From positions 1-41,505 of IMG/VR virus record IMGVR_UViG_3300023178_000098: 41,505 nucleotides of DNA; one strand, written 5' to 3'. Under the pieces are notes generated by a model, which did not search any database, was not told where the DNA came from, and was given only the letters and a program-made list of their open reading frames with translations. Made by a program: the position numbers and the translations under genes. Below, in pieces: positions 1 through 41,505 of this stretch (within the stretch, counting starts at the first letter, position 1; each line of letters starts with the position of its first letter). The stretch comes from a virus.

Positions 1-96
1 AATTTGGAAATTATCACGGAATCCTTGGGTATCGTTATCGACACCTGCTACAGGATATGCTGCATCTATTGTTGAACTTATTATTGAACTTGCCAT
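1..96 (-). CDS. N-terminus of a virion structural protein (partial)
   Basis: Only the first 32 codons are present; the gene runs off the left edge. The frame is open from an ATG at 94-96 and the protein begins MASSIISSTIDAAYPV. It ends in the window with a GFRDNF-type motif that resembles the NF-containing end of the N-terminal module of the other fibre genes here. A Shine-Dalgarno AAAAGGAT precedes the ATG, and the start lies 12 bp after the stop of the LamG gene, so it is the next gene of the same operon. I recognise this opening as typical of T4-like marine phage structural proteins, but its exact role cannot be read from 32 residues. Confidence 0.7.
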   Translation of the reverse strand, partial: MASSIISSTIDAAYPVAGVDNDTQGFRDNFQI

Positions 97-108
97 TTTT
101 TATCCTTT

Positions 109-1386
109 TTAAAATCCGTATCTTGCTTTTGAGTTCGCGTAGTTAGCGTTTAGCTCATCGGTAGTTAATGATCTATTATAAAGTTTAACTTCGAAATATC
201 TACCTCTAAAGTTTTGTGTACTTTCGAAGTTACCGTTGTTTGCATCCATTTCCTGTCCTAGTACAATACCTAGTGTACTGTTACCGTTTAGTGTAGTAGT
301 GTTTGAACCACTACCTATTAGTACATTATCTTTGTACAAAGATACAGTTCCGCCTACTCCGCGCATAACAAGATTTGTTATTGTTCCGTTAGTAAACGAT
401 GCACCACTAAAGTTTGTTGCACTAGTGTTTTCAAATGCTATCTCACTGTTACTTGTTCTTTGATACATCAGCGCATGGTTACCACTACCCATTGTGAAGA
501 ATGTATCCAAATCTGTGTTTGCTGCGTCTCGTTGTAACCATAAATCTATAGTAAACTCACTTGCACCTTGTAGTGCGTTAATATCGAGAGTGATATAGTT
601 TGTTGTGTTCTGAGTACTACCTAAGTTAATACTGCTGTCGCCTGCATCAAATGCTGTTGTGCCTTGTAATGTTGCATCATAACCGTTACCGCTAAGATCG
701 AACCATGTAGTTCCTGTTCCTGGATAACTGGCTGTATCCCCAGCAACAAAGTATGCTCTAAGATTTTGTGTAACAAGAGCATCTACGGCTAGAGTTGCAA
801 CTAAGTCACTTGTGTTACCGCTTTCGTCTGTAGCTCTAATAGTTACTGCAGACTCTCCAGGTACTGTTGGTGTTCCTCGTAAAAAGCCGTCGGTAATAAT
901 TATTCCAGTAGGTAATGTACCCGATTGAACTGTGTAAGTAACAAATCCCGGATCTGTTGCTTCTAGCTCAATATTATTATATTCATTGTAAGTCAAAGTA
1001 ATATCTGCACTTGTGACCCATACTGGCCCTACACTATCTGTATTATCAGTTATTGCAGATACACTTATATCATCTCCTGCTCTAATACCATATGCCACAG
1101 CACTCACTGCATTATGCGAACTTAAAACTGTAATATACTTTTCTGTAGGCACTGTTACTGCGCTTCTTTCAAGCACACCTTTTGGTTTTAATACCGTTGC
1201 GTATTCAATATAACGTGCATCATCAAAAGCATTTTCTGCATCTGTAATTGCAAGTGTTACCTCAACGTCAACATTGTGTCTATTACAAATGCTAATATTA
1301 GCCGTAGTGAACTGATCAGTGTCGCACTGATATATAGATTGTGTTACACCACCAGTTAAATCATGTGTTCCTAGTATTCCGCTCAT
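109..1386 (-). CDS. Virion protein with Ig-like and LamG (concanavalin-like) domains
   Basis: 425 residues. The N-terminal ~105 residues form an unassigned beta-rich domain. Residues ~120-200 look like a putative Ig (He_PIG) repeat, with the signature SGTLPTG followed by GFLRGTPTVPG. The C-terminal ~210 residues look like a LamG or concanavalin-type jelly roll: WFDLSGNGYDATL near the start, FTIDLWLQR and the closing YNRSLTTDELNANY helix typical of such domains in phage and bacterial surface proteins. Such domains usually bind glycans or other surface ligands, so a role as a fibre tip or head decoration is inferred. It lies 7 bp downstream of the 1176-residue Ig-repeat gene. The SD AGGA lies in the upstream gene's terminal bases. 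No signal peptide or enzyme motif is seen. Confidence 0.85.
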   Translation of the reverse strand: MSGILGTHDLTGGVTQSIYQCDTDQFTTANISICNRHNVDVEVTLAITDAENAFDDARYIEYATVLKPKGVLERSAVTVPTEKYITVLSSHNAVSAVAYGIRAGDDISVSAITDNTDSVGPVWVTSADITLTYNEYNNIELEATDPGFVTYTVQSGTLPTGIIITDGFLRGTPTVPGESAVTIRATDESGNTSDLVATLAVDALVTQNLRAYFVAGDTASYPGTGTTWFDLSGNGYDATLQGTTAFDAGDSSINLGSTQNTTNYITLDINALQGASEFTIDLWLQRDAANTDLDTFFTMGSGNHALMYQRTSNSEIAFENTSATNFSGASFTNGTITNLVMRGVGGTVSLYKDNVLIGSGSNTTTLNGNSTLGIVLGQEMDANNGNFESTQNFRGRYFEVKLYNRSLTTDELNANYANSKARYGF

Positions 1387-1393
1387 ATCGTAT

Positions 1394-4300
1394 TTATCCT
1401 ACATTGTATGCATAGTTTGCAAATAGAATGTACCTTTCATCTTCATAGTCTTCAGTTCTTCTTACAATATATCTATCAATATCTATGTGAAATTGTTTAA
1501 AGTCAAACTCACTATTTCTAATATTGTTGATAATGTCATCTGCTTCACCCGGTTTACAATAACAAATTGGTATGGCACTAACATAATCTAATTCTTGGAA
1601 ACCATCTTGCGGGCTACGCATCCATAAAGGAAGATAATTTCTTTCATTTTTTCCAATTGATTTAATGTTTGAACGCATATTATCAATATTAGATATATAT
1701 CTTACATTGTCTTGGCTAGAGCTAACTTTGACTGCATCACTATCTGTTTTAATAGTGTTAGTGTCTGGACGCAATCTATAAGGCTCGGCATCTGATAATT
1801 GTAAACTTACTGTAACATCTTCACCTTCTCTAACATCCAGCTCAAAATCAGAATCGTCAACATCAAAAATTATTTGCTCATCGTCTCTTACCGTAACAAT
1901 AATTTTTCCGTCTTCTGCAAAAATAAACCTAACTTGTCCGCGCCCATAAACAGGTAATTGATCATAACCTGCTCCGGTTCTGTTTTCATCATCTTTTACA
2001 GCGTATTGTATACTATCGACAGTTAGTTTCTTTTTGTTGTTTATATTAATACTAGTTCTAGTTTTTCCTGTTTTTGGATTAGATGGATCAATAACTTCGA
2101 CGTACACAACTTCATATATAACATCAGTTGTTCCGTTTTCCATTGCTACTGCTTTTTTAACTTCGCCTAGTGCATAAGTTTTTCTTTTATGATTTTTTGC
2201 TGCGGCAGCAACAAATTTATCTATTGAAGTTGATTCTATTCCAGCATATACAAGCATCTCCATTTGATTTTTAATTCCAAAGTTTGAATCACTTGGTCTG
2301 TAAATACTATCCGGTGGGAACACTTCTGAACTACTTGTAAAGTTTCTAAATGCAGTTCTTTGATCTGCTGGAATTAGAGGTCGTGCATACACGTCAGTGT
2401 AAACAACATTGTCAAGGTCTGCTACGTTTAGAGTAAATGTTCTTTCAATCGCTGTAAATCCAAAACGATCTCGTGCCTCAACTGTAAATGTATACTTTCT
2501 ATCAAATGTAGTTACACCCGTGATATATCCATCCCATTTTGCATTACCGCTATCAAAAAGTGTTAATCCAGGACCTTCTGAAGTTTCAAACTGTCTTGCT
2601 GCTCCAATAATATCTCCATTGAAACTTAAACTTAATCCATATGGTAACTTACCCGATTTAATAGTATAAATCATAGGACTATCAGGAACCGTAGTTTGTG
2701 CTTCTAATTTTAAATAACTTCTAAAGTTTGCATTAATAGTTCCTAAATCTGCATCTGTAATCCAAGATATTTCACTATCAATTTCACCAATAGTTTTAAG
2801 TTCAAAAGTTTTAGGAGTACTAGGAATGTCAACTTCGTCTCTCGCTGCTACAATAACATTTTCAAAAAATCCATCGTTTTTAAACAATGCTATACCAATG
2901 TTTCTACCTTGACTAAATTGTGTACTTAAATTTGTATCTAGCAAAAGTCTGTGTTCGTTATCTCTTACTAGGGTAACATTCATTTGGGTACTATCATCGC
3001 CTAATGTAAAGAATTGTTTAATGTTATTTGCAATTCTACTTAAACTTGTACTAGGAATTCTTATGCGCCAGTTTTGTGCATTTACAATGTTTACGTATGC
3101 TGTATGTCCGTATGCTGCTTCTAGTGTTTGTATTAGTGCTTCTTTTCTTATAGACAAACTTAACTCGTCGATTGTTTCTGCTACTTCTGTCCAATTTGCA
3201 CCGTTGAATACAACCTGTGTTACACCGTCAACAACAATAGGATTATCATCACCATCAGTCTGTGCAGAAACAGTATGTGTGTAAGTGGCTATATAAATTC
3301 TATCATTGCCGCCTGTTTCACTACCATATATTATATAATCACCGATGAAGTAATTTTCTCCTGCTGCAATTCTTCTTGGCGACCCGCTAGGAAAAATTTC
3401 ATCTTCTGAAGGATTTGTTTGTTGCACATCCCATTCGAGATAAGGAACAATACTGCTAATAGTATATGCTTCAGAATCACTTAATCTAATAGTTCTGTTA
3501 GCATATTTTTCTTTTTGTGCTTCATTTAATCTGTTAACAAATATTGTAGGTTGTCCAGTTTTGGCTGTACGTGATACTATTAAACTTATACTTGGTGATA
3601 ATGTTGAACTTAAAAATATAATATCATATTCACTGTTTCTAGCATCAACGTTAGTAACACGATATGTTCTATTTTCTAAAAGTATATCTCTAGTAACAAG
3701 TTCAGTTAAATCATTTATTCCGTCGATATCTCCGGTAAGATCTAATTTGTAAACCTTAAACGAGTCTTTTCCTAATAGTGTATCTTCGTAATAGTTTGCA
3801 TTAATAGAAACAGTTTCTAAATCAGTAGTAATTCTCGTTGCTCTTACTGTAAATTTATGATCTCTAGTAATAGCAGGTTGGTACGGTAGTCGTCCTGTTA
3901 TTTCACCTGACTGACTATCTAGTGTTGTTCCTGGTGGAAGTATACTTGGTGTGCCGTCGTCGTTAGTACTATCAAGTGTATAAACAATCACTCCTTCTAG
4001 GTTTTGATTTTGTATGACATCAAGATATATTGTTGTATAATTGTTTGCTCTTTTATATCCTAAATCTCTAGGGGTTAGCCAAACCGGTGTTCTAACATTT
4101 GTTGCATCAGCAGTAAATACACCTGTACCTACTTGCATGATTGTGTTGTCTGCTTTTAGATAATCATCGCCTACAAGATAAATTGTAAATTCACGTTTTA
4201 CAAAATTTTCGCCATCAGTAACTGTAACTCTAAAATTGTAATATCTATTTAATTTTCGAGGGTTTGCATAAGGTTCGTTATAATCATAATCAACTGTGTC

Positions 4301-4924
4301 ATAGAAAAAACTACTAAAACCGTTTGTTGATAAAATACCATAGTCCATAGGTAAACCAGCAAATGGCGATGTATCATATCCGCCGCCGACATATCTTAAA
4401 TCTAAACTAAGCAAAGGTTCTACTATTCCAGTTAACCTTCCGTCTAGTGATAAAGATACACCTGGAGGAAGAACCCCGTCGCCTTCAGCAATAAAATATT
4501 CTAAAACATCTCCCGCACTTAGGTCAGGATCTACTGCTTCAAGTTGGTAATCTATAATTGCATTATCAAGTATGAAAAGCGATTGGTTTGGCCCTACAGG
4601 AAGCAAGCCTTCATTTGTACGCCATTCGGGTGCATCAGGACCAGAAACATCTATTTGTACAGTTCTGTCTTCTAGTTTATCTTTGTAAGTTGCTCTTAAT
4701 GTAAATCTACTAGAAGTATTATATGCAACTTCGTAAACAGTTCCTTCAATAAAACGTTGATCTTCTGATATACGCAAGCCAGCAGGCAGTCTACCTGCAA
4801 TAACTTCGACATTACTATTGTAAGCAGAATTTAGTGGTAGTAGTAAGTTAACAACGGATCTTTCGACCATTGTTGCAATTTTTCTACCTGTGGGAACTGA
4901 CCATAAACTATCCGGTTGCGCCAT
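1394..4924 (-). CDS. Large virion protein with cadherin/He_PIG Ig-like repeats
   Basis: 1176 residues. Several putative Ig (He_PIG) repeats are marked by x-LP-x-G-x-x-L...GxxxG strings: GRLPAGLRISEDQRFIEGT near residue 45, GVLPPGVSLSLDGRLTG near 150, ILPPGTTLDSQSGEITGRLP near 330 and GKLPYGLSLSFNGDIIG near 757. Longer unassigned segments lie between them. The C-terminal ~100 residues (LPLWMRSPQDGF, then ICYCKPGEADDIINNI) form a separate conserved-looking domain with no Ig signature. Long He_PIG proteins are known structural proteins of T4-like marine phages. A late-promoter-like box at 4947-4954 and an SD AAAAGG precede the start. The protein is probably an extended virion rod or adhesin; which virion part it belongs to is not visible. 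Confidence 0.85.
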   Translation of the reverse strand: MAQPDSLWSVPTGRKIATMVERSVVNLLLPLNSAYNSNVEVIAGRLPAGLRISEDQRFIEGTVYEVAYNTSSRFTLRATYKDKLEDRTVQIDVSGPDAPEWRTNEGLLPVGPNQSLFILDNAIIDYQLEAVDPDLSAGDVLEYFIAEGDGVLPPGVSLSLDGRLTGIVEPLLSLDLRYVGGGYDTSPFAGLPMDYGILSTNGFSSFFYDTVDYDYNEPYANPRKLNRYYNFRVTVTDGENFVKREFTIYLVGDDYLKADNTIMQVGTGVFTADATNVRTPVWLTPRDLGYKRANNYTTIYLDVIQNQNLEGVIVYTLDSTNDDGTPSILPPGTTLDSQSGEITGRLPYQPAITRDHKFTVRATRITTDLETVSINANYYEDTLLGKDSFKVYKLDLTGDIDGINDLTELVTRDILLENRTYRVTNVDARNSEYDIIFLSSTLSPSISLIVSRTAKTGQPTIFVNRLNEAQKEKYANRTIRLSDSEAYTISSIVPYLEWDVQQTNPSEDEIFPSGSPRRIAAGENYFIGDYIIYGSETGGNDRIYIATYTHTVSAQTDGDDNPIVVDGVTQVVFNGANWTEVAETIDELSLSIRKEALIQTLEAAYGHTAYVNIVNAQNWRIRIPSTSLSRIANNIKQFFTLGDDSTQMNVTLVRDNEHRLLLDTNLSTQFSQGRNIGIALFKNDGFFENVIVAARDEVDIPSTPKTFELKTIGEIDSEISWITDADLGTINANFRSYLKLEAQTTVPDSPMIYTIKSGKLPYGLSLSFNGDIIGAARQFETSEGPGLTLFDSGNAKWDGYITGVTTFDRKYTFTVEARDRFGFTAIERTFTLNVADLDNVVYTDVYARPLIPADQRTAFRNFTSSSEVFPPDSIYRPSDSNFGIKNQMEMLVYAGIESTSIDKFVAAAAKNHKRKTYALGEVKKAVAMENGTTDVIYEVVYVEVIDPSNPKTGKTRTSININNKKKLTVDSIQYAVKDDENRTGAGYDQLPVYGRGQVRFIFAEDGKIIVTVRDDEQIIFDVDDSDFELDVREGEDVTVSLQLSDAEPYRLRPDTNTIKTDSDAVKVSSSQDNVRYISNIDNMRSNIKSIGKNERNYLPLWMRSPQDGFQELDYVSAIPICYCKPGEADDIINNIRNSEFDFKQFHIDIDRYIVRRTEDYEDERYILFANYAYNVG

Positions 4925-4946
4925 ACTTGAATCCTTTTATTACAAG

Positions 4947-4954
4947 TATTTATC
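4947..4954 (-). promoter_or_regulatory. Late-promoter-like box (GATAAATA)
   Basis: Matches the T4 late -10 TATAAATA at 7 of 8 positions, 22 bp before the ATG of the 1176-residue gene. Confidence 0.6.
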
Positions 4955-4958
4955 GGAA

Positions 4959-5666
4959 TCATATACTTCCAAGATCTATGTTTCCAGAAGCCGGTGCACC
5001 AAATGTTCCTAAATCAACATCAATGTTTGTTACTAAGAAATGCATTAGACTACTATAATCTGGAACTATGCCACCAAAGTCGAATCCAGCATTCCATTCT
5101 GCCCAATCACGGATATCGTAACCCCAAACATTGCCTTCCATGTTTCCTGCAAAAAATCCGGTGATTGTACTTGCATTAACTACACCAACATTTAATAAAT
5201 CGTTTCCTTGTGCGTCCAAATTGCCGCCTAACTGAGGTGTAAGGTCTTCAACTAGTTCAGCAATGTTAGTGTTTTCAATAGTAAGAGTACTGTCAACAAT
5301 TGAAGTAGTAATACCATCTCCGCCTGCAATAGTAAAGGACGCTACATCGTCAAGCGTTACATTTCCACTGTCACTGTTTATTGTAAGTGTGTCTAAACCT
5401 ACATCTGCCGATATAACAATTTTATTTTCATCTGCGGTAAGTGTAATTTTATCTGAGCCGGCAATTTTTTTAAATTGTAGATCGTAATTTACTTTGTTGT
5501 AATAAAGACCTTCGCCGACTGATCCAAGATTTGAAACAGTTGTTTGTTCGTCGTCTCTAAGATCTAGTTCTTCAAAATTGGTGTTGATTTTGATCATCGC
5601 TTCGCGAAGATCATCACCTGTACCGTCATTTGCTACACTACCAACATTGATTAATTGAATTGCCAT
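4959..5666 (-). CDS. Short tail-fibre-like protein with shared N-terminal module
   Basis: 235 residues. It opens with the fibre module (INVGSVANDGTGDDLREAM, then KINTNFEEL) seen in three other genes of this operon. The middle is beta-rich with repeats such as ITLTADENKIVIS. A linker LGGNLDAQGNDLLNVG of the kind common in phage tail fibres follows. The C-terminus (MEGNVWGYDIRDWAEWNAGFDFGG) is Trp-rich and unique. The SD AAGGATAAGAC gives a clear start. It lies between the protease gene (10 bp upstream) and the Ig-repeat gene. I infer a fibre or fibre adaptor; the C-terminal domain is unrecognised. Confidence 0.8.
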   Translation of the reverse strand: MAIQLINVGSVANDGTGDDLREAMIKINTNFEELDLRDDEQTTVSNLGSVGEGLYYNKVNYDLQFKKIAGSDKITLTADENKIVISADVGLDTLTINSDSGNVTLDDVASFTIAGGDGITTSIVDSTLTIENTNIAELVEDLTPQLGGNLDAQGNDLLNVGVVNASTITGFFAGNMEGNVWGYDIRDWAEWNAGFDFGGIVPDYSSLMHFLVTNIDVDLGTFGAPASGNIDLGSI

Positions 5667-5675
5667 GTCTTATCC

Positions 5676-7580
5676 TTATGTACTTGTATCATTAACAACA
5701 ACTGAAACTGATTTGTCTATACCTACTAGTTCAAGTACCATAGTTTCTGCACCTTCAGTTGTTACGTCTAATGCAAAAGTAAAAGTTTTTGTTCCAATAC
5801 CGTCATCGCCAATTGTAAAACTACCTTCTAGAAGATCGCCGTTAATATCAGCCGAACTTACTCCAGTGATTACATAATCAACAGTAGAGTCTTGTGCAAT
5901 ATTAGTTGTTGTAAGGGTAATAGTAACAGTATTTCCCTCATCAACTGAGCCTGAACTTGCAGCCAGTGCATATGTTTTTATAACAGAAGTGTCTGTTTGA
6001 GCTTCTGTTAGCGTACTTCCTATTGAAAGTTGTGTTTTACTATTAAATTTATTCCAAATAAATCTATTATTAGAACCTAACAAACTTCTAGCATTTGTAT
6101 AATCATTATCAAACCCTGTTGTATAAAGCCTATCAGTTTTTGCAGTCCCTGTAAAATAATTTAGAGCTTGTGCAGGAGTTGAACCTGGATTTAATTGAAG
6201 CCATAGTGCTAATACACCTGCAACTTGCGGAGATGCCATTGACGTTCCTGATAAATTACCAATTAGGTAATCACCATTAAACTGGTAAGGGCCGTCGTCG
6301 TATGAATTAGTGGTGCTAAGTGTACTAAAAATATTTGTTCCTGGAGCCCAAACATTTACGCCAGGTCCTTTTTCACTAGATTCTGCTGCTTGTTCTCTAC
6401 CATTTGCTGCAATGTCACTGTCTATGTTTCCAACAATAAATGCTTCAGTACTAAACGGTGAAGAACCTCTGTTGTAATAAACATTTTGGCTCGGCGTAAA
6501 GTAAAATGATGCTGCTGATCTAGTGAAGTAATTATCGTAATCGTCGCCGCCGTCTATATCAATTTTTTGACGATAGTTACCTCCTGCTATACAAACGTGT
6601 ACTCCTGCATCAATAAGTTCTTCGACATCAGCATCAACAGATGCTACATGTATTCCAAATCGATAACCAAAAGTTAGACTATAGTAACTACCAATCATAC
6701 CTTTTGCTGTATCTCTGTACTGTCCTGTATTATCAGGGCTTGCAGTAGTTGCGCCTCTATATGTTATACTGTCAACATCGTAAAAATAACTACCGTATCC
6801 CCAACTCATGTTAACAATAGTTGGACGCTTTGCACCTGTTAAAGGATCTATTGGCTTTGCATTATGCCATTCTTTTATAACATCAAATACGTCTGAAATG
6901 GGGATGCCTGTACCACTGTCGCCTGTGCCTTCTAATCCTGCAACTTTTACACTGTATATATTTGCATTTTTAGCCCAGCCGTATGTTTTACCTGCTGCAA
7001 TACCTGCACAGTGAGTACCGTGTCCGTCATAATCTCTATAGTGGTTAGCACTTTGCGTTCCTGGAAGTCCGCTAGCCGCATACCAATCAATTTGTTGTAC
7101 TCTGCTATTTCCGTCGGCATCTTGAAATTCAGGATGATCTACTTGTAATCCACTATCTTGAATAACTATATCAACTCCTGTTCCATCAAGTGTGTAATTA
7201 TAACCACCACTGATAGTGTAGCCTATGTAAGGATTGTTTGCTTCATTAACTCTACGCAACCCCCAATTTATATTATCACCTCTTGTTTCTGTTGACTTTG
7301 CAAAAACACCTGTTTGTACAGCGTGGAGACCAATTTCAATATCGTCACGAAGATCTGGTCTTAGTTCGCATGCAACAACCCTTGAGTCGCTGTTAAGTGC
7401 TGTTGCTTCTTCGTCTGTAAGCATGTAGTGCGTGTTACGTTGTGAACCAGGACGAGCGTTTGCTACTGTTGCGCTTCTGTTAGGAATTGCGCCGCCTCCG
7501 GTAGCAGCAATCATTTCTGCATTAAACGCATTGTAATCTACGCCTTTTTTTAATGTAACAATATATTCTCTTTCACTCAT
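5676..7580 (-). CDS. Subtilisin-like serine protease (S8) with Calx-beta-like C-terminus
   Basis: 634 residues. Residues ~1-80 resemble an I9-type inhibitor prodomain (EYIVTLKKGVD at the start). The catalytic domain shows the complete S8 triad: Asp142 in IVIQDSGLQVDHP, His187 in DYDGHGTHCAGIAAG and Ser447 in LSGTSMASPQVAG, with the oxyanion Asn335 in IAGGN. Residues ~545-634 look like a Calx-beta or similar Ig-like repeat (SVDEGNTVTITLT). There is no signal peptide, so it probably acts inside the infected cell or on the virion. It is encoded inside the fibre operon and has its own TATAAATA box at 7602-7609 overlapping the stop of the upstream fibre gene. Possible roles are processing of neighbouring fibres or degradation of host surface protein. 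The protease fold is certain; the target is unknown. Confidence 0.93.
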   Translation of the reverse strand: MSEREYIVTLKKGVDYNAFNAEMIAATGGGAIPNRSATVANARPGSQRNTHYMLTDEEATALNSDSRVVACELRPDLRDDIEIGLHAVQTGVFAKSTETRGDNINWGLRRVNEANNPYIGYTISGGYNYTLDGTGVDIVIQDSGLQVDHPEFQDADGNSRVQQIDWYAASGLPGTQSANHYRDYDGHGTHCAGIAAGKTYGWAKNANIYSVKVAGLEGTGDSGTGIPISDVFDVIKEWHNAKPIDPLTGAKRPTIVNMSWGYGSYFYDVDSITYRGATTASPDNTGQYRDTAKGMIGSYYSLTFGYRFGIHVASVDADVEELIDAGVHVCIAGGNYRQKIDIDGGDDYDNYFTRSAASFYFTPSQNVYYNRGSSPFSTEAFIVGNIDSDIAANGREQAAESSEKGPGVNVWAPGTNIFSTLSTTNSYDDGPYQFNGDYLIGNLSGTSMASPQVAGVLALWLQLNPGSTPAQALNYFTGTAKTDRLYTTGFDNDYTNARSLLGSNNRFIWNKFNSKTQLSIGSTLTEAQTDTSVIKTYALAASSGSVDEGNTVTITLTTTNIAQDSTVDYVITGVSSADINGDLLEGSFTIGDDGIGTKTFTFALDVTTEGAETMVLELVGIDKSVSVVVNDTST

Positions 7581-7604
7581 TTGTTTTTTCCTAGTTTAAT
7601 ATAT

Positions 7605-10328
<2,724 letters not shown>

Positions 10329-10352
10329 TCTTCAAAATCCTATTGTTATACA

Positions 10353-10360
10353 TATTTATC
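10353..10360 (-). promoter_or_regulatory. Late-promoter-like box (GATAAATA)
   Basis: 7 of 8 match to TATAAATA, 24 bp before the ATG of the 907-residue fibre gene, in a 41-bp intergenic gap. Confidence 0.62.
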
Positions 10361-10369
10361 GTAATCAAC

Positions 10370-12040
10370 TTATACGCCACCTTGTGCAATCTGTCTCCAC
10401 GCACCTGCTAGATACACTACCATAGTTTGTGCAGCGTTTGACATTGGATCCCAACTTGTACCATCTGCAACTGCAACCATTCCGTTTACTGGACTACTAG
10501 GCTCTGCTGTTAATACAGGTAATGTAAGTGTGTCTGTAAATGTTGTACCGCTAGGTAAACCGTTTGCTTGTATTGCTCCGCCTACAATACCTGCGTAATC
10601 TAAATCGTTTGTAAAACTTGAAAGTGCTGTAGGAATATCACTTGTTAGTGCAAGTGTGCCACTGGCATCCGGAATAACAATAGCATTGTCTTGACTTGGA
10701 TCACTTGCTGTGATTGTAGTTTCAAAGTTGTTCGCTGTGGTGCCTTCGAATACCATACTGCTAGATGCATCAAAGTATAACATACCGCCTGTTTCTATTC
10801 TAGCAATAGCACTTATACTAATACCATTACCTGGATACCAGTTACCATCTACAGTATCCCATACTAACGGTTGTGTATCTCTGCTTGGTGCCGCTGTTGC
10901 TGTATCAACATCTGTAAGGTCATTAATTTCTGCGGCAGGTAATCCTGTAACAGTTGAACCTGTAAAGTCTACTGAACCTCCACTTACAAAATCAACTGCG
11001 CCATACATTGTGGTTGCTACGCCGCTTGTGCTGTTGAGTGTAATATGTGTGCTTTCTGCACCTGTGGTTTTACTTGACAGATACATTGTTTCATCTGCGT
11101 GACCTATAAAGGTTGCTGCTTCAACAATACCAAGTCCACCTGAACCTACTTTTACTCTACCAGAACCGTGTGGTGACATATTAATATCACTATTATTTCC
11201 TGTAGTAAGATCTAAATTTGCTGATGCAACAATTTGTATAGGACCCGGACCAGTAGAGCCACCATTTGAAATAGTCAAGTAACTGTCACTTGCTGCCATC
11301 CAGTTTATACTAGATATTGTTCCTGTAACTTCACCGGTAATTTTTCCATTCACACCATCTACTAATAGTGTTGAATCATCTGCAAAAACAGAACCTGTAA
11401 TATCTCCAGTTGTTGACGAAATTACTAGACCTGTTATACTAGCACCACTAAAATCAACAGTACCTGTGAAACTACTAGTTCCACTAGAAGTAACGTCACC
11501 TGTAATATCCCCTAGAACATTACCAGTTATATTACCAAGTAATGGGCCTGTAAAGTTTCCAAAAAACTCATTGTTAACTGCATCATAAGCAAGTGTGCTA
11601 TCATCTGCAAATACACTACCTGTTAAATCACCTACAAACTTTCCGTAAAATGTATTAGTATCAGAGTCAAAAGTTTTTGTACTGTCTTGTCCAAAAATAT
11701 CACCTATAACGTCTTGGCGTTCTGTTGGAAGTCCGCCGTTAACACGCAACGATCCACTAGTGTCTACTTCTAGTCTAGCACCGTTTAAGTAGATAAAGTC
11801 TTTTACGTATACGTCAGCAAACCTATTAGTTGAAGTACCTATATCGTACTGCCCGTCTGCGTCTGGTACAAGACTCGCTCCAACTGCTGAACTGCTGCCA
11901 GTATCTGGATCAGCGCCTGCACTAAAATCTCTAGCGTACAGTTCCGCAAAGTTGTCATTGATTTTATCAAATGCGCTGCGAAGCGGATCACCATCTCCTC
12001 TGTTAGGACTGGTACCGATATTAATTAGTTGTCTTGCCAT
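10370..12040 (-). CDS. Tail-fibre-like structural protein with shared N-terminal module
   Basis: 556 residues. The start MARQLINIGTSPNRGDGDPL followed by FDKINDNFAELY is the shared N-terminal fibre module. Residues ~110-240 carry three copies of the GDxxGSVFADDST...VNGK module that also occurs in the 907-residue fibre and in the plus-strand S74 fibre. A later part has AEINDLTDVDTA and WDTVDGNWYPGNG, a module common in marine phage fibres. The C-terminus (MVAVADGTSWDPMSNAAQ, then VVYLAGAWRQIA) resembles the compact end domain of many tail fibres. The start overlaps the last 20 bp of a small upstream ORF, and AAGGGG is the likely SD. A fibre role is inferred from these modules. Confidence 0.85.
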   Translation of the reverse strand: MARQLINIGTSPNRGDGDPLRSAFDKINDNFAELYARDFSAGADPDTGSSSAVGASLVPDADGQYDIGTSTNRFADVYVKDFIYLNGARLEVDTSGSLRVNGGLPTERQDVIGDIFGQDSTKTFDSDTNTFYGKFVGDLTGSVFADDSTLAYDAVNNEFFGNFTGPLLGNITGNVLGDITGDVTSSGTSSFTGTVDFSGASITGLVISSTTGDITGSVFADDSTLLVDGVNGKITGEVTGTISSINWMAASDSYLTISNGGSTGPGPIQIVASANLDLTTGNNSDINMSPHGSGRVKVGSGGLGIVEAATFIGHADETMYLSSKTTGAESTHITLNSTSGVATTMYGAVDFVSGGSVDFTGSTVTGLPAAEINDLTDVDTATAAPSRDTQPLVWDTVDGNWYPGNGISISAIARIETGGMLYFDASSSMVFEGTTANNFETTITASDPSQDNAIVIPDASGTLALTSDIPTALSSFTNDLDYAGIVGGAIQANGLPSGTTFTDTLTLPVLTAEPSSPVNGMVAVADGTSWDPMSNAAQTMVVYLAGAWRQIAQGGV

Positions 12041-12173
12041 TAGGTGCCCCTTGTACTCTTATTCGAAGAATGTTGTTTTGCAGAACTGCTTGACGCTCCT
12101 GCGGATTTTTTGTGTCGTTGTAGGCAACAGCCTTATTTTTCTTAACCATTTTATCTACTTTTGGTTTATCCAT
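12021..12173 (-). CDS. Small basic protein (50 aa) inside the fibre operon
   Basis: This 50-codon ORF starts at an ATG that overlaps the TAA stop of the 3030-residue gene (TAATG), with an SD AGGA about 8 bp upstream. It ends 20 bp inside the next fibre gene. The product begins MDKPKVDKMVKKNKAVAYND and is Lys/Asn-rich, with no Cys, membrane segment or known motif. Start-stop coupling, a good SD and filling of an otherwise unexplained 130-bp gap support it as a real gene. It could be a small structural connector or an assembly chaperone for a fibre, but nothing in the sequence proves that. Confidence 0.6.
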   Translation of the reverse strand: MDKPKVDKMVKKNKAVAYNDTKNPQERQAVLQNNILRIRVQGAPNGKTTN

Positions 12174-15100
12174 TAGTGTTTTCCTACTACTATTTCAATA
12201 ACGCCTCTGTCGTTATCATCTTTGCTTTCAAGCGCCTTACCGATAACTGCACCAATTGCTGGAGTATTGTTTACTATAGCATATCCTGGAATTGCACTAG
12301 CAACTAGCAAGTCACCTTTTTGTACTTTTCCTAGAACCTTACATGGAACACGCCCTTGCAGTGCAAGTGCTACTACATGCTCGCCTTCTAGTTCTGCGTT
12401 CATTAAGTGTGCAGGATTTGTTGATACAACACCTGCAACTCTATGTGTGCCATGATCTGTAGTTACGGTAAGTTCTGCGTCACCACCAAACACTAGTACA
12501 GTGCCCGGTTCATAATCTGCATCTGCCGTGTAGTTCTCTGCCAAGTCAGCGTAGTATGCTTCAGTAGCAGTTCCACGGAACAGGCTTGCAAATATTTCAT
12601 TGTATTTTAGCGAAGCACTACCAATGTTGTATGTTGCATCAACATCAGGTAGCACACCATCTGCATCAAATATGAATGGTGCAAAACTTGAGCTTGTTGC
12701 TACGTCTGCAACAACGATTGCAACTTGTCCTAGTGTTGTAACACCAGTGTTAGCGCCAATTGCTATACCAGTTGATGCTGATCCTTTTTCTCCTGGTGCT
12801 TCAATAAACGAACTGTAAATCCAGTCAACTGCTAGACTTGGTTCACCGTTGAAGTTTGAAGTATTCTGTAGTGTACTTTCTGTAACACCAGTAGAACCAA
12901 TATTAACCGAACCTGGTATTTCTATATCAGGTCCTGCTGTAACAGCACCTGCTGTACCTACTGCTCTTAGTATTTCGCCTTGTGCAGGTGTTTTAAATAC
13001 TAGTGTGGTTGTATCTAGTGATAATACTTCATAACTTGGATCACCACCAAGTATCAAAGAGTTAACTTGAATACTACCACTAGCATCAGTTTTTACAATA
13101 CTATTAACTTCACCAGTTGTTGACACATTTGAAATACCGTAAGTTCCTGCACCGGTTTTGATAAGTGCTTCACCCGGATCACTGCTTGATGCTATTAAAC
13201 TTGACGGTTCAAAGTCTGCATCTGAAAGTCCACCACCTTCTGATATAACAGTACTGAATGGTACTTCGTCAATGTCATTATCTGAACTATCACCGCTCCA
13301 GTTACCTAGTACAGTACCATCTTGGATACGCTGAATTTTCTGTAATGGTAATTGTCCGTTGTTAATTGTTATCCAGCCTGTTGTAGCAGTAAACACATCA
13401 TTATCAAAACTTGCTACTCCAAGATCGCTTTGAGTAATTCCTACAGCACTGGATCTTGTTGTCGCTGCATTTAAGTTTAATTTACTTTGTGCTATAGCGG
13501 CTGTTGCACTAACATCTGCATTAACAATACTACCTGGAGCATACTGGAAGTTGATTGTTGTGTAACGATCTGTTACTTCTGATCCAACAACAGTAACTTC
13601 TCTGTTTGTATCAATAGTAATATCACTATCAGGATCCATTACACCGTTGGCCCATTCGTCTACAGGTCCATCAATACATAATGCCTCAGCACCACCTAGA
13701 ACAGCAATAACATCTGGGTCAGGTGATGAGCCTATTGGCTTACCATCGCTAAACTCTCCAGTTAGTGGTTCATATATAATTTCAATTATATTACCTTCAA
13801 CTGCAATACGTTCTATTACGTCAACTACTGTACCTGTTGCACCTGTAATTGTTCCTGTAATTGTATCACCACGTTCGTATGGTCCACTAACAATTGATCC
13901 TGCATCTACGATTAGTTTTTTGTATTCTGTTGCAACAATTAACTGTCCTTCAACTACTTGATCATCATTGTATGTTAACGAACGTAAATCTTTTAATTCG
14001 TCACTGTTTCCTAAGAAGTCGTCTACATAAGATTTAGTTGCTGCATCAGAGTCTGAAGTTGGTGTTGCTAGGTTAGTAATTGTGTTGCCTGCTGCGTTTA
14101 GATCGTCTGTCATTGGAACAGCACCGTTTGGAGCAAGCACACCTGGGCCTAATTTATTAGCAACTGGATTACCGTTTACATCGTAACCTAAGCGTCTGTT
14201 AACATAACCACGTACAGCAAGTTCTGTTGGAACTGTGTCAGCAGCGTTATCAGTCATTGCTGTGTCTGTTGAGAATTCAGTAACAACCACACCACGCTTA
14301 AATCCAAGACCGTCAACATCTGAAAGTGCAATTGAAGCACTAAATGTAACAGTACCAGTACCTTGGTCAACGCTGAAGAAGCGTCCTACACGGAAGATAC
14401 CGTTTTGGTCTGTACTTACATAGAACACACGACCTTTGCCACGTTCGTCAACTTCGTTTGCTTGGTTTTTCTCTGCAGGCTCACCAAAGATAACGTTTGG
14501 ATAGTTTGAATCATTAAATCCACCTGTACCAACGTCTAGGAAGTCATGTGATGTAGCACGACAGGTTGAAATGTTAATTGTAACGTCACCTGTAGCACCT
14601 TCAACTAGACCTGCGCGAAGTGTTACAGTTAAACTGCCACGCAATACTGGATCGTAAATACCTGTAGCGTCTGTTTGGTTAATGGTGTTGTAATCAGCAA
14701 TGTCAACAACTACATATTCATTGTCTTCTGCTAGAGGAGAAATAGTTTCTCTTGTTACTGATCCAGTACCATCTGTACCTGCTGCACCAAATGCAGTACC
14801 ATCTAATGTTGCAGTTAGTGCAGCATCTGTGTATAGGTCTGCTGTTACGTTTACGCCAACAACAATATTATCAACATAATAAGTGTTGCCATTTAATTCT
14901 GTCATACCAACAACATCACTAAATGTAACTGCCTCACCACTTTGTAGGTTTATGTCACTGTTAAATGTTACATTTACAGGGTTAGCCTGTGTTGAAGCAG
15001 TAAGAGTTAATTCTGTAGTTACATCGTTAACTCCGCGAGCATTAAATGCATAATGTTTTTTACCCTGCCAAGCAAACACCGGCGCTTCAACTAGACTTGC

Positions 15101-18100
15101 CTGTGTCCAACCTATTGGACGGTTTGCTTCTGGTGTTCTTAAGTTATTGTTAAGACGGAATATTTCATTACTGTCAAGTGTCGCCTGTAGAGCTAATACA
15201 ACGTCTCCGATAGTACCACCTTTTTCAGTACCACCTGTTAACGGAGTTGTACCATCAAACACATTTCCTACAACCTCTTGTGCTTTGTCAGATTTTACAA
15301 GCATTCTAATATAGTCATAACCTTCATCAAAACCTGCTTGTAAATATCCATCTTCAAGTTCATCACCAATACTGTTACTGTTTAAGAAACTAATTGAACG
15401 ATAAATTTGTCCTGGGTTTTCATCAAATACAACCGCAGTTGATGGACGAATTGTTAATACATCTGGTCTTGCCAAATCACTAATGACATGTGTTTGGTTT
15501 CTTCTATACTGTATAAGTTCACCAAATGGAGTATCTTCAAGTAAACCGTTAGTGCTAAACTGAGCATCGCTAGTTGAGAAATTAAGTTTGAAGACCCTAC
15601 CATTAAAATATGGTGTACTTGCTTCTACCCAAATATTACCTTGTAGTGTAACTGCGGTAATTCCACCAGTACCATCTATTTCTGATACTTTGATTAAACA
15701 ATCGTTATCTGGAGTTACACCACCTAAGTCTGCACCGCTTACTAGGAATGTATCGTTAACAGTGTAACTTGAACCACCGTTTTCAATGGTTGCAGTATAC
15801 TGATTAGCAATAGTTTTTTGAACATTAAACAATGCTCCTGCTGCAAATGCATCATCTGTAGTTGCAACTACTGTAATATCTGTTCCAACATTGACATATT
15901 CACCTACAGTATGTCCTGCCAATGCTGCTGAAGCAACTTCATATCTTGCTATAACTGGAACACCTGGGTGATAAACATCAAATTCAGAACGGTTGGATGG
16001 CGGATCTTTGAAATCATATGCATACAAGAATAAGTTTTCTTCGTTGTTGCCGTATCCTGTTGAGTCAACAGTAGCCGGTACACTTCCTGCCCCAAGAGCA
16101 CCTAGTGTATCACCTGTAAGTTGGTTTGTTGTATCAAATGCACCTACAACGCCTGTTAGATAAATTACCCTGCTACCGCCTGTTACAACTGTACTATCTC
16201 CTAAGTCTGCCGTATCAACTGAAACAGTACCATATGCTGTTGAACCTGCTTGCGTTAGTACTTCGCCTGCTGCTATAATGTAAGGATCTGTAAGTGTTAG
16301 CACAACATCAGCATCAAAAACTTTTGCTGCTTGTATCATGTCTTCTGCAAGACGAACACTATCTGGAATTTCGTTTGGATCTGATCCTTCAGCAACTAGT
16401 CCGTATTCACCATAACATGAAGAACCAGTTAGCGATCTAATCTCTGAACCATTCTTTGAGTAATATGATGTCCAACAGTAGTATGTAAACATAGACACCA
16501 TTTCTGATAGCGCACCATTAACAGCAACTAGACCATATCCTAGATCGTTAATCTGTGTGAAGTCGTTTCCTAGTATTGATCTGTTACCTGCTGTTTGTAG
16601 TGTAATTGGTAATGGTGCAGCAATACTTTGAACAATTCTTCTTACAATTAAGGATTGTTGTTGTAGTATTTCGTCATATGCTGACTGTAGGGCTGCGTCT
16701 GCCCAAGTACGATCAGGAGTATCATCTGCAGGCATATTAGATGTTTCACCATCTGTAATGACTGTGTTGATAATGTCTATCAAGTCTCCTGCTTCAGTTA
16801 CTTCGGTAGCACTAGCAACATTACCAGCATTGTTATTATAACCAACAACAGCAGAACTTCCATCTAACATAGCGCCTACGATTGTTTTTAATTGTACATA
16901 TGCTGCGACTGTGGCTGCTTGTTCACCTGCAGGTAATTGTGCAACTGCTCCGTCAACATAAGATTCCGCAGCAGATTTTGTTCCTAAATTGCCTCCGTAC
17001 TGTATATCGTAACTTAATGCGTCAACAATATATCTTACATCTCTTTCACATTTTACTGAATCATATGTAAATGACGGTGTAAAAGGTGCAATGCTACCTG
17101 CAACTTGTGTTGCAATCCAATCAGTTAATTCGGTTGCAATAAGGCTTCTGTTTAACTGAAGGATCTGTCTTGCATATAGTTTATTAGTATCTACACCAGG
17201 GTCAGTAAATGTAAGTGCGTCGACTACCCCATCGCCTGGTTCTGCTGTATAAGTTGTTCCATTTGTAATAATGTCAATTACTTCATCATATGCATCGCCA
17301 ACACGAGTTGTTGCTGTTGAGTCTGCTGCTACTGAATCAAGTGCAAGAGTTTGTGTTTTACCTACGGCAATAGCAGCAGTAGTTTCTGCCAATTGATCGT
17401 CAATGACAACACTTGCAGTTCCTCTACGATATGCAATACCATTGTATAGAGCATTGAAGTTTGTTCCTAGTACAGTGTCAAGTGCTACACCGTTAACGAT
17501 AATGTTTGAGTCTCTTTCACACTTTTCTTCGTTAAATTCAAATGTTCCAATTGAATCAAGATCAACACCAGTTGAAAGTTCTGAAGTTAGTCCAGTAAAT
17601 CCTTGACCATCATTTGAGCTTGGATCAAGTATAAGATCTGCTGTACCAAAGTCTGGGTCATATAGTGTAACAGCGTTAACTTGGAAACGTCTACCATCAA
17701 TGTAGAAAGCACACGGAACTTGAGGACGTCTTACAAACAAACCTTGAGGGTCTGCTTGTGAACCTAAACTCTGTACTCTTAGGCGGAACGCTGATCCGTC
17801 TACACGTTCTGTAACCTGTACTGCGGAGTTACCAACAAACGCATCAACAAACAATCCTCCACGGAACGCTTGTTTGTTTAAACTTCCTGCAAAACCTGTA
17901 CCTGTCTGACAATATGGTGATTTAGTAAGCACTTGCCCTTCTGGGTCAAGCACCATTTGGAAACCGCCATGTCCTTGACCAGTAATGTTACGTAGAATAG
18001 TTGCATCGTTCATTAAGAACACATCCATTTGGTCGTTTCTTAATGGTGGGTTATAATTTGCATCAAATGCAAAAGTAACAGTATCAACCAAGTTGTTAAT

Positions 18101-21100
18101 TACAGTGTCTGGTCCGTCTATTTCTGTCCAGTAATTAGCAATCTCAGTTGCATCAAAAGTGCTGCCTGATGTATTTTCAATTCTACACTGATAATATCTA
18201 TCTATGCCAGCAAAGTTAAACGTTACAACATTACCAACTCTATACAGCTCACCTGATGCCCATGTAGCAGGTTCTGCACTACCGTTAAATAGATCATAAT
18301 CGTATACCAAGTTTGCGCCAGGAAGGTCCGGACGAACTGGTGCTGCGCCACTTGGACCATATAGTGTACTCGGCGCTGCTCCTTGTATTAGTTGTGCAGC
18401 AATAGTATAAATGTGTTGGATAGCGTCAGCAGTTTCGGCATCTTGGCTTCCGTCTACAGGCAATGCGCCATCGTAATATTCGCCCTGTGCTTCTAGTGCA
18501 AATTCGTTGCCACCATTACGTAAGTCTTTTACAAGGGCATCAACAATAAGTCCTGCATCTCTAAAACATGTTGCTCTACTGTAAACACCGAGCAAAGCAG
18601 GATATGTTGTTTCTGTATAGTTTACAACTTGTTCTTGGATAAATTCTCTGTTATCTTCTAATACAAGTGCTGCTGTTTCCCATTTACCTACGTTAGTATA
18701 ACCTGCACCAATGTTTTTAAGAGATCCTGGTTTTTTCAAATAGTGATAACCAAAGTATCCATCTACTTCATTAGTTAATGGATTAATGTACTGTTTACCG
18801 TTTGGTACTGTTGCTACATTAAACGAATAACCAACGCCACCTATATCAGCAGCATCAATTGTAATAAGTTCGTTTGCTTGCCAATTTTCACCAGCATTTG
18901 TTACTGTAATGTCAGTAATTGCGCCAGAAGCACTTACAGTTATTTCAAATTCAGCACCTTCACCGTAATACTGTGCAGTATATCCATTTGAAGGTATAGT
19001 GTAAGTTCCTGCGGCTCTTCCACTGTTAATTTGTGGTTCAAACTCTAAACTTTCAATAGCACTGTTACCAAGCACTAGTCCGTCAAATACTGCATCACGA
19101 TAGAAGAATGTGTTTGCATATCTTGATTGTGATACACGTTTCTTAGGACGAATAATTACACGTCTAAATTCATCACCTTTGATAGATACGTTTGCTGGAA
19201 CACGAATTGGAAAATCTTCTTCGTAAATACCTGATTCAATTCTAATGCTAATTTGTGTACTAACAACATAGTTGCCGTACTCTAGTTCTTCGCCTTCTTC
19301 AAATTCAATTGGTTTTAAAAGTTGTATTTCAACTTCGTCTGTTTCAACAACACTAACCGCTCTTGGACCTGATTCATATCTATAATCAATAATTCTACCA
19401 ATAGCACCTGAGTTTTTACCTCTTATAACCTTACCAGGTATAATGTCTGTATTTTCTGGATTTGCTTGGTCAACAAAACCATAGTTACCATTTGAAATAT
19501 TAATTTTATAAGTTGTTGTACCATCAACAATACTAGGTGCTTGTAGAGGACCATCGTTAATAACATCAATAACAGTATCAAACTTTGCTTCAGCAGCACT
19601 ATCTGCTGCTGCATCTGGTACAATAGCAGGTTCAATGTACTGTTCAACACGGGTTTGATACAGTGTTGGCGGAGCAGTATTAGTTAAAACATAATCTCTA
19701 ACAAGTGTTTTTGCATATTCAATACCTGCAATGGTGTATGCTTTTTGTGTTCCAATAGCAACAGCGGAACTTGCATTTGAATAATATGTAAGTCCTGCAT
19801 AACGAGATAGATAGTTAGCATTGTTACCTAATAAGATATCTAATCTAACAGCATCTAGTATAAGTTGGACATCACGTTCACATATAGCAATATCGTAACT
19901 TTCTGCAAAACTTGGATATGTTGCATTAATATATGCTGTAACTTCTTTTGCCACCCATTCTTTGTTTTGTAAAATAAGTGCGTTAGCATTTGTACGTCCG
20001 CTGATTGTACTTGTAATACCTGCTGTAACAACATCTGATTTACCTAAACCGTTACCATATGTCATCGTTTGTTGATATGGACCCGGTTCTGGCGGAGCAG
20101 AAAGAATTATTTCTTCTGCTTTTTGTGCTGCTGCATTAATTGTTCTGTATGCATATGCAGGGTTACGTCCTTCCTTGCCGTCTGGTGTAAATTCTTGCGA
20201 GTCGCTTCCTGCTGTACTTACGTATAAGTTAACTGTACTTGTTGCTGCCGCATTATCAACATACAATTTTGTTGCTGCTTGTAAGTCATCAGGACCATTA
20301 GGTAAACCTTTTCCTCTAAGATCGCCAGGATGATCAAATAAATTTAACGCACCTGTCATTGAGTCGCCTTGACGGCGAACTGCACTCTTACGAGGAATAG
20401 CAACGTTAGATAACCAAAAACCTTCTAGATCTTCATCATAGCCGCCATCTGTAATTGTAAATGTTCCGCTGCCGCCAGCAAGTAATATTCTACCTGTTCC
20501 GTCGAGGGCATCTTCTGCTGTCTCGTACAAGGAAATATGATCACCATCTGGGATACCTAAGTAATAAGTTCCGCCAGTTACTACTCCAAAAGGATCAGTG
20601 CCAGTTGAATTAAACACAAACGGAGCACCAATATATGCATCTGATAATCCGTGGTTAAGTATTTCTAAGTTTCCTAATTCAAGATCTGTTGCTGTGAATG
20701 TATAACCGCTTGCATCTGCAGGTTCATCACCTAGTCGTAAGCCGCCGCCAGCAACTTCTTTTTCTTGATAATTTCTATCAGCAAAACTTTTGTTAATAAC
20801 AAGATCACTTACAGTTAAATCTGTACCGTGAACAGAGTTAAACGTATCAATTGCTGCTTGGTTAACTGTTACGTTAGCAATTGGCTGTGTAGCAGCATTT
20901 AATGGACCAGCAAGTGTAGGTTCTGGGTCATTAGCAACACGAGAAACTAATTGTTTTAATATTACTTTGCCGTCAACAGTGAAGTCAAATCCGATAGTAT
21001 CGGGCGATCCGTCTAAACTGTTATCAGAAGCAAGTTCTAATAATGCTAAACCACTGCCATCGGATTTAACTAGCGGAACTTTGTTTTCTTGTCCTTCATA

Positions 21101-21265
21101 GTTGTCTGGTGTATCACTTAAATCAGTAAAACTAATTTGCCCACCGATACCAAAAACTGCATACAGTTCTTGGAAGTTTTCGTTTACCTTACGAAAGGAT
21201 TCACGAATACTATCACCGGTACCGTCGTTACCTGAAACACCAATATCAATATCTTGTCTTGCCAT
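12173..21265 (-). CDS. Giant modular virion fibre/structural protein (3030 aa)
   Basis: The largest gene of the window. Residues 1-40 are the shared module (IDIGVSGNDGTGDSIRES, then VNENFQELYAVFG). A DLQAATKLYVDN motif of tail fibres lies near residue 325 and a second, SDAATKSYVDD, near 2408. Segments near 355-385 and 675-700 (GIYEEDFPIRVPANVSIKG) resemble pectate-lyase-like beta-helix turns. A module with CxRDxxxIVDAxxxDxxxGxN occurs about four times, near residues 463, 902, 1250 and 1407. Residues ~2085-2167 look like an E1-FCCH-type beta domain (DVVGMTELNGNTYYVD). Residues ~2900-3030 (AEYYADLAENY, then EPGTVLVFGG and VAGVVSTNPAHLM) form a compact end domain that weakly recalls the phage peptidase-G2 type. 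Transcription probably starts at the late box upstream of the iscA-like gene. Confidence 0.85.
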   Translation of the reverse strand: MARQDIDIGVSGNDGTGDSIRESFRKVNENFQELYAVFGIGGQISFTDLSDTPDNYEGQENKVPLVKSDGSGLALLELASDNSLDGSPDTIGFDFTVDGKVILKQLVSRVANDPEPTLAGPLNAATQPIANVTVNQAAIDTFNSVHGTDLTVSDLVINKSFADRNYQEKEVAGGGLRLGDEPADASGYTFTATDLELGNLEILNHGLSDAYIGAPFVFNSTGTDPFGVVTGGTYYLGIPDGDHISLYETAEDALDGTGRILLAGGSGTFTITDGGYDEDLEGFWLSNVAIPRKSAVRRQGDSMTGALNLFDHPGDLRGKGLPNGPDDLQAATKLYVDNAAATSTVNLYVSTAGSDSQEFTPDGKEGRNPAYAYRTINAAAQKAEEIILSAPPEPGPYQQTMTYGNGLGKSDVVTAGITSTISGRTNANALILQNKEWVAKEVTAYINATYPSFAESYDIAICERDVQLILDAVRLDILLGNNANYLSRYAGLTYYSNASSAVAIGTQKAYTIAGIEYAKTLVRDYVLTNTAPPTLYQTRVEQYIEPAIVPDAAADSAAEAKFDTVIDVINDGPLQAPSIVDGTTTYKINISNGNYGFVDQANPENTDIIPGKVIRGKNSGAIGRIIDYRYESGPRAVSVVETDEVEIQLLKPIEFEEGEELEYGNYVVSTQISIRIESGIYEEDFPIRVPANVSIKGDEFRRVIIRPKKRVSQSRYANTFFYRDAVFDGLVLGNSAIESLEFEPQINSGRAAGTYTIPSNGYTAQYYGEGAEFEITVSASGAITDITVTNAGENWQANELITIDAADIGGVGYSFNVATVPNGKQYINPLTNEVDGYFGYHYLKKPGSLKNIGAGYTNVGKWETAALVLEDNREFIQEQVVNYTETTYPALLGVYSRATCFRDAGLIVDALVKDLRNGGNEFALEAQGEYYDGALPVDGSQDAETADAIQHIYTIAAQLIQGAAPSTLYGPSGAAPVRPDLPGANLVYDYDLFNGSAEPATWASGELYRVGNVVTFNFAGIDRYYQCRIENTSGSTFDATEIANYWTEIDGPDTVINNLVDTVTFAFDANYNPPLRNDQMDVFLMNDATILRNITGQGHGGFQMVLDPEGQVLTKSPYCQTGTGFAGSLNKQAFRGGLFVDAFVGNSAVQVTERVDGSAFRLRVQSLGSQADPQGLFVRRPQVPCAFYIDGRRFQVNAVTLYDPDFGTADLILDPSSNDGQGFTGLTSELSTGVDLDSIGTFEFNEEKCERDSNIIVNGVALDTVLGTNFNALYNGIAYRRGTASVVIDDQLAETTAAIAVGKTQTLALDSVAADSTATTRVGDAYDEVIDIITNGTTYTAEPGDGVVDALTFTDPGVDTNKLYARQILQLNRSLIATELTDWIATQVAGSIAPFTPSFTYDSVKCERDVRYIVDALSYDIQYGGNLGTKSAAESYVDGAVAQLPAGEQAATVAAYVQLKTIVGAMLDGSSAVVGYNNNAGNVASATEVTEAGDLIDIINTVITDGETSNMPADDTPDRTWADAALQSAYDEILQQQSLIVRRIVQSIAAPLPITLQTAGNRSILGNDFTQINDLGYGLVAVNGALSEMVSMFTYYCWTSYYSKNGSEIRSLTGSSCYGEYGLVAEGSDPNEIPDSVRLAEDMIQAAKVFDADVVLTLTDPYIIAAGEVLTQAGSTAYGTVSVDTADLGDSTVVTGGSRVIYLTGVVGAFDTTNQLTGDTLGALGAGSVPATVDSTGYGNNEENLFLYAYDFKDPPSNRSEFDVYHPGVPVIARYEVASAALAGHTVGEYVNVGTDITVVATTDDAFAAGALFNVQKTIANQYTATIENGGSSYTVNDTFLVSGADLGGVTPDNDCLIKVSEIDGTGGITAVTLQGNIWVEASTPYFNGRVFKLNFSTSDAQFSTNGLLEDTPFGELIQYRRNQTHVISDLARPDVLTIRPSTAVVFDENPGQIYRSISFLNSNSIGDELEDGYLQAGFDEGYDYIRMLVKSDKAQEVVGNVFDGTTPLTGGTEKGGTIGDVVLALQATLDSNEIFRLNNNLRTPEANRPIGWTQASLVEAPVFAWQGKKHYAFNARGVNDVTTELTLTASTQANPVNVTFNSDINLQSGEAVTFSDVVGMTELNGNTYYVDNIVVGVNVTADLYTDAALTATLDGTAFGAAGTDGTGSVTRETISPLAEDNEYVVVDIADYNTINQTDATGIYDPVLRGSLTVTLRAGLVEGATGDVTINISTCRATSHDFLDVGTGGFNDSNYPNVIFGEPAEKNQANEVDERGKGRVFYVSTDQNGIFRVGRFFSVDQGTGTVTFSASIALSDVDGLGFKRGVVVTEFSTDTAMTDNAADTVPTELAVRGYVNRRLGYDVNGNPVANKLGPGVLAPNGAVPMTDDLNAAGNTITNLATPTSDSDAATKSYVDDFLGNSDELKDLRSLTYNDDQVVEGQLIVATEYKKLIVDAGSIVSGPYERGDTITGTITGATGTVVDVIERIAVEGNIIEIIYEPLTGEFSDGKPIGSSPDPDVIAVLGGAEALCIDGPVDEWANGVMDPDSDITIDTNREVTVVGSEVTDRYTTINFQYAPGSIVNADVSATAAIAQSKLNLNAATTRSSAVGITQSDLGVASFDNDVFTATTGWITINNGQLPLQKIQRIQDGTVLGNWSGDSSDNDIDEVPFSTVISEGGGLSDADFEPSSLIASSSDPGEALIKTGAGTYGISNVSTTGEVNSIVKTDASGSIQVNSLILGGDPSYEVLSLDTTTLVFKTPAQGEILRAVGTAGAVTAGPDIEIPGSVNIGSTGVTESTLQNTSNFNGEPSLAVDWIYSSFIEAPGEKGSASTGIAIGANTGVTTLGQVAIVVADVATSSSFAPFIFDADGVLPDVDATYNIGSASLKYNEIFASLFRGTATEAYYADLAENYTADADYEPGTVLVFGGDAELTVTTDHGTHRVAGVVSTNPAHLMNAELEGEHVVALALQGRVPCKVLGKVQKGDLLVASAIPGYAIVNNTPAIGAVIGKALESKDDNDRGVIEIVVGKH

Positions 21266-21277
21266 GTTTTACTCCGT

Positions 21278-21640
21278 TTAGATCGCTGGCTGGCTTAAAT
21301 TATCCATGTCAAAGTTTACACTAACGCCACAGCCGCAACTGCTCTTTGCATTAGGGTTGTTAATCTCGAACATTGCACCCATTATATCTTTTTTATAATT
21401 TATTTCAGTGCCAAAAAGGAACATTAAACTGTGCGCTCCGACTACTAATTTGCCAGTGCCTGCATCAATTACATGATCGTTTACTTCAATACCGTCTGGA
21501 GAATCTATAGTTCCCCATTCGTATTCAAACCCTGCACACCCTCCACCTTTTATATTAAGTGATACTGCATAGCAATTTTGTTCGCTACAAATGGTGTTGA
21601 TTTGGTCTTGAGCTGATTCTGTAAGTGTACAAATGTCCAT
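21278..21640 (-). CDS. A-type iron-sulphur carrier (IscA/HesB/ErpA-like)
   Basis: 120 residues, the full length of the family. The three Fe-S ligating cysteines are present: Cys35 in GGGCAGFEYEW and Cys102/Cys104 in SSCGCGVSV. The family binds or transfers [2Fe-2S]/[4Fe-4S] clusters to client proteins in the cytoplasm. I chose the ATG at 21640 because AAGGAG lies 5 bp before it; an in-frame GTG 6 bp upstream abuts that SD and is unlikely to be used. A late-type box GATAAATA is at 21660-21667 and the giant fibre gene follows 12 bp downstream, so it is the first gene of the fibre operon. HesB-like genes are known in marine T4-like phages; the client protein is unknown. Confidence 0.9.
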   Translation of the reverse strand: MDICTLTESAQDQINTICSEQNCYAVSLNIKGGGCAGFEYEWGTIDSPDGIEVNDHVIDAGTGKLVVGAHSLMFLFGTEINYKKDIMGAMFEINNPNAKSSCGCGVSVNFDMDNLSQPAI

Positions 21641-21659
21641 TTTCACTCCTTATCTAATA

Positions 21660-21667
21660 TATTTATC
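21660..21667 (-). promoter_or_regulatory. Late-promoter-like box (GATAAATA) of the iscA-giant-fibre operon
   Basis: 7 of 8 match to TATAAATA, 19 bp before the chosen start of the IscA-like gene. The giant gene has no box of its own in the 12-bp gap. Confidence 0.62.
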
Positions 21668-21700
21668 GAACTATTTTATAATCTTAATGTAAATATATGT

Positions 21701-21988
21701 ATGTTCATAAAAGAATATCAAAAACAGACGTGGCATCAGCGTAAAAGCAACAAAGGCATAAGTCATGAGTACTACCGGCACAAAACATTTATACTAATGC
21801 TTTGTGATAATTGTGGAGTTGAGTTTTCAAGAGAACGTGGAAGTATGGATCCTAAGCGGATATCCAATAACTACTTCCACGTATGTTCAGATTGTGATGC
21901 TAAGAAATTTGCTCAGAAAAAAGGCATAGAAAAGAAACAAATATGGGATATGCCTGCTAGTTCTGATTTGCCTATTGGCAAATTGTAA
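21701..21988 (+). CDS. Small zinc-binding protein (two CxxC pairs)
   Basis: 95 residues on the plus strand, opposite to its neighbours. Two knuckles, Cys35-x2-Cys38 (LCDNCGVEF) and Cys62-x2-Cys65 (VCSDCDAKK), should hold one zinc, as in HNH/zinc-ribbon phage proteins. The N-terminus is basic and aromatic (WHQRKSNKGISHEYYRHKTF). No HNH or GIY-YIG catalytic residues are evident. No clear SD precedes the ATG at 21701. A TATAAT-like element lies about 25 bp upstream without a matching -35. The stop directly abuts the stop of a converging gene. Nucleic-acid binding is a guess from the zinc ribbon and basic residues. Confidence 0.7.
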   Translation: MFIKEYQKQTWHQRKSNKGISHEYYRHKTFILMLCDNCGVEFSRERGSMDPKRISNNYFHVCSDCDAKKFAQKKGIEKKQIWDMPASSDLPIGKL

Positions 21989-22153
21989 TTATTCTGCTTT
22001 CCAAATAGTCCAAGCACCGTACAAAATGGCTGCATATGCTGCCAATGCTGCAATAGGCTTGAATATTAGGAAAGATACACCTGCTACTACAAGAATAACA
22101 CCATCTAATGTTGTGCGCTCTTTGATTCGAGCATTAATCCATTTTTGTATCAC
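21989..22153 (-). CDS. Small membrane protein (54 aa, GTG start)
   Basis: 54 codons from a GTG with AAGGAG 8 bp upstream. The product begins MIQKWINARIKERTTLDG, an amphipathic basic segment. Two hydrophobic stretches follow, VILVVAGVSFLIF and AALAAYAAILYGAWTIW, compatible with one hairpin in the membrane, and it ends WKAE. The first 20 bp overlap the upstream 90-residue gene. I recall similar short membrane ORFs from marine T4-like phages, but no function is known to me. A holin-like or membrane-remodelling role is possible and not supported further by the sequence. Confidence 0.7.
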   Translation of the reverse strand: MIQKWINARIKERTTLDGVILVVAGVSFLIFKPIAALAAYAAILYGAWTIWKAE

Positions 22154-22406
22154 GGCTTAATCTCCTTAGTTGTTTTTCAAGCATTGAAATACGAACGTCT
22201 TGATTACGTATTTTTTCTTCCAATCCTTGAACATATTTTTGTGAAGGAATAGTATGTTCTGCGCCATCTTCGCCTAGTACAACCATAGTATCAACACCTT
22301 GTCCACGCAATCCGCCCAATACTCTGTTAGGGTTTTTATGCGATTCTGACTTCGATGTCGTTGAACCTTTGCGGCCGTACATTGCGTTCAAGTATCTGTC
22401 GCTCAT
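22134..22406 (-). CDS. Conserved-looking 90-aa protein with C-terminal coiled coil
   Basis: The start is set at the ATG giving MSDRYLNAMYGRKG because AAGGA sits 7 bp before it; an ATG two codons upstream is too close to that SD. Residues ~33-55 are glycine- and valine-rich (VLGGLRGQGVDTMVVLGEDG). Residues ~60-85 form a charged heptad-like helix (GLEEKIRNQDVRISMLEKQL). No known family is recognised. The gene overlaps the 3' end of uvdE by 71 bp in another frame and overlaps the GTG of the membrane gene by 20 bp, so the three are probably translated from one message. A CATAAATA box lies at 22424-22431. Confidence 0.7.
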   Translation of the reverse strand: MSDRYLNAMYGRKGSTTSKSESHKNPNRVLGGLRGQGVDTMVVLGEDGAEHTIPSQKYVQGLEEKIRNQDVRISMLEKQLRRLSRDTKMD

Positions 22407-23427
22407 TATCATTTCCTTCGTAGTATTTATGTAGTTCTAGGCTTGCTAAATTTTTACATTTAGACTCTACCATAATATCTGCTGTATCTAAAAACTGCAA
22501 TGCCCAGTCGTTAACTGCTGTGTTCCACATGTAATCGCTGTGCGCTCGTAGTTTTGCTTTCTTGTAGCCTTGCTCTAGTAATGTTTCTTTGTTAGGTAAT
22601 ACGTTTGGATTATGATTGACTAGATAATCTTCTCGTGATACTGAGTAATGAATAACAGGACGTACACCACGCCAACTATCTATTATGCGTAGATATCTAT
22701 CGTCGGTGGGTTGAATGTATTCTCCACTAGCGACCCAGTGATGGTGTATGTCAAGAACGAGTGCGACGTGGTTGGCAAGTTCCAGACTGGCGTCGATGCC
22801 CCACGAGTTTTCGTCATTTTCAATAGTAAGTGTGTTTCGTGCTTCTGGAGACAGTCTTGGAAGGACGTTGATGATACCGGCTGGACCTTGTCTACCGGAG
22901 ATGTGGACGTTACATTTGAAGTCTTGCCAATTGACACCGTAGCCCATCCACCTCGCAACATTGATGTGATACTCGAATTCCTCAATTGATCTCTCCACTA
23001 TATCAGGGTTGTCAGATGCAAGCACAGTAAACTGACCAGGATGCATAGACAACCGTACATCCAACTGCCTTGCAAGCTCGCCGACCCTTGCGAAATGCTT
23101 TTCGCAATATGCGACCACATCAGGACGTTTCCAGTAATAGCACCAAGTAGGCTCAGTGTATACAGGAAGGACATCACTGCCGAGTCTAACCATTCGTAAT
23201 TCATGTGGTAAACCTCCTACGTATTCAATCAAGTTGTAGTATGACTGAATGTTGTGTACCATGATGGACCACAGTCGTTCTTCTGCAACATCACGAGTCT
23301 GACGATTAAGCCACTGTACTGTTGTACTGCGAGTATTTAGTGGCCGCTGAATTTCTTCTAGCAGTTTCTTTTTCTGCGTTTGATCTGGGTGCATGTACTT
23401 GCATGCAAAGCCTATTCTCTTAGTCAT
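22336..23427 (-). CDS. uvdE: UV damage endonuclease UvdE
   Basis: 363 residues of a TIM-barrel UV dimer endonuclease, which nicks DNA 5' to UV photoproducts to start alternative excision repair. Metal-binding motifs are visible: SMHPGQFTVLAS near residue 130, NVHISG near 175, IENDENSWG near 203 and LVLDIHHHW near 226, plus HYSVSR. I start it at MTKRIGFACKYMHPDQ because family members begin this way. A longer frame of 20 extra codons from 23487 lacks an SD and spans a perfect sigma70 promoter. That promoter puts the transcript start at or next to the ATG, so the mRNA may be leaderless. The last 71 bp overlap the next gene. The family assignment is firm. Confidence 0.92.
   Translation of the reverse strand: MTKRIGFACKYMHPDQTQKKKLLEEIQRPLNTRSTTVQWLNRQTRDVAEERLWSIMVHNIQSYYNLIEYVGGLPHELRMVRLGSDVLPVYTEPTWCYYWKRPDVVAYCEKHFARVGELARQLDVRLSMHPGQFTVLASDNPDIVERSIEEFEYHINVARWMGYGVNWQDFKCNVHISGRQGPAGIINVLPRLSPEARNTLTIENDENSWGIDASLELANHVALVLDIHHHWVASGEYIQPTDDRYLRIIDSWRGVRPVIHYSVSREDYLVNHNPNVLPNKETLLEQGYKKAKLRAHSDYMWNTAVNDWALQFLDTADIMVESKCKNLASLELHKYYEGNDNERQILERNVRPQRFNDIEVRIA
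22424..22431 (-). promoter_or_regulatory. Possible late-promoter-like box (CATAAATA)
   Basis: 7 of 8 match to TATAAATA, 17 bp before the 90-residue gene, inside uvdE; the coding context makes it weaker evidence. Confidence 0.4.
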
Positions 23428-23433
23428 GTTTAT

Positions 23434-23462
23434 AGTATACTGCCTTTTGTTGTTTATGTCAA
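23434..23462 (-). promoter_or_regulatory. Sigma70-type promoter of uvdE
   Basis: TTGACA at 23457-23462, a 17-bp spacer and TATACT at 23434-23439. The -35 starts directly after the glycosyltransferase stop. The start site would fall at or within 1-2 nt of the uvdE ATG. Confidence 0.8.
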
Positions 23463-24281
23463 TCATTTCCAGTTTTCTCTTACCCATAAATCTTTACAAT
23501 AATGTGGATTAGGATCACCATGAAATACTGCTATACTTGTTTCATTTAGTATTTTAGGTTCTCCTGGTGTTTCAAAATCTCTGTTGCCTTTTGTTCCTAC
23601 CATACGAGGTTTACCTCGCATCTCCCATTTATAACTTTGTATCCATTCATCGGGCCAATAGTCAAAATCTTGTGTTATCTTGTGACGTATCCAATCTTGA
23701 TCTCCATGCCAGCGTCGAATTGGTTCTGTAGGATTACGAGCAAAGTCCTTCCAAACTTGAGGGTGTTGTCCTGAATCAAGTCTAAACACACTTGAATTAA
23801 ATTTAGGATAATTTTTAATTACAAATCTATTGAAGTCTCTGCATATTAAAAATTCCCCAGGTTTATGTGTAAACAAATGATCAATGTTACGAAACACAAT
23901 TAAATCGAGATCTAGATATAATATAGTTCCTCTAAGTGGCAGTGCTTTGTCAAAAAACATCGGCTTATACCACCAGCCGACTGCTCCACCCATACCGCCA
24001 ATCTTTGGTAACGGCTCTATTCTAACTCCAGGATCAATTCCGTCGGGGCGTTCTGTGAAACAAACAAATTCATAGTTAAGTGTACAGTTACGTTTTACCA
24101 TATTGTACAAGTTGTTTACATACTCCGGACCATACTTGGCTCCGAATTTCAAACAAACTACATAGTTTTGTTTTGTTCCCATCGGGGTCGGATTTAGCCT
24201 CTCTTTGGCTAAATCCAATTTTTCTTGTAACTTACGAGCTTTCCGTTCGCCTTTAGTTTCCCCGGGATAATAAGTTTTCAT
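23463..24281 (-). CDS. Glycosyltransferase (GT-A, DxD type)
   Basis: 272 residues. After a basic N-terminal helix (residues 1-33) the protein shows a GT-A fold pattern: YVVCLKFGAKYGPEYVNNLY, then GWWYKPMFF near 102-110 and the nucleotide-sugar/metal motif ILYLDLDLIVF with Asp124 and Asp126. C-terminal HGDQDW and AVFHGDPNPHY fit acceptor and metal-binding loops of GT8-like enzymes. The substrate is unknown; glycosylation of phage DNA, virion proteins or host envelope are all possible. Its ATG follows directly on the queD stop with an SD GAAGG inside the end of queD, so the two are translationally coupled. The gene ends just before the uvdE -35 box. Confidence 0.83.
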   Translation of the reverse strand: MKTYYPGETKGERKARKLQEKLDLAKERLNPTPMGTKQNYVVCLKFGAKYGPEYVNNLYNMVKRNCTLNYEFVCFTERPDGIDPGVRIEPLPKIGGMGGAVGWWYKPMFFDKALPLRGTILYLDLDLIVFRNIDHLFTHKPGEFLICRDFNRFVIKNYPKFNSSVFRLDSGQHPQVWKDFARNPTEPIRRWHGDQDWIRHKITQDFDYWPDEWIQSYKWEMRGKPRMVGTKGNRDFETPGEPKILNETSIAVFHGDPNPHYCKDLWVRENWK

Positions 24282-24731
24282 CTAACCTTCATAAATTGCT
24301 GAATTGGCTCCATGTTCGGCACATTCTACTCGCACACAATAACAACGATTGTTTGTTTGTTCACGTACTAGTTGATCTGCAAATTTAAATGCGTGTTCTG
24401 CAAACTTCTCTGCACCAACGCCGTCAAAAATACGTAGTTCTGCTAGACCAAACTCTTCCATTTCTTGTAGTTTATATAAAAATGGATCAGCCCTATCTAC
24501 TGCTACCTTATGATCAAAACTATCTTCAAGCCAAGCCTTCAAAGGTTTTAGTCCTCCAAAGTCTACAGCCCAGTTTTTATTATCTAATTCGTCACAACCA
24601 AATGTAAATGTAAATGCTAATGAATAACCGTGTAGCAGATGACAATGTGAATGATCTGCGTTAGGCTGGCGGAACACTGCTGATAAGCCAATGTTGTGTC
24701 CGTAATGTTTTGTACTGTAATATTTACCCAT
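24282..24731 (-). CDS. queD: 6-carboxytetrahydropterin synthase-like protein (QueD/PTPS family)
   Basis: 149 residues of the T-fold family that converts dihydroneopterin triphosphate to 6-carboxytetrahydropterin, the second step to preQ0, 7-deazaguanine and queuosine. Visible landmarks are HSHCHLLHGY (residues 27-36, with Cys30 as the likely catalytic cysteine), VDFGGLKPLKAWLEDSFDHK and the terminal ECAEHGANSA. The usual C-x3-HGH zinc motif reads C-x3-HGY here, a variant I associate with a distinct QueD-like subfamily. The SD AGGAGG is strong and a sigma70 promoter lies at 24814-24842, giving a leader of about 75 nt. No queC, queE or folE is in the window, so it may feed host queuosine synthesis or phage DNA modification encoded elsewhere. 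Confidence 0.87.
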   Translation of the reverse strand: MGKYYSTKHYGHNIGLSAVFRQPNADHSHCHLLHGYSLAFTFTFGCDELDNKNWAVDFGGLKPLKAWLEDSFDHKVAVDRADPFLYKLQEMEEFGLAELRIFDGVGAEKFAEHAFKFADQLVREQTNNRCYCVRVECAEHGANSAIYEG

Positions 24732-24780
24732 CTCTTGCCTCCTGTATTAGTCGAGTAAGTTTGATGCGCAGAGTGTTTAT

Positions 24781-24805
24781 AGTGGGATGAGCATATAAGA
24801 CCACT
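24781..24805 (-). promoter_or_regulatory. 5'-terminal hairpin in the queD leader
   Basis: AGTGG and CCACT can pair around a 15-nt loop at the predicted 5' end of the queD mRNA, followed by ATAAACACT. It could be mRNA stabilisation or a metabolite sensor; the evidence is only the inverted repeat and its position. Confidence 0.35.
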
Positions 24806-24813
24806 GTATACAT

Positions 24814-24842
24814 ATATTATACTATATTACTTATCTTGTCAA
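24814..24842 (-). promoter_or_regulatory. Sigma70-type promoter of queD
   Basis: TTGACA at 24837-24842 with TAATAT at 24814-24819 (17 bp), or TATAAT at 24816-24821 (15 bp). It overlaps the last codons of the upstream gene. Confidence 0.72.
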
Positions 24843-25404
24843 GTGAAACATTAAATTTTTTCCAAGATTTTGGTAACTCCCAATTTTCTTCTGCATAAAC
24901 AGTAAATTCTACATCTGCAAAACATTCAAATATTTTTGATATTTGGTAAATCCAATATCTAGGATCAACTGCTGGTTTTTCTGCTTCTGCATAATTTTTT
25001 GTACCTTTGTAAATGTTATTAATAAGTTTATTTTTGCTGTACAAATCAAAACCTATAAGTTTAACTTTTTTCTCTTTTGAGTATTTTGCTCCTAAAAGAA
25101 CAGCATAAGGTCCAGCACCCCAGTGTGCGGGCAAGTCCCAACGGTCCATACCCGGATACGGAATATCAGGCAGTATACGCAATTTATGTTCTAGGTTGTA
25201 TAGATCGTAATGTTCTTTTCTAGACCATATCTTTGGTCTATCTTCAAAAGAAATTTCGAACACTTCCTTTAGCATTCTTTTGTCAACACACACTAGATGA
25301 TTAACTTCAAAGTCGCGGAATATAGCATTACACCCTATTTTAATTTCTTTAATATTATTAAGGTTAATACCTTTGCGACTTTCGCCGTTGCCAATTATTA
25401 ACAT
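24817..25404 (-). CDS. Putative glycosyltransferase-like protein (sialyltransferase/DUF115-like)
   Basis: 195 residues. The N-terminus LIIGNGESRKGINL followed by IGCNAIFRDF and HLVCVDKRM, with a later VKLIGFDLYSKN, resembles the nucleotide-sugar-binding half of sialyltransferase/DUF115-type proteins, where a NG(P/E)S turn and a conserved CN(A/N) strand bind the donor. This is a weak, motif-level match. The rest has no recognised domain. It is transcribed away from the S74 fibre cassette across a 49-bp gap. Its last codons hold the -35 box of the queD promoter. Together with the DxD enzyme downstream it suggests glycan modification by this phage. Confidence 0.6.
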   Translation of the reverse strand: MLIIGNGESRKGINLNNIKEIKIGCNAIFRDFEVNHLVCVDKRMLKEVFEISFEDRPKIWSRKEHYDLYNLEHKLRILPDIPYPGMDRWDLPAHWGAGPYAVLLGAKYSKEKKVKLIGFDLYSKNKLINNIYKGTKNYAEAEKPAVDPRYWIYQISKIFECFADVEFTVYAEENWELPKSWKKFNVSLDKISNIV

Positions 25405-25415
25405 ATCTATATTTA

Positions 25416-25423
25416 AATAAATA
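25416..25423 (+). promoter_or_regulatory. Late-promoter-like box (AATAAATA) of the S74/FG-GAP operon
   Basis: 7 of 8 match to TATAAATA on the plus strand, 30 bp before the S74 fibre ATG, in the divergent intergenic region. Confidence 0.55.
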
Positions 25424-25453
25424 CAATGTCAAAAGTTAATAATTGGATGAAAC

Positions 25454-27370
25454 ATGGGCGTAGCATACGTAGACACATTTAGAAGAATAGTACTCCAACC
25501 TGACGGAGTAACCCTTACTGCTGATGATATAGGAGACACACTTACTATTACTAGAGGTAATGGTGTTGCTTTTAATCCAGTAGAAGGTACTGACAGTTTT
25601 GAAATAGACGTCAATTACGAATTGTATATGCCTGTTGGTACAACAGAACTAAGATTAAACGATGTGCATTCCAATTATTCAAGTGTAACACTAACAGGCG
25701 GAAGCAATATTACAGTTACACGGGTAAGCGATACTGAAGTAAGTCTTGCAGCCACAGTTGGTGGCGCCAGCAAGAGTATATCAGGCATTACACTTTCAAA
25801 CCCTATAGTAATACAAACAACATCGGCACATAGTTTTACTGAAGGACGTCCAGTAACCATTGTAGACGTAGTAGGTACAACTCAGTTGAATGGTAATGAA
25901 TATTACATGGATATTCTTACATCAGACACATTTGCACTGTACACCAATGATGCACTAACTAATCCAGTTGACGGTACTAGCGGATTTAGCGCATACGTAA
26001 GTGGGGGTGTTGCAACTGGTGAATATTTCCCCAGAACACAACTAAGCGAATTATCTGATGTAGAAACAGCAGGTGTTGTAACAAATGATATTTTAGCCTA
26101 TGACGGTACAGAATTTGTTCCTACATCAACATTTATAGGTGATGTCAAAGGCAGTGTTGTAGGTGATGACTCGACAATATTAGTTGATGGAGTTAATGGA
26201 AGAATACTTGCACCAGTAGAAAAATTTAGTGGATACACTGCAAGTCCATTGTATGATATTAACGAAAACGGTGGTGTTAATTTTATAGATGCTAATGTGT
26301 TGCTAGGTTTTGTTGGAGGCAGCGCACAAACGGCAAACGCAGCCCTTAAAAGTCAGTCCTTGGCAGTTGATTGGACACCGGTTGTAGGATCTATATATAC
26401 CAATAATAAGTTTCAAATAAGAACTATTCAAGGAAACGCAACCGATGTATTGCGTGACAGTGTTGGATTAGCACCAGAAGGCTGGGGAGACACTGCTATA
26501 ATAGGAAATATTAACGATACCGGTAGTTCAGTAGAAATGGTTGGCGGTATTGGTGTTTCCGGAAGTTATACAACCATTGTAGGCGAACAGGTTCAGATTA
26601 ATACCGACGGCAACTACCCACTTTTACTCAACTGTGGAGTACAACTCGGCCTTAATAGTGGAATTACTTTTGAAGGTCCGTTTAGTGATGCCAATGATAC
26701 GTATTTGGTTGCAGATTTACAAACAGCAAGTAGAACAATTACCTTACCAGATGCAAGTGGAACAGTTGTCTTAATAGACAGCGGAGGGAAAGTAGTACAG
26801 CCTCTAGTAGGAGACTTAACAGGATCAGTGTTTGCTGATGATTCAAGTCTAATGGTAGACGGAGTTTCTGGTAATTTATATTCTACTGACATTTATTTTA
26901 CTGGTACGTTATATCAAAACGGTGTAGCGTTCCAAAGTGGAGCAACAGTAAGCGACAAGTCAGATAACGTTGATTATAATATTTTATTCACAAGCGATAC
27001 ATCTGGAACACAGACTGTAGCAGGAATAGACAACGGATCTCTTATATACAATCCAAGCACAGGGCAAGTTAGTGCTGTTGATTTTAACTCAACATCAGAC
27101 GAAAATCTTAAAAAGAACGTTACTACTATTGATTCAGCATTGAATAAATTGTTAGATTTAAGAGGCGTAAACTTTAACTGGATCGAAAACGGAAATTACG
27201 CAATGGGTGTAATTGCTCAAGAAGTTGAAAAAGTTATTCCGGAAGTTGTTAGCACAAGCGGAGATACAAAAAGAGTAAACTACGGAGCAATGATAGGACT
27301 ATTAATAGAAGCAATCAAGGAGCAACAAATACTTATTCAAGACCTTAGTAGTAAAATGAAGGAATTGTAA
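25454..27370 (+). CDS. Tail fibre with C-terminal S74 (endosialidase-chaperone) domain
   Basis: 638 residues. The beta-rich N-terminal part includes an FCCH-like module at ~115-185 (DVVGTTQLNGNEYYMD), an LSDVETA...YDGTEFVPTS segment and two GDxxGSVxxDDS...VDGVxG modules. From ~residue 546 it ends in an S74 intramolecular chaperone: STSDENLKKNV with the putative Ser548/Lys553 dyad, then GVIAQEVEKVIPE and VNYGAMIGLLIEAIKEQQ. This domain folds trimeric fibres and then cleaves itself off, here releasing about 91 residues. An in-frame TGA sits two codons before the ATG, which fixes the start; GGATGAAAC is a modest SD. A plus-strand late box lies at 25416-25423. It heads a four-gene adhesion operon. 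Confidence 0.9.
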   Translation: MGVAYVDTFRRIVLQPDGVTLTADDIGDTLTITRGNGVAFNPVEGTDSFEIDVNYELYMPVGTTELRLNDVHSNYSSVTLTGGSNITVTRVSDTEVSLAATVGGASKSISGITLSNPIVIQTTSAHSFTEGRPVTIVDVVGTTQLNGNEYYMDILTSDTFALYTNDALTNPVDGTSGFSAYVSGGVATGEYFPRTQLSELSDVETAGVVTNDILAYDGTEFVPTSTFIGDVKGSVVGDDSTILVDGVNGRILAPVEKFSGYTASPLYDINENGGVNFIDANVLLGFVGGSAQTANAALKSQSLAVDWTPVVGSIYTNNKFQIRTIQGNATDVLRDSVGLAPEGWGDTAIIGNINDTGSSVEMVGGIGVSGSYTTIVGEQVQINTDGNYPLLLNCGVQLGLNSGITFEGPFSDANDTYLVADLQTASRTITLPDASGTVVLIDSGGKVVQPLVGDLTGSVFADDSSLMVDGVSGNLYSTDIYFTGTLYQNGVAFQSGATVSDKSDNVDYNILFTSDTSGTQTVAGIDNGSLIYNPSTGQVSAVDFNSTSDENLKKNVTTIDSALNKLLDLRGVNFNWIENGNYAMGVIAQEVEKVIPEVVSTSGDTKRVNYGAMIGLLIEAIKEQQILIQDLSSKMKEL

Positions 27371-28560
27371 TGGGGTTTAGTGTTAAGGGCAGTTCGGTTC
27401 TACAAGAAAATTTTATTCCGTTTGTTTGGGGATCTGGCGATCAAGTCACACCACCTACTTTTAATAGTTCATGGACACCTGAGCCACCAAGCGATTCATA
27501 CTACGGATTTGATGTTGCAGTTGGACTTAATAAAATAGTAGTAGGTGCATATAGAGATCATACCGTTGACGGTGCTGACCTTGGAGCAGTTTATGTTTAT
27601 GATCTAGATGGTTCAAATGAAATAAAAATATCAAATACAATGCCATCAAAAGCCACCTTTGATGATTTTGGATATTCTGTAGATATAGGATGTGGTAAAA
27701 TTGCAGTCGGGTCAAGAGGATATGATGGTGCAGTAGCCGAAAGCGGCAGAGTTGAAATTTTTGATATTGATGGAACAAAGGTTGTAGAACTTGATAGGCC
27801 TACAGGACATGGTTTTGCTAGATTCGGACAATCATTGGCTATTGCTGATAACAGAGTTGTAATAGGTGCTCCGTACAGTGACGCTTACTTTACGCAAGGT
27901 GGTGCTGCTTTTGTTTACAATCTAGACGGTACAAACGAAATTGAATTAGTTCCTTCTAGTAAAAGTAGTAATAGATTATACGGTTATGAAGTTGCTATAG
28001 GTCACGGAGTTATTGCAGTTGCAGAAATAGGTAGAGAAGGCACAGCTGATGTAGTAGGAAGAGTTTTCTTGTTTGATTATAGCGGAAACGAAATTGGAAC
28101 TATTACAGGTTCAAACACAGCCGGTGATGACTTCGGTAGAAAAATATCAATCGGTTGCGGGAAAATTGTAGTTGCAGAGCCTTCTACAGGTGTTGGTGAC
28201 GGGGCTGCATATGTGTTTGACTTGCAAGGTAATCAGTTAACAACGTTTGTGGCTGCGGCTCACGATGTGTCAATAGGTAATGGTAGAATTATAGTAAGTA
28301 GTGGCAGCACAGCAAGAATTTATAATTTAGATTTCCAAGATCTAGGCACTTTGTCATTCCCTGGCACTTCAGGAGTAGGTGCTACATATACAAGCGATAC
28401 TTCATTTGGATTTGCCCGTACTTCTCATGCAATCGGTAATGGGAAGATTGTAGTTGGAGCGCCATACGCTGGAAGTAACCAAGGCGAAGTTTTTGTGTTC
28501 GATACTCCGCATGTTTACACAATCTATGATGCAATAGATTTGCAAAGAGGAAATAAGTAA
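27370..28560 (+). CDS. FG-GAP beta-propeller protein 1
   Basis: 396 residues. The protein is made of repeated blades with the pattern FGxSVAIGxxKIVVGAxxD...GAVYVYDLDGSNEIKI, for example YYGFDVAVGLNKIVVGAYRD near residue 40 and YDLDGSNEIKI near 77. This is the FG-GAP/integrin-alpha type beta-propeller, usually Ca2+-binding and adhesive. A short head (MGFSVKGSSV) and a short helical tail (YTIYDAIDLQRGNK) flank it. The ATG overlaps the TAA of the S74 fibre gene (TAATG), so translation is coupled. No signal peptide, so a virion component such as a fibre-tip adhesin is more likely than an exported protein. Confidence 0.85.
   Translation: MGFSVKGSSVLQENFIPFVWGSGDQVTPPTFNSSWTPEPPSDSYYGFDVAVGLNKIVVGAYRDHTVDGADLGAVYVYDLDGSNEIKISNTMPSKATFDDFGYSVDIGCGKIAVGSRGYDGAVAESGRVEIFDIDGTKVVELDRPTGHGFARFGQSLAIADNRVVIGAPYSDAYFTQGGAAFVYNLDGTNEIELVPSSKSSNRLYGYEVAIGHGVIAVAEIGREGTADVVGRVFLFDYSGNEIGTITGSNTAGDDFGRKISIGCGKIVVAEPSTGVGDGAAYVFDLQGNQLTTFVAAAHDVSIGNGRIIVSSGSTARIYNLDFQDLGTLSFPGTSGVGATYTSDTSFGFARTSHAIGNGKIVVGAPYAGSNQGEVFVFDTPHVYTIYDAIDLQRGNK
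27583..27630 (+). repeat. Blade repeat, copy A (FG-GAP gene 1)
   Basis: About 48 bp coding GAVYVYDLDGSNEIKI; differs at only a few positions from copy C at 29583-29630 in FG-GAP gene 2. Confidence 0.8.
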
Positions 28561-29813
28561 TGGCATTCTATTTACAGGGTACAAAAGTAATTGATGATAC
28601 TGGTAACCCTATCCTTGACGGTTTTGATAGTGTAGCAAATATTGCTGCTACCGAAGTAAAAATTACCACCGGAAGCGATACTGCCGGAGACAATACAGGA
28701 CTTTCGGTTGCTGCTGGAATGCACAATACATGGGCCTATACAATACGTCAATACAATAGTAGTGCGGGTAGGGCAGTATGGTGGACATATAATTTTATAG
28801 AAAGTTTTGGAGGTGTTGGTACTGTTTTTGGAAGAGGTGGTGTTGCTACTAGAAGTGGAATAATAGCAGTTGGTGATCCTAACTATGATGGATCCGGCAC
28901 TGCTCGAGGACAAATTAGATTATCAGTTGGATCAAACAACCAAAACTTCCTAGCAGAAACAAATATTGGTCCTGCTACAGCAGTAGACTATTCATATTTT
29001 GGAATAAAACTTGCAATGGGCTGTGGTAAACTTGCTGCTGGTACAATTTCAGGAATTAACAATACTCCAACAAAAGTTTGTATTTTTGATCTCGATAGAA
29101 CCCAACCAGCAGGCGGTAGCCAATCAAAAAATCGGTATACAGTCCAAACCAGCAACGAAATTATAATTCAAGATCCGTCAGGGTCAACAGGCAGTTCAAC
29201 CGGCTTCGGACGGTACGGTCTATCTCTTAACCATGCACGTTTAGCAGTTGGAGATCCGCTTTACGATAGCGGATCATTTAATAACTCCGGAATAGTTTAC
29301 ATTTTTGATATGTATGGCAATTATCTTTTTCCTATAGAACCTAGTGATCCTGGTAATTCTGGATATTTTGGTTCATCGATTGCAATAGGTTGTGGGAAAA
29401 TTGTAGTAGGTGCTGAAGGCGGCAGTCTTAGAGAGGGTGCAGTTTACATTTATGATCTAGATGGTTCAAATGAAATAAAAATTACAGCAAGCGATGGTGC
29501 TACCAATACTTATTTTGGACATAGTGTTGACGTAAGAAACAATAAAATTTTAGTAGGCGCACAGGGTGATTCTAGCAGTCGAGGAGCAGTTTATCTATAT
29601 GATCTAGACGGTTCAAATGAAATAAAAATAGTAGGATCTGATACCGATGCTGGCGATCAATTTGGTGCATCAGTTGCTATAGGATCTAGTAAAATATACG
29701 TAGGATGTCCTAATGTACTAGTAAACCTAGAAGCACGGGGTGCTGTATACGAATACGAAATCGGATCAACAATTGATACAATGTATGAAGACTGGTTGGA
29801 GGTTCTATATTAA
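28560..29813 (+). CDS. FG-GAP beta-propeller protein 2
   Basis: 417 residues, a paralogue of the genes on both sides. The head (MAFYLQGTKVIDDTGNPIL) has the same hydrophobic-G-x-x-V spacing as the other two. Blades with YFGSSIAIGCGKIVVGA, FGHSVDVRNNKILVGAQ and QFGASVAIGSSKIYVG are clear in the C-terminal half; the N-terminal blades (residues ~45-130) are more divergent. It ends in a helix-like tail (IDTMYEDWLEVLY). Start and stop both use TAATG overlaps. Two of its blades are nearly identical in DNA to a blade of the upstream gene. Probably an adhesin of the same virion structure or an alternative tip. Confidence 0.85.
   Translation: MAFYLQGTKVIDDTGNPILDGFDSVANIAATEVKITTGSDTAGDNTGLSVAAGMHNTWAYTIRQYNSSAGRAVWWTYNFIESFGGVGTVFGRGGVATRSGIIAVGDPNYDGSGTARGQIRLSVGSNNQNFLAETNIGPATAVDYSYFGIKLAMGCGKLAAGTISGINNTPTKVCIFDLDRTQPAGGSQSKNRYTVQTSNEIIIQDPSGSTGSSTGFGRYGLSLNHARLAVGDPLYDSGSFNNSGIVYIFDMYGNYLFPIEPSDPGNSGYFGSSIAIGCGKIVVGAEGGSLREGAVYIYDLDGSNEIKITASDGATNTYFGHSVDVRNNKILVGAQGDSSSRGAVYLYDLDGSNEIKIVGSDTDAGDQFGASVAIGSSKIYVGCPNVLVNLEARGAVYEYEIGSTIDTMYEDWLEVLY
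29451..29482 (+). repeat. Blade repeat, copy B (FG-GAP gene 2)
   Basis: 32 bp coding YDLDGSNEIKI, identical to the core of copy A. Confidence 0.8.
29583..29630 (+). repeat. Blade repeat, copy C (FG-GAP gene 2)
   Basis: 48 bp coding GAVYLYDLDGSNEIKI; near-identical to copy A in the neighbouring gene. Confidence 0.8.
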
Positions 29814-31036
29814 TGGCTTACAAAATAAACGGTAATAATGTACAAATAGATTCAACTAATTTTTATATAGATGTTAGTTCTCTTGATACAACCACACTTC
29901 CAAGCAATCAAGTAGATATTACAGGATCAGACGGTGCTGCTGGCGATAAGTTTAGTTCTGGGATAGCAATTGGCAACGGTAAAATTTATGTTGGGAGGGA
30001 CGAGTTTGGCGAAGCCAATGGAGCAACTCGTGCGGCTTCTTTTCATATATTCAACTTAGACGGTACCGAAGAAGCAAGAATTGTACCAAATTATCCACTA
30101 TCAAACAACTACTACGGCCGGAACTTTACCAATAATAATTCAATAGCAGCAGGATGCGGAAAGGTAGTAGTCGGTGCTTATGGATTGGACGAATGGACCT
30201 TGGGAGGTTCGGCCTTTATTTTTGACGCAGATGGTTCAAACCAGATACACATACAAAATCCAAACTATGCAATTGGTACAGTAAATGATACTTTTGGTGC
30301 TGCTGTTGCAATAGGACACGGATTGATCGCTATTGGCGATCGTGCCCACCTCGGCGGTGGCACAATATATATCTACTCATTAGATGGAAATTTTATACGC
30401 GAGATGGACTATGGGTTTTTAAACGGAGGGCTTAGTGACGATTACGGGAGAAGTCTTGCAATAGGAAATAATAGAATTATTGTTGGAGCATGGGCAGACG
30501 ACGATGATGGCAATGCTAGTGGATCAGCATATATTCTCGACTTTGAAGGAAATCTAGTAAACAAAATTACAGCAAGCGATGCAGCCGCTGGTGATAACTT
30601 TGGTTACAAAGTAGCGGCTGGATGCGGAAAGTTTTTAGTAGGTGCGCCTGCTGCTAGAAAGGTATATGTATTTGATGCTGATGGCAATGAAGAATTTATT
30701 ATTGATGAAAGTGCATCATCAGACATCTTTTTTGGTAAGGGACTTGCTATCGGTGATGGAAGAATAGTAGTCGGAATGGAACAAGCAGACTCGCCAGGGT
30801 TTAATAACGACGGCGGAATGAAGGTTTATGATCTTTCAGGAACTGAACTATTTGTTTATAGACCTGAAGTTGCAGAGGTTTATTCAGGTAATTGTGTGGC
30901 TATTGGCCACGGTAAGATTGCTCTTGATATTGCAGGCGGCAGTTTTGCAAGCTCAAGTATACAAGGATCAGTGAGCCTTTGGGATACACCCAAACAAACT
31001 CACATCCTTGATTTTATTAAACACCAAATTAGATAA
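29813..31036 (+). CDS. FG-GAP beta-propeller protein 3
   Basis: 407 residues, third of the tandem paralogues. The head is MAYKINGNNVQIDSTNFYID. Blades include KFSSGIAIGNGKIYVG near residue 45, AAGCGKVVVGAYGLD, YGRSLAIGNNRIIVGAW and FGYKVAAGCGKFLVGAP. DADGSNQIHI replaces the DLDGSNEIKI of the others. The C-terminal tail (THILDFIKHQIR) is again a short helix. It starts by TAATG overlap with gene 2 and ends one base before the stop of a converging membrane-protein gene, so there is no room for a separate terminator. Function inferred as for the other two. Confidence 0.85.
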   Translation: MAYKINGNNVQIDSTNFYIDVSSLDTTTLPSNQVDITGSDGAAGDKFSSGIAIGNGKIYVGRDEFGEANGATRAASFHIFNLDGTEEARIVPNYPLSNNYYGRNFTNNNSIAAGCGKVVVGAYGLDEWTLGGSAFIFDADGSNQIHIQNPNYAIGTVNDTFGAAVAIGHGLIAIGDRAHLGGGTIYIYSLDGNFIREMDYGFLNGGLSDDYGRSLAIGNNRIIVGAWADDDDGNASGSAYILDFEGNLVNKITASDAAAGDNFGYKVAAGCGKFLVGAPAARKVYVFDADGNEEFIIDESASSDIFFGKGLAIGDGRIVVGMEQADSPGFNNDGGMKVYDLSGTELFVYRPEVAEVYSGNCVAIGHGKIALDIAGGSFASSSIQGSVSLWDTPKQTHILDFIKHQIR

Positions 31037-31037
31037 C

Positions 31038-31304
31038 TTATAAATCTTTTTTAACATCCTTCAAGTCATCTTTTAGTTCTTGTATTGTTGTTTTAAGAGA
31101 TCGTATGTAAATGGCAAAGTTCGCTATTTGGTTAAGTGCCCAGTACCACCAGGTTACTCCTACTGCGAAAAATACACTACATATTATAACTATGGTATAA
31201 TGATACCAAGTTTCTAGTCCTATCCAATATACGAATACGATTAGTGCTAATGCGGTGAAAGAAAGTATTGTGGCAGCCGCTTGCCACAGTTTGATATGAT
31301 CCAT
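31038..31304 (-). CDS. Two-helix membrane protein with C-terminal coiled coil
   Basis: 88 residues. Two strong hydrophobic segments, ~10-30 (ILSFTALALIVFVYWIGL) and ~36-58 (YTIVIICSVFFAVGVTWWYW), are followed by a charged helix ending LKTTIQELKDDLKDVKKDL that should form a cytoplasmic coiled coil. The start is supported by GGAGG 7 bp upstream and an exact TATAAATA late box at 31332-31339. The size, late promoter and membrane topology would fit a lysis-related or virion-assembly membrane protein, but no holin or spanin family is recognised. Confidence 0.75.
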   Translation of the reverse strand: MDHIKLWQAAATILSFTALALIVFVYWIGLETWYHYTIVIICSVFFAVGVTWWYWALNQIANFAIYIRSLKTTIQELKDDLKDVKKDL

Positions 31305-31331
31305 TGTAATGCCTCCATGCCTATTGCAAAT

Positions 31332-31339
31332 TATTTATA
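31332..31339 (-). promoter_or_regulatory. Late-promoter box (TATAAATA) of the membrane-protein gene
   Basis: Exact T4 late -10 consensus, 27 bp before the ATG of the 88-residue membrane protein. Confidence 0.7.
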
Positions 31340-31368
31340 GACAATTAGAGAAGTATTATAATGTAATA

Positions 31369-32499
31369 TTAAGAAGAAATTTTACCGAACGGTTTCCAAA
31401 CACCGGGTGTACCTTCACGCACACAAACCCAGCCAACATAGCCTGTTGGTGCTGCATTGGTATTGTACATAACATCGCCCTGGCGGAATGTTCCATTTGT
31501 TGGTGCTGACTCACCGCTCATAATTTTTGTGCCAGCAACTTCGATAGCATTTGCTGTAGAAATTGACACATTCTCAGCAACGTTATTCACTCCTACACCA
31601 AGTTTGCCATAGATACTAACTCTAGCATTATCATTGCCGTTTTGACCAATGTCGATCTTGCCGTTTGATTTGACAGTTAAACGTGTAGTATTGTCGGTAA
31701 GTATCTGTAAGTCATCAGTTGTCCATGTACCCATTTTAACTGATTTTGCATCAGTATCAATAAAAAATTCGCTATCAAGAGTAGTAATACTTAATATGCC
31801 ATTAGGAGCATCTGTACCGATACCTAAACGCTGGCTATCACTGTTGTAGATGATAAATTCGTCAATGCTTAGATTGCCAAGTGTGCGTAGATTGTTTAAT
31901 GTTCCAACTTTAGTTAGGCTACTTTTTCTTATACTAGGACCTAGCTCATCAACAGTTAACAAGTCTATATTATCAATTTTATAAGACTGTCCTCTATTAA
32001 GATCAATTGATTCTGTTGACCATATACGATCTGGATTGGCTCTGTATACAAATTGCTTAGTAGGACCTGCTTCCTTCCAAACAATACCTTTTCCATAGAT
32101 ACTGCCGCCTGCGTCTGGAACAAATTCTAATGGAGAACTTCTTTCGTTACGAACATCTGCTGTAATTTCATCAACGTGTAGACTTGTTGCTGTAATCTTT
32201 CCATCAACATTTAGTCCACCTAAAATCTTAACACCGTCGTTGTTTTTAAGGGTATTGACCCATAAGTTATCAGCGTGTAGACCGTCATCTTTGACAGCAA
32301 CAACTTGTTTTGTTGCGTCATCCTTAATTCCTACACTGCTAAATTGTGTGATACGTCCGCCGTGTATCTTGTCGCCGCTGATTTCATTGTTGAAGAATGT
32401 CGGCTTTTCGGCGGGTTTCAGTGCTATTTTTTCAATAGCAGTATGAACACCATCCAACGACTGTTTTAAACTTGCCAGGGTATCGTTAACGTGCTCCAT
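31369..32499 (-). CDS. Tail-fibre/virion structural protein
   Basis: 376 residues. The N-terminal ~25 residues form a short helix (EHVNDTLASLKQSLDGVHTA). The middle is repetitive and beta-rich with VDGKITATSLHVDEITADV, RLGIGTDAPNG and DIGQNGNDNARVSIYGKLG, the 'IGT..P...L' style of phage fibre shafts. The C-terminus (GDVMYNTNAAPTGYVGWVCV, then GVWKPFGKI) is a compact end domain I know from many phage fibre and structural proteins. The SD is AGGAAAC; a late-type box AATAAATA lies at 32534-32541, right after the stop of the upstream gene. It is separate from the other fibre clusters. Confidence 0.82.
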   Translation of the reverse strand: MEHVNDTLASLKQSLDGVHTAIEKIALKPAEKPTFFNNEISGDKIHGGRITQFSSVGIKDDATKQVVAVKDDGLHADNLWVNTLKNNDGVKILGGLNVDGKITATSLHVDEITADVRNERSSPLEFVPDAGGSIYGKGIVWKEAGPTKQFVYRANPDRIWSTESIDLNRGQSYKIDNIDLLTVDELGPSIRKSSLTKVGTLNNLRTLGNLSIDEFIIYNSDSQRLGIGTDAPNGILSITTLDSEFFIDTDAKSVKMGTWTTDDLQILTDNTTRLTVKSNGKIDIGQNGNDNARVSIYGKLGVGVNNVAENVSISTANAIEVAGTKIMSGESAPTNGTFRQGDVMYNTNAAPTGYVGWVCVREGTPGVWKPFGKISS

Positions 32500-32533
32500 T
32501 TGTCAGTTTCCTATTTTAGAATATCTCATACTG

Positions 32534-32541
32534 TATTTATT
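32534..32541 (-). promoter_or_regulatory. Late-promoter-like box (AATAAATA)
   Basis: 7 of 8 match, 34 bp before the 376-residue fibre gene and touching the stop of the 430-residue gene. Confidence 0.52.
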
Positions 32542-33832
32542 AAGATATCTTCAATAGTACTGTGTCAGGGTTGCATCTTCCGTTAAGTTTAGTGTCAGTT
32601 GTTGGGATTTCTTCTAAGAACTTGCGTAATTTTACTTTGCCAGCATCCTTAAACGCTCGTAGTTGCTCATCTGGCTTGCGTAATGTCTTTTGAATACTCT
32701 CATCTTCTTTATATCCGATGATAGTAGTACCTTTGACTTGTAATCCGCTGCCATCTCTGCCCATACCAGTTGGGTCTGGATTAATAGCAACATACTTGCC
32801 AAGTTTGCGTGTTTTAACGTTAAACACCCAAAGTTCACTTGCTCCAATAATTTGCTCTGGAGTAATACTTGCGAGTTTATACTTTTCGTCTGTTTTGCAG
32901 TATTTTAGTTTTGAAACTAACTTGTCTGCACTCTTTGGTTTAGCCTTGCGAGGCTTACGGTTTGCTTTTGCACTATCAATAATGAAGTCTAGTGCTGATC
33001 GTAATTCGTCAATAGCCGAGCGATATTTTTTGATGTCTGCTTTTTTAATGTGGGCGTATCCTTCTTTAAGTTGCACCCATTGGTCTGCTTCTCGTTCTTC
33101 CATTTTTCCGAGCTGACCAGAAGTCGGCATACGTTCGAGTTCGTCATAGTCGTCGAGTACGTTTTCATAAAACCCTTTCATTTTACGTGCATGAGCTTGG
33201 CTAGGTTGTAACTTTTGGAAGTGCTTTTTAAAATCAAAACCTTTTGGATCGAATGTTTTAGGATCTTCAACCCAACCTTCTAACCATACATCGATATCTT
33301 CAGCCATATCTTGTGACTGATCTCGGATACGTTCTTGGATAGTAGGAACATATACGTTTGCTTTTTCTTTTTCTTCCGCTTTCTTTTCAATTACAACTTT
33401 GCTTCCTTCTTCGATCGCGATTTCAATGCGTCTCTTAAGAAAGTTACTCATGGGTTCTTTACTACCCATAGTGCCTGCTAGACTTTCCCAATAGTCATTT
33501 TCTTTTTCACTATAATCAGGAGCACCGTCAAGTAGTGTACTTGCAATAATTCCTGCTGTAATACTCATTTTACTGCTAGGAGCAGACTTTGCTTTCTTGA
33601 TTTGATCTGCTGTATAGCCGTTTGCTTTCATCCATTTAAAAACACTAAGGTATAAATCAGCAGGCTTAAAATTTTCATAATAGAAAGATCGGCACATTTC
33701 TCTTTGACGATGAATCTGCTCGCCATTCCAATTTTCCCATCCATCCCAACTTGGTGCTGCAAGTTTTGATCCACGCTTTACACGAGGTGCGCCGCGAACT
33801 GCTTTTTTCTTACGTGCTTTCGGAAGTGCCAT
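32540..33832 (-). CDS. Basic phage protein of unknown function (430 aa)
   Basis: I do not recognise a named family. The first 22 residues are very basic (ALPKARKKKAVRGAPRVKRG), suggesting nucleic-acid contact. The middle is charged and helical, with a Lys/Glu-rich stretch near 148-160 and another basic patch near 290 (ANRKPRKAKPKSADK). The C-terminal third looks more globular (ELWVFNVKTRKLGKYVAINP) and ends NGRCNPDTVLLKIS. No enzymatic motif is visible. The SD TAGGAG and a consensus-like sigma70 promoter at 33858-33886 fix the start. Its expression is therefore separate from the late fibre genes next to it. Similar long hypothetical proteins occur in marine T4-like phages. Confidence 0.75.
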   Translation of the reverse strand: MALPKARKKKAVRGAPRVKRGSKLAAPSWDGWENWNGEQIHRQREMCRSFYYENFKPADLYLSVFKWMKANGYTADQIKKAKSAPSSKMSITAGIIASTLLDGAPDYSEKENDYWESLAGTMGSKEPMSNFLKRRIEIAIEEGSKVVIEKKAEEKEKANVYVPTIQERIRDQSQDMAEDIDVWLEGWVEDPKTFDPKGFDFKKHFQKLQPSQAHARKMKGFYENVLDDYDELERMPTSGQLGKMEEREADQWVQLKEGYAHIKKADIKKYRSAIDELRSALDFIIDSAKANRKPRKAKPKSADKLVSKLKYCKTDEKYKLASITPEQIIGASELWVFNVKTRKLGKYVAINPDPTGMGRDGSGLQVKGTTIIGYKEDESIQKTLRKPDEQLRAFKDAGKVKLRKFLEEIPTTDTKLNGRCNPDTVLLKIS

Positions 33833-33857
33833 CTGTATCTCCTAACTCTGTTTTAAC

Positions 33858-33886
33858 ATTATATAGCCACTATTAAGCAAAGTCAA
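33858..33886 (-). promoter_or_regulatory. Sigma70-type promoter of the 430-aa gene
   Basis: TTGACT at 33881-33886, a 17-bp spacer and TATAAT at 33858-33863; the -35 lies in the last codons of the deaminase gene. Confidence 0.75.
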
Positions 33887-34304
33887 GTATTTCTTCGCGA
33901 TTATCTGTATATAAAACTTTTTTAATACCGAAACTAGCGATAATTTTAGAGCAACCTGGACAGGGTTTAGCAATACCATATATCCACCTCTTAGAGCCGC
34001 TGTACGGTCGTTTAACGCGGACTATGTTTAGTTCGCACTGTGCTAGTTGTCCGGGTGTAATCAAGCGTAGTGCATTGCGTATAGCGTCTACTTCAGCATG
34101 CATAAACATTTGATCTTCACGATAACCGTCTCCCATCATCATAGGATGAGTTTTCATTTGGTTGAAACCTGTAGCAATTAAATGCTTTTTGTAAGTAATT
34201 CCTGCGGCCATCGGAACACGACGAGAATTTGCATAACCACCAGAATCGATAGCCAAACGAGTAAGCATTTCTAAAATACGCTGATTCATGCTATTAACGA
34301 TCAT
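33873..34304 (-). CDS. Deoxycytidylate/cytidine deaminase-family protein
   Basis: 143 residues from the ATG at 34304. Zinc and catalytic residues are visible: His69 and Glu71 in FMHAEVDAI, Cys115 and Cys118 in KPCPGCSKII, the HAE...PCxxC signature of the family. dCMP deaminases supply dUMP for dTTP in phage nucleotide metabolism, but tRNA or nucleobase deaminases share this core, so the substrate is open. An upstream in-frame GTG at 34322 overlaps the previous gene by 10 bp; the ATG is preceded by TTAGG. The last codons contain the -35 box of the next gene's promoter. The deaminase fold is secure, the substrate less so. Confidence 0.82.
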   Translation of the reverse strand: MIVNSMNQRILEMLTRLAIDSGGYANSRRVPMAAGITYKKHLIATGFNQMKTHPMMMGDGYREDQMFMHAEVDAIRNALRLITPGQLAQCELNIVRVKRPYSGSKRWIYGIAKPCPGCSKIIASFGIKKVLYTDNREEILDFA

Positions 34305-34312
34305 TGTGGGAC

Positions 34313-35029
34313 CTAATCCCACAAATTTTCAAAATACTTCCCAAAGAGTCGGAAGCCATTTGAAATCCTTTCTTGATATGCTTTTTTACCTTCCCAATCA
34401 GTCTTTGCAGTGTGATTAGGACCATGTACCATTCGGCTGTTGCCGTTTTCTAGTTTCTCCCATTGTAGATCGTATTCACCAGTTTCAAACTGTTCTTCCC
34501 AGCGTCCGTCATCTACTTTGGTTTCAAACGCAAAGATCATTTCGTCTAGCACCCAGTCCCAGCGTTCAAAGTGTTTGTCATCTACTTCGCCGTTGTCCTT
34601 TTGCTTCTTGGTAAGTTTCTTACCGTGCAGTTCTTTAGGCACATCTTTTAGATCAACATGCGGGGCGCCATGCTTGGTTTCCTTTAGTTGCTTGAGCATA
34701 GGAAGTACGATGTAGGAAAGTGTATGATCCATGCTCCATGTATCCCAACGATCAATGTGTACTTTGATAGTACGTTTCTTCTTGCTGTCAATCCAACTTA
34801 GAAACTTATACAACCAAGTGTGGGGACGATCTCCCCACTTATGAATGTCACCTACTTTGGGTTCAGGCCATACGCTACCATGAGCAAGCCATTCGCCAAA
34901 TTTGTGTACACGATCTGCGGTGTGTGGAAATCCGTGTTCGTCTTTTTCCTTCGGCACCCAGAACATCAAAAGTTCTGCTAGTTGATAGGGTCCAAACCAA
35001 TTTTTATATGGTCCTAGTTTAATCTTCAT
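34313..35029 (-). CDS. Conserved phage protein of unknown function (238 aa)
   Basis: Rich in Trp, His, Lys and Asp. The opening KIKLGPYKNWFGPYQLAELL and a central HIDRWDTWSMDHTL stretch recur in marine viral proteins I have seen annotated only as hypothetical. Other marked strings are KQLKETKHGAPHVD and RWDWVLDEMIFAFE. No catalytic signature, membrane segment or signal peptide is visible. The start overlaps the upstream small gene by 11 bp and has an SD AAGGTGG. The stop overlaps or abuts the deaminase gene. It belongs to the ligase-phosphoesterase gene run. The soluble acidic/aromatic make-up does not point to a function. Confidence 0.8.
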   Translation of the reverse strand: MKIKLGPYKNWFGPYQLAELLMFWVPKEKDEHGFPHTADRVHKFGEWLAHGSVWPEPKVGDIHKWGDRPHTWLYKFLSWIDSKKKRTIKVHIDRWDTWSMDHTLSYIVLPMLKQLKETKHGAPHVDLKDVPKELHGKKLTKKQKDNGEVDDKHFERWDWVLDEMIFAFETKVDDGRWEEQFETGEYDLQWEKLENGNSRMVHGPNHTAKTDWEGKKAYQERISNGFRLFGKYFENLWD

Positions 35030-35204
35030 AGCTCACCACCTTTACGTTATGTTCTTTGCCTTCGATTGCAAAAGTATCTGCAACTTCCATTGCACTATGC
35101 GCATCCTCAAATAACATAGGACGCAAGTCCCAACAGTCCTCTGTTTTTTCTGTTACAAAGATCCAGTCGTCTTTTCCATCAAGACACACCATTACTGCAT
35201 ACAT
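35019..35204 (-). CDS. Small protein of unknown function (61 aa)
   Basis: MYAVMVCLDGKDDWIFVTEK at the start, followed by an acidic helix-like part (FEDAHSAMEVADTFAIEG) and VKVVSYED at the end, a beta-alpha-beta style small fold. I recognise the general type from marine T4-like phages but know no function. The ATG overlaps the upstream TAA (TAATG), and the stop overlaps the next gene by 11 bp. Tight coupling on both sides supports reality. Confidence 0.72.
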   Translation of the reverse strand: MYAVMVCLDGKDDWIFVTEKTEDCWDLRPMLFEDAHSAMEVADTFAIEGKEHNVKVVSYED

Positions 35205-35590
35205 TATGATAGCCCCGCAATTAGTTTATAATTGTCCCACGCCTTTTGTGCCGCAGGGTTCTTTGCAATCTCCTCTTCTGGAGCAAATGTGTCTAACCAG
35301 TAGTAAGGCAGACGTCGAGGGTGAGCACCAAACTGTCGTGGCTGGTGCAGTTTACCATAGCCATACAAGTCAATTAGAATTTCACGCATCTCTTGTTCGT
35401 GATCTTCTAATCCTGCCCACTCTGCATTACTAAATCCGCCATAGAGATAACCATCCCAAATCTGTTTCCAGTGATCGTCATTGTTAGGATCTACATCTGT
35501 GCGAGCAACAATTACCAGCACATCGTCGATGTCTACCTTTTTCTCTAGTATATCACGCATACAGCGTGAAAGGCTTAATCCAATTTTCAT
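35204..35590 (-). CDS. Conserved phage protein of unknown function (128 aa)
   Basis: The start is placed at MKIGLSLSRCMRDILEKKVD; a longer frame from a TTG nine codons upstream overlaps the previous gene, and GGAG lies 11 bp before this ATG. After this N-terminal strand-helix the protein has VLVIVARTDVDP, NNDDHWKQIWDGYLYG and a C-terminal RRLPYYWLDTFAPEEE. No catalytic family is recognised. It is part of the run from metallophosphoesterase to deaminase. Confidence 0.75.
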   Translation of the reverse strand: MKIGLSLSRCMRDILEKKVDIDDVLVIVARTDVDPNNDDHWKQIWDGYLYGGFSNAEWAGLEDHEQEMREILIDLYGYGKLHQPRQFGAHPRRLPYYWLDTFAPEEEIAKNPAAQKAWDNYKLIAGLS

Positions 35591-35613
35591 TGATTTGTAT
35601 ACTCCGGATAAGG

Positions 35614-35826
35614 TCAAACGCCGTAGTAGTCAAGAACTATTTCAAGGGCGTGTTTGAGTTTGAGGTTATGGTCGTAGTCCTCAGGATGGCCTTTTTGGTG
35701 TAGCACAAAGTCGTCCAAGTCTTCTACGGCGTAGTTGTAGTGCTGCTTAAGACTTTGAATAGCAAGACGATCTGCCGTGCCACTATCAATTTCAAATGTT
35801 TTTGATACTTCATATTTGCGTGGCAT
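35614..35826 (-). CDS. Small acidic-helical protein of unknown function (70 aa)
   Basis: The chosen start MPRKYEVSKTFEIDSGTADR has GGAAG 5 bp upstream; an ATG four codons earlier is also possible. The protein is mostly helical with HPEDYDHNLKLKHALEIVLD near the end. No family is recognised. It lies 22 bp downstream of the ligase stop and its stop overlaps a possible TTG start of the next gene. The only hint to its role is its place among DNA-metabolism genes. Confidence 0.72.
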   Translation of the reverse strand: MPRKYEVSKTFEIDSGTADRLAIQSLKQHYNYAVEDLDDFVLHQKGHPEDYDHNLKLKHALEIVLDYYGV

Positions 35827-35848
35827 TTTATCTTCCATATTTCATAGA

Positions 35849-37150
35849 TCAAAGTTTTTCGCCAACTTCGAAACCGCGGAAGGTTTTGAACCTTGGGAAG
35901 CGAAGTGAATAAGTGCCGTCTTGGTTCTGTGTAATAGCATCTGCTCTTACTTCTACAAGTTGGCCAACCAAAGACCCACGATTGCTCCAAAAGGTATCGC
36001 GATCATTGTCACTAAACCCGCTGCCGCAATTGACTTCAACCATCCGTCCATCATCCTCACCGCGGCAAACGAGTGCTCCAAGTCTTCCTTCATTTCGTCC
36101 TGTTCCTTCTTCAACATCCTTAACCTCCAATGTTACTTCAATGAACGGCTTTGCTTTAAGCCAGGCGTGTGTACGCTTACATTCATAAGGTGCATCAACG
36201 TCCTTGATCATAACGCCTTCGTATCCGCCGTCTACAGCCGCTTTATTTAACGCTACAAAGCGGTCTTGTCCTTCGGGTGTATCCAAATCTACTGTTTCCC
36301 ATTGCAACGCTTGTACATGCTTTAAAAACGCTTTATGCTTGCTTACCCAAGCCTCTACAAGCAGACTGCGAGTGCTTTGTGGCTTATTCCATACACCTTT
36401 TTGGAAGTCTGCTAGTGGCACACAGTCAAACAAATGTAGTACAGCATCGTCTGCTTCGACATTGTCTTTACGATGTACCTGTTTCATTAGATCTTGAAAA
36501 TTGGCACTCATTACTTCGCCGTCCAAAACCAAATCATATGGTGCAGGATCGTATGACAAAACCTTTTCAATCTCTGCAATGATGTGTCCAAAGTTGTGAA
36601 ACTGTTTTCCGTTGCGGCTGTACATTTCAACCTTGTTGCCTTGAATGACTGTTATAACACGAACGCCGTCTAATTTAACTTCAATCTGTTTTTTGCCAAT
36701 CATCTTTTTTTCGTGATTAGCACTATCGTGTGCTAGAGCACAAGTAAACACAGGAACGGTGCCCGGTACTACTTTGTTTACAGTCTTTTCACTTACGCCA
36801 CAGCGCAAGTCTTTGATAAGGATACGACGATACCAACCATTCCATTGCTCTTTTGTAGCAACACTCATTGCCAACTGAATAGCATCACGAGCAGCATGTC
36901 CTGTTAGTTCACGTTCTTGTAGTTGTCTAGCAAGTTCTGCAAAGGCATTGGCTGGCAAGCCTTGTCCATCTTCTGTTGCTTCAGGCACTTGCTTAACGCC
37001 AAATGTTACAAGCGGATCTAGTGCCATACGCAATCCGTCAAAGAACTCTGGCAAGCCTTCGTCGGCTGCTACCTGTAGGATTTTTTCTTTTTCTAGACGA
37101 CTGTTGTTTTCTTCTAGATTACGGATAATAGTTTGTGGTTGTGTTCTCAT
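35849..37150 (-). CDS. lig: ATP-dependent DNA ligase (T4 gp30-like)
   Basis: 433 residues. The adenylation site is Lys159 in KKQIEVKLDGVRV (motif I, KxDG). Motif III/IIIa is DLVLDGEVMS with Glu212. Motif IV is GYEGVMIKD and motif V is WLKAKPF. A C-terminal OB-fold follows (LGALVCRGEDDGRMVEVNCG). Residues 1-~140 form the helical DNA-binding domain typical of T4-type ligases. The enzyme seals nicks in phage DNA during replication and repair. The ATG overlaps the upstream stop (ATGA), and an additional sigma70 promoter lies ~50 bp upstream inside that gene. Length and all motifs are intact. Confidence 0.95.
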   Translation of the reverse strand: MRTQPQTIIRNLEENNSRLEKEKILQVAADEGLPEFFDGLRMALDPLVTFGVKQVPEATEDGQGLPANAFAELARQLQERELTGHAARDAIQLAMSVATKEQWNGWYRRILIKDLRCGVSEKTVNKVVPGTVPVFTCALAHDSANHEKKMIGKKQIEVKLDGVRVITVIQGNKVEMYSRNGKQFHNFGHIIAEIEKVLSYDPAPYDLVLDGEVMSANFQDLMKQVHRKDNVEADDAVLHLFDCVPLADFQKGVWNKPQSTRSLLVEAWVSKHKAFLKHVQALQWETVDLDTPEGQDRFVALNKAAVDGGYEGVMIKDVDAPYECKRTHAWLKAKPFIEVTLEVKDVEEGTGRNEGRLGALVCRGEDDGRMVEVNCGSGFSDNDRDTFWSNRGSLVGQLVEVRADAITQNQDGTYSLRFPRFKTFRGFEVGEKL

Positions 37151-37848
37151 AGTCCTTGTGCCTTTATTTCTCTCATGATTGCCTGTTTACGTCTATACAT
37201 TATAAACTGATTATAACAAAAGTCAAGTGAAAAAGGAGATGAATGCCCACTGTTTTTCATCTGTAAGCAACTATCTGCAATTTCTTCTATTTTAGGTGTA
37301 ACATCAAAGTTTACAAGTTCTACTTTTTCGTCAGTATGAAATCTTATATAACTGTAAATGTCTCCTCTTTTGATTTTATAAGAATAATCTTTAAGTTTTG
37401 GATTAATAACAAATGCTGCCTGTAATGGGCGTAACCATCTACCACAGTCAAACTCTCCTAATAACACATTACCATTTTCTGTAAATGAGTTATGATGCAA
37501 ATAAGGATGCATCTGTGTAACTTTGACTGGCTTTTCTGCAAAAAGAAGATAGTTAAATCCAAACTGAACAATACCGTGATCAACACTGTCATCAATTCTT
37601 ACTTTTAACTTAAACATCTCCTCATAGTTTGTTTCAAAACGTTGTGCAGAAGGACTGAAGTCAGCATTGATACTGATAGGACTTTTTAAGACAAAAGTAT
37701 TCTTAACAGTTTCCATAAATGCTGGGCACCGATAATATGCACTATCTCTTAAATCTATAGGAATATTGTTTGATAGCCTCGTTGGCTCGTAATATGCCAT
37801 GGTAAGATTTAGTTCTTTATTATCTAATGGCGCCCAGTAAATTTTCAT
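37147..37848 (-). CDS. Conserved phage protein of unknown function (233 aa)
   Basis: Begins MKIYWAPLDNKELNLTMAYY. It contains a beta-rich middle (VQFGFNYLLFAEKPVKVTQM) and a helical C-terminus with YNQFIMYRRKQAIMREIKAQ. I know similar sequences only as hypothetical proteins of T4-like marine phages. No metal or nucleotide-binding motif is visible. It overlaps the metallophosphoesterase stop and the ligase start by 4 bp each (ATGA), so the three form one translation unit. A sigma70 promoter for ligase is embedded in its last 30 codons. Confidence 0.78.
   Translation of the reverse strand: MKIYWAPLDNKELNLTMAYYEPTRLSNNIPIDLRDSAYYRCPAFMETVKNTFVLKSPISINADFSPSAQRFETNYEEMFKLKVRIDDSVDHGIVQFGFNYLLFAEKPVKVTQMHPYLHHNSFTENGNVLLGEFDCGRWLRPLQAAFVINPKLKDYSYKIKRGDIYSYIRFHTDEKVELVNFDVTPKIEEIADSCLQMKNSGHSSPFSLDFCYNQFIMYRRKQAIMREIKAQGL
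37199..37226 (-). promoter_or_regulatory. Internal sigma70-type promoter upstream of DNA ligase
   Basis: TTGACT at 37221-37226, a 16-bp spacer and TATAAT at 37199-37204, inside the 3' end of the 233-residue gene and about 50 bp before the ligase ATG. Confidence 0.6.
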
Positions 37849-38363
37849 ATCAACTCCTCGAGGTTAACCGGAGTGTAGTTGATTTGCTCAACACATACAC
37901 ACTTGTAAGGACCTTCTGGTGAAGGATTACTGTGGATGTGTCCATGAACGTTCAACATACCTTCTGCATCAAATCTATGCGATTCTGCAAGAGTAGTAGG
38001 ATGCAAAGGAGTATGTGTTAAAATAAACTTGTCCATTTGAATCCACAACTGTATGTCCTTGAAGAACGGTGCTAGAAACTTTACGTTGTCGTGATTACCT
38101 AGCACAAGTCTTTTCTTGCCAGGTAACTTAGCAAAGTTTGCTTCTAACCATTCGACCTTGTTTTCGCCAAACAAAACATCTCCACAGTGAATAACTGTAT
38201 CGTTTGGTTTCACAACACTCGCCCAATTATCTAACATGCACTGATTCATTTGATCAACATTGTCAAACTCTCCTCTAGGAGGCAGGCCAGCATAATCCTT
38301 AAATTTAAGGATTGGAGCATGGTTGAAATGTGTGTCGCTGATTACCCAAATATCTTTAGACAT
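37845..38363 (-). CDS. Calcineurin-like metallophosphoesterase
   Basis: 172 residues with all family blocks: ISDTHFNH (Asp10, His12), HCGDVLFG (Asp62), LGNHDN (Asn90, His91), LTHTPLHP (His117) and NVHGHIHSNP (His142, His144). Such enzymes use two metal ions to cleave phosphoesters; phage members often act on nucleotides, RNA or small phosphates, and the substrate here is not readable. It is close to the minimal size of the family. It is the first gene after the tRNA-Cys, driven by a perfect sigma70 promoter at 38395-38423, and its stop overlaps the next ATG. Confidence 0.9.
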   Translation of the reverse strand: MSKDIWVISDTHFNHAPILKFKDYAGLPPRGEFDNVDQMNQCMLDNWASVVKPNDTVIHCGDVLFGENKVEWLEANFAKLPGKKRLVLGNHDNVKFLAPFFKDIQLWIQMDKFILTHTPLHPTTLAESHRFDAEGMLNVHGHIHSNPSPEGPYKCVCVEQINYTPVNLEELI

Positions 38364-38394
38364 CTCGCCCTCTTAATTTTTACTTTATACATAT

Positions 38395-38423
38395 ATTATA
38401 CGATCTAAAACGAGATCTGTCAA
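38395..38423 (-). promoter_or_regulatory. Consensus sigma70 promoter of the phosphoesterase operon
   Basis: TTGACA at 38418-38423, exactly 17 bp, TATAAT at 38395-38400: a perfect consensus match between tRNA-Cys and the metallophosphoesterase gene. Confidence 0.85.
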
Positions 38424-38432
38424 CCAAAAAAT

Positions 38433-38507
38433 TGGAGTGAGCGACAGGACTCGAACCTGCATTGTACAGATTTGCAATCTGCTGCGTAACCATTCCGCCA
38501 CGCTCAC
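38433..38507 (-). tRNA. tRNA-Cys (GCA)
   Basis: Cloverleaf with acceptor GTGAGCG/CGCTCAC, anticodon loop TTGCAAA (anticodon GCA), T-loop GGTTCGAGTCC and an encoded CCA at 38433-38435. It is the last tRNA of the cluster before the metallophosphoesterase. Confidence 0.95.
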
Positions 38508-38512
38508 ATAAT

Positions 38513-38589
38513 TGGTCTCGGTGGTAGGATTCGAACCTACGACCCTCTCATCCCAAATGAGATGCGCTGCCAGACTGCGCTACACCGAG
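38513..38589 (-). tRNA. tRNA-Pro (UGG)
   Basis: Acceptor CTCGGTG/CACCGAG, anticodon loop TTTGGGA (anticodon TGG), T-loop GGTTCGAATCC, encoded CCA. It lies 5 bp from tRNA-Cys. Confidence 0.95.
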
Positions 38590-38593
38590 TATA

Positions 38594-38669
38594 TGGCACC
38601 GGTGGAGGGATTCGAACCCCCGCTGACGCGGTTTTGGAGACCGCCGCTCTACCACTGAGCTACACCGAT
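38594..38669 (-). tRNA. tRNA-Trp (CCA)
   Basis: Acceptor ATCGGTG/CACCGGT (one T-G pair), anticodon loop CTCCAAA (anticodon CCA), T-loop GGTTCGAATCC, encoded 3' CCA. Its 5' end abuts the T-run of the terminator at 38670-38702. Confidence 0.95.
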
Positions 38670-38702
38670 AAAAAAGCCCCTAACATTATTAGTGCTAGGG
38701 GC
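38670..38702 (-). terminator. Intrinsic terminator of the 20-codon unit
   Basis: A 10-bp stem (GCCCCTAGCA paired with TGTTAGGGGC, one G-T pair) with a 7-nt loop, followed on the minus strand by six Ts. The T-run ends at the 5' end of tRNA-Trp, so the three downstream tRNAs depend on read-through or processing. Confidence 0.88.
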
Positions 38703-38725
38703 TCATAACGTACTTAAAAGTCACG

Positions 38726-38788
38726 TCAAGACATACCCCTACTTCCTGGAGGCCAACAAGTAATATTTGTTGTGTTAGTCTTGAACAT
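38726..38788 (-). CDS. Possible 20-residue peptide in a self-contained transcription unit
   Basis: A 20-codon ORF (start MFKTNTTNITC, end SRGMS) preceded by AGAAGGAA 7 bp before the ATG, 23 bp downstream of the estimated transcript start of a TTGACA-17-TATATT promoter, and followed 23 bp later by a strong intrinsic terminator. The peptide has one Cys, one Trp and a PPG turn. No family is known to me. The same segment could instead be a structured RNA with a fortuitous ORF, as inverted repeats CAACAA/TTGTTG and ACGT/ACGT lie within it. Confidence 0.5.
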   Translation of the reverse strand: MFKTNTTNITCWPPGSRGMS

Positions 38789-38817
38789 GTTAATATTCCT
38801 TCTTTGTTTATATTAGT

Positions 38818-38846
38818 AATATACTATACTTATTACGGCTTGTCAA
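38818..38846 (-). promoter_or_regulatory. Sigma70-type promoter of the 20-codon unit
   Basis: TTGACA at 38841-38846, 17 bp, TATATT at 38818-38823. The -35 lies in the last codons of the 55-residue zinc-ribbon gene; the start site is estimated near 38811. Confidence 0.78.
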
Positions 38847-39000
38847 CCGGTTTTTCACATCTTGCTTTAGAACCACAATGCGGGCAATGAAAAGTTGTTC
38901 GATCTATACAATACCGTTCGTCCATTGTGGCAAAAGTAAACCAGCCCTTGCAGTTAGCGCAAGTCAAATGCCAGATAATTTCTTTTACCGCTTTGAACAT
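38833..39000 (-). CDS. Small zinc-ribbon protein (55 aa)
   Basis: 55 residues starting MFKAVKEIIWHLTCANCKGW and ending CEKPVDKP. Cys14-x2-Cys17 (TCANCKG) and a second knuckle CPHCG near residue 44 form a zinc ribbon; a further Cys lies near the C-terminus. The family resembles small conserved marine-phage proteins, with no known function. There is no clear SD; a TAAATAATTATACA stretch precedes the ATG. The final codons (VDKP) contain the -35 TTGACA of the next unit. Confidence 0.72.
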   Translation of the reverse strand: MFKAVKEIIWHLTCANCKGWFTFATMDERYCIDRTTFHCPHCGSKARCEKPVDKP

Positions 39001-39015
39001 TGTATAATTATTTAG

Positions 39016-39699
39016 TTATAGTTTTAGATTAGTTGCAATCAAATGAGCCATTTTCCTAGTAGTAACTATTCCAGGATGTAATCCGTCTATTGCTTGATCT
39101 TCACGATGAACAAAATCACAATTAAATAATTTTGAAGTTTCAAAGAAAAAAGTAGCCTCATAGTATTTGGTTTTACCTGCCCATAGTGATTTATCAGTTT
39201 TTCTATAAAAGTATGATCGGAGATCCCAGTTATATCTTGCATCGTAATTATGACGTTTAGGAAAATATAAATGAGGATGAAGATATCTTTCTCTATCCAT
39301 GTCGACATATCGAGCTGTGTCAGACCATAATTGTACAACTGCTAGTGGTTTCGGAAAATGATCGTGTAGTATTATTGAATTGTAACAAGCAAGATCTATG
39401 CCAGAAGCAGCCACACCTAGATTAATTACAGGGCGGCCGATTTCATTGCTTAGTAAACTAGTTACAGTGTTCTCTTTAGCCAGCCCTACACCAGCTGTAC
39501 AACTACACCCTAAAACAACAACAGACTCTTCCCAATTTACTGTATCAAATTCAGGGCAACGAAATCCAAATTTATTAAAATCATAGTATATACTGTGGGC
39601 TGGCCATTTGTTGAAGGGAATTACCGGTTTTTCAAAATCTTCACTTGATCCTGCTTTTATTTTTTTAGATTTAGCGAGAGGATGTCCTATTAGTTCCAT
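39016..39699 (-). CDS. SGNH/GDSL-family hydrolase-like protein
   Basis: 227 residues. The nucleophile block is VVVLGCSCTAGVGL with Ser66. A Gly-containing block VINLGVAASGIDLA follows. The C-terminal IDGLHPG supplies the Asp205/His208 pair. This fits SGNH hydrolases, which remove acyl groups (often acetyl) from glycans or lipids. The block order is right, although the block-III Asn is not obvious. The start is the ATG at 39699; it lies only 16 bp from tRNA-Glu and has no SD. An AATAAATA box sits 4 bp upstream. A role in altering host surface polysaccharide or in the virion is inferred only. Confidence 0.75.
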   Translation of the reverse strand: MELIGHPLAKSKKIKAGSSEDFEKPVIPFNKWPAHSIYYDFNKFGFRCPEFDTVNWEESVVVLGCSCTAGVGLAKENTVTSLLSNEIGRPVINLGVAASGIDLACYNSIILHDHFPKPLAVVQLWSDTARYVDMDRERYLHPHLYFPKRHNYDARYNWDLRSYFYRKTDKSLWAGKTKYYEATFFFETSKLFNCDFVHREDQAIDGLHPGIVTTRKMAHLIATNLKL

Positions 39700-39715
39700 C
39701 AAGTATTTATTTGGA

Positions 39716-39791
39716 TGGTATCCCGTACCGGACTCGAACCGGTGTTGCCGCCGTGAAAGGGCGGTGTCCTAGGCCACTAGACGAACGGGAC
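39716..39791 (-). tRNA. tRNA-Glu (UUC)
   Basis: Acceptor GTCCCGT/ACGGGAT, anticodon loop CTTTCAC (anticodon TTC), T-loop GGTTCGAGTCC, encoded CCA. The SGNH hydrolase start lies 16 bp beyond its 3' end. Confidence 0.95.
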
Positions 39792-39795
39792 ATAG

Positions 39796-39871
39796 TGGTG
39801 GAGAATAGCGGGATCGAACCGCTGACCTCCTGAATGCAAATCAGGCGCTCTCCCAGCTGAGCTAATTCCCC
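39796..39871 (-). tRNA. tRNA-Ala (UGC)
   Basis: Acceptor GGGGAAT/ATTCTCC, anticodon loop TTTGCAT (anticodon TGC), T-loop GGTTCGATCCC, encoded CCA. Only 1 bp separates it from tRNA-Leu. Confidence 0.95.
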
Positions 39872-40035
39872 TTGGTGCGCCTAGAGGGACTTGAACCCCC
39901 ACTCCTTGCGGAACTAGAACCTAAATCTAGCGTGTCTACCAATTTCACCACAGGCGCTTTTCTTCTAACTCTACAGATAGGACAGAAATTTCCTTCAGGT
40001 AATTCAAACCCACATTCAGGACATTTCTCTGTCAT
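39862..40035 (-). CDS. Mini zinc-ribbon ORF that runs through tRNA-Leu
   Basis: ATG at 40033-40035 with the SD AAAGGAAAAGAT. The first 26 codons are a clear zinc ribbon: MTEKCPECGF, then FCPICRVRRK with Cys5, Cys8, Cys18 and Cys21. No stop occurs before the tRNA-Leu gene; the frame stays open through all of tRNA-Leu and stops at a TAG inside tRNA-Ala, giving 57 codons. The upstream half is protein-like, the downstream half is simply tRNA sequence. Translation would compete with tRNA processing, or RNase P cleavage would leave a stop-less mRNA. Real as a zinc-ribbon reading frame, uncertain as an expressed gene. Confidence 0.5.
   Translation of the reverse strand: MTEKCPECGFELPEGNFCPICRVRRKAPVVKLVDTLDLGSSSARSGGSSPSRRTKGN
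39873..39957 (-). tRNA. tRNA-Leu (UAG)
   Basis: 85 nt with a class-II variable arm. Acceptor GCGCCTG/TAGGCGC, anticodon loop TTTAGGT (anticodon TAG), T-loop GGTTCAAGTCC, encoded CCA. An upstream zinc-ribbon ORF stays open through the whole gene. Confidence 0.95.
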
Positions 40036-40051
40036 ATCTTTTCCTTTAAAA

Positions 40052-40127
40052 TGGTGCCGGAGGAGAGACTCGAACTCCCGACCTACCGCTTACAAGGCGG
40101 TTGCTCTACCAACTGAGCTACGCCGGC
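40052..40127 (-). tRNA. tRNA-Thr (UGU)
   Basis: Acceptor GCCGGCG/CTCCGGC, anticodon loop CTTGTAA (anticodon TGT), T-loop AGTTCGAGTCT, encoded CCA. It is the first gene after the promoter at 40145-40174. Confidence 0.95.
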
Positions 40128-40144
40128 TTTTTAATTATCAACTT

Positions 40145-40174
40145 ATTATATATCCAGAGAATATAATGTGTCAA
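40145..40174 (-). promoter_or_regulatory. Sigma70-type promoter of the tRNA-Thr group
   Basis: TTGACA at 40169-40174, 18 bp, TATAAT at 40145-40150, in the gap between tRNA-Gly and tRNA-Thr. Confidence 0.78.
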
Positions 40175-40181
40175 CCAGTTC

Positions 40182-40255
40182 TGGAGCGGCATACCGGATT
40201 CGAACCGGTGACAAGAGCTTGGAAGGCTCGCATGTTACCACTACACCAATGCCGC
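40182..40255 (-). tRNA. tRNA-Gly (UCC)
   Basis: Acceptor GCGGCAT/ATGCCGC, anticodon loop CTTCCAA (anticodon TCC), T-loop GGTTCGAATCC, encoded CCA. Confidence 0.95.
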
Positions 40256-40259
40256 ATAA

Positions 40260-40421
40260 TTATTTTTCTTCTAAATATTTTACTCTGTTAAGAATCCACT
40301 TTTCAACAATCTTTTCTTCTTCTGTGAGTTCTTCGTTTCTAATTCTTTTTACTTTGAAAGGCTGCAGAGCATGTCGTAGTCCGCTTTCCTCTGCATAATC
40401 AATACTGGTTTTATGACCCAT
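40260..40421 (-). CDS. Small charged protein between tRNA genes (53 aa)
   Basis: ATG with AGGAG 4 bp upstream. The product starts MGHKTSIDYAEESGLRHALQ and ends in a charged helix (EEEKIVEKWILNRVKYLEEK). The ORF fills the 178-bp gap between tRNA-Gly and tRNA-Ser and stays open without touching either tRNA. No family is recognised. A small regulator or inhibitor is possible; nothing supports a specific one. Confidence 0.65.
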   Translation of the reverse strand: MGHKTSIDYAEESGLRHALQPFKVKRIRNEELTEEEKIVEKWILNRVKYLEEK

Positions 40422-40433
40422 TTTCTCCTCTAA

Positions 40434-40524
40434 TGGCGGAGAGTGTGGGATTCGAACCCACGGTACCCGTTATAGGTACAACACCTTAGCAGGGTGCCGC
40501 TTTCGACCACTCAGCCAACTCTCC
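40434..40524 (-). tRNA. tRNA-Ser (GCU)
   Basis: 91 nt with a long variable arm. Acceptor GGAGAGT/ACTCTCC, anticodon loop CTGCTAA (anticodon GCT), T-loop GGTTCGAATCC, encoded CCA. Confidence 0.95.
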
Positions 40525-40529
40525 TGTTT

Positions 40530-40606
40530 TGGCTCCCCGAGCTGGACTCGAACCAGCGACATACGGATTAACAGTCCGGTGTTCTACCAACTGAACTATC
40601 AGGGAA
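40530..40606 (-). tRNA. tRNA-Asn (GUU)
   Basis: Anticodon loop CTGTTAA (anticodon GTT), T-loop GGTTCGAGTCC, encoded CCA. The acceptor stem TTCCCTG/TCGGGGA contains a T-G and a G-T pair and one T-C mismatch near its base, so it is less regular than its neighbours. Confidence 0.9.
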
Positions 40607-40636
40607 CAGTTTAACAGTGTATTTAATATAGCATAA

Positions 40637-40831
40637 TTAAACGTACTCGTCGATTGGAAAAATATGGTCTTTCCAGTATTTGTCCATTACTTCATCCATA
40701 CGTTTGCTAAACTCGTCTTGAGACAATTTTTCAAAATAGTCATCCCAATCTTCGCCGTCTAGCATATGTACTTCAGCCCATTCCTTTACGTCATTGTAAA
40801 TGAGCAATTCGAGTTCGTTCTTTCCAGCCAT
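40637..40831 (-). CDS. Small acidic protein (64 aa)
   Basis: Product starts MAGKNELELLIYNDVKEWAE and ends KDHIFPIDEYV; it is acidic, Trp-rich and helical (MLDGEDWDDYFEKL). The ATG at 40831 is my choice, with a weak GAAGAAAG upstream. The frame is open a further ~66 codons upstream, including an ATG that would give MNPVYQLNTKKEESMAG, so an N-terminal extension into the preceding 92-bp gap is possible. Further upstream the frame overlaps the glycine-zipper gene and is not protein-like. No known family. Confidence 0.65.
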   Translation of the reverse strand: MAGKNELELLIYNDVKEWAEVHMLDGEDWDDYFEKLSQDEFSKRMDEVMDKYWKDHIFPIDEYV

Positions 40832-40922
40832 ACTTTCTTCTTTTTTTGTGTTTAGTTGGTACACAGGGTTCATGCTTACGCTATTGTACGGCTGTGTCCA
40901 ACTAAAACTGTAAGACCACTTT

Positions 40923-41396
40923 TTATTTGCGGAACTGGACGACATACTTTCTACCATCTTCCCAAAATGTAATTGTACTGTGGCTATAGACTTCATGTTC
41001 AGTAGTTGTGTAAGTAGTTTTATTTTCACACTGTTCTACTTGACGATAACCAATAATAGGTTGGTTATGCTTTTTGGCATTTTCGTTGGCAATAATGGCT
41101 CCACTTAGTGCGCCAATACCTGTGGCTGCTTCTTTACCGCTACCCTTGCCAATTTGATTGCCAAGAATACCTCCGATGATCCCACCAATGATCATATCAT
41201 TAGTATTGTTTTTATTATTATGCCCATAGATAGGTACATCTACTGTACGACAGATTTGTTCTGTCTGGGGGATTCGCTTTACAACAGTATTGTAATGATT
41301 GGTAACAAATGCATCGTTAACTTTTACATTATCTGCGTGTGCAGTAGCAACGGTCATTGACAATGCGGCTGCTCCTGCTAACAATAACTTCTTCAT
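40923..41396 (-). CDS. Exported glycine-zipper (17-kDa antigen-like) protein
   Basis: 157 residues. Residues 1-21 are a signal peptide (MKKLLLAGAAALSMTV) with a type-I site AHA|D. Residues ~68-103 form a double glycine zipper (MIIGGIIGGILGNQIGKGSG, then IGALSGAIIAN), as in Rick_17kDa_Anti/SlyB-type outer-membrane proteins. There is no lipobox Cys at the cleavage site, so it is not a lipoprotein. Two pairs of later Cys may form disulphides in the periplasm. A phage gene of this kind would change the cell envelope, possibly for superinfection exclusion or lysis. The SD AAAGGAG and a sigma70 promoter at 41431-41460 precede it. Confidence 0.85.
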   Translation of the reverse strand: MKKLLLAGAAALSMTVATAHADNVKVNDAFVTNHYNTVVKRIPQTEQICRTVDVPIYGHNNKNNTNDMIIGGIIGGILGNQIGKGSGKEAATGIGALSGAIIANENAKKHNQPIIGYRQVEQCENKTTYTTTEHEVYSHSTITFWEDGRKYVVQFRK

Positions 41397-41430
41397 AAAA
41401 TTCTCCTTTGCTGTCTGTTATTGTAGTTCT

Positions 41431-41460
41431 AGTATAACATACTTATGACTTAAAAGTCAA
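41431..41460 (-). promoter_or_regulatory. Sigma70-type promoter of the glycine-zipper gene
   Basis: TTGACT at 41455-41460, 18 bp, TATACT at 41431-41436, about 35 bp before the ATG; the -35 overlaps the end of the upstream open frame. Confidence 0.72.
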
Positions 41461-41505
41461 GAAGTCTTTTTCAAAATCTGTTGTTAAATCTAGCAAGTAA
41501 TTTGG
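41443..41505 (-). CDS. 3' end of an upstream ORF (partial)
   Basis: The frame is open from the right edge to a TAA at 41443-41445 and encodes NYLLDLTTDFEKDFLTFKS at its end. Its last codons contain the TTGACT -35 box of the glycine-zipper promoter, the same arrangement as at several other gene junctions here. With only 20 codons the product cannot be named, and a chance open frame is not excluded. Confidence 0.4.
   Translation of the reverse strand, partial: PNYLLDLTTDFEKDFLTFKS

Follow-up and report, generated by a model that had tools for sequence, protein, structure and literature searches.

The block at positions 38,670 to 38,846 of the window (the whole stretch of DNA analysed, 41,505 nt, IMG/VR record IMGVR_UViG_3300023178_000098) is very probably a cis-acting, ribosome-mediated transcription attenuator of a phage tRNA operon. 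A promoter and a short leader ORF with a Shine-Dalgarno sequence (translation of the ORF is predicted) are separated from the controlled genes by an intrinsic terminator; the regulatory codons correspond to the tRNAs that the operon supplies; and an antiterminator overlaps the 5' arm of the terminator, being free with a stalled ribosome and masked with a ribosome at the stop codon in computed folding. The parts, the overlap of terminator and antiterminator, the conservation of the block and the co-evolution of leader codons with the operon were established by sequence comparison. About 90 distinct homologues were found in uncultivated viral contigs, with promoter, leader ORF, terminator and, as first gene, tRNA-Trp as the common layout.

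Organization of the leader unit

The unit and the operon behind it comprise the following features (basis of the assignment in brackets where applicable).

38846-38818, minus strand: sigma70-type promoter TTGACA-17-TATATT, 11/12 (promoter scan)
38801-38797, minus strand: Shine-Dalgarno sequence AAGGA, 8 nt 5' of the ATG (sequence)
38789-38778, minus strand: start-codon side of the start:stop helix, CAUGUUCAAGAC pairing with GUCUUGACGUG at 38732-38722 (fold and covariation)
38788-38726, minus strand: leader ORF, ATG to TGA, 20 codons, MFKTNTTNITCWPPGSRGMS (ORF translation and homologues)
38758-38747, minus strand: control codons TGT TGG CCT CCA (Cys-Trp-Pro-Pro), cognate to the three downstream tRNAs (sequence and co-evolution tests)
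38742-38721, minus strand: antiterminator 5' strand, just 5' of and over the stop codon, core UAGGGGU at 38741-38735 (duplex and conservation)
38704-38670, minus strand: intrinsic terminator (attenuator), 12 pairs and T-run; its 5' arm GCCCCUA is the antiterminator 3' strand
38669-38594, minus strand: tRNA-Trp(CCA), first operon gene (ARAGORN, Rfam)
38589-38513, minus strand: tRNA-Pro(UGG) (ARAGORN, Rfam)
38507-38433, minus strand: tRNA-Cys(GCA), last operon gene (ARAGORN, Rfam)

The leader peptide of the window reads MFKTNTTNIT-C-W-P-P-GSRGMS; the chance that C, W and P all occur in 19 random residues of the window's amino-acid composition is 0.004. Promoter-like sites numbered 30 in the scan, compared with 18.0±4.4 in shuffled sequences, and only three terminator-like sites were found in 7.5 kb, the leader terminator being the strongest (12 pairs versus 6-7). 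The 142-nt leader RNA is more stable than its shuffles (z -3.5, 1/200).

The near-consensus promoter, the Shine-Dalgarno sequence with its 20-codon ORF and the strong terminator with T-run had all been named in a preliminary description of this DNA and were recovered at the positions listed. Its term 'self-contained unit' holds for the anatomy and fails for a free-standing gene, since the terminator abuts tRNA-Trp (38669) at the head of the tRNA-Trp-Pro-Cys operon, the stem ending 5 nt ahead of it. This abutment, the match of Cys-Trp-Pro-Pro to the operon tRNAs and the antiterminator potential had been overlooked. The discrete terminated RNA of ~142 nt is expected to be the 'off' product of the unit. 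The sole promoter seen for the operon is the one upstream of the terminator; the next gene has a perfect promoter of its own (38423-38395), separate from the leader promoter, so that tRNA-Trp-Pro-Cys forms a separate operon.

Two neighbouring features were also observed. A 55-aa ORF at 38833-39000 (minus strand) has CxxC-type cysteine pairs, resembles a zinc ribbon, gave no Pfam match and ends inside the -35 box of the leader promoter; similar ORFs stand 5' of the tRNA-Trp promoter in contigs L253, L267 and L272. A 12/12 sigma70 promoter at 40174-40145 (minus strand) lies directly 5' of tRNA-Thr, with neither leader nor terminator; it heads a second tRNA operon of this phage, one that is unattenuated.

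Conservation among related viral contigs

The preliminary description had proposed looking for the block in relatives, and it is strongly conserved in related uncultivated viral contigs; the source phages are tailed, with T4-like baseplate and tail-fibre gene content. For the first sample, contigs were chosen by a neighbouring metallophosphatase gene and then by two pattern scans on the stop-codon region, which gave 79 distinct leader-operon combinations in total. The promoter-leader-terminator block stands 5' of nearly every tRNA-Trp in the metallophosphatase-selected contigs. Every one of the 79 leaders contains an in-frame TGG, and tRNA-Trp is always first after the terminator; the underlying motif did not require Trp, and odd cases were checked by eye. 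A -35/-10-like site was present at most 90 nt upstream of the ORF in 80 of 89 homologous units. A terminator was found at most 110 nt upstream of 78/86 tRNA clusters headed by tRNA-Trp, versus only 3/135 clusters with other heads on the same contigs, one of these three being an undetected tRNA-Trp. The search for attenuators before other tRNA clusters of these contigs yielded none; two Thr matches look like the end of the upstream gene.

Two further samples were drawn without reference to the leader. A scan for a terminator followed by tRNA-Trp returned 19 new loci, 18 of which have a leader with TGG, diverged leaders included. Among 42 tRNA-Trp genes on contigs selected by a DNA ligase gene, an automatic test found a leader at 24, in one case (L299) with an ORF misassigned by the ORF-calling step, on a contig that carries an NWPLQR leader as in L011 and L012; L248 (leader LLLCWLL, operon Trp-Cys) was added by eye. 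Most remaining tRNA-Trp genes of this sample lie directly behind a promoter with no leader; the attenuator is therefore common, not universal.

In L253, L267, L272-L275 and L301-L303 the tRNA-Trp follows straight after a TTGACA..TATATT-like promoter with no leader or terminator, apparently as constitutive versions of the locus. At ~4431 in L226, tRNA-Trp is still preceded by the 3' half of the attenuator terminator, and a tRNA-Asn/Ser cluster stands in place of the upstream half, as would result from recombinational loss of the leader. A folded element of 78-92 nt lies between the attenuator terminator and tRNA-Trp at L036:7409-7499 and L023:4080-4158 and also in L018, L026, L035, L096 and L156; a long stem closes it, as many as three hairpins lie inside, and its outline is tRNA-like (z -2.6 and -3.4). 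It matched no Rfam family at threshold.

A nucleotide search for the block in phage isolates gave no match. The tRNA-Trp genes of four isolate records (Melnitz, Phosso, MD18 and StarPlatinum) have no such leader, and it is absent from every isolate record examined, phiM12 being covered around its metallophosphoesterase only. Scanning 84,980 bacterial and archaeal genomes with a pattern returned 0 matches, so that there is no prophage or host copy at the stringency of the pattern. Two other patterns produced mostly or wholly spurious loci: the new loci from TTTTTT..AAAGTTTAAGTCGG (L319-L323) were chance matches, and 11 of 14 matches to QYCIRWF had no tRNAs behind them, only L306, L308 and L310 being real.

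Antiterminator and start:stop helix

In the window, UAGGGGU just 5' of the stop codon can pair with GCCCCUA in the terminator 5' arm, and the duplex of 38742-38721 with 38712-38695 has a computed energy of -19.8 kcal/mol. The equivalent pairing of the leader near its stop codon with the terminator 5' arm is found in 89/89 distinct units, with a mean of -16.0 kcal/mol. Shuffling the leader strand reduced this to -8.5, and swapping strands between loci gave -15.1±0.17, never as good as the native pairs in 5,000 tries, which indicates compensatory evolution. The main type is GGGGU:GCCCC, and other forms are GGGGCUU:AAGCCCC (L031), GAGGGC:GCCCUC (L214) and CCGGGGGU:ACCCCCGG (L049).

A second helix links the start and stop regions. 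The first base of the start codon and its partner were A/U in 65 units (AUG/U) and G/C in 16 (GUG/C), with 0 discordant and 8 units not scorable. Codon 2-3 likewise covaries with UGA/UAA stops (62 C/G, 14 T/A, 1 T/G). In folds of nascent RNA that extended no further than the terminator 5' arm, the computed probability of the antiterminator was 0.93 with a ribosome at the Trp codon, 0.02 with a ribosome at the stop codon and 0.82 with no ribosome; as the ribosome-free RNA favours the antiterminator, an untranslated leader might read through. TGG and the G-run lie 10-21 nt apart, which is roughly as far as a ribosome extends in the 3' direction.

Leader codons and operon tRNA content

Comparison of homologous units demonstrates that leader codons co-evolve with the tRNA content of the operon. 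Representative leaders and their operons are CWRR with Trp-Arg-Cys (L002), YWCPP with Trp-Pro-Tyr-Cys (L007) and RWCPE with Trp-Pro-Cys-Glu-Arg (L187). Related loci differ in step: IICWCPSQ precedes Trp-Ser-Gln-Cys-Ile in L018, whereas IICWCPPQ precedes Trp-Cys-Ile in L017; IIGWPS precedes Trp-Pro-Gly-Ser-Met-Ile in L086, whereas IICWPS precedes Trp-Pro-Cys-Ser-Ile in L172. Samples not selected on the leader supplied IISYIWCP with Trp-Tyr-Pro-Cys-Ile (L225), IICWCPI with Trp-Cys-Ile (L213), CNWC with Trp-Cys (L217) and YGWC with Trp-Gly (L214 group). In L261 the leader contains MMKHIQQYCIRWF, 13 codons that draw on each of the ten isotypes in the operon behind it and on no others, that operon being Trp-Ile(GAU)-Tyr-Lys-Gln-Cys-Met-Arg(ACG)-Phe-His; the chance that 13 consecutive residues are all from this set is 3.5e-8, and random 13-mers covered all ten isotypes in 0/400,000 trials. 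The same leader precedes similar operons in L308 and L310. A GOLLD RNA (Rfam RF02032, 185.9 bits) containing a tRNA-Ser lies at L261:2413-2872, ~0.8 kb upstream of the ten-tRNA operon.

The match was tested on leader codons W-4..W+3, a span chosen once the first set was known; they were compared with the tRNAs other than Trp in the same operon. With Pro and Cys excluded, the first set (67 distinct cases) gave 35 matches against 11.6±2.8 on permutation (0/20,000) and against 17.7±2.4 when permuted within leader-backbone groups only (0/20,000); with the later sample (n=74), 39/67 tRNAs were matched against 12.9±2.9 permuted (0/10,000). Pairs of nearest relatives, one operon with a given tRNA and the nearest without it, were concordant in 25 cases and discordant in 1 (p=8e-7), some loci being counted for more than one isotype. 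Individual isotypes with a significant match were Ile(UAU) with ATA (p=5e-7), Ser(UGA) (2e-5), Gly (3e-4), Cys (7e-4), Gln (9e-4) and Arg(ACG) (5e-3), and ATA codons accompany Ile(UAU) in 10/10. In the main set, Met (0/11), Lys (0/2) and Arg-GCG (0/7) are not mirrored; the leader Gly codon is GGT and the tRNA Gly(UCC), a near-cognate pair only; and CWPP is kept in many operons with tRNA-Trp alone.

Proposed mechanism

In attenuation, fast translation of a leader leads to termination and slow reading of control codons to read-through (PMC1183508). Here, RNA polymerase would start at ~38811 and a ribosome would follow it into the 20-codon leader. With charged tRNA-Trp, -Cys and -Pro plentiful, the ribosome would reach the stop codon and mask UAGGGGU, the terminator hairpin would form, and transcription would end just 5' of tRNA-Trp. 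If one of these tRNAs were scarce, the ribosome would stall on the Cys-Trp-Pro-Pro codons, leaving UAGGGGU free to pair with GCCCCUA; the terminator would then fail to form and tRNA-Trp-Pro-Cys would be transcribed. As the operon product is the very tRNA whose supply is read, the loop would be autoregulatory, by negative feedback. Candidate causes of depletion are phage codon demand and host nucleases, both compatible with the predicted stalling and read-through in the infected cell.

Host defences that cleave tRNAs are countered by phage tRNAs (PMC10264068, PMC11555353). A tentative and possible reading is that the virus uses the leader to detect the destruction of host tRNAs: ribosomes would halt on a 'menu' peptide that lists the phage's own tRNAs, and substitutes would be produced as needed. 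The trigger would then be an anti-phage nuclease of the host, or phage takeover, depleting specific tRNAs, and the unit would act as an inducible counter-defence circuit, its specificity changing one codon at a time as its tRNA cargo evolves.

Alternative explanations

The same attenuator might instead respond to host starvation for an amino acid, Trp or Cys, and not to tRNA shortage. Classical attenuators do sense uncharged tRNA, and both residues are rare in the phage proteins counted (Trp 0.6%, Cys 0.4%). It is nevertheless a weaker candidate, and an unlikely one, because extra tRNA would not cure an amino-acid shortage, and the choice at isoacceptor level (ATA with Ile-UAU) points to tRNA supply as the signal.

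The remaining explanations dispense with the attenuator. The preliminary description had offered a micro-peptide acting on the host or a small regulatory RNA, and neither function is supported by the comparison. The Shine-Dalgarno sequence and start codon are proper, Cys, Trp and a PPG are present and the ORF is conserved in relatives, yet a host-acting peptide is most improbable: its residues vary with the downstream tRNA set, and its C-terminus drifts, changing frame in L105, L138, L165 and L310 or stopping early in L221, while the RNA is kept. Start and stop codons also covary as base pairs, and it is the identity of the codons that follows the downstream tRNA genes. An RNA of ~142 nt acting in trans, independently of the tRNAs, would have its own promoter, terminator and stable fold, and attenuated leader RNAs or peptides can have trans roles (peTrpL, PMC7298713); this is very unlikely all the same, as it leaves the codon-tRNA match, the fixed place before tRNA-Trp and the antiterminator unexplained, and Rfam gave no match beyond tRNAs. 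Terminators between units are common, and the present one could merely insulate the tRNA operon from upstream transcription, with an incidental leader; this is scarcely credible, because an insulator placed downstream of the promoter would shut off the very operon it shields, the remaining tRNA clusters of these contigs have no such terminators, and codon co-evolution is left unaccounted for.

Comparison with known systems

The attenuator reading places the unit beside the trpL and hisL attenuators of E. coli (PMC1183508), with which it shares a leader ORF carrying regulatory codons, an antiterminator and a terminator that exclude each other, and a decision by ribosome position. It differs from both in controlling tRNA genes instead of biosynthetic enzymes, in belonging to a phage, in leader codons for several amino acids that mirror the gene list of the operon, and in having one invariant Trp codon, not a long run for a single amino acid. 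Attenuation of the pheST type acts on aminoacyl-tRNA synthetase genes. There, too, a translation component is tuned whose charged tRNA is sensed, whereas the target of the phage unit is the tRNA itself, several isotypes together. T-box riboswitches also sense tRNA charging and control a terminator, but the phage unit has no T-box or specifier loop and its codons would be read by a ribosome; the only Rfam matches in the window and in L036, L023, L026, L129 and L156 were to tRNAs. The Rfam amino-acid leaders scored below their gathering thresholds in L036 (His_leader 24.4 vs 49, Phe_leader 17 vs 55, Thr_leader 14.4 vs 55, trpB 22.3 vs 59). The replacement role is shared with phage tRNAs that substitute for depleted host tRNAs (PMC10264068, PMC11555353); a search of the main text of PMC10264068 for a promoter or terminator was negative, and the phage unit could add a sensor that couples tRNA supply to depletion.

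Attenuators as such are already known; in the open-access literature searched, no report was found of leader-peptide attenuation of tRNA operons or of attenuation in phages. With this unit, attenuation would reach beyond enzymes to tRNA genes and viruses, and natural sensors of a modular kind would be available for reading the supply of several tRNAs. The purpose of phage tRNAs has been debated for 50 years, the proposals being codon compensation and substitution for host tRNAs that have been depleted (PMC10264068). By listing the tRNAs under its control, a leader would tell when the phage wants each of them, which is whenever ribosomes are slow at the matching codon, and the question thereby becomes testable with reporters.
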